64,000 nt of DNA from Clavelina lepadiformis. Taxonomy: Eukaryota > Chordata > Ascidiacea > Aplousobranchia > Clavelinidae. Numbering within the stretch: the first letter of the stretch is position 1; each line of letters begins with the position of its first letter. The stretch lies in assembly GCF_947623445.1 (NCBI RefSeq), contig NC_135240.1:26846001-26910000 (forward strand). Direction: 5' to 3'. Positions 1 through 64,000 of this stretch are shown piece after piece. Under the pieces are notes generated by a model. The model had not been told where the DNA came from. It did no database searches and saw only the letters and a program-made list of their open reading frames with translations. Both the position numbers and the translations under genes were made by a program.

Positions 1-2
1 GG

Positions 3-116
3 AGAAAATACAAGGATCTGGATGCGCGACTTCAAACCATCGTTGAAGATTTTGCAAACCGTGACATATTAGATTTTCTCAGAGGCATCGCCCACAACCT
101 ACAATTTGCGCAATAA
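3..116 (+). CDS. C-terminal end of an unidentified protein (partial)
   Basis: An open frame enters from the left edge and ends at TAA 114-116. It encodes 38 charged, helix-like residues (motifs KYKDLDARL, VEDFANRD, FLRGIAHNL). Amino-acid use looks protein-like. AATAAA-type signals follow: one overlaps the stop at 112, and others lie near 256 and 280, so this fits a last exon plus a short 3' UTR. I do not recognise the family and the rest of the gene is outside the window. It could instead be a chance frame, because only 114 bases are visible. Confidence 0.45.
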   Translation, partial: RKYKDLDARLQTIVEDFANRDILDFLRGIAHNLQFAQ

Positions 117-372
117 ACTTCCTTGTTTGTCAAATAACAGCTTGTGTAAATTTTAGTGCCCATATTATGTAGTGTCATATGTGTTTTGCAGTGAACGTCT
201 TTTAATGTTGTTACTCGTATTTCTCGTATTTCCGGAAATATTTCTGTTTATTTCAATAAACGTTTCAATGTGTATTGAAATAAAAAACAATTTTGTTAAA
301 AACAAAGGAAATAGTTACAAACAAATATTTACTTTACATATCATATACTACCGAGTTTAAAATTTTGACCTT

Positions 373-540
373 TTGACGGCCAATTTGTCGCCGGTTAATT
401 TGATCGCCGGCCAATTTATCGACGGTTAATTTGATCGCCGGCCAGTTTATGTCACAGTCAGTTTGTCTGCGGTCAATTTACGTCGCGTTCAGTTGACCCC
501 GGTGAGTTTGTTCGCGGCCACTTTCCCGCGGCCATATGTC
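373..540. repeat. Degenerate ~16-bp minisatellite
   Basis: About eleven imperfect units of 14-16 bp follow one another, with the theme GGYYAATTTGATCGCC. The first units alternate GGCCAATTT and GGTTAATTT, giving a roughly 31-bp dimer; later units drift (GGTCAATTTACGTC, GGCCACTTTCCC). The array is GC-richer than its flanks. No coding frame is associated with it. Confidence 0.75.
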
Positions 541-1441
541 GTGCTCCCTTTGTTGACAATTGGTCGTTTATCAAAAAATATTAGTTTTCTTTGTTGCCTG
601 CACTTTAGATCCGGTGTTACCAAATGACAATTCATAAAAAGTGCCCATGATCACTTCAAAACTGCAATGCATACAACAGCAACAGACATTTTAGCCGTAA
701 ATACGTAATACTTTTCCAAGCACTAAGTACATATAAAGCCCAATTCGTAAAACGCTTCAGGCCTTTCAAAGGATAAGGAAGCGAAATTTCGCGTGGTGAG
801 TTCAGCATTAAATATATAAAGAGCAACAGCGCTAAATGTGGCTGAGGGCTGACTCAATGAAGCGAGGAAAACAGTCATGTGATGACGCTCGGTGATGATT
901 CTATGTTCATTATGATGTCAGTATTTAGGTCAGCTGTTTTGCGAATTGGCAGTTGAGTATTGTTTACGTTTTTATTGCAGCGACTCGTCAGGAACAAAGA
1001 AATGTTTTTTGCCGTAAGCACAGTTCTAGGTTAAAAACATTTAATTTCTATAGGAATTTTAAAGTCGGTTTGTCATCCGTCTTTGCTAGAGGAAAAATCT
1101 TTTTTTCGGCGGGCGTCTGCTTGAATAACAGATCTAACGCAGCATAGTCTAGTGTTAAAAGTTGGCTGTATTGCGATAGCTTAACCATCTTGCCTTAACA
1201 TACCGGTAAACATTTCGAAAATCACATTGCAGAATTGAATTGATTTTTTAAGCCATTATTTTAATATTTATATGTGAATTGCATAGGCTGTACCTGCTGC
1301 GCAGATATGTAGCCTACCGATAATTAATGCTTGTTTGTAATAATTAAATGTCGTACTTTTTGTGCAGATATAGCCTTAAGGTATCTGTACCATCTAGTAT
1401 AGTATTTGTTATCTGTAAGAAGTGTAACGCATAGCACAACA
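541..1441. other. Intergenic and 5' flank of GABARAPL2
   Basis: AT-rich, with only short chance frames. The proximal promoter of the ATG8-family gene should lie here, but no clear TATA box or other motif could be assigned. Several AG sites precede the start codon (for example near 1366), so a 5' UTR intron or a trans-splice acceptor is possible but not demonstrable. Confidence 0.4.
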
Positions 1442-1801
1442 ATGAAGTGGCAATTTAAAGCAGATCACAGTTTTGAGCATCGAAGCGGTGAGTCTTCGAA
1501 GATCAGAACTAAATATCCAAGCCGAATTCCTGTCATCGTTGAAAAAGCAAAAGATTCAACCATTCAAGACATTGACAAAAGAAAGTATCTTGTCCCTGCA
1601 GATATCTCTGTCGCACAGTTTATGTGGATCATCCGGAAAAGAATCGATCTTGAATCTGAGAAAGCTATTTTTCTATTTGTTGACAAAATGGTTCCTAATT
1701 CGTGTGCTACCATGGGTGGAATCTACGCTGACCATAAAGATGAAGACGGCTTTCTTTATATTGCTTATAGTGGAGAAAACACCTTTGGCACCCAATATTG
1801 A
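1442..1801 (+). CDS. GABARAPL2: GABARAPL2/GATE-16-type ATG8 ubiquitin-like protein
   Basis: Encodes 119 residues in one uninterrupted exon. The start is the ATG giving [14 protein letters not shown]; an upstream in-frame extension to 1406 has no family similarity. The body matches the ATG8 fold, with [23 protein letters not shown] and the near-invariant [14 protein letters not shown] at the start and [14 protein letters not shown] at the end point to the GATE-16 branch rather than GABARAP itself. Family proteins are cleaved after a C-terminal Gly by ATG4 and conjugated to phosphatidylethanolamine on autophagosomes; here Gly116 is followed by a three-residue tail, TQY. Vertebrate orthologues have introns and this copy has none, so it is either a fixed retrocopy or a gene that lost its introns. 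AATAAA signals occur at 1950 and 1978. Next gene on the same strand: BLTP1. Confidence 0.93.
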
Positions 1802-2692
1802 TTTTTTTCTTTTGTCGTATTGCGTGTTATAGGGGTATTAAAAATTATTTTATTATGTTTTCATATTCGGTGTTCCCCCATACTACTCTCAATGTTTTGA
1901 TTTCATCTGTACGGGAATTAAGTTGGTTTCATCTTCGAAAGAATGAAAGAATAAAAACTTCCAATGAAAAAAATGACAATAAAAACTATTACATATAATC
2001 CAATGTGTTTGAAGAATAATAACCCATAGTATATACATGTGTAGCTTTTGTTTACGCATTTGCATTTTGTGAAAAGTATTGTATGCTGTATGGTTTACTT
2101 TGCTTAATGTGAAGCAAACGTCATGTTTGAAATTGGCACTTTTTACGATTCTTTTGTAAGTTCATCTAAATTTCTTGTAGGTTGTTGTAAACCTGATCTA
2201 TCGTTAACTTCCTTCTTCTATGCGCGCTGTATTTGTGTGCAATTTTTTCTAGTACTGTATTTTTCTCCTTTGTTCAGTGCCTGTATGCTTACGTAATCTT
2301 TCTTTCAACCTTTCTTTACCTTGTTGTAGTTTGTCTCTGTGTATCATCATGCCAGTTGTGTGTAGTTTGACTGGTTTATTACTTATCTAATACAGTCAAG
2401 GTCAATTAGTCTTGTGCTGTTCGTTGCTCTTTGTATGTCTCGGTAAAATTTTATTTGAAAGTTGCTAATTAAAACAAATAAACTGCGTCATTAAATAATA
2501 GTTTTATCTACAAATGTAATCATAGAGCATGACGTGATTGATGTTCCCTTGCTTTTTTGCATTTTGCACTCGAATTTTGATCAATACAAATGACTCCATT
2601 TAACCTTCTTGCAAATGCTTTGTGAAAATGAATGACAATTAAAGATTTGATGTGACTGAGAAATAAACTTGCTTTCAAATAGATGTGTAGGC
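1802..2692. other. GABARAPL2 3' UTR and BLTP1 5' flank
   Basis: Contains AATAAA at 1950-1955 and 1978-1983, likely poly(A) signals of the upstream gene, then about 700 bases of AT-rich sequence without a convincing frame. A TAG acceptor (TTTCAAATAG) ends at 2682, eleven bases before the BLTP1 ATG. It could close a 5' UTR intron or receive a spliced leader. The gap is too large for the tightly abutting operons known in tunicates. Confidence 0.45.
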
Positions 2693-5600
2693 ATGCAGGC
2701 TTTATACTTGGTAATAGCATTTCTTACTTATTCTAATGGATACAACTCTACTGATCCCAATGAACTCGAAACAAATGAGACCACAAAGAAAGTGAACTGT
2801 AGTGACCCAAATGAGCGTCTCAACTTACAGTGTATAGATAACACGTTGGATGGGAAGTTGCTGCATTTGTTTCTGTTTACTTCACTGTCAGGACTGTGGG
2901 TCATTTACATAACTTTCTACAACTCTCGTTTTGTCGGATTGATCCTAAGCAAAATCATAAATCAGGTTTATAAAGGTACTGACATAAATTACCTGTGTGT
3001 GAAGCTAGTTACTTTGCTAAGTTTTAACATAAGTTATCAGACTGGATGACAATAAGTCAATATCAACGAAGGTATGATCAAAATAGAAATAGTCACAGAG
3101 TGTTCAAATGCTTACATCATTCAAATATCATGACTGGCATGAGCATGAGTTTCTTTTTTTCCAAGATGCCCACATCAGTATTGGCTCTTTCTCATTCTCG
3201 GCACTGTCTGGGAAGTTGATGTTTCGAGATGTTTTTTACATCACGAAAGATTATTCGTTGCGCGTCCATGATGGATACTGCATCTTCCGGTGGTGGAGGT
3301 CCTATGAGGAGGTAAAAGGTTGGAGAAAACAAACAGGTGCAATTAAAAGCCGCAGTGAGTTGGAATTGCCGGTAATTCGTAATGAGTTTATAAATTTATC
3401 CCTTAACGCTTTCTTTTATTTCAGATTTGAATCATGGACATACCAGACTTAGCATTGTTGTATCGGGTTTTGAATTTCATCGTTACAATCGCAGCAAAGA
3501 ATACGATCGCTTGAAAGAATTGTTTGGCCTTGAGGTGGTATCAGCTGATAAGAAAGGTAATAAAATTTATCACTTGTTTTAACTGCTTTAGAATGCTTTC
3601 TCACTTGCACATGTTGCAGCTTTCTTTGTTGCATAGCACAGGCTTAATCATTATGTACATGTCATAACCATGTGTGACATCTAATGACTAATCCCAGGTG
3701 TATTATGCGATAAAAGAAGATTTGATTGCACTGTAACTATTAAATACACTTGCTTTTTGGGCTTTGTTGAACAAATATATTTAACCTAACACTGTGATTA
3801 TGATTTGTTAATTCTTTCAATAAACTTTAAAACTTTACTTTACCACCTATAAGCATAAGGCTTAAACATATTAGTACTAGTGTTAATATTAGTACAACTA
3901 ACAAGTGCTGTGTTTACGTTAATGGCATCCTGGGATTTGTTGTTTTTGTGAACAGGATGCAATGATAACTTAATAATCATGCGCGCTGTGCATTACTGAC
4001 TGTATACGTGCTCTCACGTAGTATGTTGATGCATGTTTGTGTTTCCTTATAATGATATATGATTTCCTATTTATCTCCATGTATAACTAAAATTTTAGCA
4101 AGTTATAATCATTAACTCTTGGTTGTTGTTATTTATTGTTGTTATTATATATCTTACCTACAGTATTTATCCATGGATCAAATATTATTACTATATTATA
4201 AATACATGGAGACAGTGTGAGGAACCTGTTAGCTAGTGCATAGACCACTTACCATTTGTTGTTGTACATATCATTGTCATTATGCATTATACCAATTTAC
4301 GCATAAACAATTACACGCCCGCACTACAGCATTAACAAAAGCTACATAGAATGAAAATGTGTTCTGTGAACATGATTTTTAATGCCTGCATAACTGTACA
4401 TTGAACAGGTGACAAAAAATCTGAAGCACAACCCAGTAAGAAAGTAGATTGGTGGAGATCCTTGTTTCCTGTCATAAAAATATCTGTTTCCTATGGCAGG
4501 GCTATTTTCGGCAACAAATTGCTGCCAAACTCATTAGGTATATATTGCATAGCTTAGCAATTGTATCAAGAATAAATTGACTTGTTAATTGGATAAGCCC
4601 ATAGAGCTTCACTGTTATTGATCAAAATCTTTATCTTATGCTGGTGAACACATGACTCGAGAGCAATAGAAACATTAATGTGACAGATGATACATTATGT
4701 CTGTTTAGAAGTTATTTGTGTTGATGCTAGAGTGGTAACCATAACCTGATGACATGCAAAAATGTGCTTTTGAGGTTTATATATGAGGTAAATATTTATA
4801 ATGAAATTCACAGTTGTAGCATTTTCTGATGGGGAGTTCCAATACAAGACAACCGAACCAAGCAACTCAGATGACCTGTTCATGCACGCTTTGGAGGGTG
4901 AGCTCGGTACAGTCAGGGTGATGCTTGTACCGAGCCTGGGTTATGACCCAGCTGTAACCCCTGCAATGTTGGGTGTTTTGCCTATCCACAACGAAGGCCC
5001 ACCCCGTAAAATGGGTGAAGGTTACGTCATGTTGCAGTCGAGCAATGTTGACTTGAAGTATGTTTGGGACGAAGCAGGTACTTTGTTAAAATTCTGCAGG
5101 AGCGCCTGTAAACATCAGGAAAATATGTAATTGGGAAGTTGAGGTTGTTGAAGAATAAAGACGAGTGTCATGAAAGCAAAGATCATTTTTCTCTGCAAAC
5201 GATTTCAAGTTTATTTTCAGCTTAATCATGAGTAGAGTTATCACCGTATTGACGTGACCAAAATATCTTTAAGGATGTGCAAATGGAATAACCTCTTCTT
5301 TCTTGGCTCTAGAAAATATATATATATACTTTTCCTATGTATCTCAGTAAGAAACGAAGGTTTCTGATGCTGATTATTATTACTATTTTGATATATTTAA
5401 ACGTAGATAGTTAGTAATATGTTAAGCTGAATCGTCTTTATAACTTCTCAGGTTTGGTCAAGTCCGATGATGCAAACTCCGGAGATTCCCCAATTTGGGA
5501 TATGACAATCGGGTTTGGTAAACAGACAATTTTAAACTTTGGTCCATGGGCTGATAGGTGAACTTTTTTCTATGCGTTTAAGAGATACAAACAGACATTT

Positions 5601-8022
5601 GAACCTTTGTCATTGATTTAATAAATGTTCCTTTAATCGATCATTTTTGAATGCTTTAATTTAATGAAGTTTTTGAAAATGCTAGGTCATGTTAAAATAA
5701 TTTTGATTTAACTCCGTTGTTCCAATCCCTTGTGATGACCATTGACCATCAGCTTTCCATCTGTTGCTATTCTACTTCCTGCATATTATGGGCTGCAATT
5801 CTAAACGAAAAGTTTATATTGGGAAGCATTTTTTACTTTGCCTGTTGTGTTTATACACCATGCTTGCCTTTTTTGTTGTAGACAACGCGAATTGTTGTGG
5901 AACTTTTTCTACCCGGCCGATTTTCAGCATCTCAAAGTGACGAAAATCCCTGGTGTTGGTGAAATAAGAGTTGCAAAAAGTTTTAAATTTTCTGCTCATC
6001 TTCATTTTGGTGCCGATGTTGATATTCTTTCAATTAAAAATGATGAAGTTGTTCATTCCATTCTGATGAATATGGCGAAAGTAGGACAGTGCATTTCTTG
6101 GAAATGCATCTTCATTCAAAATATTCTTTATAGGCATTTCATTGTGTTAATTTTAGTAATCGATAATTAACATACATATATATTCTGTTAATTCAAATCA
6201 AAAGGGATCGTTTATCGAAGTTGATGTGCCAATGGTCGTGTTGGAAGATGGATATAAATCTCAAATCACAGGTAAATATTGCCACATATTTCATACAAAT
6301 TTTACGTTGAAAACCGTCATCACGAAACAATGATTTTAATTTCTTGCAGGCCAGCTTCTTCACATTGATGTTACAACGAACATGCATTACAGATCTTTGC
6401 TTCAAGCTGAGTCGTTGGGTTTCGACATATCCGTTCTCTATCCCATTTTTTGGAATGACAGACAGACCTGGACCTGTGATATTACTGCTGTAAAGGTAGC
6501 AATAATAGTGTGTTTATTTCTTAGACTTCTTATTATGTTTTTTGTAGAAAGTTAATGGCTTATTGTGTTTCAGGCGACACTTTCTCTTTTGTTTGCTCAC
6601 AAAGACTTCATATCTGATCTGATGAATGATTGGTCGAATAAATCAGCTCCAGATCTTATATTTTTTGTGCCATATACATTCGCCATTAATTTTTTCTTAA
6701 AAGAATTTGATTTGGTGCTGCCTGCTAATGCTCATAACTGGATTGATTGCAATTCAAAACCTAAAGACAATGGTAATTAAGGATTTAGTATTGCTGAGGT
6801 CTGCAGTTGATATAAAACTTTAATCCAGTGTTAACACGATTTTGTTAATTTCCAAAATTTTGGAGCATCTTTTGGCATTTTCTGTTTATAATGCTTTCTA
6901 TAGTTTGTGAACTATTGCGAATGTAGGTGTTCAAGTATCGACGAGAGTTTTAATAATTAATGCAAGGTAATTAATTTCTTTTGCAGCGTACCTTGGTCTG
7001 CATGGAAAAGAACTCGCTATCAGTTTCGTTCTTCCGTTTTATGACTTTCTACCACCGACATTTACGATTCCATTTAATTTTGACCTCAAGCAAGGTCAAT
7101 TATGTGTCTATTTACCCGAGTCAAATATGCAAAGAAACATATTGATGAACTTGACCACAAACCAACATATGTGGAATAAGCGAGGTGAATCCCCTATTTT
7201 CTCATAATTAGGGCACTGTTTTCTAGGGAGCTTGAGCTTATTGCATTGTTGTTGTGGCTCAGCATATATTTTACGTAGCTAAATGACACAGCTGGTGATA
7301 TTAGTTTTCAAACATAGATTAACGTTTTTGTTAATTTGCAAAATTTGCAAATGCATTTGCATTTGCATTTGCAATTTGAGTAAATTTGCATTTGCAATTT
7401 TGCAAAATTTCCTTATATTTTACAGAGTCATGTGCCGATGAGGACAAGAATTTGTTTCAAAACAAAACATGGGGCATGATAAATAAAGACTGGGTGCCAT
7501 GCTGGGATGTGCCAACTTTAAAACTCACCATTGCCTACACATGGCATCCTATTGTGGCTACCTTCGAGGAAAAAGAAGTCAGCATACCGTTCGGTGCAGA
7601 CCGCAAACAACGACGATCCATTTCAAAACAGTTAGTCACTGAATATGTACCGGTATTCTCAAGTTTAATTCTCATCTTAGGTATATGTAAGTCCTTGTAA
7701 TGTGCTTGCTTGATGTCACACAAATACGCAATATACCAGTAGTCATTGGCCAATCTCCGTACTATGTTAGGTCATAGATATGACATAGTAGGAAGTGTTT
7801 TCATCAGACAAAACATAGTGACATTTTCTGTCTAGGTCGTCTGGACTTGCGGACTTAGCGTCGGTAGAGAAAACATCGAGTGTTAAAAGTCGTTCTAAAA
7901 CTATTGTCACCTTTGACCCCACGTCATTAGAAGCTGATGAAATTAGAATTGACCTTGATATGGCCCCTGGTTCAACTCTGACTTTGTATGGAACGCTACT
8001 GGACTTGATATTAGCGATAAAG
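2693..8022 (+). other. BLTP1: BLTP1 exons 1-13: membrane anchor and first groove repeats
   Basis: Exons: 2693-2975, 3166-3354, 3425-3556, 4409-4537, 4814-5077, 5452-5557, 5882-6080, 6205-6271, 6350-6495, 6574-6772, 6987-7184, 7426-7630, 7836-8022. Anchoring motifs are GFEFHRYNRS (exon 3), VRVMLVPS and GPPRKMGEGY (exon 5), FGPWADRQRE across exons 6/7, GQLLHIDVTT (exon 9), HNWIDC (exon 10) and YTWHP (exon 12). The exon 12 end is the least certain: the phase requires a GTTAGT donor after 7630, while a stronger-looking GTAAGT at 7687 breaks the frame. Confidence 0.85.
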
Positions 8023-11000
8023 GTGTGATGGCTGGCTGTTTGCGACAATGAATGTGCCAAGTTTAATAATATAGAAATGTTATTGACATTATGTGCAGGA
8101 GAACTACCTCGGGTTTAACGACGTTTACACGGACTTTGCCTCAAATCCACACGGGCAAGATGCCGACAGTAAAAGCTTGTCTCAAGCGTCTGAATTCAAC
8201 CCACTTGCATATCGGTTGGCGTTCATTTTTATTTTTGTATTTTGTATTATTGTATTTTTGAATATCGGTAATTATGTATTTCATACTAAATGGCTTGAAC
8301 AGCATAATAACTCACCTCATTCCACCTCTCATGTACTTTACATTTCATGGCAATTTTTGAAAGTCAAATTTCTGTTTTATTTATGCTAATATGTTTATAG
8401 AATAAAAGTTTTAACTCACTGTATTGCAGCCCTTTACAAGTGACGGTAAATGTTGCCCTAAATGAGGTCAACGGGGTATTACCCATTCATCCCAACCCAC
8501 TTTTCGCAAGTGCACCAATGGTTAGTCTGAAGCGACTGACTTTTGAAATGGACAAGAATTTTCTTCAGACTCGACTCCAGGTAAAGCGTCGTGTAACAAT
8601 GACTCATCACATTTATTGTACATCCGTGAGCACCAAACAAAAGAAGTTGAATGATAAGCATTGTCAGCGTACAGCTGTATATGCAAATGTAAATATTTTA
8701 ATTATATTTGTTGTCTATTTTCAGCTTTTGCTGTCAGAGCTTAACATCTGTGTCAATGACGTTGACAATGATTCTACCAAGGATGAAACTCAAGGGTGCA
8801 TTAGACTAACTGACCTTCAGTTCCGAGGCCATGCCATGTTTAGTGGCGCCGGTTTGCCGTTAAGTGCTGCCACTGTGGAGTATGCCTGGCTCACTGAAGT
8901 ATTAGTTGGTGATATTCAAGGGAGATTGACTTTTGCTCAGGTATTTCACTTGCCTTTACTTTTCAAATAAATTGAAAGATGGCGTAAGACAGTTTAGCAA
9001 TGTATCTATTACGTTAACTAAAATATTATTAACTAACTGATGGTATAGTGTTAACACAGAATAAAAGATAACAAGTCAGGCAAATTAAGAAAATTTTTAC
9101 CAGTTACACATAGTTTTACAATTTGGTCTTCCACATATACATGACCGGTATGTTTCAGGGATTAGCAGTTGCAGAATGGTTTCAACTGTTCAAGTTCCTG
9201 TTGTCAAATGACTCCCATCAACTGAAGGAGGCGTTTCCATTTCGTATTTTCCCAACAGGAATTGTGTGGGATTACGTGAAGAAGGTATTGTGTTCATTTG
9301 TCTAGCCTCATGGAGTGGTGTATCTGTTACCCAAGCAATAGCAGTTCTTGAAATACATGATTTTCATTAAACATTGATGGTTGGGTGGGACTTCCTGGAA
9401 TGCCAGTTAACATAAATGTAGTAACCTGTCATTAGCTTGCAAAGGCATGCTAAGTAGAAGTCTGAGATCATGACACCAATGGTTGTGGTTTTGACAATGC
9501 TTATATATCTCTTAAGCTGTATCATAACTTCCTGATCTCTGATTCCTAGAATGGGAAATGCGTTGAAGAGACTGATGTCAAGTACCTCATGGTTCGTCTG
9601 CAAGTTCATTCAGTCCAACTTCATCTCATCCAAGATAACATCCACTTTGATATTCAAGTGTCGCCGATTACCGTATCCAATGGCAACGTGCAAGATCAAG
9701 ACATTTTAGAGGCAGTTTCAATCATGGCGGAGGAAGTTAAAATAAAACAGAGGATTCAGAAATCATTGAGTTGTGAGTTGGCGGAATTTTATTCACTTAT
9801 AACATTATTTTAGTATGTGTTTGCTACTACACGCCATTTTTTGATCGTCTGGTTTCAAACATCAGAAATTTCCTTACAAATATTCTTTGCAAATCAGCTG
9901 ATGAATGGATGGAGGCGGGTGAGATGTGTTTTGGGCCTCTCATCACTCAAGTCGCTGTTGCAATGGAAGAGGTTGGAATGGACGGATTTCAAGATGAATT
10001 CCTGCGTTTCCATGACCGCAAAACACGGAGACTAGATTTTCTTTGGGATGTGGGTGTTAATAAGATGTTGATGGCATTTAAACTTCCTGACATCAAGCTT
10101 TAAAAGATCATTATTTGTTATTATCTGTTTGTATTTGACGTGTAAGGTATGTATGCCGATCATTAGCTAACATTTGATGTATTTTCTAGCGCGACACGAC
10201 TGACTTACCTCGGAAGCAATCTTCTGGTATGACGTCGGTACTAGAGAGCGTGAGGCAGATGAAATCGTGGGGGTGTGCGTTCTTCACACCTGTCACATTC
10301 CGCCATCCAACTTTCTTCTACAAGAATGACGAGAAAAAGACCAATACTAGAAGACGTCACCAAACTGGAGTTCATACGGACAGCGTAAAGCTAGGTGACA
10401 AGTCTGATCATGATTTTACTGATAATGATGTCAGAGGTGATGTTTGTGATGTCACTGATGGAAACGAGGATGTGTTTGATCCAAAACTTGATTATGGAAT
10501 GAGTTTGCTGCAGAACGGCCAACAGCTCCTGATGAGATCCATTGCAGAAAAATCTCCTCCACCTCCCAAAAACAGCCCGGATGTTGCACCTTTGACTCCT
10601 CCAAAACCAGCCGGACTTGTTCTTATGTCCGACAATATCCTGGATCCTTTACCTGTGAAATCAAACTCTCAAATCTCCTTTGATGTTCAACCAAAAGAGG
10701 TTCCAGTCACAAAGTTGCGGTCTAGTGATTTGTCAGCAATTGATCGAGCAATATCGACTGAATCCAATTTGTACCGGTCCGCAGAGTCAGATTTCAGAAG
10801 CAACTCGTCGTTAAGTTCAGAAGAATTCTTCTCAGCTGAGTCAGAAGTGGATGAGACAGAAATGGATGCCAAGAAAGCTCAAAGTGATCCTGATCTTCCC
10901 CAGATCTCCTCAAGGCCCGCCTCCTTACTCATCTCTTCCCCTCCCACTGTTGTGAGGAGGCTGGTTCTGGAGGACATTCCTCGAGCATCCCAATTCCCGT

Positions 11001-14000
11001 TGCCGGAGGAAAATAGGAACGATTTGTGCAACCAACAATTGTTTGAAAATCATGGATTGATATCTTGTTACAGCAACGTTCTCACAACTTCAAAGCGACG
11101 GGCTTCTGAATGGCTGCCAAACTTTGATGTCACTTCTGAGGGAATTCACCCGTCAGTGATAATTACAAAGGATGGACACGACACCAAACTTTCACGCAGA
11201 TGTTCCATGGACATTTTAAACAAAACAGACTCAGAAAATATTTCAAAAGTTATCTTACATGTGAAGGTAACAGGTCAATTTTTGTAAATTACTTCAAAGC
11301 ATTTATTTCAGTAGGGTTTGCTTAGCAGGTAACATTGTGTTAATGTACATTTAAGCCACGGTTTGTAGTTTAGTTTTTTGTTGTTATCATTTTCAGGGGC
11401 CAGTAGACATCCAGCTCACTCCATTTCTTCTGGAATCCTTGGAACAAATCATACAAACAGTCTCCAATGCAGTGAAGAAGCAACATCCGCTTTCAGTCCT
11501 CAACAAACTCGACATGGAATGCACTGAGGATGTCCTTGCTACTCAACAACTTCCAAAATCATCGGATTCTGATGGTAACTTTCATCATAGTTACTGCGTC
11601 AAACTATTGCCTTAGTTGGTTAAATTACTCCCATATGTATAACTTATATATTGCTTGTTGGGTCTTTTGTAATCATTTAGTGTTAGCTACTGTTTAAAAC
11701 TAGTATTGACTTCAACGCTTTATCTGAGAATTTAAATTTCTGAAAACATTCTCCATTGCTATGTTGAAGAATCCTCCAAAGAGGAGTCCGAGATGCAGCA
11801 GGATGCAACCAAACCTGGCTCCAGAATCGAGGTTTTCATGGACGCGATAAGGATAAACATCGTTCAAGCAACGCTCGGAAATGATCCAGTTTTCAATCTT
11901 CGTCTGAACAAAATGCTGCCAACAGCCTGCATAACAGTGGCTGCTGTCTGGTTTGTCTTACATTTATTTTCATAGCAAGAAGATACTTGACTTATATGGA
12001 ACCTTTTAGCATTTTCATAACATGCTTATTATTTGTTGGGAACATATTTATTGTATGCAATATGCTTTTTAGAAAATGGTTGGCTGTTTCTGGTGAAGAT
12101 GCATTCTAAGTCGGCCATTTTAAATACGTTATGAGCATTTTAGTCATTAAAAGCAAATGGCAATATACTAGCCAGCATACTTTAGCGCAAATCCATTTGA
12201 ACTATCGCTCATCTTATAGTGGTTGTGCTTGATTGCGTGTAGTGTGGACCGTCTTGACCTGAAGCTGGAAGTTAGAAGTAAACGGAAGAAAAAACTTCTC
12301 AAGATTGAAAATGAGGAAAATAAGGGAACAACGGACAGCCCAAAGGACGAATCGGTATTACACTACTTTACCTTAAGTACATTTATTTTCCGTAAGTCGC
12401 GTTATCATGGCACACAAAGTGGAACAATAGTGGCATTATGGTGCTTAGCAAGCCTCACACAGTAAAATGTTGGACGAATTTAAAAATTGTTCGAGTTTTT
12501 ATTATTTTCAGCCATCCACCAACATCACGTCTCTGGTTGACATCAAAGGTCACGCATCAGTGCACTCAGTTGCGGTCCAGCTGCGTGCAATGAGCTATGA
12601 CGGGTTTGCCCCAGAGCGATCACACATAACTGCTCTCTCGGATGATGGTTGCCGTGCCCCGTTTCGCTTCAACGATCAAATCCTTCTTCCCAACGTCAAA
12701 CGCTCGAAGGAATCTTTTGCAGGTTAATATGAGAGAACGTCCAGGGTCGTCTGATTTTTACTGACAAATTTACCTCCTACTGTACATGTAATACTGTAGG
12801 AGGAGGTATGGTTACAATGAGCTCTGTCAGCTTCAAGTATCTCATAGTAACACCTGAAGAACAAAAACAAAAATGTGTTCAGATTTTATAACCTTAAATA
12901 TTTCCTGCCTCAGATCAACGCAGACGACCTCCAAAACCATGGGGCTGGGTCATAGTGGAAGCCGGGATCAAAAGAATATCGGCTGATTTTGTCAAATATG
13001 ATGCCCAAGGTTAGTTGAAGTTTATCTGAGACAAACTTTCTGCAACATTTTTTAAAAGATCTCCTGTAAGGACAAGTTTTTCTATTTTCACATTTCATGT
13101 TAGTGTTTTTCTATGTTAGTGTATCAATATCAATATACTTTTGGATGTATGCATCAATGCTATATGACATACGTGCTCCACTGTCTGATATCCCACTCGT
13201 GTTGTTTTGTAGGCGATTAATTGGTCGGATGGGGTGTAAAACTTTATCTAAACTCAGCTATTTTAAATGTTACAGCTTTGAAACTCTCCCCACCCAAAGA
13301 TCATTTATGTGACGGTCAGTTAACAATTGACCTGGTCTGGCTCAACGTGGCATCGCCGTTGTCTGCCTCTCAGCTCTCACGAACCAATCGGACACATTGC
13401 TCCTGGAATCTCCTGACGGTGTTGGCTCCATCTTGTTCCGCATGGATGGGTCCAGCTGATCGACTCTCTGTAGCGCTGAGTCATTACGACCAGGTTACGA
13501 TGATGCAGCGATTGTCGTCGATTAGTGCCGCTCTCACCATGACTCGGGAGGAAGCAATGGAAGTTGGCAAGTCGTTATGGGAACCAGGAAAGTACAAATG
13601 TGACGTCATCACCGAGACATCAAAGTATGATGGGAGTTAAAATTTGTGACATTCATCAAATTATGTTGACAGTCTTGTTGTTATCTTTATGGCTGTATAA
13701 ACTCTATTGCATGGCCTCAGATATCAAGATCTCGTAGCATGTGTCATGGACATTGCTGAATTTTTTCATTTCCTTAGATCAGGGGTGGGCAAACTTTTTG
13801 TACTGAGGGCCACATTTGAAAAAATATTGCAGCCGGCGGGCCGCACACTCTCATTACAAAGTAGGAAAATTTACCCGGTGTGTAAATAAACGCATATTCA
13901 TATTAAACACAATTTTTGCATTTCACACTCAGTTACGTTTAAAGCTACGCAATCTTCATCACAAACGCCTACGGTAGCCGCTACCGTATTTGTATTTTAT

Positions 14001-17000
14001 GATCAAACAATTGAATCAAACAATGCGTGAGAAGTGTACGGCTAGTTGCTGAAAGCATGTTGCAATACATGCGCGACTGACGTGTGTGTGTTTACGCACT
14101 GAAAGTGAAGAGAAAAACACACTCGTAAAGGGAATAATATTTTGTCATGTAACCTGTTTAATTAAAACAATAAGTGATGAGTAGGAGTTTCTGCAAGTGC
14201 CGGCGGGCCGTAGTTTGCCCACCCCTACCTTAGATAATTATCTGGCATTTTAACATAAACTGTCCCGAAGAATACGCTACACCTTGATCATGCACTTTCG
14301 AAGCTTAATCTTGTTCATTGTTTTCAGCGCAATTCGTTCGGATCCGAACTGTGTGCTTTGTGGCGCCATCCAGAAACATTTTCTAAAGCCAGAAAACGTC
14401 ACTCTGCTCATGTCGGCAGTTTCAGACGAAGCGGGAATTCCCACACGTGATACTCTGGAAACCGGAGTTCAGGTTTTGATAAATTTGTGGCTTGATATGG
14501 TCGTTAAAAGTGAAACTATGAAGGATAAACCGAGAAAGTGGAAGTTGTTCGGTGGTGACACTCTCTCATCAAGGAATGATTCCCAGTGAGTGATTTAAGA
14601 GATCTCTATAAAGACAAAAGTATTTTGAAAAAGTTTAAAATAATTGTCTTATTATCAACTTGGTAACCTGCTCTAACTAATGATTTGTAAGATAAGGTGG
14701 TGATGGTGATCCTAGCCCTGTACTTAATCACACAGAGTTGCTGAGATAAAATACGGTGGCGACCTCTCGCTGTCAAACTTCCTTCATCAAAATGAGCGAT
14801 CAACGCAACCGAGATCAGGAAATGACGTCGTGGTTCATTTCACGGCTCATCCAGAGAAAGAATCACTGCTCGACAGCACAGCCGAGTCACAGCAGCAGGG
14901 AGACATATTCTTCCAGCAACAACAAAGCATGTACAGGTAGGAATTGTTGTTGTTGAGTTTTTCATGTTCCTTGCCGCCGAGTTAATGACAGAGTATTGCA
15001 ATATTGAGCTTAATGAGACCTTGAAGTATCATTTGAACCAAAATAGCGACCCATTTAAAGTAAGCTTACTTTTAAATGGGAATATTTTTATGTATTAGTT
15101 GGATGCAAAATCAAGCTCAGAACGATGTGGAAGCAGGAAATGAGAGGTAGAGTGGTAGAGTCATATCCCTGAATACATGATAGAAAATTTCATTCCAATC
15201 AATGAACGTCTTTATTACCTCTCTTTTTATTTAGCCCAAAGGAAGCGGAGATTGCTGGCTCGTCGCCGACTAAGGCGGAGAAAAAAGACTCGACCATGCA
15301 GGAAGCTCTGGTATGACCATAGCTGAAATTTCAGCATAAAAAATGTTGTTCATAAAGATACCCTAAGACATTATCCTATGTTCCTAGGACGTTACCCTAG
15401 TAACTTATTTAAAAGCAACTGCCGCACAATTTGTCTTTTTTCTTCCAGAAAAAATATTCCAACTTCCTTCAATTTCTCGGAATCACACAATCCGGTAAAG
15501 TCATCAGCAACTTCGTGCGGACGAACTGCTCCGGCAGTCTCTCGATAAAAGCTCATCTGCGCAACATCAGGTTGCAATTACAATGAAGCGCCGTCGTTAA
15601 TCTTGTTTAAATGTTAACTTTATTTTCAACACAAGTTAGATTAGGGAAGCTTTTAGTGCAGCAGTAAAATTGACTTCTCTTCCCTACCAAATTTCGACTT
15701 CATCTTTAAACTCCTTGTTATGCAGGATGGATAAACAAGAGCCGGATGTTGTGTACTCACGAGCCGGGCTGAAGAAACATCGGAAGCATCCTAGCGCGTC
15801 TCTTCGCCGTCGTCAGTTTGCGTTCACCCACAGCAGAACGGATGGGTCAGTTGGGGGCGTAAACCGTTTGTCAAAACATTCAGCCATCGTCTTGATAAAA
15901 TTTCTTGGTCTAATTGTTATAGTTGTTTTACAGAAGCGGATACCCGATTATTCTTTGTCAGGAGTTAATTTTCGAAACTTCGATCATCGACGATCTCATT
16001 GAAGATGAAACCAAGAAGCAAGACGGGTGAGTTCTGTTGCTGAGTTGCAGAAATTTACTCTCTTGTTGCTGGATTCACTTCTTTTCTTATGTGCAGGGAA
16101 AACACAGATAAGACTGATAACGCGAGCAACAGCAACAACAAAGTAAAAAAGAAATCGAAAACCTCAAAGCTGAGGTAAAAAATGACAGACTTTTAAATTA
16201 CAACAAACAACCGACCATGGTATAATTAACACAACCAAACATTGTCTTAAGTAGTGAAGCGACCGAGTCAACATTATTATTACCTCAGGTCAAAATTAAG
16301 CGTTGACGTTTCCTGTTCGTTGGCATTAATGAAGCAGAGAGTGGATATAGCGTTGATAAGATTGGTCCATCAAGTGATGCAGTGTTCTGATGCCATGCAA
16401 CAAGCTAAAACCGCTATTGAGGTTTGAAAAGATTTTCACAGTGTCATCTACATCGTGTGTATTTGTGTCGTCCATGTTCATGCATCAGACATGATTACAA
16501 TGTGCATTGTTTTTTCTCAGTGTCGGTGATTTTTTCTTTTCGGTGCAAGTGCCGCTTTTCCAGTACGCTCAACACCGATAACCTTCATATGTATAAATTC
16601 CTTATTCAAATTTGCGTGCTGCAGGTCAACAGGTACACCGCTGGCTCTGTCTCCCCTGATCCAGAGACAAGGCATCGAAGGGTGAAGTCCACCATCCAAC
16701 CCTCATCCAGTTTCGTGTCCTACTCTGGACCTCCGAACAGGTACCCATCGACATCATATTGTGTAAATGGAGATGGCCCGGTGGCAACTTCATTTGCGTT
16801 TCACTTTCACTGTGTGAATTGGCTTTAAATACCGGTTAATTTTGTTCGAAAATTTACTGAAATATGAAAGCTAACAGTTATGCTAATTATAATTATGTAA
16901 TTTTTATTCTTGGATTTTTGTTGAACTTATTTTCACCTTTGACCTGAGCAGAAGTGCGCTTCACCGACGTCATACCTCCCCGATCGCTCAACGTTCTTTG

Positions 17001-20000
17001 ATCTTTGACACAGGGTCAGTTACGTCATCATCGACGACAAGTAGTGAGAATCTGGCGCATTGTTGGCAGGTAGGGAAGGGGATGCAAGATTCATTTATGA
17101 TAAATAAAACAGAAAATCAATGGAGGAAATGCATCGGTCAACTTTCATTCTAATTTGTTTTGAAAATGTTTTTTACCCCTAACCCTATTTAACAGGATTT
17201 GTACAAGTTGGTTGACATGCACAGCACCGACGGATCGCACGCGTTTCAAGGTGTGGGCTAGTTTGGGAAGTGTAATAGCGCGTTACGACGTATGTTGCAT
17301 TTTGTCGTTGCATTTTTATACAGATGACTTGAAATTCGAAACAGAGCTTAAACGCGGTTTCAGTGCAATAACTCGTCACGCTTCGTTTCATCAGCCCTAC
17401 GTTTCCATGGTGATGTCGGGGTCACTGAACCTGCTCAAAGTAAGTGTTTGCACGATGTAAAACCGGTATCTTGCCTAGAATTCAGCGCAAACTGTGTTAA
17501 TAAGTGATATACTTTAACCTTCTTGAAGGTCCCAACCTTTATTCCATTGCCGTAATAATTGTTAACTCAGTGATAGGAATTTTAACGAAATATTTTTGGC
17601 ACTTTCTTTAGTTTTATTGTACAATATATACGAATTATGCCTAACTCAAATTCTCAAAATAATCACAATTTTTTACAAAGCTTCTTTTCTGTTATATTGA
17701 GGTTGTTTCGACGCAAGTGCATTTTCTCGTGTGAAACAAAACCAATTTAACATTGACTATGTGAATGCAGTTGCAGCTTTCAGCAGAGGTCGGCGGTCTG
17801 AAAATGTCGACCGACTTATGCAAGCTGATTGCCGGCGCCAAGCACACGAGAACCTCGATCAACCAGTACAAACACGAGGCTCACTCGTCCATCGACGCAA
17901 GTCTGGATAGTATTTATGCTGACGTCACGGAAAATCCTTCCAATATAAACAAAGTGGGTTCGTGTTTCAGGCAAACGCCATTAATTCGGCCTTAACTTTT
18001 GTATGATTTCAAACGCGTATAAAATGGCAACCTTAGAGATAGTCACTTGGGAATTGCTTTAACCAAAAGTCGATAGTTATTAGCTGGTACTGGCAAATTT
18101 TTCCGTTTTTTTTTTTTCGCGAATGAGATGATAATTGCGAAATATAGTTGTAGACGACTTACAACAATACAACGATGTTGTTGAATTTATTACCACGACG
18201 TAATTTTCTACTGCTCTGTAGTTGTCTGCTTTCAGCACTTGTACAATTTTAGCCACATCTGCAACGTTTCGTACAAGTTTAAGCGTCGAACTAACTAAAA
18301 AGTATCCATTTCAGACTATTCTGACCAGCAAGGTCGGTTCCTGTCGCTTGGAAGCTTCGACCAATCACCAACGAGATAGCGGCTGCGACAACACGTGTTC
18401 ACTTTTGATTGGTCGAATCGTGGTCGACCTTCCACAGCAACCAGCGTTGTTGCATGACATCTTGACACGTGGATCGATGCAGATTTCGACTCACTTTATG
18501 GAATTCGCGAAGACTCCGAGCTATAAACAGTGAGTTTGCCATTTAAGATTTGTTTCAGTTATTAGATGGAGAATATTTCACACGTTTCTTTTCATAGATC
18601 TATTACCTGTTGATTCACTCACTGCGAACAGTGTAAATCTGACATACAAAGTATAATATATATTCGATTATGAATAAAAGGGTTGTTATACACCAACAAC
18701 TTCCCTAGCAAAATCCACCGTCACTTTTATTTTTCTATGTTCTATATTTTGAGAGTGATTGCAAAAATATCACCCCAAATGTTTTAGGTCGTTCGATGTT
18801 GTGGACGGGGGTTTCCCTTCTGCTACCCCTTCGCAGGCGACAGTTGCCCCTTTAATGACCCCGATGACCCCAAGCGCAATAACCGCCTTTATCGATTATT
18901 CTCAGGACTCTTCTGACGTCACAAACTTACCAGTAATTGCTTGGTAAGTTATTGATCAAACACAATGAAGAGATTTAGGCGTTAATATTGTATTAATAAT
19001 TATAAGTGTTAGTTTAACCTGATATTATAAAACAGCCTGTGAATTGCTCATAAAGTTAGTCAAGTTAGTTAGTTAGTCAATAAGTTATATTTCTGTGACC
19101 AGTAATTAATAAACACAGCAACATCAGTTGCTATAAACAACGTGTACACAACAATAGATCAACTCTTTCAACGAACACCGTCCGTCGGGCGAGATATGGA
19201 AGTTTGTGTGGAACATTTTGAACAAATTGAAATTATGAATTGTGAATGATTCTGTATTCCCAGGAATTGCATCTGCACACTTAATCAAAAATAATGTATT
19301 TTGGTAACAAGCAATAAACAACATTATAAAATCACACAAACAAACAATCAATGAACTATAATGACTTCATAACAAAGTATATCCATGGCCAGTTTGTGTA
19401 AAGTTTGTCTTTGACGGCCACTGAGAGGTTTCAAGAGACGGCGGCTTTTAGAAGTCTCCTGCTAATTTTCGGCTGTAGCTGCAGAAGGATAAATTCAGAA
19501 AGACCGTTTGTGAAATTTAAGGGATTGTTTCAGTCTTCAAAACACCTTAAAAATACACTGCTTATGGGTGCCATTCTGGGACCTCCAAATATTTTTACCC
19601 CAATTGTGTTGCCAGCTTGTCACTGAGCACGGAGGGGATCGAGATCGGAGCAAACCTTCTTCCCTCTCTGAGAGCGAAGTACTTCACCGGAAAAATCGAC
19701 GGAAATGGTGTCACCGGAAGTGACGCTACCTTTTCCGTTACCATGCCAACCCATACTCTTCATTTTACGTCAGAGGTTTGTATTATTTGTAAACTTAACC
19801 AATAATTTTGACGAAGTTTTTTGTCGTAAGCGATTTTGCAATTGATGACGTGCTGCTTTTCCCTTGAGAATAATTTTTATTGTTAATTTTGTGCATAATC
19901 GAATGATAACTAATTAATTTAATGCAAAGTTCATGTAATTATTAACTCAAGTTCAATCAATTAATTTTCAAATTTGTTAATAACCAGCTTCCCTCTTTAT

Positions 20001-23000
20001 CCGACTCCGGTCCTTATTCTACGTCAATCGAGCTTCCACCAATCAGCGCCGAGGGAGAATTTAAACAGCACAAGCGTTATGACGACAAAAACGGTACAGA
20101 CCAATCAGATGCGAATATTAAACTTAAGCCTTTATTACGTAATATGCACCGTTTATGACGTAGAAGGAGACCTGCAGATGAAAGAGGGCGAATATTTGTC
20201 GGTGTCCATAAGAGTCGGGGGATTCGAGCACACTCTGACCACTGATCTACTCAACCAGCTCATATTTCTTCAAGAGGTTTTCGTGCGTGAGGTTGGTCTT
20301 TGCTCAGATTCTTTCACGTGACCTTGTCGCGTAGCAGAACACTTGTTATGTAACCTATACGTCACAGGTTAATGACGTCATACAGAAGATAACTCGCAAG
20401 GATAAGACGACGTCAGTGATGTCAGAGACGAGTGTTAAATCGTTTGAATCAACGGAAAGCAGCAAGTTGTTGTACCAACTACAATTCGAGCTCGATGTAG
20501 GTGGCGGTAAAACATGGTTAGGGCTGTTGTTATGTATCGTGGTTAGGGTTTTCGAAATATAGTTACTGTAGTTACATTCCTAAAGTCGCATTAGGTCACT
20601 ACATGTAGCGATTAAATAGCCTAGTTTTGCAAACCACCGTGTACTGACTGTCATTGTTTTTCCGCTAAATGTTCCTTCACATGAATAATTTGTTTCAATA
20701 ATTTCCTTTTCGCATTGTTGCCGTTTCAGGGCATCCAAATCACAGCTAGCACGCCATCTAGTAACGCTGTTAGGTTGAAAACCGGAACGGTGACCTTTGA
20801 ACTTTCAAATCGAGTAATTCGGGCGGGAAAGTTTAGTAAGTTAACTGGCCGGTAAAATGCTTCAACTAGCTCTCCGAGTAACGTTTCCAGTCTCTGTACA
20901 AATTGTATCCAATTATACAATCATACCACCTTCATTCAAATTCAAAATGTTCAATTGCCAGAAAACATCCCCAAGTACTTAAAGTTGTTCGGGAAGGCTC
21001 ATGTTGACCTCACACTTTCCCTTGGGACCCTCATATTCAACAACATCTACCCTGAAGCGGAGGCTGAATTCCAGCAGATGGCGCATTTTACCACGCGGAT
21101 TGGATTTCAGAACACAACGCAGCAGGCTAGCGACACCCAGCGGGGTAAAGCAGGTCCGTGATTGACCCGATTTATCACATTTGTGTGGGCGATGTTTGTA
21201 TGAGCAGATCTGCAAATCTCTGTTTGTCTTTGAATAACCGCAAATGTTAAATTCAGGTCTCACGGCGCCTTCGCCGAGCGACGATAACAGCGTCATATTG
21301 ATAAGTCTGATGCGTCCTGTGTTCTTCGTACAACCAACCGCCTTCGACAAAGGTAAGTCGCGTGCCAGATTACTTTCTATCGCGGTCAAGCACTGAATGA
21401 CTGACAACGGTGCACACGCTTCGAGACTTACACCGACTAATGCTAGAGTTGTAAACTAAATCCCCATTCATTCATTCATCATCTTCTTGTTCCTTCTCCT
21501 CCAGCCATTCAGATCTTCCTCGCATACAGGCGCGCTTATGAGGAATGGACTGAGAAGAAAGATTCTTTGGAGGGCGATGTCCGCTACGCTACATCCCAGG
21601 TATGACGTCCCCGTCGAGTTATTACGTCATCATCGTTCATGTTTTGTTACGTCATTGCCTTATCACGTTATAGGTGGTGAACGTTCTGCAGAGCCGTCGT
21701 TCTCAGACGAGCAATGCGTCATCGGTTGCCACTAGTTACCTCTTCTTGCAGTTGTCAGTTCGAGACATGGGTGTCTGTTTGCCAGTTTCTCATAGCGTCG
21801 GTTCTTATGACGTATGTATGACGTTATTATGTGTTATTTAGTCCAGGGTTGTTTAAAAGATTTTTGCTTTACAATATTTAATGATATAAGTACTGTATAA
21901 TAATATTTCTAAGTGAACCAAGATACTCAACAAATAACGACATAGTACAGGAAATTTGTACGGTTAACATCCCTCTGTGTTCTTAATTATATTTTGCAAT
22001 TCTTTTCAGCTTTCTGTTCAAGACGAGTTATCCACTGCGCTCGTGCTTACCATAGACAACACATTAATCAGCGCCTGCTATGCAAACTCCCTTGTCACCA
22101 CCGGTAACTTCAAAGGGTTCTGTCTCCGATTCGCAGATGATTTTCAGACCTCGTGGGATGATTGGTCACCTTCTAAAGACGTCATCAATTCGTTTATTGT
22201 GCCCCAAGGAACTTATCAGGTAGTTACGATGATTTATTGCGAAAATATTTGCGAAATATTTGTTTAGTCTTGTTAATTTCTTTCTGGTATGGAGCAAGAG
22301 TATGGAGAAGTAAGATGTTAATTCTTCTTCATGGTTTGTTGTTATCGACATTGCTTAGATTTGTTGGGACCAATCCTATCGTGCAAATGTCCACAACCTG
22401 CCCACCGTGTGCACGTCGGTCAACGTTGTGTGGAAGATGAAGGGGGTGGACATGAAGCTGGACACAAAGATGGGGATGCATCTCTCCCACCTAGTCGACA
22501 CTCTCACTCTCATAACGGGTCCAGATCATGGAAGAGATTCCTCCACTTCTGATAATCTTCATCTTGAATCCGAGTCCGAAAGTCTTCCTGAATTTGAAGA
22601 TGGTACTAGGAAGGATACAGTTGATGGTCTGACGATGCCGTCCACAAGTGAGTCACGAGCTCTACCGCCTTCCAGACAGTTTTCATACAAGGACAGAGAG
22701 AAAAAACTGGAACAAGAGCTAAACGAGCAGGTTTGTGACATCATAATAACTTTAAGTTGTTCAAAATCCTTCAATGTTTGCCGCATCCGAATAATCCGAA
22801 ACGCTTCGAGTGTTAGATATGAGGATTTGTATAAGTTCCTGGGGTCAGGAATCGACAGTTATTTGTCCTGTTTGTAGATAAGAATCGTAAAAGATCTCCG
22901 GAGCTTGGGAGCAAAACCAACTACTGTTGAGGAGCAGGAGAAAAAAGTCCAGGCTTTGGAAGGAGCACTTGCATCCCTCTTCAGACAAACTTTCAGGAGC

Positions 23001-26000
23001 AAACTCCGAAGATCAAGCATGAAGCCCAGGCAGATGAATGTGAGTTGAATTTATTTGAATCAGGATGAAATCAACATGCATGATTATAAAAGTGATGCTT
23101 CCTTCCAGCAGGAGGATCTCAAGCGCCCAACTCACCACCGATCAGTGTCGGCAGGAGTTGGACTGAGGTAAGATGTTCGTTGGTTGAAAGTGATGCTGAT
23201 CTGTGATGATGATCTGTGCTGATCGCAAAACATAGATGCTGCATGTTTTTACATCTTTTTAAATACAGTGACTTCATCTTTAAAAATGTATCATGATAAC
23301 ATAAAAATGTATCATTTTATCATGAGGACATCTCTACAACATCCCATAGTTGTTGTTAATCGCGTTCTGATTTGAACCACATCATTTCATCTATAACAGA
23401 GCGTTTCCGACTCCAAAACTTATCCAGTCTGCCTTTTCCACTCTTCCTCATAAGTCGCAACAGAACCCCTGGGATGATGTTAATGATTCTTCCGACTTCC
23501 TCGCATGGGACGAATCCGCACATTCCGTCTTCTCCCCACAATCTGATTCGATGCAAGGACTCCATGAGAGCTCAGATGTGTCATCGTCAGATTATGGTAC
23601 GACTTACTTTGTACTTGATGCTTGAATGTTATTAAAGTCTGGTACATCACCTTTACATGTCTAGTGATATATTTTTATAAATTATTTTTCAACAGACTCT
23701 GACGTTGTTGATGGAGTTTCCGCTGAATTTGATGTTGAACAAAATGTCACGCATGATCAAGGATCGTTCATGCAGAACGGCATGCAGGTCAGTGATGTCA
23801 AAATTGTCACATATTATTTGCTCACAATGCCACAGATATCCTGCTCTTGTTGTTCTTTTTTGTCAAAACTAAAGTATCTGATTGTTGTACGAGCAGTTCT
23901 CCACATAAGAGTTGAGCGAAAAATAGGACTAGCAGGTCTGAATTTTGATTGAGACGAAAATTGTGTGTTGCATTGTAGGCAACTGCTGATATGGAAGCAG
24001 AGGTCGAACTAATCCTTGACATTCGAGTCGGCATTGATGGAGGAAAAATAATTTGTGTCCCAATGAAAGAGCAAGATTATAAGTTAGTTGCGAGCTATCT
24101 CGATGTAAAATTTCCTAAAGAAGACTAATAAGATTTCTATGTTGATTGTTAGGAGCCAGCCAAGCGGAGCGACGCGCATCCCACTCCTTTCGAACAGAAT
24201 CTTCGAGAGCAACAACACCACTTTCTATGTGCCAGGAGTTGACGTTAAGTTACGATACAATTCGGCATCAGGCGGCGAAAAACATCTCGACTTCTTTACT
24301 CCTCCTGGCTCTCCGAAGACAAAAGCTTCCAAAGTTCCCCTCATCCAAGTGGAAACTCCTGGAGGGACCAGGAGCAACGACAGGAGGAGACCGTGCCTCA
24401 ACGTCTACTTCTCCCTCCAAACCCTGCCTGAGATGACGATCAGTCCCTGCTTCCTCGACTTCCTCGAGCAAACCCTTCAGATTGTTCCCAAGGCAATGAC
24501 ACGGGCTCCCGCTCCCGTGACATCACAGGCGGAGGAGCAAGGTGCGGTCGACGCAATTAACTCCACACTTGCCTCACTTCCGGTGGATGTTGTCGTCTAC
24601 ATCAGCGTCCAACCATCCGAGGTCCACTTCAACTGCGAGCCAATGTCTCGTGTGGAGTGTCTCCTCCACATTCCAAGTCTTGACGTCATTTTCAGTTCCA
24701 TTCGGGATTCCCCCTCCGTGACGTCAAAGTTTGCTTTTCCAGAAAGAGGTAAATTCTGAAATCTGATTGGAGCGTGCTAGTAGTTCGAAGAAAATAATCA
24801 TTTTTCCTGATTTTACGTTCCATGGGTTTTGTCGTTACTAACGCGTGCCGTGTATTAGTCGCTTTGTTAACATCAAATCACTAACATGACAGGGACGCAT
24901 TCAAACAGTTCAAAGAAGCTCCCCGTGCAATACTCTACCGAGTCTTCAATGAACAACGACGGTACCGTTTTCGTGTCTTTCCTTATGGTGTCATTTAAAT
25001 TTTCAATTATGGCTTCTTTGTGTCCAAACCGATCTTGCTTGCAAGGATTCTATACTCGTTTTTATCTCATCTTATTGATAGCCTGACACTTTGACTGGTA
25101 GCCTGAGTAGAACAAACTTTGATTTGATAGAGTTTGAGTTTGACAAATTTAAAAAAAAATGGTTTCTTGTTATTGGCTGAAGATAAAAATTTATCGTTTT
25201 AAACTAATTGTCCTTTCTTGCAATGATGAAATATTTCAATTTAAATTAAATACAGGAACAAATAAATACGTGTTCATTTTATGTGATTAGCGTTTCCATC
25301 CGGACTCGGATTTACCGTGTTGATGTCGGATTTTTCCATCTACATCTTTCATCCATTTGGAGCAAACCAGTCTTCCGGGAGAAAGGACTCGCTCAGTGTC
25401 GATTTGGAAGTTGTGAAGGTTCGTCATCTTGGAAATATAGTTGGGGTCACCAGTTGGAATTTGGACCCGTTATTTGTACAACCTTCATTTTGTTTTTCTG
25501 TCTTAAGATCAACTTGGTTCGTACAAGAAAAGGAGCCACGAACTTGGATGGATCAGTCCGATTAAAGGACCACGCCGTCGTCACCAACATTTCAACCCTG
25601 GTTGATATTGGTAGGTAGCTCAGTAACTCGCTTAGCCGTTTTCTATCAAACGTATTTCTTTGCATCCAACAGTACATTAATGCTTACGAATCAAGCAAAG
25701 GCCACAACTGTATCAATTGTGCCCAATTTTGAAAATATCGCTTTGTGAAGGTTGTGATGCTGGTGTGCTGTGCTGTGATGCTGCTGATGCTTGTGTTCGG
25801 TTTTTCATGATTTTTAAACTGATTAATTGATTTATATTTTTGAATAATTTTCAGGCAAGGCTTCGTTCAAGTACGACATGAGACGACTGAGTGAAATCCT
25901 AGCGTTCCCGCGTGCCTGGTACCGACGAAGTATCGCTAGGAGACTCTTTTTCGGAGACACGACCGATGAAAGGCAATGGACTTACTAGAAATATTTACGA

Positions 26001-29000
26001 TCAGACTTAACTCTAGTTTCCAGTTATTATTAATCATCATGTTAATAACAGATCTCAAACTGATGACGAAAGATTCCAAGATTCGCCGCTGACCCCAAAG
26101 AAAAATGCACCCCCAAAATCTGAGCCGGGTATAACGCTAAAAACTTCTTAATCCAACCCACAAACTGCGCACGCAAATTTGTCCGACTACATTTAACAGC
26201 TTTTTTAACATTTTATGTTCACTTTTCACCCCGGCCAGCTTCTCAACACGACGACTGGCAAGCCGTGGTCTTGTTCGGTCTCAACATGTCCAGACTCGAC
26301 GTACAAATGAACATGAGCAACGTCATGGGGAATACCCTCTGGTCATGTGACGGGTTGCGTAGTCAAGGCAGATTGACCCTCCAAAGCGCCGGGGACAAGG
26401 TGGGTTGAACAACTCGCGAGAAACTGAGAGATAAAGCCTCGTACAGCGTTTGACGCAGTGAATTTTTGTGCAAAGTACCTCGTCAAATTTGTACAGTTTT
26501 ATTGGAATACGGTAACAACGACAACGACAACTACAGTAAAAGTTTATACAGTACAGTAGGAATACAGTAACGATGTTTTATACCGCAGAGCGCTCTTGCT
26601 TTTGCCGATGTCTGATTATTTATTTCACTCTTCGTTCTTTCGAAGGATATTTTTCTCTCATGCGGCTTGGAAAATTCTCGACTTTCGGCCAAAGGCGGCA
26701 TCATCGGTGGAAAGGTAGAGTTACGTCGTCTGCACGCAAATTGTCACCTGCTCGACCCGATCTCTGCTGACCCCCAGCATAATATCGCGGTGAAAATGAA
26801 CTCGCTAGATGGCAGGATCGAGTACATGGGCAGCTGTATCATGATGGGCAAACTCACAATGGTCTCAGTGAAGCTTGGCGACGAATGGAAAGGACCTAAG
26901 ACGAGCATACCCACAAGTGTTGAGAAAAGGTGACTAAAATGACATAGGCGCGCTGCCCTATCCTTGTGAACATGGCTTCAATTTGAACCGAAAAAATAAT
27001 TTTAAATCTTGGTTTCTTTCACTGGTCCTAATAGCGCCATTATTATGCAGTAGTTGTGCTCCTACATCGTGTTGTCAAGAATTTTATTGATATTGTGATG
27101 TCGGTTAATTTCTTGCGGTATAACTTGCTACTCATTCGCGACATCTGCTTTTTGGCTTTAGCGCTGTATTTGTCCCCGGTGACGTCGGTTGGGAAAATTT
27201 TTCTCTGGCCATTTCGCGCTCCACAACACCTGACGTTATAAAGATGCTGGCCAAATTGGAGGAATTTTTTACTCAGCAATTCCAGAATTTATCATCATTA
27301 CGTCATCATGCGGGCAGAGATACGTCACTGAAACGTCAATCGTCTCTCCTGTCAAACCAAGGTAGTTTCCCAACTTAACTTGAGGATAATTGTTCAGATT
27401 TTGTTGAATTTTATTGCTTCGTTTGAAAATATTACTTGAAGAATAAATATTAAGTTTTGTTTTCGTGGCTTTGCGTTTGTTAAAACATATTTTTTTGCAA
27501 TTTCTGCCATCTCCCGAAAATTATCAAAATATTTCAACTTCCAGCCGTTTATGCTCATCACCGCCACTGGCCTGGCGTGTACGCCGCCATTCGCGCCATT
27601 GGCATCGCCCCGAATTACCTTCTAGGCGGCTCCTTATGTCTTCATGGCAACCAGCTGACGATTGTTTGTTTCCACGGCAACGACTTCCGGTCCAGGTCAT
27701 GGGTGTTATTCAACATCCTGGAACCGAACATCATGTTTTCGACCGAAGTGCAGGAGATAAAAGGTGATCAGTGATCACGATCATATGACGTTTGTGAAAT
27801 GAAGGCGTGATAATATCATTGTAACAATATATTCTGATCTGTGTCATAAATTGATCCACGATCGGTCAATGACTCCACCTTTGAATTCCAGAGTCCATCA
27901 AACGCGACGAGTCATCGACTCTTGCTGTGCAGAGTCTCATATTTAACTTGGGTCACGGGTACTGGCTTAAGACAGCAGACTCGTCATGTGAACACATGAC
28001 CACCGTGAGCCGTGTGACGAGATCACGGCATGAAAACCCGCCGCCTACCTCTGCGTCGATTGATGAATGGTTCGCTTACGTCACTGCTTCACATAAGCAA
28101 GGTAGATAAGATAGTGACGTCACACCTGGCAGCGTAGTGGTCATAATGACCGCACGTTTCTGTCTTTTCTCGCAGAACTGAGCATGCTTCGGACCTTGAA
28201 CGATTTTCGACCGAACGACGCTGGCTTCGGAAGATCGTCGGCAGGTGGCGCACGTAGGCTGTCGACGAGCTCAAATTACAGTCACGAGACCGATATCATA
28301 TTTGCCCTCCCCAAGCTGCAGCTCGACTTCAAAACTGAACACATGCAGGGACCCAATGAACCCGATCCCAACGGTAGGTGGCTGTAGAAGTTTTTAACTT
28401 TACAGCCCATGGGAAATATTTGACCTACGGTACGAGTACGACCAGTTGAACGCATTTGAAAATATAAAGTGACTCACTTTTTCTGATTAAACAGATTGTG
28501 AGAACAGACCGGTTGTTGAATGCAGTTTCGTCACCGAATTCACGGATCATATTTGCGTCACAATGGACGTCGAGCTTATTATGTGTCTGCATGACCTCAT
28601 ATCTTCTTATTTAAAGGTAAGACTTGCGACTATAAACCACCACCTAGGTATGTTTATCCAATCTCATACTTCACAGTTTTTATTTAACCACGTGACCTGA
28701 ATATGTTTTCAGGAGAAGCAACATGCTCTGTCGAGCAGAACGAGGTTACCATCGGTCAGTTCGGAACACGTGACTGCCCAAATTGACCCGATAGACTTAC
28801 GTCAGTTCATCTGCAACACGTGGCAGCTAGAACCGACGGTCAGACTTATTTCGTGGGCCGGGCGACGAATCGAACCGGTCGGCGTTGATTACATTCTCCA
28901 GAAGTTGGGGTTCAAGCACGCCCGAACAACCATCCCGAAATGGTTCCAGCGCGGTGTGCTTGATGTTCTGGACCAGGCTTTGGCTCTCATTGTTCAAAAT

Positions 29001-29033
29001 CTTGTCGTCACAATGGTTCAGGAGCAAAAGTGA
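2693..29033 (+). CDS. BLTP1: BLTP1 bridge-like lipid transfer protein, 71 coding exons
   Basis: Orthologue of KIAA1109/BLTP1 (Tweek in flies, LPD-3 in worms, Csf1 in yeast). These are very long rod-shaped proteins with a hydrophobic groove that carry phospholipids in bulk from the ER to partner membranes. I traced exons along the family sequence by splice consensus and phase. The summed coding length is 12,759 nt, giving 4,252 residues against about 5,000 in vertebrates; the difference is mostly in disordered linkers. An N-terminal membrane segment (about residues 64-84) ends in ITFYNSR, followed by IGSFSFSALSGK and FRWW, hallmarks of the family start. The last exon carries the C-terminal signature LEPTVRLISW, VGVDYILQKLGF, HARTTIPKW and stops at TGA 29031. 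The ATG at 2693 is the first in frame after a stop at 2657. One intron is GC-AG and one hosts a MITE. Individual exon ends are listed in the block entries. Confidence 0.95.
7345..7412. repeat. ATTTGC hexanucleotide repeat before BLTP1 exon 12
   Basis: Imperfect tandem copies of ATTTGC/AATTTGC fill the last part of BLTP1 intron 11, stopping about a dozen bases before the exon 12 acceptor. Some junctions create the octamer-like string ATTTGCAT. It replaces most of the usual polypyrimidine tract. Likely a simple-sequence expansion. Confidence 0.7.
8099..13624 (+). other. BLTP1: BLTP1 exons 14-26, including the long disordered exon 20
   Basis: Exons: 8099-8214, 8430-8580, 8725-8940, 9159-9284, 9550-9772, 9814-10049, 10190-11266, 11397-11574, 11770-11950, 12243-12354, 12512-12722, 12914-13009, 13276-13624. 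Exon 20 is 1,077 nt and Ser/Pro/Asp-rich with no predicted fold, matching the long serine-rich linker of vertebrate BLTP1. Exon 19 could start at 9898 instead of 9814; the longer form stays open and in frame across a 41-base intron. Its donor is either 10049 or six bases later. Motifs: RFHDRKTRR (exon 19) and KPWGWVIVEAGI (exon 25). Confidence 0.8.
13780..14227. mobile_element. hAT-type MITE in BLTP1 intron 26
   Basis: A 448-bp non-coding element with terminal inverted repeats: CAGGGGTGGGCAAACT on the left and AGTTTGCCCACCCCTA on the right, 15 of 16 positions paired. It is flanked by a perfect 8-bp direct repeat CCTTAGAT at 13772-13779 and 14228-14235, the target-duplication length of hAT transposases. 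Subterminal GGGCCGC/GGCGGGCCG blocks extend the inverted pairing. It contains no transposase frame, so it depended on an autonomous relative. The TIR resembles the widespread CAGGGGTGGGCAAAC group of hAT elements. It lies on neither splice site. Confidence 0.93.
14328..18943 (+). other. BLTP1: BLTP1 exons 27-41: middle groove region
   Basis: Exons: 14328-14585, 14736-14936, 15235-15310, 15449-15570, 15726-15845, 15934-16026, 16097-16174, 16289-16421, 16625-16740, 16952-17069, 17196-17250, 17324-17439, 17771-17953, 18315-18529, 18788-18943. Family landmarks are NCVLCGAIQKHFL (exon 27), FSGTLD-like NCSGSLSIKAHLR (exon 30), VDIALIRLVHQ (exon 34), SRYTAGSxSP-like NRYTAGSVSP (exon 35) and GGLKMSTDL (exon 39). 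Exons 28-33 are short, polar and weakly conserved, so their exact limits rest mainly on phase agreement. Confidence 0.8.
19616..24082 (+). other. BLTP1: BLTP1 exons 42-57: start of the conserved C-terminal half
   Basis: Exons: 19616-19775, 19988-20093, 20164-20291, 20368-20496, 20730-20835, 20962-21144, 21257-21352, 21505-21599, 21674-21811, 22010-22219, 22359-22730, 22878-23039, 23109-23167, 23400-23596, 23696-23787, 23979-24082. Landmarks: IEIGANLLPSL (exon 42), FEHTLTTDLLN (exon 44), YLKLFGKAHVDL (exon 47), LRFADDFQTSWDDW (exon 51), VVWKMKGVDM (exon 52), KLRRSSMKP (exon 53). The intron between exons 43 and 44 is only 70 bases. Exon 54 has two possible acceptors three bases apart. Confidence 0.82.
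24153..29033 (+). other. BLTP1: BLTP1 exons 58-71: FSA_C-type C-terminus
   Basis: Exons: 24153-24748, 24893-24961, 25291-25418, 25508-25610, 25855-25972, 26052-26128, 26239-26399, 26646-26929, 27162-27361, 27545-27763, 27892-28101, 28176-28373, 28495-28616, 28713-29033. This is the best conserved part: FYVPGVDVKLRYNS (exon 58), SDFSIYIFHPFG (exon 60), MRRLSEILAFPRAWYRRS (exon 62), VQMNMSNVMGN (exon 64), AHHRHWPGV (exon 67), SNYSHETDIIFALPK (exon 69), TEFTDHICVTMD (exon 70). Exon 62 ends at a GC donor. A possible poly(A) signal AATAAA lies near 29104. Confidence 0.88.
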
Positions 29034-30154
29034 TGTCACTGTACCTCATTGTCAATTTTAATTGTTTTTATGTTTATGATGTCATTTGCGCTTTTCTAGT
29101 TCAAATAAATAACATTCCTTTTGCGACAACTGTGTACACGCGTGTAAGGGTGAGTAACAGCAATAGTAATAGTACAAGACAATGCACAATTAAAAAGAAA
29201 TACTGCTTCCAGCCCTGAAGAATACCCATTAGCGACAACGACCACTCAAAAGAAAAATAACCGATTGTTAAATTTTCACCGTTGAAATAAACTATGTTGA
29301 CTTACTCGTCGAAAAACGTTGAATGGAGCTTACCGACAACTAAAATTTTTACAAAAATCATTCATTGTTTTTAAAACAATGTCAAGCTGTACAAGACTTG
29401 GTTGAGAATCCATAGTTGCATATGACGTCGTTTATACTTCACAAAATCAAAAAATGAGAAAAACAAATTCCTAAAAATTGTTCATACAATGTCACTATTG
29501 CAAAGCCAGTAATTAGTAGTTTGTTAGACTTTTTATATAAACCATAAACAACCAAAAAGCTCTCAATTAGTAACTACGACAAAGCCTAAGATTTTTCTGC
29601 TGCATGCATCCATACAACACCTGATGAAGTTAAGGTTACTTAAAGGTAAAACTATATGACAACACCATACAAGAACAATTGCTGTTAGATTTCTATGATA
29701 AGACATGTAAACATCAAGTTGGGAGAATCCTGAAAATCACTGTGTAAAGTAGACATGAAACTTCGTCAAGGAAACCCGCATCTAGTTTATGTTATGCAAT
29801 TAAGTTTAAATTCTATAAATCTACAAGATGTGCACAGAAGCACTGTTACTTAAGGATCCGCATATGCTGATATTTTGTGATATCCATGATTTCATTAGAC
29901 GTCTTACATAATGGTTAAAATAAAGTGTGTTGATGAGTGATGGCCAATGAGAAGTCAGCATTGCCGGTGTTGGTTTTCAGTGTGGGGATTACCCTAGCCA
30001 ATAGCGCGTTAAAAACTTACAGGTTGCAAGTTTAGGTTAGCCCAAATTGCAGGTGAAATTAGACTTTTATGGCCGAAAATTGCAGTCTTCACTTTAACGT
30101 TCTATTGCAAGAGTTAGAGATATGTTATTTTTTTAGAATCTCATGAAATAATAG
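29034..30154. other. BLTP1 3' flank with a decayed ZNF-upstream fragment
   Basis: The start holds the probable BLTP1 3' UTR (AATAAA near 29104). At about 29385-29480 there is a decayed copy of sequence that also occurs near 30365-30450, sharing TCCATAGTTG and GTCGTTTAT. A related block lies just upstream of the zinc-finger gene at about 32357. The remaining sequence is AT-rich with no supported gene. Confidence 0.5.
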
Positions 30155-30385
30155 CCTAAGCTTCAAGATGAGGAAACAAGATGCCTTCTCCAAATAAACT
30201 ACATCACACGACTATGTTTCTTTCATTGTCAATGAATTATTTATAGTTTCAGTTTTCCTTGTTTACCAATTCCATCTTTATACCTTATTGTGTAGATTTT
30301 AATTCTTGTGAAATAAGATCACTGACTGCTTAATACAACGTCATCCAGTCTACCACCTGGCTGACACTCCATAGTTGAACATGGT
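30155..30385 (-). pseudogene. Decayed copy of the 5' coding end of the adjacent ZNF gene
   Basis: The sequence aligns by eye with 31828-32110 of the zinc-finger gene on the same strand. Shared blocks include CTTCAAGATGAGGAAA, ATTTTAATTCTTGT, AGATCACTGA and the region around ACCACCTGG (ACCGCCTGG in the intact gene). Indels and point changes break the frame. At the position where the intact gene carries a MITE, this copy runs straight into ACTCCATAG, preserving the uninterrupted arrangement. No zinc fingers remain, so it is a truncated tandem duplicate. Confidence 0.7.
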
Positions 30386-30799
30386 GTCGTTTATTCTTAT
30401 GTCTTAGTTGCTAAGAAAAGGAAAATGAAAGTGAACACCAGGAAAATGCATATGATGCGAATACAGAAATCATTACATACATACATGAATCCAAAGACAT
30501 AGCAAACAGCAGAAATCAAAACAATATGAACACCAATATCTTAAAACATAAATCATACTGAGTACCGTAACTTTTGCAAATATTTAAAATAATACAAGAT
30601 CTTAAGGTGCAAAACTTAACAATCCTTGGCATAAATAACAGATCACCACGCAGCTTTACGTGCTAGATTTATTAATGTTAACATTACTGTAGATTTGAAT
30701 ATGAACAAATATCAAAACTATCAAGAAGTTCATAAAAGATAAATTTCAAGATTGCCTCATCTACATTTATTGATTTGATTAACACCTAAACCAAAAATT

Positions 30800-32101
30800 T
30801 CAATGACAAGTGCGCTCCCTAGTGTGGACTTTCATATGAGTTTGCAAATGGGTGGTTCGTGAAAATGACTTGAAACAAATATCGCAATGGTGAGGGCGCT
30901 CTCCAGTGTGGGTTCTCATATGAGCATTGATAATGCCACTCTGTGAAAATGATTTGAAACAAACCTTGCATTGATACGGGCGCTCTCCAGTATGGATTTT
31001 CAAATGATTGCGCAAAGTGTTACTCTGCAAAAATGATTTGCAACAAACTTTGCATTGATAAGGGCGCTCTCCATTGTCGACTTTCATATGAAGCTGCAAA
31101 TGGCTACTTTGCGAAAATGATTTGAAACAAATCTCGCATTCATAAGGGCGCTCTCCAGTGTGGACTTTCATATGACGCTTTAAATCGCTGCTGTCTGAAA
31201 ATGATTTGCAACAAACCTTGCATTTATAAGGACGCTCACCACTGTGAACTTTCATATGACGTTGCAAATTGCTACTTAGTGAAAATGATTTGCAACAAAC
31301 CTCACACTGATATAATCGTGTACCAGTGTGAGTCTTTAAATGTCTTTTCATGTTTGATTTTTTTGTAAAAGATTTAGCACAAACAGTGCAACAGAAATGC
31401 TTTCTTTTGTCGTTTTTAACAATTATTGAAGAACAATTAACCTTATTCCTTTCATTATTTGTTGTGTTTTTATCAGGAAATTCCTTAGCTGATATGTTAT
31501 ATTCAACATGTGAGTTTCTTTCAGTTAAGTTTTCAGAATCAACAATTTCATCTTCAAGTGTGGCATTTGCTTCATTCTCCGACTGAAGGACAATATTATA
31601 TGACAAGGAAGTAATTGTGCCATCAGTCTCAGTCTGCAAAATAGGTGAAACTTTGCAATCTACATGAGGTATCCTTTCATTTATGTTTTCAGAATCAACA
31701 ATCTCATTCTTGTGTGTGACATTTCCTTTATTCTCTGATTGAGAAACAACGTTATTTATCGCGGGAGAAATTGTGTATCCAGGCTCAAATTGTGAAACCT
31801 CCCAATCCTGGAGTGATAAACAGTCTTCTTCAAGATGAGGAAATACTGATGTTTTTTCTGAATGAACTTCTTGAATACAAATGCCGGTATCAGACTGTAC
31901 ATTTAATGGTTGCAATGTTTTCTCAACTTGCATGTCATTGTTCATGGTTTCAGCTTTCGTTGTTTCTGCAAAAAACTTTAAATACATGTTTTCCATGTTT
32001 TCTTGCATTTTTGAAAATTCCATCTTCATATCTTGCTTCATTGATTTTAATTCTTGTAAAATCAGATCACTGATTGCTTTCAAAACATCGTCAACTTGCA
32101 T
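30800..32101 (-). CDS. C2H2 zinc-finger protein, seven fingers, intronless
   Basis: Encodes 433 residues from the ATG at 32101 (MQVDDVLKAI). N-terminal residues up to about 60 form a Met/Lys/Glu-rich helical, coiled-coil-like segment (MKQDMKMEFSKMQENMEN). An acidic linker then contains two copies of a roughly 35-residue unit sharing QSEN and EIVDSEN. Seven tandem C2H2 fingers fill about residues 236-430 with TGERPY-type linkers. Finger 4 has Asp where the last zinc-binding His should be (HMKVDNGERP). Likely a nuclear sequence-specific DNA-binding protein; its target is unknown. A frame continues upstream to 32203 but begins with GTG inside a MITE and has no ATG. The older start appears to be an ATG near 32372 in good context, now separated by the insertion. 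A poly(A) signal (TTTATT on the plus strand) lies at 30766-30771. Confidence 0.88.
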   Translation of the reverse strand: MQVDDVLKAISDLILQELKSMKQDMKMEFSKMQENMENMYLKFFAETTKAETMNNDMQVEKTLQPLNVQSDTGICIQEVHSEKTSVFPHLEEDCLSLQDWEVSQFEPGYTISPAINNVVSQSENKGNVTHKNEIVDSENINERIPHVDCKVSPILQTETDGTITSLSYNIVLQSENEANATLEDEIVDSENLTERNSHVEYNISAKEFPDKNTTNNERNKVNCSSIIVKNDKRKHFCCTVCAKSFTKKSNMKRHLKTHTGTRLYQCEVCCKSFSLSSNLQRHMKVHSGERPYKCKVCCKSFSDSSDLKRHMKVHTGERPYECEICFKSFSQSSHLQLHMKVDNGERPYQCKVCCKSFLQSNTLRNHLKIHTGERPYQCKVCFKSFSQSGIINAHMRTHTGERPHHCDICFKSFSRTTHLQTHMKVHTRERTCH

Positions 32102-32110
32102 ACCGCCTGG

Positions 32111-32348
32111 CAATGTTCCCTCTAATTTTTCACGAGTCTGAGCAAACACACTAACTCCCTGAGCGGTCCCTTGGACCACTGTGAGCAACGTCTGACGAGC
32201 CACGTGCGCACTGTGGCCATAATTATGCGTTTATTTTATTTTCAATTCAGGATGGAATTTTTTCTTGTGCGCAGCACAGATTTTCTGTGCGCGGAGACCG
32301 TGTCAGCAGTGCGCATTTGCGCTCGCGCGCAGCTTAGAGGGAACATTG
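32111..32348. mobile_element. hAT-type MITE interrupting the ZNF 5' coding end
   Basis: A 238-bp element with perfect inverted termini CAATGTTCCCTCTAA and TTAGAGGGAACATTG. The 8-bp direct repeat CCGCCTGG at 32103-32110 and 32349-32356 is a hAT-length target duplication. The interior is rich in GCGC/TGCGC and has no transposase frame. It sits inside the ancestral first codons of the zinc-finger gene. Element plus duplication adds 246 bp, a multiple of three, but reading from the old ATG meets a TGA inside the element, so the insertion forces a downstream start or removal of the element by splicing. Confidence 0.93.
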
Positions 32349-32356
32349 CCGCCTGG

Positions 32357-34733
32357 ATAATTAGACTCCATGGTGATGTATAACAACGCACTATAAAACT
32401 GCTAGCTGAAAAAAATAAGTTTGTCATAAGGTAAAAATGAAACACAGTATAATGTAAATGTTTATACTAATAACAATAACTAATTACAACAATAACACGG
32501 ATCACAGAAATTTTCACCTGTAAAAAAACTGAAGGTGTGTAAGTTATTATGATGACAAGTCACTTAAGCAGCTGCATCAACTAACATCAAAACAATTATT
32601 ACAGCGTTAGAAATTAGAATATTATAACAACTATATAATATTAAAAATGTAACTGACGTATTTATTCAATTCCTAAACTCTGGCTCAAAAAATAAAAAAC
32701 ATTTTTGAGACAATTCAGTGTTAATGTATGCATTACGCACACAGTAATGTGAGGTAGAAGTATGTACAGTACATTTTAGTATTTAATAGCTACATTATTT
32801 ATTGCCTATTAGCTGCATTTTTCTGTTTACAGAAGTGCAATGCCTAGCCTAGCCCAAAAAGGTTAAACTTGACAAATTTGTTTCCTCGAATCAAATAAAT
32901 CTGTAGCCAGCATTGAATTCTGGGCTTTCACTGAAATTCACACAACACTAGCAGTGAGAAATTTAAAATAACTTTGCAGTAAACTAAGTTCTGATGTTGT
33001 AGGCAAATAGGTCGAAGATTGTTTCTTTGTTGCATTTCAACGAAATTTTTTGGTAAGTGATATTATTACTTTCAACTTTAAATTATAGTTAAAAGTTAAA
33101 GTTCAATTTTGTTGTAATTTCCTCGACGATGTCAGCAACAAAGAAATATTTTTAAGCTTACTTCACGATAGCAATGAATTTGAGTACCCAGAAAGAAGCA
33201 AAGGAATCTTTATTACAAAGCAACCGCTTGTAAGATAGACTGGCAGTAACGACCACCCGAAAGTTTGTGATAAACGAGTGAACATTCACTATTACTTTAC
33301 TTTTGCTTTATTGAGTAATCAGCTTCTGCTCAAGTAAGTTAAGAAATAAAACAACTCCGATAAACGACAAGTAAATGTAATTAACTACTTCAATGTATTC
33401 TTATTAAAGAAAAATGTGGATTCTATTCTATACTTCACGCTTTCAAGAAACTTTTATTGTCCATGTGTGTTACAGGTTGCTCTTTATTTAATGAGCATTC
33501 AGGGCCTGTCCCATTTTAAGTATGACAATGATTATATCGAGGTGATTGTGATGGTGAGTATGCTGCTGAATTCCATTCAATTTATTACTTTTCGAAGTAA
33601 AGATGACGGGTTCATGCTGCATTTTATTTGGGTAAACTTCATCTACAAATCATAAACAAATCTGATTGAATGCGCTATTTTTGTTACAATATTTACTTCT
33701 TTGGATTTTAGCAATAGGTTATCGTTAAATAGGTTCGATCATTGTTTTTTCGAAATCTTTGATTTATCTTTAATGCTTTTAAAATATTTTCAGTTTCCCA
33801 CTTGGTTCTCCACGATTTAAGCTTTAGAGTTTTCCATACTTTTTACTAATCGTTTTTGCATGTTGTAGAATATATATTAAAATTCATGAGAGTAAATGCT
33901 TAAATGATTGCTTTCTACTTAAAAATATTGTGCGTTTAACTTTGGAAAGTATGCTTTCAATTTTTTTCAAGAGTTTGTTGAAAAATCCATTTTATGTACC
34001 AAAAATGTTAGATGGATTGAAAGATATACTCTGTTTCAGGTAATTGTTAATTGGATCTACGCTAAATTCCATATTCAGAAAACACATTCTTTTTTTGTAT
34101 ATTAGTATAATGTATGAATCTATAATTATCATAATACAATATTGACGTACTATATAATATAAACGGTATGATAGATGGAAAGTAATCCTGTACCTGAAAT
34201 CAGCTCCTAGTTTTAAGTGGGTACAATAAGAAACTTTTAACTAAAAATGCTCCCGTTTAAATTCATATCATAAATGTGAATTGCACTAATAATTTCTTTT
34301 CTTAACGCATATAACTAACTTTGTAATGTGTCTGTAAAACAGCAATCAATAAAATGAATCGAAAGTGATGAAGAATCTCATAAACACATACCACAGTTTA
34401 CATGCGATTAATCTTGTCTATGGCTGTTTTCGTACTAGTGGAAAAGTAAATATGTAAAATGTTTGCCACCAACTCTGTGAATTTGGTAACCGTTACTTTC
34501 TGTTTTACAACCACTTTATTTTTACAGCCAGTTTTACAAACAGAGACAGCAGAGAGAGACGAGTATGGGGAAAAAGATAGGCAAAACATTGGATCAACCG
34601 TAGCCTTACAAAAAGTCAATCATTTACAGGCTAAGGAACCATAAATTTTGTAATGTGTGCATATTTGCATATCGTACACCTGTTTGCGATCGCAGGCTTG
34701 ACCGTTTCAGAAAGAGTTTCATTTAAAGGAGCA
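32357..34733. other. Intergenic region between ZNF and sulfotransferase genes
   Basis: Divergent promoter region. The ancestral ZNF start (ATGG on the minus strand, near 32372) lies at its left edge. The rest is AT-rich. One segment, 33477-33553, has exon-like borders (ACAG before it, GTGAGT after it) and an open frame, but no similarity I recognise and no partner exons. Near the right edge, CAG at 34708-34710 precedes the sulfotransferase start and could be a 5' UTR acceptor. Confidence 0.4.
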
Positions 34734-37298
34734 ATGTTTCGAGAACATGTATATGTGAAAATTATTTTCATTGTAAGCGTATTGTCCATCAGCCTGTCCG
34801 TAATTTTATTAAAGAGAATAAGAAACCACCATGAAGTTATCTCCAATACAGGTTCTTGCAATTATAAAACTAACTTACCGATAAGGAATGTTTACTGTAG
34901 CCTATTACTGATAAAAATTTGTTAAGCCTTGAAATTAGCTTTTGATGGGATAATAGCCTATATGTACTGTAAAGTATTACTGTATTTACAGTAATGTGTA
35001 TGAGTTTAATACATTTTGCAGAACCGACTTATTTCAGTGCAAACAAAAGCCTTGAAAACCAACTAAAGCAAAGAGAAACAAAGATTCTGATTCACACAGG
35101 TTTTGGCAGTTATTAAAATTACTGATAAGGTTTAGGCACAAGCAGCACATTTTTTCTGTTTCATGGATATAGATAAAAAGGCTGGAAAAATGTATCCGGC
35201 TAATAGCCGCTAACAGCTAAAGGTTCTCAGAGATTAAACATTTTGTTAGCCATTAGCCGGAAGCGTACAAGTAGAAGAGAATTTGGGCAAAATCTTTGGT
35301 AGTTCTTTGACTAGCAGAAATGTGTTGCTTTATTAATTATTTTAATGCTTGACTAGTTTGTTTCTCTAGTAAACTTCGGAGTCTATAGCATGACATATGT
35401 TGCTAATACACCATGTTTTATAACACCTTTCAAGACTAAATAATAGTTTTGCCTGCAATTAACAACCAGCTGACGGCTAAAGAAAATCGGTTAAATTCCC
35501 AGCCATAATAGATAATAGTGTGTCTTTGAGATTAGATTTTGGTGGAAATATTGTAAAGACAAGTGTTAACACAGTAAAGTATTAACAATGTGTATGAGTT
35601 ACATACTTTTGCAGGACCAACTGATTCCAGCACAATCAAAAGCCTTAAAAACAAGTTAAAGGAAAGAGAAACAACGATTAAAGAAATTGCAGAGTTCAAA
35701 CAAAACAATCCCGGAGTAAGTACAAAAGTATTTCACAAATTAATATGATATGAAAGTATTCAACACAAACAAAGAATATTTCTAACATTGTTAACTTTAC
35801 AATTAACATTGAAGTTAAGAATACTAACATTAGCATTGAAATTAACATCAACCCAAAGTCAAATGTTAGTATGATGTAGTCACAGGTAAAGGCACAGTGC
35901 GTTCAAACTACAGTAAGCGTTGTATAAAGTTAATAAGCTTAACCAACATCACAAAGCTATCTGCAAAGTTTTCTGAAGAGTTTGTAACATTTTTACAGTC
36001 AACTCTGTAAATCTCAGGTGAAACAACTTCCCAAAGTAATTGGGATCGGTGTAAAAAAATGTGGAACAGGTGGCGTTATAAGCTTTCTTGCAAACCATCA
36101 CCCATTAATCAAAGTCCCGTGGCAAGTTCAGACTGAAACCTTTTTCTTTGGGAGCAGCAGAACTAAAGGAGGACCAGATGCTTACAGGTTAAACACGTTT
36201 TTCAAGCACTTACGTCCATATTTTTATGGTTTTGTATTCAATATGAGATGTGTAATGAACTCTTTCTACTCAACAAACGTTTTAAAACACTATCTTTGAA
36301 ACAGCAATCTAACGTTGCAACTACAACTAACACAGTAAAGCACCACTTGTTAAAAAATAAATTGTTAAGAAAAGCAACAAAACTGGAGTTCTAAATGTTG
36401 AAGAAATTTTCTTTTTTATTCTCAGAGCCTTTTTTCCACCAACCAACAGCATGGAACTGGGAATGGAAAAGACACCAATTTACTTCGTTCACTCCGATCT
36501 CGATATACCTTCAGCCATCAAGAACATGGTACCTGAGGCAAAGTTACTGTTAATCGTCTGCGACCCGACAAAAAGATCTTTCTCTGATTATACTCACGAG
36601 GTGGGTGTCACATAAGCACTAATGCAGTTTACAACGTTGTCCATTGCAAAGCGAAATCTTACATCATTGTACGTATATGTTTTATGTAGAGAGTGCGGCT
36701 TGATCTTTACAACGATCAACTGATTGCAAAGTATAACACATTTGAAGACTATGTCAACGAGTACTTGCCGAAAGTGCGACTACTGTTGCAAAAAAGCCAG
36801 AATAACCTCACAAGTTACCAAGATGACCTAAAAACACAAAATATGCTCATCAAACTCCGTAGCACAGATCTCGCGGCAACCTTGATAAGCACTGGTCTGT
36901 ACATATACCACATTCAAAGATGGAAAAAGCTTTACAACGAATCAAATTTACTAGTTATTGATGGAGAGAATTTTAGAGAAGATACTGGAGCCGTTATAGA
37001 AAATATTCAAGATTTTCTCGGGATTCCTAAGCTTCTATGGAAAGAAGATTCTGTGAAAAACCCAGACACGGGTTTCTACTGTTTCAGAAAATTTACCGAG
37101 AAACATTTGAATGAATCGTACGTGGAAACTGAAGACGAATTAAAAACTTCGTTAAAATGTCTGGGCAAAAGCAAAGGACGAACACGAAATGGAGCAAAAC
37201 ACGCATCACCAGAAACTTTAGAAAGATTAAAGCAGTTTTATAAACCTTACAACGAAGCTTTTTATCGCGAGATGGGTCAAACATACAAATGGTTGTAA
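34734..37298 (+). CDS. Type II membrane sulfotransferase, HS3ST-like
   Basis: Exons: 34734-34851, 35615-35715, 36018-36187, 36426-36600, 36690-37298, giving 1,173 nt and 390 residues. An optional exon at 35022-35099 would make 416. A short cytosolic end precedes a membrane helix (about residues 10-26), then a charged stem, the Golgi type II layout. The catalytic domain has the 5'-phosphosulfate loop GVKKCGTGG (84-92), a Glu in QTETFFF (E113, aligned to the HS3ST catalytic base), EKTPIY, and CDPTKRSFSDY (175-185). The tail GFYCF and KGRTRNGAKHASPETL matches the HS 3-O-sulfotransferase end with its Cys pair. The Arg that starts the 3'-phosphate motif in HS3STs (RDP) is Cys175. Probable role: sulfate transfer from PAPS to a glycan in the Golgi; substrate uncertain. 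AATAAA at 37913. Confidence 0.85.
35022..35099 (+). other. Duplicated, possibly optional stem exon of the sulfotransferase
   Basis: This 78-nt segment is bounded by TTTTGCAG and GTTTTG and encodes 26 residues similar to the exon at 35615 (shared KSL-N-LK-RET pattern). The preceding ~50 bases of intron are duplicated too (GTAATGTGTATGAGTT against CAATGTGTATGAGTT). Length and phase (1-1) let it be included or skipped without changing the frame. Its donor is weaker than the GTAAGT of the second copy. It could be a cassette exon or a decaying duplicate. Confidence 0.65.
35196..35260. repeat. Short imperfect inverted repeat in sulfotransferase intron
   Basis: CCGGCTAATAGCCGCTAAC at the left is matched by GTTAGCCATTAGCCGG at the right with a small bulge and a loop of about 30 bases. 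It lies between the two similar stem exons. No flanking duplication was evident, so I call it a hairpin rather than a transposon. Confidence 0.55.
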
Positions 37299-39769
37299 TT
37301 TTACTGAATTGGTCGGTTGACAAGTACAAGTAGCCTTCGTCGATTTTGTAAATTACCGCTCACCGGTTCACCTAAGCAGCAGTCTCTATTACAACCGTTC
37401 TCGAAAAATATCACTTGGGCAGCTGTTGCTCATTTTAACTCATACTTGAGTAAGAAGTATGACATGTGTGTAAATTTTCCTGTTTTAGTTTTTTTTGCTA
37501 TATTTAAACCTATAACTATTTTCGTATAGTAACAAAAATCGTAATGTTTTCTACACTGTAGTTTACTCAATCTGTATGGATAGATCTATATGGTTTACAA
37601 TGCACATAAACAGTATGTAATAATCTGATCAAAGTTTTTGCTCACATCATAGTGTTGCTTTCCTAGGTTATAACAGTAGCTTTATACAAGAAGAAAAGTA
37701 GTTCCCGATGTTGTAAAGTTGTATCAAGTATTTCAGTCCTGCCCCAATAACCTATGCAGTTTTAGCGATGACTCACGTATGCTGTAAATTACTGTAGCGT
37801 TTTCAATGTTTTGCTTAAAATTGTTTAGCAATGTTTATAACTTATTTTTGGTAAGCAATTCTGAAAATGTGAATCGTGAATGTACATAAAAGGTTTTACT
37901 CCTTTAGACACGAATAAAACTTGACAATTAATAAGATACAGAAAAGAATCTGAAAAAGCTCTTGCTTATCACGTCAGCAATTTTTGTTTGTGCGTTAATG
38001 TTTCACACTTAGAAAAGTCAACAGTTTATGCGCAATTAAATCCTGCAGGTGTTAAAATTCACACAGTGTTTGCGGTGAATCCAACTATATGCTGTGGTGA
38101 GAACTTCCGTTACTTAAACCTTCAACAATTATTGAACCATGTACTTTTGCTTGCTTAGGAAGTGGCAAGGCAAACAAATTTCAGCGCACAACATACCATC
38201 AGCTGTAGCCTACAAAATGGTCTAAAACACACATCACTAGCGTCATGACTGCTAAGTCCAATAGCTAACAATTTTTGCAACACGAAATTTTTAACTCTTG
38301 CGAGTTGTTACGACGACAGAGTAACTGGAGGAACTAAACTAAGTTCTGGTCAGGTTCTACTATATCTAGTCAATCTCTGTGGAAAAGGTCATCAAATGTG
38401 CGGTTGTGTCTTCCTTCTGTTAAGTAGCCTACGCGTCGTCCGCTGCTCACTGCAAAACAACTTAAAAAGCAACATACGGGTTTACCGGAACAACTTAGCG
38501 GCTAAACTGTAAATGTTATTTCTGTTCACAATAGCAATCCTTGTGCTTGATTGGACTAGTCTTCAAAACAAATCCGGCAAACGATGCAAATTATATTTAC
38601 AAGAATATTAACATGCCTTTGATGCCCATGTTTAGCCGATTTTTTTTCGTTTTGTCTCCATGTTTTATACGTCTAAGCGTTTATTCTTGTCGTTGCAGGA
38701 CAGCTGTTCTACAAACGCAAATTTGTGCAATTTGCAACACTTCCCGTTCAAAGTGATACAAATCAAGCGCCGGCTATTGCCTCTATTTGTGATGTCTATG
38801 AATGGGGAAACATCGCAATAGGTGGCTGATTGCCTGCAAGTATACCAGAGCCAAGTTAGCAAACTGTTCGCAAGTTTTACTTAAGTTGCAATTATCCCAC
38901 TTCAGCAGCTTTCAGTAACTTGCTGTATCTCAGAACTTTAATATCACAATAAACTATATACTGTAAAAACTTTTTAATACGTCAGAATTATAAGTTATAG
39001 ACAAAGCGACTCTTGAAAAGCAAACTAAAGTTTTATCGTCGCTCTGGACAAACTTTTAAAGAATTATTGCACAAAAATGTTAAAGTATTAGTTGTTTTGT
39101 ACCATTATCAATTCAAACTTTGTGCAGGGGGCTACCTTGATACACCTTACGGCACGTCGGTGCCGATTGAAAGCAATGCTGATTGCAATGTAGCCTGCGG
39201 AGGCGCCGTCTATCCGAGGATGATGTGTCTGGGTTACCCTGGAGAAGGCTGAATAATAATTCTTGCCAGATTCATAAACACAGAGCTTAGTTACTGTTTC
39301 TATAAGTTATATTCGACGTTAGAAGCTGAATATAATGAGCTTTGATTATAATTTAAAGATTACAAAATCGCAAAATTATTTTCAGGGCAACCGGTCCAAT
39401 GAGGCAAAGAGATTCATGGCATTGTATCCTGGGATATTGGGTGTGCTTACTCAGGTGTCTGTACGAGGTGTATTCCAGGTGTTTATACATGCGTGGCTCA
39501 CTGCGTAATTTAGATAACTTCTTTCATTGAGTAAAGTATAAAGCAAGGGTTGAATAAACACGTCAACTCGGCCTTGATTGAGACCAAATGCCAACCGACA
39601 AAAACAAACGAGTACGTACGTGTTGGTTTTCTAAATTGTAAACAACGCAGAAAGTGAGAAGCTGAGATTCTATTTTGCGCTGTTATCGCCGTACCATGTA
39701 GGATCAGCAGCTAGGGATCCCTGAAATGTTCCATACGAAAGCAGAAGAGCCAGGCAAAAGTTAGTGTAC
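37299..39769. other. Convergent intergenic region: sulfotransferase and P450 3' ends
   Basis: Starts with the sulfotransferase 3' UTR (AATAAA at 37913-37918). Most of the rest has no supported content. At about 39128-39252 a Cys-containing frame after a good acceptor (TTTGTGCAG) encodes GGYLDTPYGTSVPIE followed by NADCNVACGG, which looks protein-like. A second open piece after TATTTTCAG near 39386-39460 could follow it. No donor or partner exons could be established, so this may be an exon relic. Confidence 0.4.
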
Positions 39770-42700
39770 TTAACGAGTGTCCATCACTAGATCAAATGCT
39801 TTGGGGATGTAAATTGTGCCATTCGTGCCACTGTCAAACGTGGGCGGGTCAGGATCTGCCGGATTAAGGCGGACAAGAAATTTCTGCATTATGACAACCA
39901 AAGTAAGAAACATTTCCATCCGGGCCATCTGCTCGCCCAAGCATGCCCTCGCGCCAACAGAAAACGGCATCACGTGTTTCGAGTGACGAAAACAGCCATC
40001 GTCGTCCAAGTGGCGCTCTGGTTTAAATTCCCACGGGTCCTTCCAGATTGCTTCGTCATAATGCAGTTGCCACAAGTTAATGAACACCTAGCATAACGTC
40101 AAACAAAATAGGTTAAAGGTAATATAAACTGAAATTCTAATAGTAGACCTTATCCTAGTTATCTCATTTTAAAAACCATTGTAACTAACATGAATATTTG
40201 CTTACAACTACTAACACATGCTTGTCCTACCTTGGTATCTTTCGGAATATGATAACCTCTGATTTCTACATCTTGCGTCACTCTACGTGGCAGCGCCAGT
40301 GGCGTCACAGCCTTGAACCGTAGAATTTCCTGCAATGTGGCGCATATGTAAGGAAGATTGCTTCGATGGGTCATACTGGGCACACCGTCTCTTCCTAGAG
40401 GAACAAACACGCTCAACTTTAATCTTATGTTTGAATTTTAAGATACTGTATAGTCATTATTGCAGAAAATTCAGTATAAGCTAGCCCTGTTTCTAAAATG
40501 CAACACTACAGTAGTAAGGATCATTCGCCAGCATGCCTCGGCAGACTTGAAAAACAAGTCATGGTTGCCAAGAACCGCAAGAAGCCAGGTGGGAAAATAA
40601 TACCGATATTCTGGCTCGGTCACAATTTATTACCAAACGGCGGACATGGTGTGGGACCGCTAAGGTGTTAGAAGTGCTATTATCCCGGCCATAAGAGAAT
40701 ATAACAGTTTTTAAAGATTGAAAAAAAGCGTCACAAACAGAACGTAACGAAAACCAGGCGTTACAGGATTAGATGTTTCAAATAATTTTAAAAGCTTCAG
40801 GCACAAGCCGTTTACCCAGAACTTTATCAATCTCTTCCTGGCACTTTCGTTGGGCGTCTTGTTTGATGGCAAGGCAAAGTAGAGCCCATCTCATGGACGA
40901 TGCTGTGGTTTCGGTCCCAGCAATGAAAAAATCAAGAAATAGACCAACGTCATCCTGAAACAAACTATTCAACTATATGAGGAGTCTGGAGACGCGTTTA
41001 TGAATTAAAAAGTGAAAAATTATCTGAATAATTCCACCAAAGCAATAAGCTCTAGTATATTTTCCATTCTTAATTAAACAATGTTTTGATCTTACCCTAT
41101 CTCGTAATGGCTTTGTACCTTTGATGAAATTATTATGGACGTCCTTACGCCTGAATCTTCTATATAGGCTACTTTAAATTATACTTTAATCGTTTAGGAC
41201 CTAAACGATTAAAGTGAACCTAACCTAAAGTTTAGGTTATAACCTTCGGGATATTTGGTTCAATTTCTTCAAGTTCTTTTACCAGATATTGGTCCACCAC
41301 GTCTCTGATATCGTTCTGGTCAAAGCTTGATCGATGTTCCTCGATGATTTGTCGAATATGTTCTTATAAAACAAAGAACACAAAACATGAAAACTCATTA
41401 TGTGTACATTATACAGCTCTCGTACCCAGCATACTACAGACTTACAGCGTGCATGTAACATGCAGTATACATGCGTATAAAGTTAGCAACTTACGTTAAA
41501 GCGTTTTCTCACCGTTTATTGCGCTCAATTGTTTCCTTGACGACTCGACGTGAGTTGAAAACGGAGGAAATGGAGCGTAACATAAGGTCGGAACAAAGGT
41601 CAGCACCATGGTCATCCAATGGCTCGCCAATTTAAATCTTTGAATAACAAATAATGTTGACATAAACAATGCAGTAATGTGTGAATCCTTCAGTCATATT
41701 CGTGAGCAAATTACGCAATTTGTCATCTAACATAACTAAATAATTATGCTGTCAGACTCAGAAAATATATTATGCAATTTTTGGCATTGTAAGTTTTGTT
41801 TTAAAAAAAACTTACTGGTCTCCCAGATTTTTAACAATCTCTCTGAATTTTTCGTCGTCATAATCAAATCTCCTTCCAAAAACGACGCTACAAAGGATGT
41901 TGGCTGCGGAAGTTGTCAGAAATTGCTGAAATAAATAATGTTTTTCACTTCGATTCTCCGCTGAGGTTCAACGCGAGCAAAGCAGCTGCTTAGGAATGGA
42001 GACTATTTGTGGGACCTTGACCAGCACTCAACGTTATAAGCCCTGATTGTCTGATTTGCACTTATTAATTGTCACGTATAACCAACGTGGAGAATGTACA
42101 AGTAATTTTAATGCCACAGAATCTTGACTTTTTTGCGTGGACTCCTTAACCACAATTGTATCTCATTATAAGGCTAGAAATTTTGGTCACCAATAACACC
42201 TTTACTCAATTTTCTGAGCTATTGCAATATATAGCATAGGCTACTGTTAAAGCAGCGATAACCTTACCTGGATATTAAAAGGCTTTCCCTTTTGATTCTG
42301 AATTTCTTGTGAAAAATATCTCAGTTCTTCAATAATTCTTGTTTCTATTTTCTGTTTACTAAAACTTTACAAAACATTTCCAACAATTAAAGTGAATTGA
42401 TTGACAATTGAAACAAGCTATCAGCAAAGCGTAGGCCTACCATGCAGCAGATTGTACCTTTTCATGGCAGCAGAACCAAACTGTCGCTGACGTTTCCACT
42501 TTGGACCGCCGATGTTAAAGACGATACCGCCACTTTTTCCTCTGGCGATGTCGTAAAATAGTAGATGGGGCCTCCCGTGGAACTGTTCACTATACTTCAC
42601 CAAGGTCTGAAAATGTTTCACTGCGTTACATACTTCGACTACCAAGCAGACTGTTTCTGGCGGTAGATTTAAAACATTCAAAAATACCTCTATTATGAGG

Positions 42701-42972
42701 TCATAATCATGAATAACAATCCACTTTTGCCAACCCATTGGCAGAGAAATCAAAGGACCGTATATCTTCTTCCATTTTGCAAAATCACGTTCAGGATACT
42801 GACTCAGATATGGTAGAACCCCTAATATCGGAAACCCTCTGGGGCCTGGTGGGTAATTTGGTGGCTTTCTATACCATAACCAGGTCATAAGACAAATTAA
42901 ACAGGTCACTAAGCCCACAGTTGAAAACGCATAATCCAACAAGGTGACCCAACGGTATCTGAATAAATCCAT
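39770..42972 (-). CDS. Microsomal cytochrome P450, CYP2-like, nine exons
   Basis: Exons, 5' to 3' on the minus strand: 42972-42688, 42606-42458, 42358-42268, 41925-41816, 41637-41513, 41362-41244, 40954-40816, 40394-40231, 40087-39770. Total 1,500 nt, 499 residues, in the nine-exon arrangement typical of animal CYP2 genes. An N-terminal membrane anchor (about 15-33) is followed by the proline hinge PPNYPPGPRGFP. C-helix WKRQR, I-helix AGTETT (305-310), ExxR in QEILR (362-365), PERHL, and the haem loop FSVGARACLG with Cys443 are all intact. Expected: an ER-bound haem monooxygenase using NADPH-P450 reductase; substrate not predictable. The ATG at 42972 is preferred over an in-frame GTG two codons upstream. 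Intron 6 starts inside a palindrome. Confidence 0.93.
41183..41238. repeat. Two perfect palindromes at the P450 intron 6 donor
   Basis: Arms ACTTTAATCGTTTAGG (41183-41198) and its exact complement (41200-41215) are separated by one base. A second palindrome, AACCTAAA-G-TTTAGGTT, occupies 41222-41238. On the minus strand the intron 6 donor GTTATAAC (41243-41236) overlaps the second palindrome by three bases. Both could fold as tight hairpins in DNA or pre-mRNA. Confidence 0.8.
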
Positions 42973-43897
42973 TTTCACAGATTTTGCTGCTAAAAAACTT
43001 CTCTTCCTTTTCCAATTCTTATCACTATTTTAAAATGTTCTGATTGTCTACCGAGCTAAGTTCGCCTTGTCACCCTACCACCCGAAACAACAAATAACCT
43101 TTTGCACCATAAAATCTATAACCAACGAGGCGTGACGTTTTTTGACGGGTTCTAGGTTTGATGACTGTATTCATTCAGCATCATTGTCCACGACATTTAA
43201 CACATTGCACGTTTAAATCCCTCGGGGCTTTGGAGGTTTTTCCAGTTCATTGATTGCCTGTGCACGTATTTCTTGATCTTGTCATACCATTCTACTGTAC
43301 AAGATCAAGATCACTCTTTTCGCTTCAATACAACACGGTGTCATCACTAACATTTAGAAGCATTGGATCACGTGATAATGTCATCTATTGAAGATCATTT
43401 TTAGCTGTCGTTAAAACCGAGCGCGTTTTGTTCGAAGCGTAAGTCGTTTGCGGAAATTACCCGGGTCGATATTTACACGCAAAGCAACGTAATTTCCTTT
43501 GTAGTTCGGTTTATGTAATCACCAGGTTAAATACTTGATACTAATAATGTTATTGCTATAGATAACCATTTGAATGCGCCGGAAACTACATTTTGTCCTT
43601 TACAAAATAACAACAATCAAATTATAAAGGATTCGGCTTTTCTTATTACACGAGAAACAATAGTATGTAGGTCACCAATTCAGCACTGCGCTTCAACACA
43701 GCAATATACTGTAGGACAAAACATACAAGACAAGACATTCAAAGTTTTGTTTTTTTGCTTTTCCACCAATCAGCGAAAAACACAATGAACATTAAAATGA
43801 AATTTAGGAAAACCTTTCAAAGATTGACGACTGATGGATGATTGATGGGTGGGTGACGGACGAGTAACAGATGATTGATGGGTGAGTGACGGATGAC
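42973..43897. other. P450 promoter side and end of VWA gene A, with a 33-bp repeat
   Basis: The left part is the P450 5' flank. At 43837-43896 two near-identical 33-bp units start GATGATTGATGGGTG and abut the stop codon of the VWA-domain gene at 43898. Nothing else could be supported. Confidence 0.5.
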
Positions 43898-46800
43898 CTA
43901 ACCGTACCTCTTTCGAACATTTCTTGGGATATAGCCGAGACAAGTCTCCTCACACATCCTTTCGTACAAAAACTTCTTATCTCGATCCACAAGCTCCTCG
44001 AAGTAATCCGCCCGGAGGTAGTTGACCTCATGAGGAAGAGTGGCGATGTTAGCTAATTCTGATGACGTAGCATCCGGTCCCGCAGCAATGACTATAAAGC
44101 GACCGTGACCCCGGATAACCTCTGAAGCTTCTTCCACAGTAAAGTCATCCGGAGAACCTAGTGTGTGACAAATTTTGGGTTTTGGGTTTTGACAATAATA
44201 ATTTAATCAATTGCTAAATTATTTTCAACAGTTTGAAACGAAACGTTTATGACATTCAAGCTTGTTCAGTTTTTTCAAACCAAATTATTCCAGTAATATT
44301 ACCAGTAGTTATAAGTACAATGGTATTAGGGACGTCAACTCTGTCACCAAGTCGCCCCTCGAAAGCATTTTCACCAACCCAAGCCAACGCTTCTCCGGTT
44401 TTTCTTCCATAACCTGAAAATCGATCGTTTAATATTTTGCATTTTAGCAACTGAACGACCCAGTTAAACGTGCATTTAGACAACCTCGCATGGGCATCAT
44501 GTTTATGGCTCTCTCCAGGGCTTCATGGTTGTCGTACGTGTCCAAGTACCAGGTCCCTTCATTGGTGAACAACTTGCTGTTGTAAGCTGTGAGGGCGACT
44601 TGAACTCGATCCTGAAAAGTTTAACAGAATTTAGCGTTAACGTCTTCCGTTTTTACCATAAACAAACTAAATGTTTTTAGTCTAATTAGGATGAAACCAA
44701 AATAGAAAAGGTGTTTAGGCGTTAAAAAATTTCCTACGTGTCGTTACATACGATGTACACAATTCATTAATGCCAAAACTCGCTTAAACCTTTAAAGAAT
44801 AATCGTGTTAATCGCATAAGTTACATTCGTATAAACACATACATATATACAAATTAAACACATGAAATCGCTTCTAAAGTTAACCAATTATCTAGATTAA
44901 GGATACGCAAGAATAAAATCTCAAACTACACCTAAAATTTCAGAAATCTAAGTTTGATTCAGAAAGGACACGACCTAGCGAACCAAGATGTTGCTTGTAA
45001 TTATAAAAAAATTCAGCACTTACTGATGACACGGGGAAGTAACTGACCAATAACTTGACAAAACTTCGAATGTTTGAAAGATTTCCAACTCCAATTGATT
45101 GATCGATGTCAACAATGAACCAAATATCCTGAGCGTAGGAGGACGGACAACCTTCGCCTGAAATATGTTTCATTAATTGCTTTAAAATGTACAGAATGAG
45201 GAAAAAACAAGTCATTATTGTAAATTAATCACCGAGTTGTGTTCACTCAGCTTGTCAAAATCAGCGCTTTAAGAAATTTGCAGAAAGCAACTGACTGCGA
45301 AAATGTTAGCCATGATAATCCCGCCGTTTAATTAAATGTCACAAGTTTTCCAGCCATTGACACATGTGCTCATCATAATAATAATCCCGTTTTTCCAAAC
45401 AAACCAGTTTTTAGCTAAGTGTTTTGAAAAATTGTACTAAAGGCTAAAGATGAAAAGCTTTGAACCCGCCAAACAAGGTACAAGCAAACTAATTGGAGTT
45501 TACGTTCATTTTTGTGGGAATGTAAAATCTTCTAAAATTAAATCTTTTTAGTGTGGGCTTTTTCTCGAAAACAAGACAGCTTTCAAAAAACCAATAAAAA
45601 TATTTGGTTCAAATTAAAAGATATGGGTTCTACTGTAACATTAAATGAATAAAGTTATGCTGCCAATAATAATAAAACGCACAGCATTCTGGGTCTGAGT
45701 CGTCCCAATTTCCAACAGCGTTGCATTTCACTTTTTTGTCTCCTTTTATTTGAGTCCCTGGCGGACACAGGAATGTGCATTGGTTAGGATGTTTGCTTTT
45801 TCCCGCTGTGTTCCTGCATTGAGCTTTGAGTGGAGGTCTCTGATCCAGATGCAAATCTCTTACACGACAAAACGGTACCCGGCTCGGAGGATAACAGAAG
45901 CGCTCGTTTTCTTCATTTATCTCGAGAACTCTGTAAAATTTAAGTTGGAGAAATAAATGACCAAGTATTAAGCAAGTGCGCAATTGACTTGACATGGGAA
46001 CATTTTACCTTGATTTAGCCAAGCAACAAAAATCTCTAGTAGCGTTATAGATGATGTTTTTGCAACAAGATTCGCCCTGTCTGTACGGGGCCCCGTTTCT
46101 GTCCCCGGCCGGGCAACACCCAATATTTTGGCTAACTACAGGAGGTTCTTTTGGTTTCCCAGGCCTAACGGGTTTGACGGGCCGTTGAATTTCGACTCTT
46201 AAAGTGTCGGTCATGTCCATCGGCTCACCCTCACTGTCAGTGACACTGGTCACTCGGCCCTTGTCATCGATGACGTTGACCAGCATTTCCTCCACCACGC
46301 TGATGACGTTTCCCTCGCGGTCAACGACCTCATTGACCGGTTCCTCGCCGGGTGACTCGGTTGGTTTGGGCTGGACTGTGACGGAGTTGCCGTCTCTGTC
46401 AATCGTGTCAATCATGTTCCCGTTTTCGTCGACCACGTTGATGATGACATTTTTGTCTTCAGTGTGTTCGGCGACGACGGCGGGGATGATAATGGCGGTT
46501 GGTTTGGGAGGTCTTGGCTTCCGGGTGGGGGGCGGTGGTTCACAGATCAGGTTCCCTGGTGATTGCATTTTTGGGTTAAAATAAACTCAAGTGTTCCAGG
46601 TAATTTCATAATAGAATTTACTTCATTTTGCTCAAACAAGCAAGGTCAATAAAAATGTAAAAGTTCTCAAATCATAATTTTACCTGGCAACAATTCTTCC
46701 CCTATGATGGAAAAGACAAAAAAGAAATATTAGATAAAAATTTGCAAAACTTTGGCACCACTTTAATAAATGATGTTTCTGTGAGATTAAATCTGTTTAA

Positions 46801-49316
46801 CTTTTTATGATTCTACCAACACAACAAAAGTTTTAAACAGTATACTGAATATTTGAGTCATACCAGAGAGTATACCCATCTTGGATATGAGGAGATGACG
46901 TCATAGTACGTCATACAAAGTGCAAGCTATACACACCACACATGCAATGACACCAATTTTTACCTAACAGAAGAAAACTGTTAATCAAGCTTACAAAACA
47001 AACCAGGAAGTAACGTAATAACATACTTAACATTGGGGCCAAATCCCCGAAAGTTAGGATGATGTCATGTGAACAATGGCAATGGCTTATCATTGACATC
47101 AAGCCAGTTGTTACATTGTTCTGTAGTGGCCTGGGAGCCACTTTCAATACCAATATATCATTCGTGGGAAAGTATTCGCCAGTTGTTTATTGAAATGTTG
47201 TTTGTTGATGAAACTGCAATTGTCGCTTAATATTTGGAAACTTTCTCTAAATAACGTTATGTGAAAGCGCCGTTTAGTACGTTACCAGGTGATTTCATAA
47301 CATCCGAGTTTTAACTGTAAATAATCCCCATTGCCCAACGCTTTATTTTATCGTTCGCGTATTCTGAAATGTTTGTGTATATTGTGTTGAATATTTCCGC
47401 TCACATCGCTCCGCTTTATAAACTCGAGCTGATACGCGAGTAACCGCTCAGACAAAGATGTAGAATCGTACGAACGTAATGTTAATGTAAATGGTGAATG
47501 TTAAGTTTGTGATTGTGTAATAATCGGAACCTGTACAGTTCCTACAATAAAGGATTGTTTCTGATAAACTGTATCTGTTAATCGTAAGAGCTTTCGGTTA
47601 GTAAACGTTAGGTTAGAGAATTCTAACCGCACGCAACCACGGAGTCAGATCATTAATTCGGCAGGTAAATTAAGTCCGAATATCATAAGATAAACAGTGC
47701 AAGTCCTCTGCAGTTCTACGATGATCAAACTAACTACCATAATTACGGCATTAAACATTTCCAGAAAACAGAGCAATGACGTAGGTCATGACGACGACTT
47801 TCAGTAAAAAGTATGCTGGTGTGACGTCATCATACAATTAACACCACAACTGAAAAATTTGATGCAGAATCACTGGTACCAGCATTCTGAAAACGCGGCA
47901 TAATGCGCTTGATGAAAAGCGGCAAGATTGGTTTTCGTGATGTCTTATGATCTAAACGGGCGTGGTACTGTCGTGACCTTTCGTGAAATGAAACGAAGTA
48001 TAAAAAATAGCTAAGCGCATAAGCTTAAGCATTTCATACCTTCTTCATTTATATTAAGTAGGTCAGCCGTCACAATTTCAAAAAGAAAACATTCATTCGG
48101 TTACGCTAATAGGGCATTACATGTACCTTTGTAAACTTCTATGTTCATGAAACTTATTGGGTTAGTTGGGTTAAAAATTATTGGTTATTTTGCTTTCGGT
48201 TGTTTCAAGCCAAAAAGTTTAACGACAAAAGGAATTCATTTATAACAAGAGTACAAACAACAAGAAATGTTTGTCTTGTCTCTCAGACAACGGATAGGAA
48301 TAAGCAAGCAAAGTAAAGATAGAGTTTCTAATGTGGTTAAAATGTTAGTATTAAAAAATTCCACCAAAAACATTACAGTTTCAAGATATTTAATTCAAGC
48401 GGTTTTACCTTGGATGGCGTCGAACGGAATCCTCTCTGTAATACAACAACATTAATTTGTGTGCGCAAAGCTTCAAGTTGAAAGTTGTGTTTCTAAAGCT
48501 TCTTGCATAAGTGATACATACCATCATTGAAAGCGGGTCCAAATGGAACTGCAAAAGAAAATGCAACCATTCGTATTTTGAAGGGACACTTCTGCAGTTT
48601 AAATTGTAAATTTTATTTAAATATTTGATAGTAACTGAAAGGTCAAATCATTACAAGTAAGTTAAACTTTTATAAAGTAACTTTTCACAAGTTTTCTAAA
48701 AAAATTACGAGTAAAGATAAAATATTTACCGTCTTGAAGGACGCCAGGAGGATCTTGAGGCAACGGTTCTTAAGAAATAAAAATATTTTATTATTTGGTG
48801 AAATTTCACGACATGATAACAAAATAACATGAACAAAATTGGAGGTTATGTTTAATTGGTTATCTGTTACTTTTCACCGAGCGGATTGTGGTCGGCGAGG
48901 ACCGTTATAGCTATTCTTATAAAGAATCGCGCCCAAGGCTACAGTCTCACAAAACGTCAGCTCTGAAAACAAGTTTTTCGACATTTTCAAAACCTGATCA
49001 AAGCGAGATAAAAATCTTTTGGTAACCAAATGACCACTGAAATAGTAGCCTACTATAGGCTGCATATTCTAAGAGTGTATACGTCTCCTCGCATAGAGTT
49101 TTGCAAACCAACCACTTTTCCTATGTCTGAAGTTCCAGGTTAAGACGTGAGCTGAAAAACATTTCACTCACCGTTTGCAGCCCTCTTCACGATATGATGA
49201 CGTCTAATCTCCTCATCTTCGTGGAAGGATGAACGACGAAGAAGAAAAAAGATGGCGCAAGTCGAGACGAAGATTACAGGGAGAATAAATCTCTTTGTCT
49301 TGCGTCTTAAACGCAT
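43898..49316 (-). CDS. Type II membrane protein with di-Cys, Sushi and VWA domains (copy A)
   Basis: Exons on the minus strand: 49316-49172, 48768-48730, 48548-48522, 48435-48409, 46701-46684, 46555-46009, 45930-45683, 45157-45024, 44611-44485, 44413-44303, 44157-43898. Sum 1,683 nt, 560 residues. It starts MRLRRKTKR with a membrane helix at about 10-25, so the bulk should be extracellular. Four microexons encode a Pro/Asp-rich stalk. A long exon follows with repeated acidic DxxG units, then a paired-Cys module (GCCPAG, GESCC, DFCC, resembling galaxin repeats). A Sushi/CCP domain spans about 289-350 with HPNQCTFLCPPG and a Trp before the last Cys. A VWA domain begins DIWFIVDIDQS. MIDAS residues are altered. 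Likely a cell-surface or matrix adhesion or recognition protein; I know no named orthologue. Tandem paralogue at 52068-55528. Confidence 0.82.
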
Positions 49317-52067
49317 TGTGACGACAAAATCGACGAAGCTCGCCTTTTTGCAATTCTATTTGATTACGATTTATTTTAGAACAACTCCTAAAATTAAATC
49401 CTATATTATTAGGAGTTTTATAATAACTGTGGTTGACCAGTTTAACTAAAAATCTGCTTAAAATTTCGGTTTATTGAAATCTAATTATTTTAATCTATAT
49501 AGGTTAAAAAAAAGAAATATGAAACGTGCCTGTGGTAGAAAAGTTTAATGGTCATTATTTATAACTTCCACTAAACTTCGATTATGTCAGAAACACTACA
49601 CATTTTTTTAAGTTAAAGTATTTTAAAGTGTCCAAATGCACTCTGTGCTTTGCATTTACTTCGTAATATCTCACTTCCTACGTGATAAAGTACAATGCGC
49701 TGGCGACTGTTATTTAAATTTTAAGCAACGTATTTTTTAGTTCTTGAACCATTTCGCGTCAAATTCATATTTTCCATATTTATCAAATGCTTAATTTTTA
49801 TTTGGAGATAAATATTTTTATATTGTTCATACTCTTCAAAACAAGTTGATAAAATGAAGCTGAACAGGTTTTTCATCCAACGGATAATGAAATGCCCTTT
49901 GATGTCGATAGTTTTACATGACAGGAATGTCGTTACAGACCGGCCACTCTCTGGCTTTAAATTGCTATAGTATTTTTTAATGATTAAATAATCGCCTTCG
50001 GTGATACGGATTAGTCCATAACAGTTTTATGCGCTCTCCCATTCCTTCAAACTTTATGGTCGTTTCATCATGAAAAGAGCACACCCGTAATCTACGTTCC
50101 AAAAGTTATCCATAAAAAAACATCACATTGAAATAAGCAAATTCTAGTTCTTTTCTAAGAGTTTAAATTTAAACTCAACGAGAAGAAACCGAAATGTGTC
50201 TAAAATATTCCCATCTAACTGCACGTTTCTCTTCTTTTTAAAATCATTTCTTTCCCTTCTTCATTAACTTTAAAATATTCTTTTCTGAATATTTTCAAAT
50301 TCTTTTATGATCAAAATTTTGTAAAAATATTGCGAAAACGTTGCAAATAATCACCATTAAGTTTACATGCGACATCAGTCAAATTCAAAATATTTAATTT
50401 ATCTAAAGATTTGAATAAAATAGATGTATATTAATAAAAAAAACTTCTCTTTTTACAAGCAAGGTTAAGCCTCTGGCGTAAAAAAGCTTCTTTTTTGTAA
50501 CAATCGGCATTCTTTTATCACAATTATGACTTAAGTTTCAACCTTTCACGCATAATAGCTGCACGTTTCAAAATGTTTATATAATAATTAACAATATTAT
50601 TTACTTGCCGTAACTAACTATGGTTTATTGGAAACTTTTCAAACACATTCATGCGCAAAATATGTAGCCTAGCAATGCTCTTGTTAACTACAGGTGTAAC
50701 TGACTATACCGGCCACTGATTGAAAACTCTGTTGCGGTCTAATCAAACTACTCTGCTGACAGGAAGGATGGTCAAACCGCAAAAAACAACGTTCTTCCGA
50801 GACATATTTTTACTGATTATTATCACCTAAATTTTATCCATCATTTCCACAAAAATAAGAATTCTGGGGTACTCAATTGAAGCAAAATTTAACCTCGTTT
50901 GTGTTAAGGCTTTTAAAATCTGACGCATAGTGTCTCAACAACATTGATGAAAACATCTACTCAAAAGTTTGCTCATCACTACATCAGTGCATAACCAATG
51001 AACATAACCTACTTGAGAAATTTCACTGAAAACCCTTTACAAATAACTCATGTCATAAACTGTCATGGCCGACTGTGACCTGACCAGAAATGTCGAACCC
51101 TATTTCTCAATCCCATCATCTCGCCCACATTAGTGCACAAATCAAGGCGGACAAGATAAGCCTATGTTGTTAACCGAAGTTAGCCTTTAGGCAAAGCAAT
51201 TTGCGGCAGGTGAAGGTCGCGGTCGGGCACACCTGTACTTAGCGCGAAATTATTTTTACTTCAGTTCTCAAGTTCGTAAATGTCAGTTTTAAGTTCATTG
51301 TATTGGACTCATTTCCGCCCTCTAGCGAGTAAGACTACTGCACTACACGCCAGTAAATCTCCCTTAATCAAGGTTGATAATTCTTTGATAAATAGACTTA
51401 ACAAATCCATTGAAAATTAATCTCGAATACACAAAACCAAACGACATGCTGCAAAAGCAAAAATGACATTACTGCTGCAACAAATAATAATCGAAACTGT
51501 TTTTTGTTTTGTCTGTACTCTAGTGATGCTAATAATATTTTTTAAATGAAATAAAGGTTTGCAAAATAATATTTTACTACACAATTACTACAGTTACTAC
51601 AATTTACGTGAACTTTTCATTTATTAGCAAAGTAGTATTATAACCAAACCAACACGTTACCAGTGTTATCAGATAAACTTAAACCTGTATTTGTTGTTCA
51701 TCCGCACAAATGAAAGAATGACACGTGACTTTGTTGCTTCAAATCTTAGTATACAATACTATACTATACTACAGTTCACGGGTTAGAAGTACTGGCGTTT
51801 TACGAAAATACATGCAATTGTGATCGCTCTTGTTAGAAACAATAGATTCTACGTCGCGCAAACTCTTTCATAATCTTAACAGGGCAATTAAAAGGGCTTC
51901 TTACACTTTGGGGTAAAAACAGATGGATTTTTCATATCAGTATCATATCATATCATATCATTTTCATTTTTCATATCATTTCATATCGAACAGCCTCAAA
52001 CAGACGACATTGATTTTTCTCCATTTCTAATCTTTAATTTTTCTTCCAGCACAATCAGGAGATCATG
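49317..52067. other. Intergenic region between the two VWA genes
   Basis: AT-rich spacer. The first ~50 bases upstream of the copy A start are also conserved upstream of copy B, suggesting a shared proximal promoter or 5' UTR. A TCATA-type microsatellite lies at 51931-51987. No frame with protein-like character, RNA gene or structured repeat was found in the remainder. Confidence 0.5.
51931..51987. repeat. TCATA pentanucleotide microsatellite
   Basis: About nine imperfect TCATA/TCATT units, on the plus strand, roughly 80 bases beyond the stop codon of copy B. Confidence 0.8.
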
Positions 52068-55000
52068 TTAATCTCCAAGATCAATATTGGATCGCGGATT
52101 CTTCCCAACACTATCCGGGATCCGTCCGAGACAAGTCTCCTCACACATCCTCTCATACAAAAACTTTTTATCCCGATCCACAAGCTCTTCGAAGTAATCC
52201 GCCCGGAGGTAGTTGACCTCATGAGGAAGAGTGGCGATGTTAGCTAATTCTGATGACGTAGCATCCGGTCCCGCAGCGATGACTATAAAGCGACCGTGAC
52301 CCCGGATAACCTCTGAAGCTTCTTCCACAGTAAAGTCATCCGGAGGACCTAGAAGACAAAATGGGCAGACAATTCTCGAATCGTTGTTAATATAACCTCG
52401 GAATGGACGAGCTTGTTTTGATACACAAGAAGTTGCCACAAATACAAACAAAATAAATTTGTACGACTTTGCTTCTTTTATTAAGTACTTGAAATGATTT
52501 TACCAGCATTGTGGTTGTAAACGCCACTTTTTGGAACATACAGTACTTAGCTTGGTGCATTATATCGTACTTTGTCATTTCAATATTTCCTTACCGGTCG
52601 TTATGAGTACAATGGTATTAGGAACGTCAACTCTGTCACCAAGTCGCCCCTCGAAAGCATTTTCACCAACCCAAGCCAACGCTTCTCCGGTTTTTCTTCC
52701 ATAACCTGAAAATCGATCGTTTAATATTTTGCATTTTATCAACTGAACGACGCAGTTAAACGTGCATTTAGACAACCTCGCATGGGCATCATGTTTATTG
52801 CTCTCTCCAGGGCTTCGTGGTTGTCGTACGTGTCCAAGTACCAGGTCCCTTCATTGGTGAACAACTTGCTGTTGTAAGCTGTGAGGGCGACTTGAACTCG
52901 ATCCTGAAAAATAGTGGCATTTTTTAAAAGTTGAATGTGAACACCTTGATGTAGAAACTTTGGCATTGTGGTGCTAGGAAAGTTTATAACAGTTTATATC
53001 TTGATTTGTCAGATTACAAGGATAGTTTAAAACGATGAATTGAATATTTAGTTAAGTATAAGAGAGATTTGAACCCTTTAGTAAGAGTGATAAATATATC
53101 TTCAAAACTCATTTTTAATACAAGTAACTTACTGACGACACGGGGAAGTAACTGACCAATAACTTAACAAAACTTCGAATGTTTGAAAGATTTCCAATTC
53201 CAATTGATTGATCGATGTCAACAATGAACCAAATATCCTGAGTGTAGGTGGAAGGACAACCTTCGCCTGAAATATGTTTTATTTTGTTAAATATTTCACA
53301 CAAATGATTATCGACCTTTAACCAAACAGGTTCTCTGACCAAAACCAATGGATAAATAACTTTGGCGTAAATTGCCACCTTCAAACACGGGTATACGTTA
53401 CGCTAAGCTGATCAATGATCAAGGACATTCCACAAAATGAACTCAGGTTTAATCCGGTTGTGGCGACATATACTGTAGGAAGTGATGAGGTTAATATTTC
53501 TTCATGCGTTCTAAATAAAGATTTTAAAACGTTGCAAAACTTACAACATTCTGGGTCAGAATGATCCCAATTTCCAACAGCGTTGCATTTTATTCTTTTA
53601 TCCTTTTTTACTTGCAACCCTGGCGGACACAGGAATGTGCATTGGTTAGGATGTTTGCTTTTTCCCGCTGTGTTCCTGCATTGAGCTTTGAGTGGAGGTC
53701 TCTGATCCAGATGTAAATCTCTCACACGACAAAATGGAATTCGATTTGGAGGATAACAAAAGCGTTCGTTTTCGTCATTTATCTCAAGAACTCTGTAATT
53801 ATAAAACCTAATATATATCTAATAGTTTAACCGAAAAATTAAAAGAATAAACTAATGTCAAATATTCATAAACCAATATTCTTTTGTCATTTTTGTGTTA
53901 AAAAAATAACCTCGACTTTTCTAAGCAGCAAAAGTCTTTTGTTGCGTTGTATATGATGTTTTTGCAACAGGATTCCCCCTGTGTGTATGGGGTCCCGTTC
54001 CGGTCCCCAGCCGGGCAACATCCAATGTTTTTCTCTGGACCTACTTGTCCAACAAGAACTGGATTGTTTGGAATAACGAGGACTGGTTTGTCCGGGATGT
54101 TATTGTTGTTGGACTTCGGTGCTTTTGGCCGCTTTGAGGGCGTGGGTTCACAAATCAAGGTTCCTGAAATTCAACATCCTTTGTTTCAAACGAAATGTCT
54201 AAAATTAACCATGAATTCAATGTCAACCTTTCTTATTTTCACTTAAAAATGTTTTAAGAGCGAAAGACACTTTAAAATACTGACTTGTGATAAAATTGAA
54301 CAAATTAATATCCAAATAGATTACCTGGTAAGCGCTTTTCTGTAAAAGATAAAATATGTTCAAATAACAAACAGTAAATTCTACATTTGACTGTAGTAGA
54401 GAAGTATATATTATTTAATTAAGTACAAATATCTATAAACATTCCGGGCTTTACTCAATCTATATTATATGATAACAATGACATACCGCCATCTACATCA
54501 GGTGGAGGTCCTGAAATAAAATGTTATGTTGACTAAGAAATGAAAACGATTAAGTAGAACAAGCTATAGAAACAAGCTCTATATAACTAATTAAAGAATC
54601 ATCATCATTAAAATTATCGTCACTTCACTAATAAGTGCATGTTGGTTAATCAACCATAGCACTGCTTTTGCAAGCGACTCACAATAATACGACGAAATTG
54701 ATAGAACGGATTCAGAAAAATAAGTGGCATATTGGACAGGTCACACACTTTATGTAAAGATAGTTGATTAATGGTAAGCCCATATATCTCGTGTGCTGGT
54801 GGTAACATTAAAGGTAAAATAAAATGACGAAGTTTATTACGAAAATTAGATCCCTACCTTCTAGCTCCATTCCGGGTAGATCTTCTGAAATTAAGTAAAG
54901 TCAGAAGCTTTTGATGATTATATGAGTTCCGTAATATTTATAAAGAAATAAAACTGTTTTAACTGATTCGATTTGGAATTTGAATTTTCTTTAAAAGGAG

Positions 55001-55528
55001 CATACTATAAAAAGTATTCGAATCAAATTTCGTTCCACAGCAAACTTGCACAATTACAAAAAGTGAGTTGATGCTAAAACTACATGCAACCAAGATAGGC
55101 ATTCAAAGATTAGAACATTCATCAGTCAAAAAAGAATCTATTCATGAAAATTAACAACTCATGCAATCAACAACAACAAATTAACAACTCTTACCTGTCA
55201 ATGCATCAAGGGGGACTTTATCTGTGTAAAAACAGTTCAATGAGCTTTAATTCGTATGTTTAAAACAATCACGATGATTTACTCACCGTCGTTAAATACA
55301 TTTCCAAGAAATGAAGGTGGAAGCTCTGCAAAGAAGAAATTAGTTTGCAAAATTCTGAGCTTGAATCTAACTACTTGCCCACTCACCAGCATTCCTCCTC
55401 ACAATAAGATGGCGACCGATCTTTTCGTTCTTGCTGAAAGAGGAACGACGAAGCAGAGTCAAGCCGATGAACGTCGAGGTGATGGTTAGCAGAAGAACTG
55501 ATCTCTTTGTTTTGCGTCTTAAACGCAT
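52068..55528 (-). CDS. Type II membrane protein with di-Cys, Sushi and VWA domains (copy B)
   Basis: Exons on the minus strand: 55528-55387, 55325-55287, 55221-55195, 54884-54858, 54510-54487, 54339-54325, 54163-53911, 53792-53545, 53266-53133, 52903-52777, 52705-52595, 52348-52068. Sum 1,428 nt, 475 residues. Same domain order as copy A. The Sushi and first three VWA exons have identical lengths (248, 134, 127, 111 nt) and near-identical protein. Differences: five microexons instead of four, a stalk exon 294 nt shorter (no acidic DxxG units, instead an Asn run and two PVLV units), and a different C-terminus after CEETCLG. VWA metal-site residues are altered in the same way. Divergence is concentrated in the membrane helix, stalk and last residues while the domains are conserved, which fits a recent tandem duplication with changing linkers. 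Confidence 0.82.
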
Positions 55529-58406
55529 TGTGACGATAAAATTGACAAAAATTGCCTTGTCGTCGTGCTACTAAAGTTTCAATATGCTGGTTTTAACAAC
55601 CTACGTGGAAGCTCTGCCACACTTTTATTCAATTAAAAACGTCTGATTGACAAAATGTTTCAGATGGTCTTATGACGCTCAAATCTTTAAGTCACCCGGC
55701 ACGAGTGCGGACTATCTGCTAAAATTAAACAAACGTTTTCTATTCCATGTTTACCTCAATTCTTAACTTTTTAACCTGCACAGAAGATCTTGTTAGACAC
55801 GACTTTGGCATAATTATAGGCTCAACACATTCAGCTTTACAGTAGCCCACTAAGCGTGGGGAGTGCACAGAAGCAAATCTTTGTTCAGAAATAAGTGGAA
55901 AAAAGTTGATTTAAACACTTAAAAGATTGAACTTTTACTCAGCTTACATATCAAAGAACTTTTTTGTCATAGATTTGCGAATTATCGTCAAATTAATTGA
56001 GTTTCCACTTCAAAATATGTTTAAAACGTGATTTCCAAGGCTATATGTGGGCAGGACATTGTTGACAACAGTGTGCTTGTGTAGAGAAAAGTGTGGGCTG
56101 TAGATTAGAAAAACCCACCATGTCGGTTGGTATACTTGTCTAAGCTACACATCAGAATTAGTTTATGCAATTTTCATTTTTGTGTGTTATAAATTGGCAA
56201 ATTGCACCAGATAATGTTTATCTGATGACAACGAAGTTTGCTGTGTGAAAAGGCAACCTTTCAGACATGTGACAATCATCATGGAAGATGTCCAGGAACA
56301 AGACTATAGTAGGCTATGTTTGTAATAAGAGATGTAAAAAATCCAGAATATTTGTTTCAACTGCGAATTAAAAAATCTGAGCAGACCAAATTTACACAAA
56401 TAGCTATAAGTTTTGGTTATGGTCAACCACATTGGTTAATCGCTTGTTCATTATGTACCACAAACACGGATTTAAGCGATGTGAGTGTTCAGCTCCCGGC
56501 AATAGGCTATTACGTTTTCAATTCATTTTGAAAGTTGTCTCTCTGGTTTTGAAATAACTTACATGCAGCATGTACGACTTCAATATAAATTTGATCTGAA
56601 GTAGGATAGTTGTTTGGAGTTATTGTATATTTCAACAACATACAAAGCTATAACTGTATAAGCACGGCTTCGATTTGACAAAAATATTTAGCTTGATGTT
56701 AAATAAACAAACCAGAATATAATTAAATCATGAAATTTCTTTTTAAATTACAAAATATCTTAAAATACACAAGAAAAACGTAAATAATGGTCTTGGTAAT
56801 ATCCAAACAAGAAAAGTCGTGACTACTGAATTTAAATTGGCAGTTTCAAATGTGACAAACTTGAGACAACGTGTCATTATATGATAATTGTTGGGTTCAA
56901 CTTAAAAAATTCCCGATTTTAGGATTTAAACAGCAATGTCACAGCTTCTGAATATAACTGACGTATCGTTTACAGCCGAACAACAAGCTCACTAAACTAA
57001 ACAATCGCAGTCTAACACCTCAGACAAACTTCAGGTAAATTCTAACAGCAAAATAGGTTAATTAACCAGAATTGCATTTCACAAACTCTTGCAACTTGGA
57101 ACGCCCTTCTAAGCAAATAGCAAACTCCAGTAGATTGATATGTTACAACCAAATCAGTTACTATTGCTCTTTAGGTTCGATATTGTCTCACGATGCACAA
57201 TGCTCTTATTAATCTGTCTTATTAAATTTCAAATAGTACTGTAAATGAAGTTTTACACCCATAGGACGACACTCATAGTAAGCGCAGGCAACATATCTTG
57301 CATAGACACATTTTGCAAATCAATTGAAGCAGCCTTTGAAGCGTAAGCTTTAAGACAACTTATTATCTTGCTCGCTCATCTCTCTGAACATTTCAGCTTC
57401 TCAAAATAAACCGAATGATTTCATGACCAGCGATTTGGAAACTGAGCTGAAAAGTTAACGTCGTCACTCAGACATAAATTGAAAACAATGCGGCCCAAAT
57501 GACATTGAATCTCGCCAACGATCGCCTTCAGGCATCCCGCTATGACTAAACGTTGAGCGTGCATTGGTGATGTAATATCTTTGATAAATTCAAGTTCCTC
57601 TGTTTGATATAAAAGTTGCTGAACATCTTAGGATTGTAAAAGTAACCTGATAACAACGAGCACTTCTTTGTGTCAAATCAAGTTAAAATAAGTTACCGAA
57701 TAATCACATGTATGTGTGGACAGTGTCAAAATATTAATTGTTGCTACTTAATTTTCCACCCGGGCACGATTAGTTTAACGCAAAACAACAATTTCCATAT
57801 AGAAAGAGAGGCCCAATACGGTGACTACACATTCCTTGGTTGTAAAAAGTAAATGGGAAATAAGCAGAACAAAACTGGGTATAGAGGAAGTAACCCATAT
57901 TTCCTAGCAATGCCTATGAAATAATTTCGAGTCTTACCAAAGTATTCAGTTCAAGATCTATAACAACAATAAATTTATTCAGCTAATCACAAATCATACA
58001 CAGTGCAAAGATAGGTCAATACAAGGTCTCATATACAGCAGTAAAAAAGGAACAATTTAGAATACAGACATCTGCCCAAGGGTGGGATATATTTGTACCA
58101 CAACTTGCATTAGCAAGCTGCCTGGTCCACAAACAGATAATATAGTGATTAAAGTAGGGTAGAATTTAAATAAATTTTTCTAAAAATTTTAAGAATAGGC
58201 AAAACACGTGCAAAAATACTGGCATCAGCCACGTTGAACAACAGTGTTAATACGAGAGAGATGAATTGCTTGTTTGAAAATACTGAAGAACCACAAAGAA
58301 CATTTCTAGCTGAAGTATCATATCACCAATGCAAAATAGGTGAGCCTGAGCCAAGGCATGTACTTAACAGATTAGGTTGCAAGGGATTGTTTCATCACAA
58401 TGATGA
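55529..58406. other. Intergenic region between VWA copy B and KIF3A
   Basis: Contains the copy B promoter side (left) and the KIF3A 3' UTR (right). A TTTATT string near 57973 could be a distant KIF3A poly(A) signal on the minus strand. Short frames at 56316 and 57670 have no protein-like features. Nothing else was recognised. Confidence 0.4.
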
Positions 58407-61400
58407 TTACGACAGAAGCGCATCAATTTCATCCTGAGCAGTAAGACCAGATTTTTTCCTGAAAGAGTACCAGCCATTAAAACTTATGCAACAGTAAAAC
58501 TCAAACATCACAAAATTTTTAGTTATTTACTTTTTCTTGTAACGCAGTTTTGACTTCCCAGTTTTGGGTCGTTGTGACGAGTCCCTGACACCTTCTCCGG
58601 AGTAAGTATAATAACAATTAGACAAGTCAAGATCCTGAAAGAACAATATAAAAATGTTTCATGTTTTCATCAAGTTGTAAATTCCACAGTTTTCGAATAA
58701 AAATTTCTACAGGAAATTTGTTGTATTTAGGCTCAGACCTGGTTGTCAATATTCTTCTCTGGGATGGGCGTTTGCTTTCTCATGTTGTTGCCAGTGTAGG
58801 CGACACATTTCTAAAGTAAGATCAATCAAAATGTGATTGATGCATTCGATTGACATTCCACAAAGCACAACAGGTTTTCTTATAGTTTCCAACTTTAAAC
58901 TCGAATTCGGTTGTTAAGTTTCCCAAAAGTTGCACAAACTTAATTAAGACTGTCCCACCCAAGGCTTTGGAGCCGGAGCCGTGCATTTTCAACGGAGCTG
59001 GAGCTCTATGTGAAATTCAAATGGAGCTGGAGCCAGTTGTTTGAAATATAGCTCCGGCTCCGATGTATTTCATAAGGAGCTATGCTACTACTATTGGCTG
59101 AATTCACATAATTTAACAGCAACCCTTCGCAAAATTAAGAATTGTTGCCTCTTTGGCGCCACCTTTTCTAACTAACCACGTTTCTGGGCATTTGACAGCA
59201 GAGCAGTCACATGTTCATAGCTGCACAGTTTTTGACGTAATGGCGCCGGAGCTGGAGCAGTGGTATCAATGAGCTCCGGAGCTGGAGCAATTTAACATTT
59301 ACACCTGCTCCAAAGCCCTAGTCCCACCACGTTTTAGTTTCACTCACACTTGAGCACTTCATTCAATAGGGAATATCAATTCGACTAAATTTCATTCATA
59401 TCCTATCTACGACCTGGCTATTCTGTCATGCACAAATATCAAAAACCTAACAGACGACAGTTTAGCCGTCTTCAAAGAACGTTTGTAGGCATTTGAAAGA
59501 AGAAAGCTTTAAGTATTAACTGGTATGAATTTAAATAGATTGTAATAATTACTTAGACCAATGCAAAAACTTTAAGATTTTAAACGCAGCAAATTAAGTA
59601 GAGTAATATTTTTATGGTTTGCAACAAAGTACAGTACCAGTTGCCATTCTCCAATGTCTTCGTTCCAATGCGTGTGCTCAACTATCATGTGAAGGAAATC
59701 TTCTGGGATAAAATATTCCATGATCAGACTAAGACGCTTCACTTCGTGTGAAAGTTGTCGAACATTATCGAGCAAGGCTTCCATTTCCCGGTTGTGTTCC
59801 GTCTGCATGTCCTGTTTCTCGGACTGTAACCCCATGAGAGTTGTGTGGTACTGGACAACAAACAATTTGAAGTCACAGGAAAGCAAACTTGCATGCGTGT
59901 CCAATTTTATCGTCCTAAACCAACCTTTCGGAGTTTTTTTGTTTTTCCGTTTGCTTCATCTCGCAGATCGCTGTACTTCTCCTCAATGTCGAGTCTTTCT
60001 GCCTGAAATGAAAAAGATTACAGTGACACAAACTTGCTGAACGAATAAAATTCACAATCTCAATAAAAGAAGAAAAATTTTAAGAAAGTTAGCCAGTAGT
60101 TTCCACTAGTTAACTTTCAAATTGAAACAAAAATATGGAAAGTTCAACTTTTAGTAGCTACAACTCATAACTTATGTACTTTATACCAAAATTACAATTA
60201 GGTTTCACGCACCTATGTCTGCTGAAAAATACACTTCAGGTAAAAAATAACGCCACTTTTTTAATGAGAGTGAAACATTGAAAACGTCATTACACGTGAC
60301 AGAGTTTAACACAAGCTTTATGGAAAAAACTCAACCAAATCAAAACAAGTTTTGAACAACGCAGCACTTTCTGCTTGACAGAAAAATAGGCACAAAAATG
60401 TCAATCGATAAACTTCAGCAAAAAGCAGTTAAGCACGATGGTCCAGAACAAAATTGTTCAATTCCTATCAACCAGAGTTTTCTCAACAACTGCATGCTCT
60501 TCAGCAAAATTAAAGCTAACCATCGTTATGGGTGGTTGATAAACAATAAATAATGCCCTTTAACTGGGCCACAGGTTATATATAAGTGATCTAAAGACCT
60601 CTTTATCTTCAATTTGTTGTCTCAGCTCAACTTCTTGCTCCTTGCGTTCCTGGAGTTCTATGTTTGATTCCTCCAAAAGCTTTTCTTGCTCCTCCGCCTT
60701 CTGAAGAAGATCAACTCCTCCCACAATCACCTTCTTCTCTATCCTCCTCAACCTCTCCTGGAGTTGCTCATGCTCCTGTCTGGAGGACAATGATGAAGAC
60801 AAAAATGATGCTCATGGAGCTCATCTTTCTTAAAAGTATGCGGACTCCCAGCTAACCAGTGATTACAATTGACAAGGGATACAAAGGACCTGGGCAGCAC
60901 GTTAGTCGACAAATATCTTTAATTATATTGAAGCAAGGTTCTAGCACCCCTTTAGCTTTACATCACAGAGGAACATACTGAGCCTTCTTTAGTTCGTCCA
61001 TTTTCTTCTCGAGGTCGTGCTTGGCTTTGTTCTTTTCTTCCTCCACCATCTCCTTACCCTCCTCCAACTGTCTCCTCTCTTCCTCTATCTTCTTACGGAG
61101 TTCAGCCATGTGCGCCGAGCCACGTCTCTGATGACTTTTTTTACCTGAATGACGGAAGAGTGAAATGTTCTTGCACCACAAACCCTATGTGTGTTGTGTT
61201 TACAGCAATGTCTTCGTAAATTTAGAAATTTAATAGAAACCGCCCTTAGGCTGTGTATTTGTTGTTGCATTAGTTGTAAGCTGTTGCTTATACTGTACTT
61301 TATATAATTATTTTTATCATGTTTTTGAGACTTAGAATTCCAGCTTCAGTTGCACAGCCATTAAACTAGACCAAGTGGTCTCAATACACTGAACTGTAAA

Positions 61401-63762
61401 AGCAGATTGAGTAGATTACATGTCATTCATGGATTGTTTAATTGTTTCTCAAAGCTTTGTTGATCCAAATGGTTTTGTTTGTTGATTATTTTGACCTGGC
61501 CAGGTTGCAAGACAAAATAATTTGCTTAGTTCAGCCCAGTACTATGATCTTGTACCAACCTTTTCTCCTTCTCACGACTCCATCCTCCCCAACCTCCTCT
61601 TCACTTTCCTCACTCCCACTTCCTCCCTCCTCAGCCAGCTTCTTCCGGAGTTCTTCAATCTCCTTCTGGAATTGACGAAGAAGAGCATCCTGCGGGAAAA
61701 AATAGAAATACCATTAAAATATAATGAAAAATGGCAACTGATAGTCAGAAAAAAAAAATTATGCTAATAACTAACCTTGGGATCCTCATTGATAACTGCT
61801 TTGTTCTTGATATTCTTGGCACGATTTGCGTAACGAAGAGTGGATATTGTTTCGTCATAATTGTAATTCGCCGGCCCAATATTAGCACACTATGAACAAT
61901 TTAAATCAAATTACTAAAAAAATCCTAATCCGCATACAAATAGCAGATTATAAAGTAAGCCTACAAATAGTTCTATGTACTTTCATACAAACCACCACTC
62001 ATCTCCTTAAACTTACCATCATAGTTTTTGAGTTTCCACCCAGAGAGTCTCGCAGCATAAGAGTAAGTTTCGAGTTTCTGTATGGGATATGTGTGCTGCG
62101 ACCGTCTACCAATGCTGATATCACGTTTCCCAGCGTGGAAAGTGAAAGGTTGATTTTTGTCGCCTCAACCAAACGCTGACCAGTGGCACCAGTTTTAACC
62201 TGACGCTCTGAACCCTGGTCAAGACATATTTTGAAAAATTGAAGCTTTTGACCAGGACATTTACCTGGTAAACTCAGGTTGAAATAGCTAAACTCAATCA
62301 GATATATACAATGTAAAATATGGTAATTCAAGTGCTGGGTTCAATTCAAGAAATCGGATAAAATGTACATCACACCAAAAGTCAACACATATCAAGATTA
62401 ACTTACAGCCAAGTCGACCAAATGCAGTTTGCCGACTCGGACATGTTGCTGGCCGTCAACCCCCTTCTCACTGCACTCGAGCGTGAGGGTGAATATAGCG
62501 TGGGACCTAGACGAATGCTCGTTCATATCTGTTGATCCAACAGACCCTGCAAATGAAATCAGTCATGAGTCATTGAACCGTGACATGGCAGACATAGCCA
62601 CGCTACGCTAAAAAAATCATCTAATTACTGTTTTTATTTCCATGTGACATGATGCCATCCATATCATCGGCGTTATAAACGACACACATGGATAAATCCT
62701 TCACATAAACCCCGATGTCCGGTCGTTCTTTCACTTTCAAACGAGCAGTCTGGTCCTTGCTGAGCAGGTCGCGAACTTCTTCGTTGTAAATTTCCAAATA
62801 TGAGGCACGAACCTGGTCAATTGGTCACATTTATAATGTATAATTGTTAAAAGACAAGCACCAAGAAGTAGTTAAAACACAATTTTGGAGGATATCAATT
62901 TTTCCACCATCTCACCAAAAATCTCGTGTCTCCTTCAGCCTTTGCAATATGACCAAAGATATGAGCGAACGAATTTGGTATGATCCCACGTTTTTCTGGA
63001 ATTGATCGAAGTCCTTCCATGGTAAAAGTCTTGCCTGTACCGGTTTGCCCATATGCAAATATGGTCCCTGCATAACATGCAAAAATGGATGCACATATTC
63101 ATCTGCAAGTATATCTGTTGGCTTTCACAACTTAGCCTACTGATATAACTCAAACCAAAAGTCCTTTTATTAACAGATATTTGCAGTGAGAAAGAATAAG
63201 TGCAAGAGTCATGCAAAGCCAGTTAAGACCATTTCATTCTATTGTACAGCAATTTCAAATTCAAACATATGTATTTATATGTATATACAGTACATGTAAA
63301 TGCCATAATGCAATATATTTATATGCGTCAATGTTACCAAACTTGGACAAACACACCATAATGAATTAGAAAATAGACATACCATTATACCCTTCTAACA
63401 CAGAGTCAACAATTGGACGAGCGGTCAAGTTGTAGACGTCAACTTGCTTGCTGTCTGGACCGAAAACAGTGTCAAATGTGAAAGTTTTCGGTGGATCTTT
63501 TGATTTTGGCTTTTGAACAGATATTTGGCCTCGAACTTCATCCACTGCAAAATTTAAGATGAAAAGCCATCAAAAAAAATGTAAATTGACTTAAAAAACA
63601 AGTCGGTAATAACAACATTTTAGCAACACAGCGTAGGGGGTTAAAAATCATTTCTCAAAACATACCCCGGACAGCTTGCTCATGGCCGGCAGACGTTTCT
63701 TTATCGTTTATTGGCCGACATCTTACAACAACCCGGACGTTATCAGCTTTATCTGGCTTCAT
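58407..63762 (-). CDS. KIF3A: KIF3A, kinesin-II motor subunit
   Basis: Fifteen exons on the minus strand: 63762-63666, 63544-63383, 63067-62916, 62812-62629, 62546-62407, 62214-62017, 61889-61776, 61689-61560, 61144-60979, 60779-60599, 60002-59925, 59850-59638, 58810-58739, 58634-58531, 58458-58407. Sum 2,043 nt, 680 residues (vertebrate KIF3A about 700). Motor: VVVRCRP, P-loop GQTGTGKT (93-100), switch I NEHSSRSH (207-214), switch II LVDLAGSE (241-248), then neck, acidic hinge and coiled coil. [11 protein letters not shown] and [11 protein letters not shown] identify KIF3A rather than KIF3B/C. The C-terminus RPKTGKSK...IDALLS fits the family tail. It pairs with KIF3B and KAP3 to drive anterograde intraflagellar transport. 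A stop codon overlaps the donor of the penultimate exon. A MITE lies in intron 12. Confidence 0.95.
58960..59320. mobile_element. hAT-type MITE in KIF3A intron 12
   Basis: A 361-bp element starting CAAGGCTTTGGAGC and ending GCTCCAAAGCCCTA, inverted copies with 12 of 14 positions paired. The perfect 8-bp direct repeat GTCCCACC occurs at 58952-58959 and 59321-59328. The interior is packed with GGAGCTGGAGC/GCTCCGGCTCC blocks in both orientations, an extended subterminal repeat structure that can fold. No transposase frame. The terminus resembles the CAGGGCTTTGGAGC group of hAT elements seen in many animals. Confidence 0.92.
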
Positions 63763-64000
63763 TATCTTCACGCTAACATGACACCTAGTGATTTCTACTG
63801 AAAACAGGATTCGTTTATTTCTTGCGGTTTAGTGAGTTATGTAATTTCAGATGCATTTAATTCTATGAATTCAATTGGTTTCTGTCAGCACAGTTTTAGA
63901 CAAGACAATCAGATCATGTACAGGATATTATTATTCTAATAATTAGGGAATGTTTTATTGTTTTTGATTGGGTTGTGCTTGCCTAAACATAGTTCCTCAC
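63763..64000. other. KIF3A 5' flank
   Basis: The 5' UTR and promoter side of KIF3A. A short upstream reading frame (ATG TTA GCG TGA on the minus strand) lies just before the KIF3A start. No other element recognised. Confidence 0.4.

Follow-up and report, generated by a model that had tools for sequence, protein, structure and literature searches.

Two old tandem paralogues, which we call A and B, lie on the minus strand of the window (the whole 64,000-nucleotide stretch of DNA analysed) and are predicted to encode type II proteins of the cell surface that span the membrane once, N-in. Both gene products have the same layout: a basic N-terminus is followed by one hydrophobic helix, a stalk encoded by small phase-1 exons, a module with three di-Cys, one Sushi domain and a C-terminal VWA domain. 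We tentatively regard A and B as adhesion or matrix-docking proteins, present at the surface or shed from it, that would share a VWA head and carry it on different stalks. The preliminary description had recognized a tandem pair with one common layout, and the exon models bear this out, with reading phases that fit throughout both genes (Table 1).

By eye, no ATG is found upstream of the start and before the nearest upstream stop, in the frame of either gene. Two donor sequences depart from the consensus, namely gttgtc after exon 9 of A and after exon 10 of B, and gttatt after exon 7 of B. Gene B encodes 18 cysteines, all located after the helix, and gene A encodes the same 18 and one more within the helix. 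Elsewhere in the window, an ORF at 42424-43029 (minus strand) resembles the N-terminal part of a cytochrome P450, a 65-residue piece of it giving a p450 match at E 0.0035, below the cut-off; the ORFs at 62002-62340 and 36690-37295 resemble, by eye, a piece of a kinesin motor and a piece of a sulfotransferase, respectively.

Table 1. Features of genes A and B, in coordinates of the window.
Feature	Position	Strand	Remarks
Gene A	49316-43898	minus	11 exons, 560 aa, reading phases consistent (exon model)
Gene A exons 1-6	49316-49172, 48768-48730, 48548-48522, 48435-48409, 46701-46684, 46555-46009	minus	
Gene A exons 7-11	45930-45683, 45157-45024, 44611-44485, 44413-44303, 44157-43898	minus	stop included
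Gene A hydrophobic helix, residues 10-26	49239..49289	minus	preceded by basic start; Kyte-Doolittle 17-residue mean 2.69; predicted topology
Gene A small stalk exons 2-5	46684..48768	minus	39, 27, 27, 18 nt, all phase 1-1; splice signals, open frame
Gene A-only stalk insert	46150..46480	minus	about 110 residues, degenerate D-x-x-G-N type repeats; absent from B
Gene A di-Cys (galaxin-like) module	46023..46127	minus	CC-x15-CC-x11-CC; dS 1.43, dN/dS 0.04 vs B; like contig 6 locus
Gene A Sushi exon	45683..45930	minus	putative converted core about 45869-45756, core dS 0.08; Pfam Sushi 16.3 bits, below cut-off 20.7
Gene A VWA exons 8-11	43935..45157	minus	Pfam VWA 2.2e-24; exon blocks share 95.5-97.5% identity with B
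Gene A 71-bp intron separating VWA exons 9 and 10	44414..44484	minus	69/71 identical to B intron 52776-52706
Gene B	55528-52068	minus	12 exons, 475 aa, reading phases consistent (exon model)
Gene B exons 1-6	55528-55387, 55325-55287, 55221-55195, 54884-54858, 54510-54487, 54339-54325	minus	
Gene B exons 7-12	54163-53911, 53792-53545, 53266-53133, 52903-52777, 52705-52595, 52348-52068	minus	stop included
Gene B hydrophobic helix, residues 10-26	55451..55501	minus	preceded by basic start; Kyte-Doolittle 17-residue mean 2.00; predicted topology
Gene B small stalk exons 2-6	54325..55325	minus	39, 27, 27, 24, 15 nt, all phase 1-1; splice signals, open frame
Gene B di-Cys (galaxin-like) module	53925..54029	minus	dS 1.43, dN/dS 0.04 vs A; like contig 6 locus
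Gene B Sushi exon	53545..53792	minus	putative converted core about 53731-53618, core dS 0.08; Pfam Sushi 21.8 bits, above cut-off 20.7
Gene B VWA exons 9-12	52126..53266	minus	Pfam VWA 3.7e-24

In each protein, the helix is the 17-residue stretch of highest hydropathy, and the best such stretch beyond residue 40 reaches 1.06 in A and 1.08 in B. From the helix and the basic residues on its N-terminal side, we infer a type II (N-in, single-pass) topology for both proteins. An arginine-rich start followed by a short helix fits residence in the Golgi or ER as well. Exon 1 ends in a dibasic site, KR or RR, that is kept in both genes. Between A and B, this exon has a dS of 0.61 and a dN/dS of 0.52, and residues 1-30 have a dN/dS of 0.79; such loose constraint, which a precise membrane signal need not show, adds no support for one.

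Within 1223 bp, the stalk of B contains seven candidates for small exons of phase 1, compared with a mean of 1.56 and a maximum of 7 in 200 Markov resamples. The stalk of A holds six in 2616 bp (resampled mean 2.56, maximum 9), and the antisense strands contain 2 and 1. Exon 2 of A, which has a poor acceptor, is missing from this candidate set. Among the five A/B microexon pairs of equal length that were tested, A4 and B3 are clearly alike (p 3e-5) and the likeness is marginal for A2/B2 (p 0.02) and A4/B4 (p 0.018), while none is detected for A3/B4 (p 0.56) or A3/B3 (p 0.91). Several stalk exons of the models are thus placed by splice signals only. The insert present in the stalk of A has a G+C content of 54% and a sub-threshold match to RHS_repeat in Pfam (E 0.12). 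A phage or mobile origin of this insert was considered and rejected, as tblastn gave no match in the phage collection and no second copy occurs below E 9 in this genome.

No Pfam family matches the di-Cys module. Its spacing, CC-x15-CC-x11-CC followed by a lone Cys 16 residues further on, is common to the galaxin and calcarin proteins of corals and sponges and to a contig 6 locus in the same genome. That locus (G000:C6:16042132-16048939; L036, L025) contains evenly spaced, di-Cys-rich, galaxin-like exons in at least two similar rows about 6 kb apart. In a shuffle test that keeps the cysteines fixed, we compared each module to three segments of this locus and obtained p values of 0.002, 0.017 and 0.14 for A, and of below 0.0005, 0.066 and 0.032 for B. 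The likeness beyond the Cys positions therefore has a p below 0.05 in four of the six comparisons, supporting a relationship between the di-Cys unit and galaxin-like genes elsewhere in this genome. The module shows the sequence similarity of a galaxin unit, and lacks the long regular di-Cys array that characterizes galaxins: it has three di-Cys only, whereas the calcarins have 10-23 according to the available text of PMC12419799. Furthermore, in A and B the module is fused to Sushi and VWA and constitutes only part of the protein.

The matches to the Sushi profile (PF00084) span positions 17-56 of 56 in both genes. The closest solved sequences are those of complement receptor 2 (CR2; 3.6e-6) and E-selectin (0.0074), and a two-row AlphaFold prediction of the Sushi exon is uninformative (mean pLDDT 50.3). 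The VWA domains are clear members of their family (PF00092), with 87 and 86.3 bits against a curated cut-off of 23.8. Among solved sequences their best match, and thus the nearest VWA by sequence, is collagen VI alpha-3, followed by proximal thread matrix protein 1, MIC2 and VWF. They also resemble matrilin-type VWA domains. Unlike collagen VI alpha-3 and matrilin-type proteins, A and B have no collagen or EGF part, but a single C-terminal VWA on a neck of Sushi and di-Cys. The metal site of VWA domains, the MIDAS, is defined by the motif DxSxS together with a T and a D. In A and B it reads DIDQS / T / ITTG, with two of the five positions substituted with respect to DxSxS / T / xTDG, and DxSxS / T / TDG is kept in the three further VWA domains that we compared from this genome (L017, L018, L019). 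Since the MIDAS is degenerate, the putative binding by A and B is probably not of the classical metal-dependent kind.

Two known architectures combine Sushi and VWA domains. SVEP1 (polydom) starts with VWA and continues with many Sushi, EGF and pentraxin domains. It has both VWA and Sushi in common with A and B, in which the order is reversed: the Pfam layout is one Sushi followed by the C-terminal VWA, in agreement with the earlier statement that SVEP1 differs. Complement factor B and C2 carry three Sushi domains, a VWA and a C-terminal serine protease domain, so that Sushi precedes VWA as it does in A and B. A factor B-like identity was rejected, as Pfam gives no serine protease match in A or B; each also has one Sushi, not three. 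In the available texts of the open-access literature, we found no paper describing a di-Cys, Sushi and VWA layout, so that the earlier claim of no named family is not contradicted; a coral skeletome paper, in its available text, names VWA and Sushi within a long series of proteins, but does not describe the layout of A and B. Judged on this genome and the open-access literature, A and B would represent a new combination of known domains.

The divergence between A and B forms a mosaic. It is high at silent sites in the di-Cys module (dS 1.43, dN/dS 0.04) and, within the Sushi exon, in its 5' portion (dS 1.19, dN/dS 0.06), falls to a dS of 0.08 in the Sushi core, rises to 0.72 in the 3' part of the same exon and is 0.11 in the VWA; in the 11 codons of the C-terminal tail, dN is about equal to dS. 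Among codons for the same residue, 16 of 36 differ silently in the di-Cys module, compared with 18 of 233 in the Sushi core and VWA (Fisher p 1.7e-7). Likewise, 4-fold sites differ at 8 of 11 positions in the former and 11 of 104 in the latter (p 1.6e-5). The near-identity extends to the intron between the second and third VWA exons (Table 1), and the five other introns compared barely align (z 0.9, 1.6, 3.4, -0.6 and 3.1). In a cumulative test of silent divergence, the observed range was reached in none of 20000 permutations; a permutation test for conversion based on the longest run was not significant (p 0.13). The high-identity blocks of the VWA part stop near exon borders, and the Sushi-core tract both starts and ends inside its exon.

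The best reading of this mosaic is an old tandem duplication with interlocus gene conversion superimposed on it, in short later tracts whose extent the residual homology would limit. As the near-identity reaches silent sites and one intron, it would mostly be explained by gene conversion, and as the introns no longer match, the tract borders would lie near the ends of the VWA exons. Since the searches found just two copies, each gene presumably has the other as its donor, and the differences that persist at 11 of 104 4-fold sites in the converted tracts suggest that conversion was not very recent. It is very unlikely that the mosaic arose instead from extreme nucleotide constraint on the VWA exons and the Sushi core, or that the 3' half was recently duplicated and its introns were later replaced. 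Either process would fit the blocks that stop near exon borders in the VWA and the longest-run result, but not the intron with 69 of 71 identical positions or the borders of the Sushi-core block within an exon; moreover, the remaining introns are barely similar (z -0.6 to 3.4), as expected for old homologous introns. Constraint that conversion does not confound is seen in two regions, namely the di-Cys module and the 5' portion of the Sushi exon. The proposal of conserved outer domains on fast-changing stalks is only partly right, as the near-identity of Sushi core and VWA would mostly reflect conversion.

We searched the 209.06-Mb assembly (95 contigs, one haplotype), in which the window corresponds to G000:C1:26846001-26910000, with probes for the VWA, Sushi, di-Cys and exon 1 parts. 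Strong matches to these probes are confined to A and B, so that two copies are found in this assembly, both within the window; the searches scored the best candidates exon by exon, and a diverged copy could escape them. Weaker matches comprise VWA genes elsewhere (starting at 6.4e-8), further Sushi exons (starting at 0.02) and, for the di-Cys probe, the contig 6 locus (0.45 and 5.3). VWA exons are abundant genome-wide: a profile search that scored 150 of 321 candidates gave at least 130 matches with an E of 1e-5 or lower, and the split VWA of A and B is not among the matches listed. On contig 3 (G000:C3:16113414-16133067; L031-L033, L008), a VWA, several Sushi exons and another VWA lie on one strand, possibly as one SVEP1-like gene or as a group. 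On contig 5, near-identical sets of Sushi/EGF exons about 24 kb apart (G000:C5:17713365-17716466 and 17737384-17740485; L007, L006) form a further pair, either recently duplicated in tandem or converted.

In the arrangement that we propose, the stalk of variable length would bear a disulphide-braced neck of di-Cys and Sushi, and the collagen VI-like C-terminal VWA would form the outermost head, binding a partner in the matrix or on a cell surface. In an alternative form, the proteins would be released from the cell surface at the dibasic KR or RR that ends exon 1. Short conversion tracts may keep A and B uniform in their Sushi core and VWA head, as for the same ligand, and the unconverted stalks and tails would diverge, possibly providing different reach or regulation. 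The shedding, the binding role and the shared ligand are all putative. It is rather unlikely that the genes form a surface-receptor pair in which conversion continually equalizes the binding head (Sushi core and VWA) while microexon stalks, repeat insert and tails diverge, and the same ligand is met at two distances or within two settings; the galaxin-like neck would then be new in this combination.

A secreted component of the tunic or of another extracellular matrix has a modest chance of being the correct assignment. The helix would then be a signal peptide, or would be cut off at the dibasic site with which exon 1 ends in A and in B, and the protein would be integrated into tunic or basement matrix through its VWA and di-Cys cross-links. 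Precedents come from tunicate house proteins (oikosins), which contain CCP and VWA modules, their co-occurrence in one protein not being established in the available text (PMC3390340), and from the secreted galaxin and calcarin proteins, for which di-Cys modules are typical (PMC12419799, available text). Against secretion, basic residues precede the helix and RR directly follows it, and a shared signal-peptidase site is not evident by eye. A position on the gamete surface, for example on sperm at the vitelline coat, seems very unlikely: the available text of PMC9265791 describes type II membrane proteins of ascidian sperm, both HrTTSP-1 and the products of a contiguous gene group, Tast2a-d, but these have protease domains, which are missing from A and B.

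The preliminary description had also suggested an immune or allorecognition role, citing vCRL1 as a model. Nothing that we found supports this role, and we give a blood-cell immune or allorecognition receptor a slim chance. vCRL1 has several CCPs and a topology opposite to that of A and B. Like them, this Ciona protein is a Sushi-bearing ascidian protein; unlike them, it is described as highly polymorphic, with no VWA mentioned in the available texts, and two reviews, in their available parts, place its role in the blood system and not in self/nonself recognition at fertilization (PMC9265791, PMC8849226). Another parallel is offered by fester and uncle fester, surface proteins of the ascidian Botryllus whose genes have a Sushi exon and numerous small exons. 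The available text of PMC3549757 presents fester as a CCP receptor that has a single SCR/Sushi exon and is extensively alternatively spliced, and the symmetric phase-1 stalk exons of A and B would permit exon skipping. Uncle fester shows a comparable mosaic, its exons 4-9 being nearly identical to exons 6-11 of fester and its exons 1-3 unrelated (PMC3549757, available text). However, the ectodomain of fester is followed by three predicted membrane segments, for which the hydropathy of A and B beyond residue 40 gives no sign, and a VWA is not mentioned in that text. The immune reading is further weakened by the presence of just two copies in this genome, whose presumed recognition heads are equalized between the copies, not diversified. 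Fester, vCRL1, HrTTSP-1, Tast and the oikosins are analogies for the function of A and B, not tests of it.

The two genes add the domain order di-Cys, Sushi, VWA, and they suggest that a galaxin-like module is employed beyond biomineralization, in a non-calcifying chordate. They also indicate that extracellular domains of paralogues may look alike through gene conversion and not through functional constraint, a caveat that alters the reading of paralogue pairs in searches for fast-evolving recognition genes.
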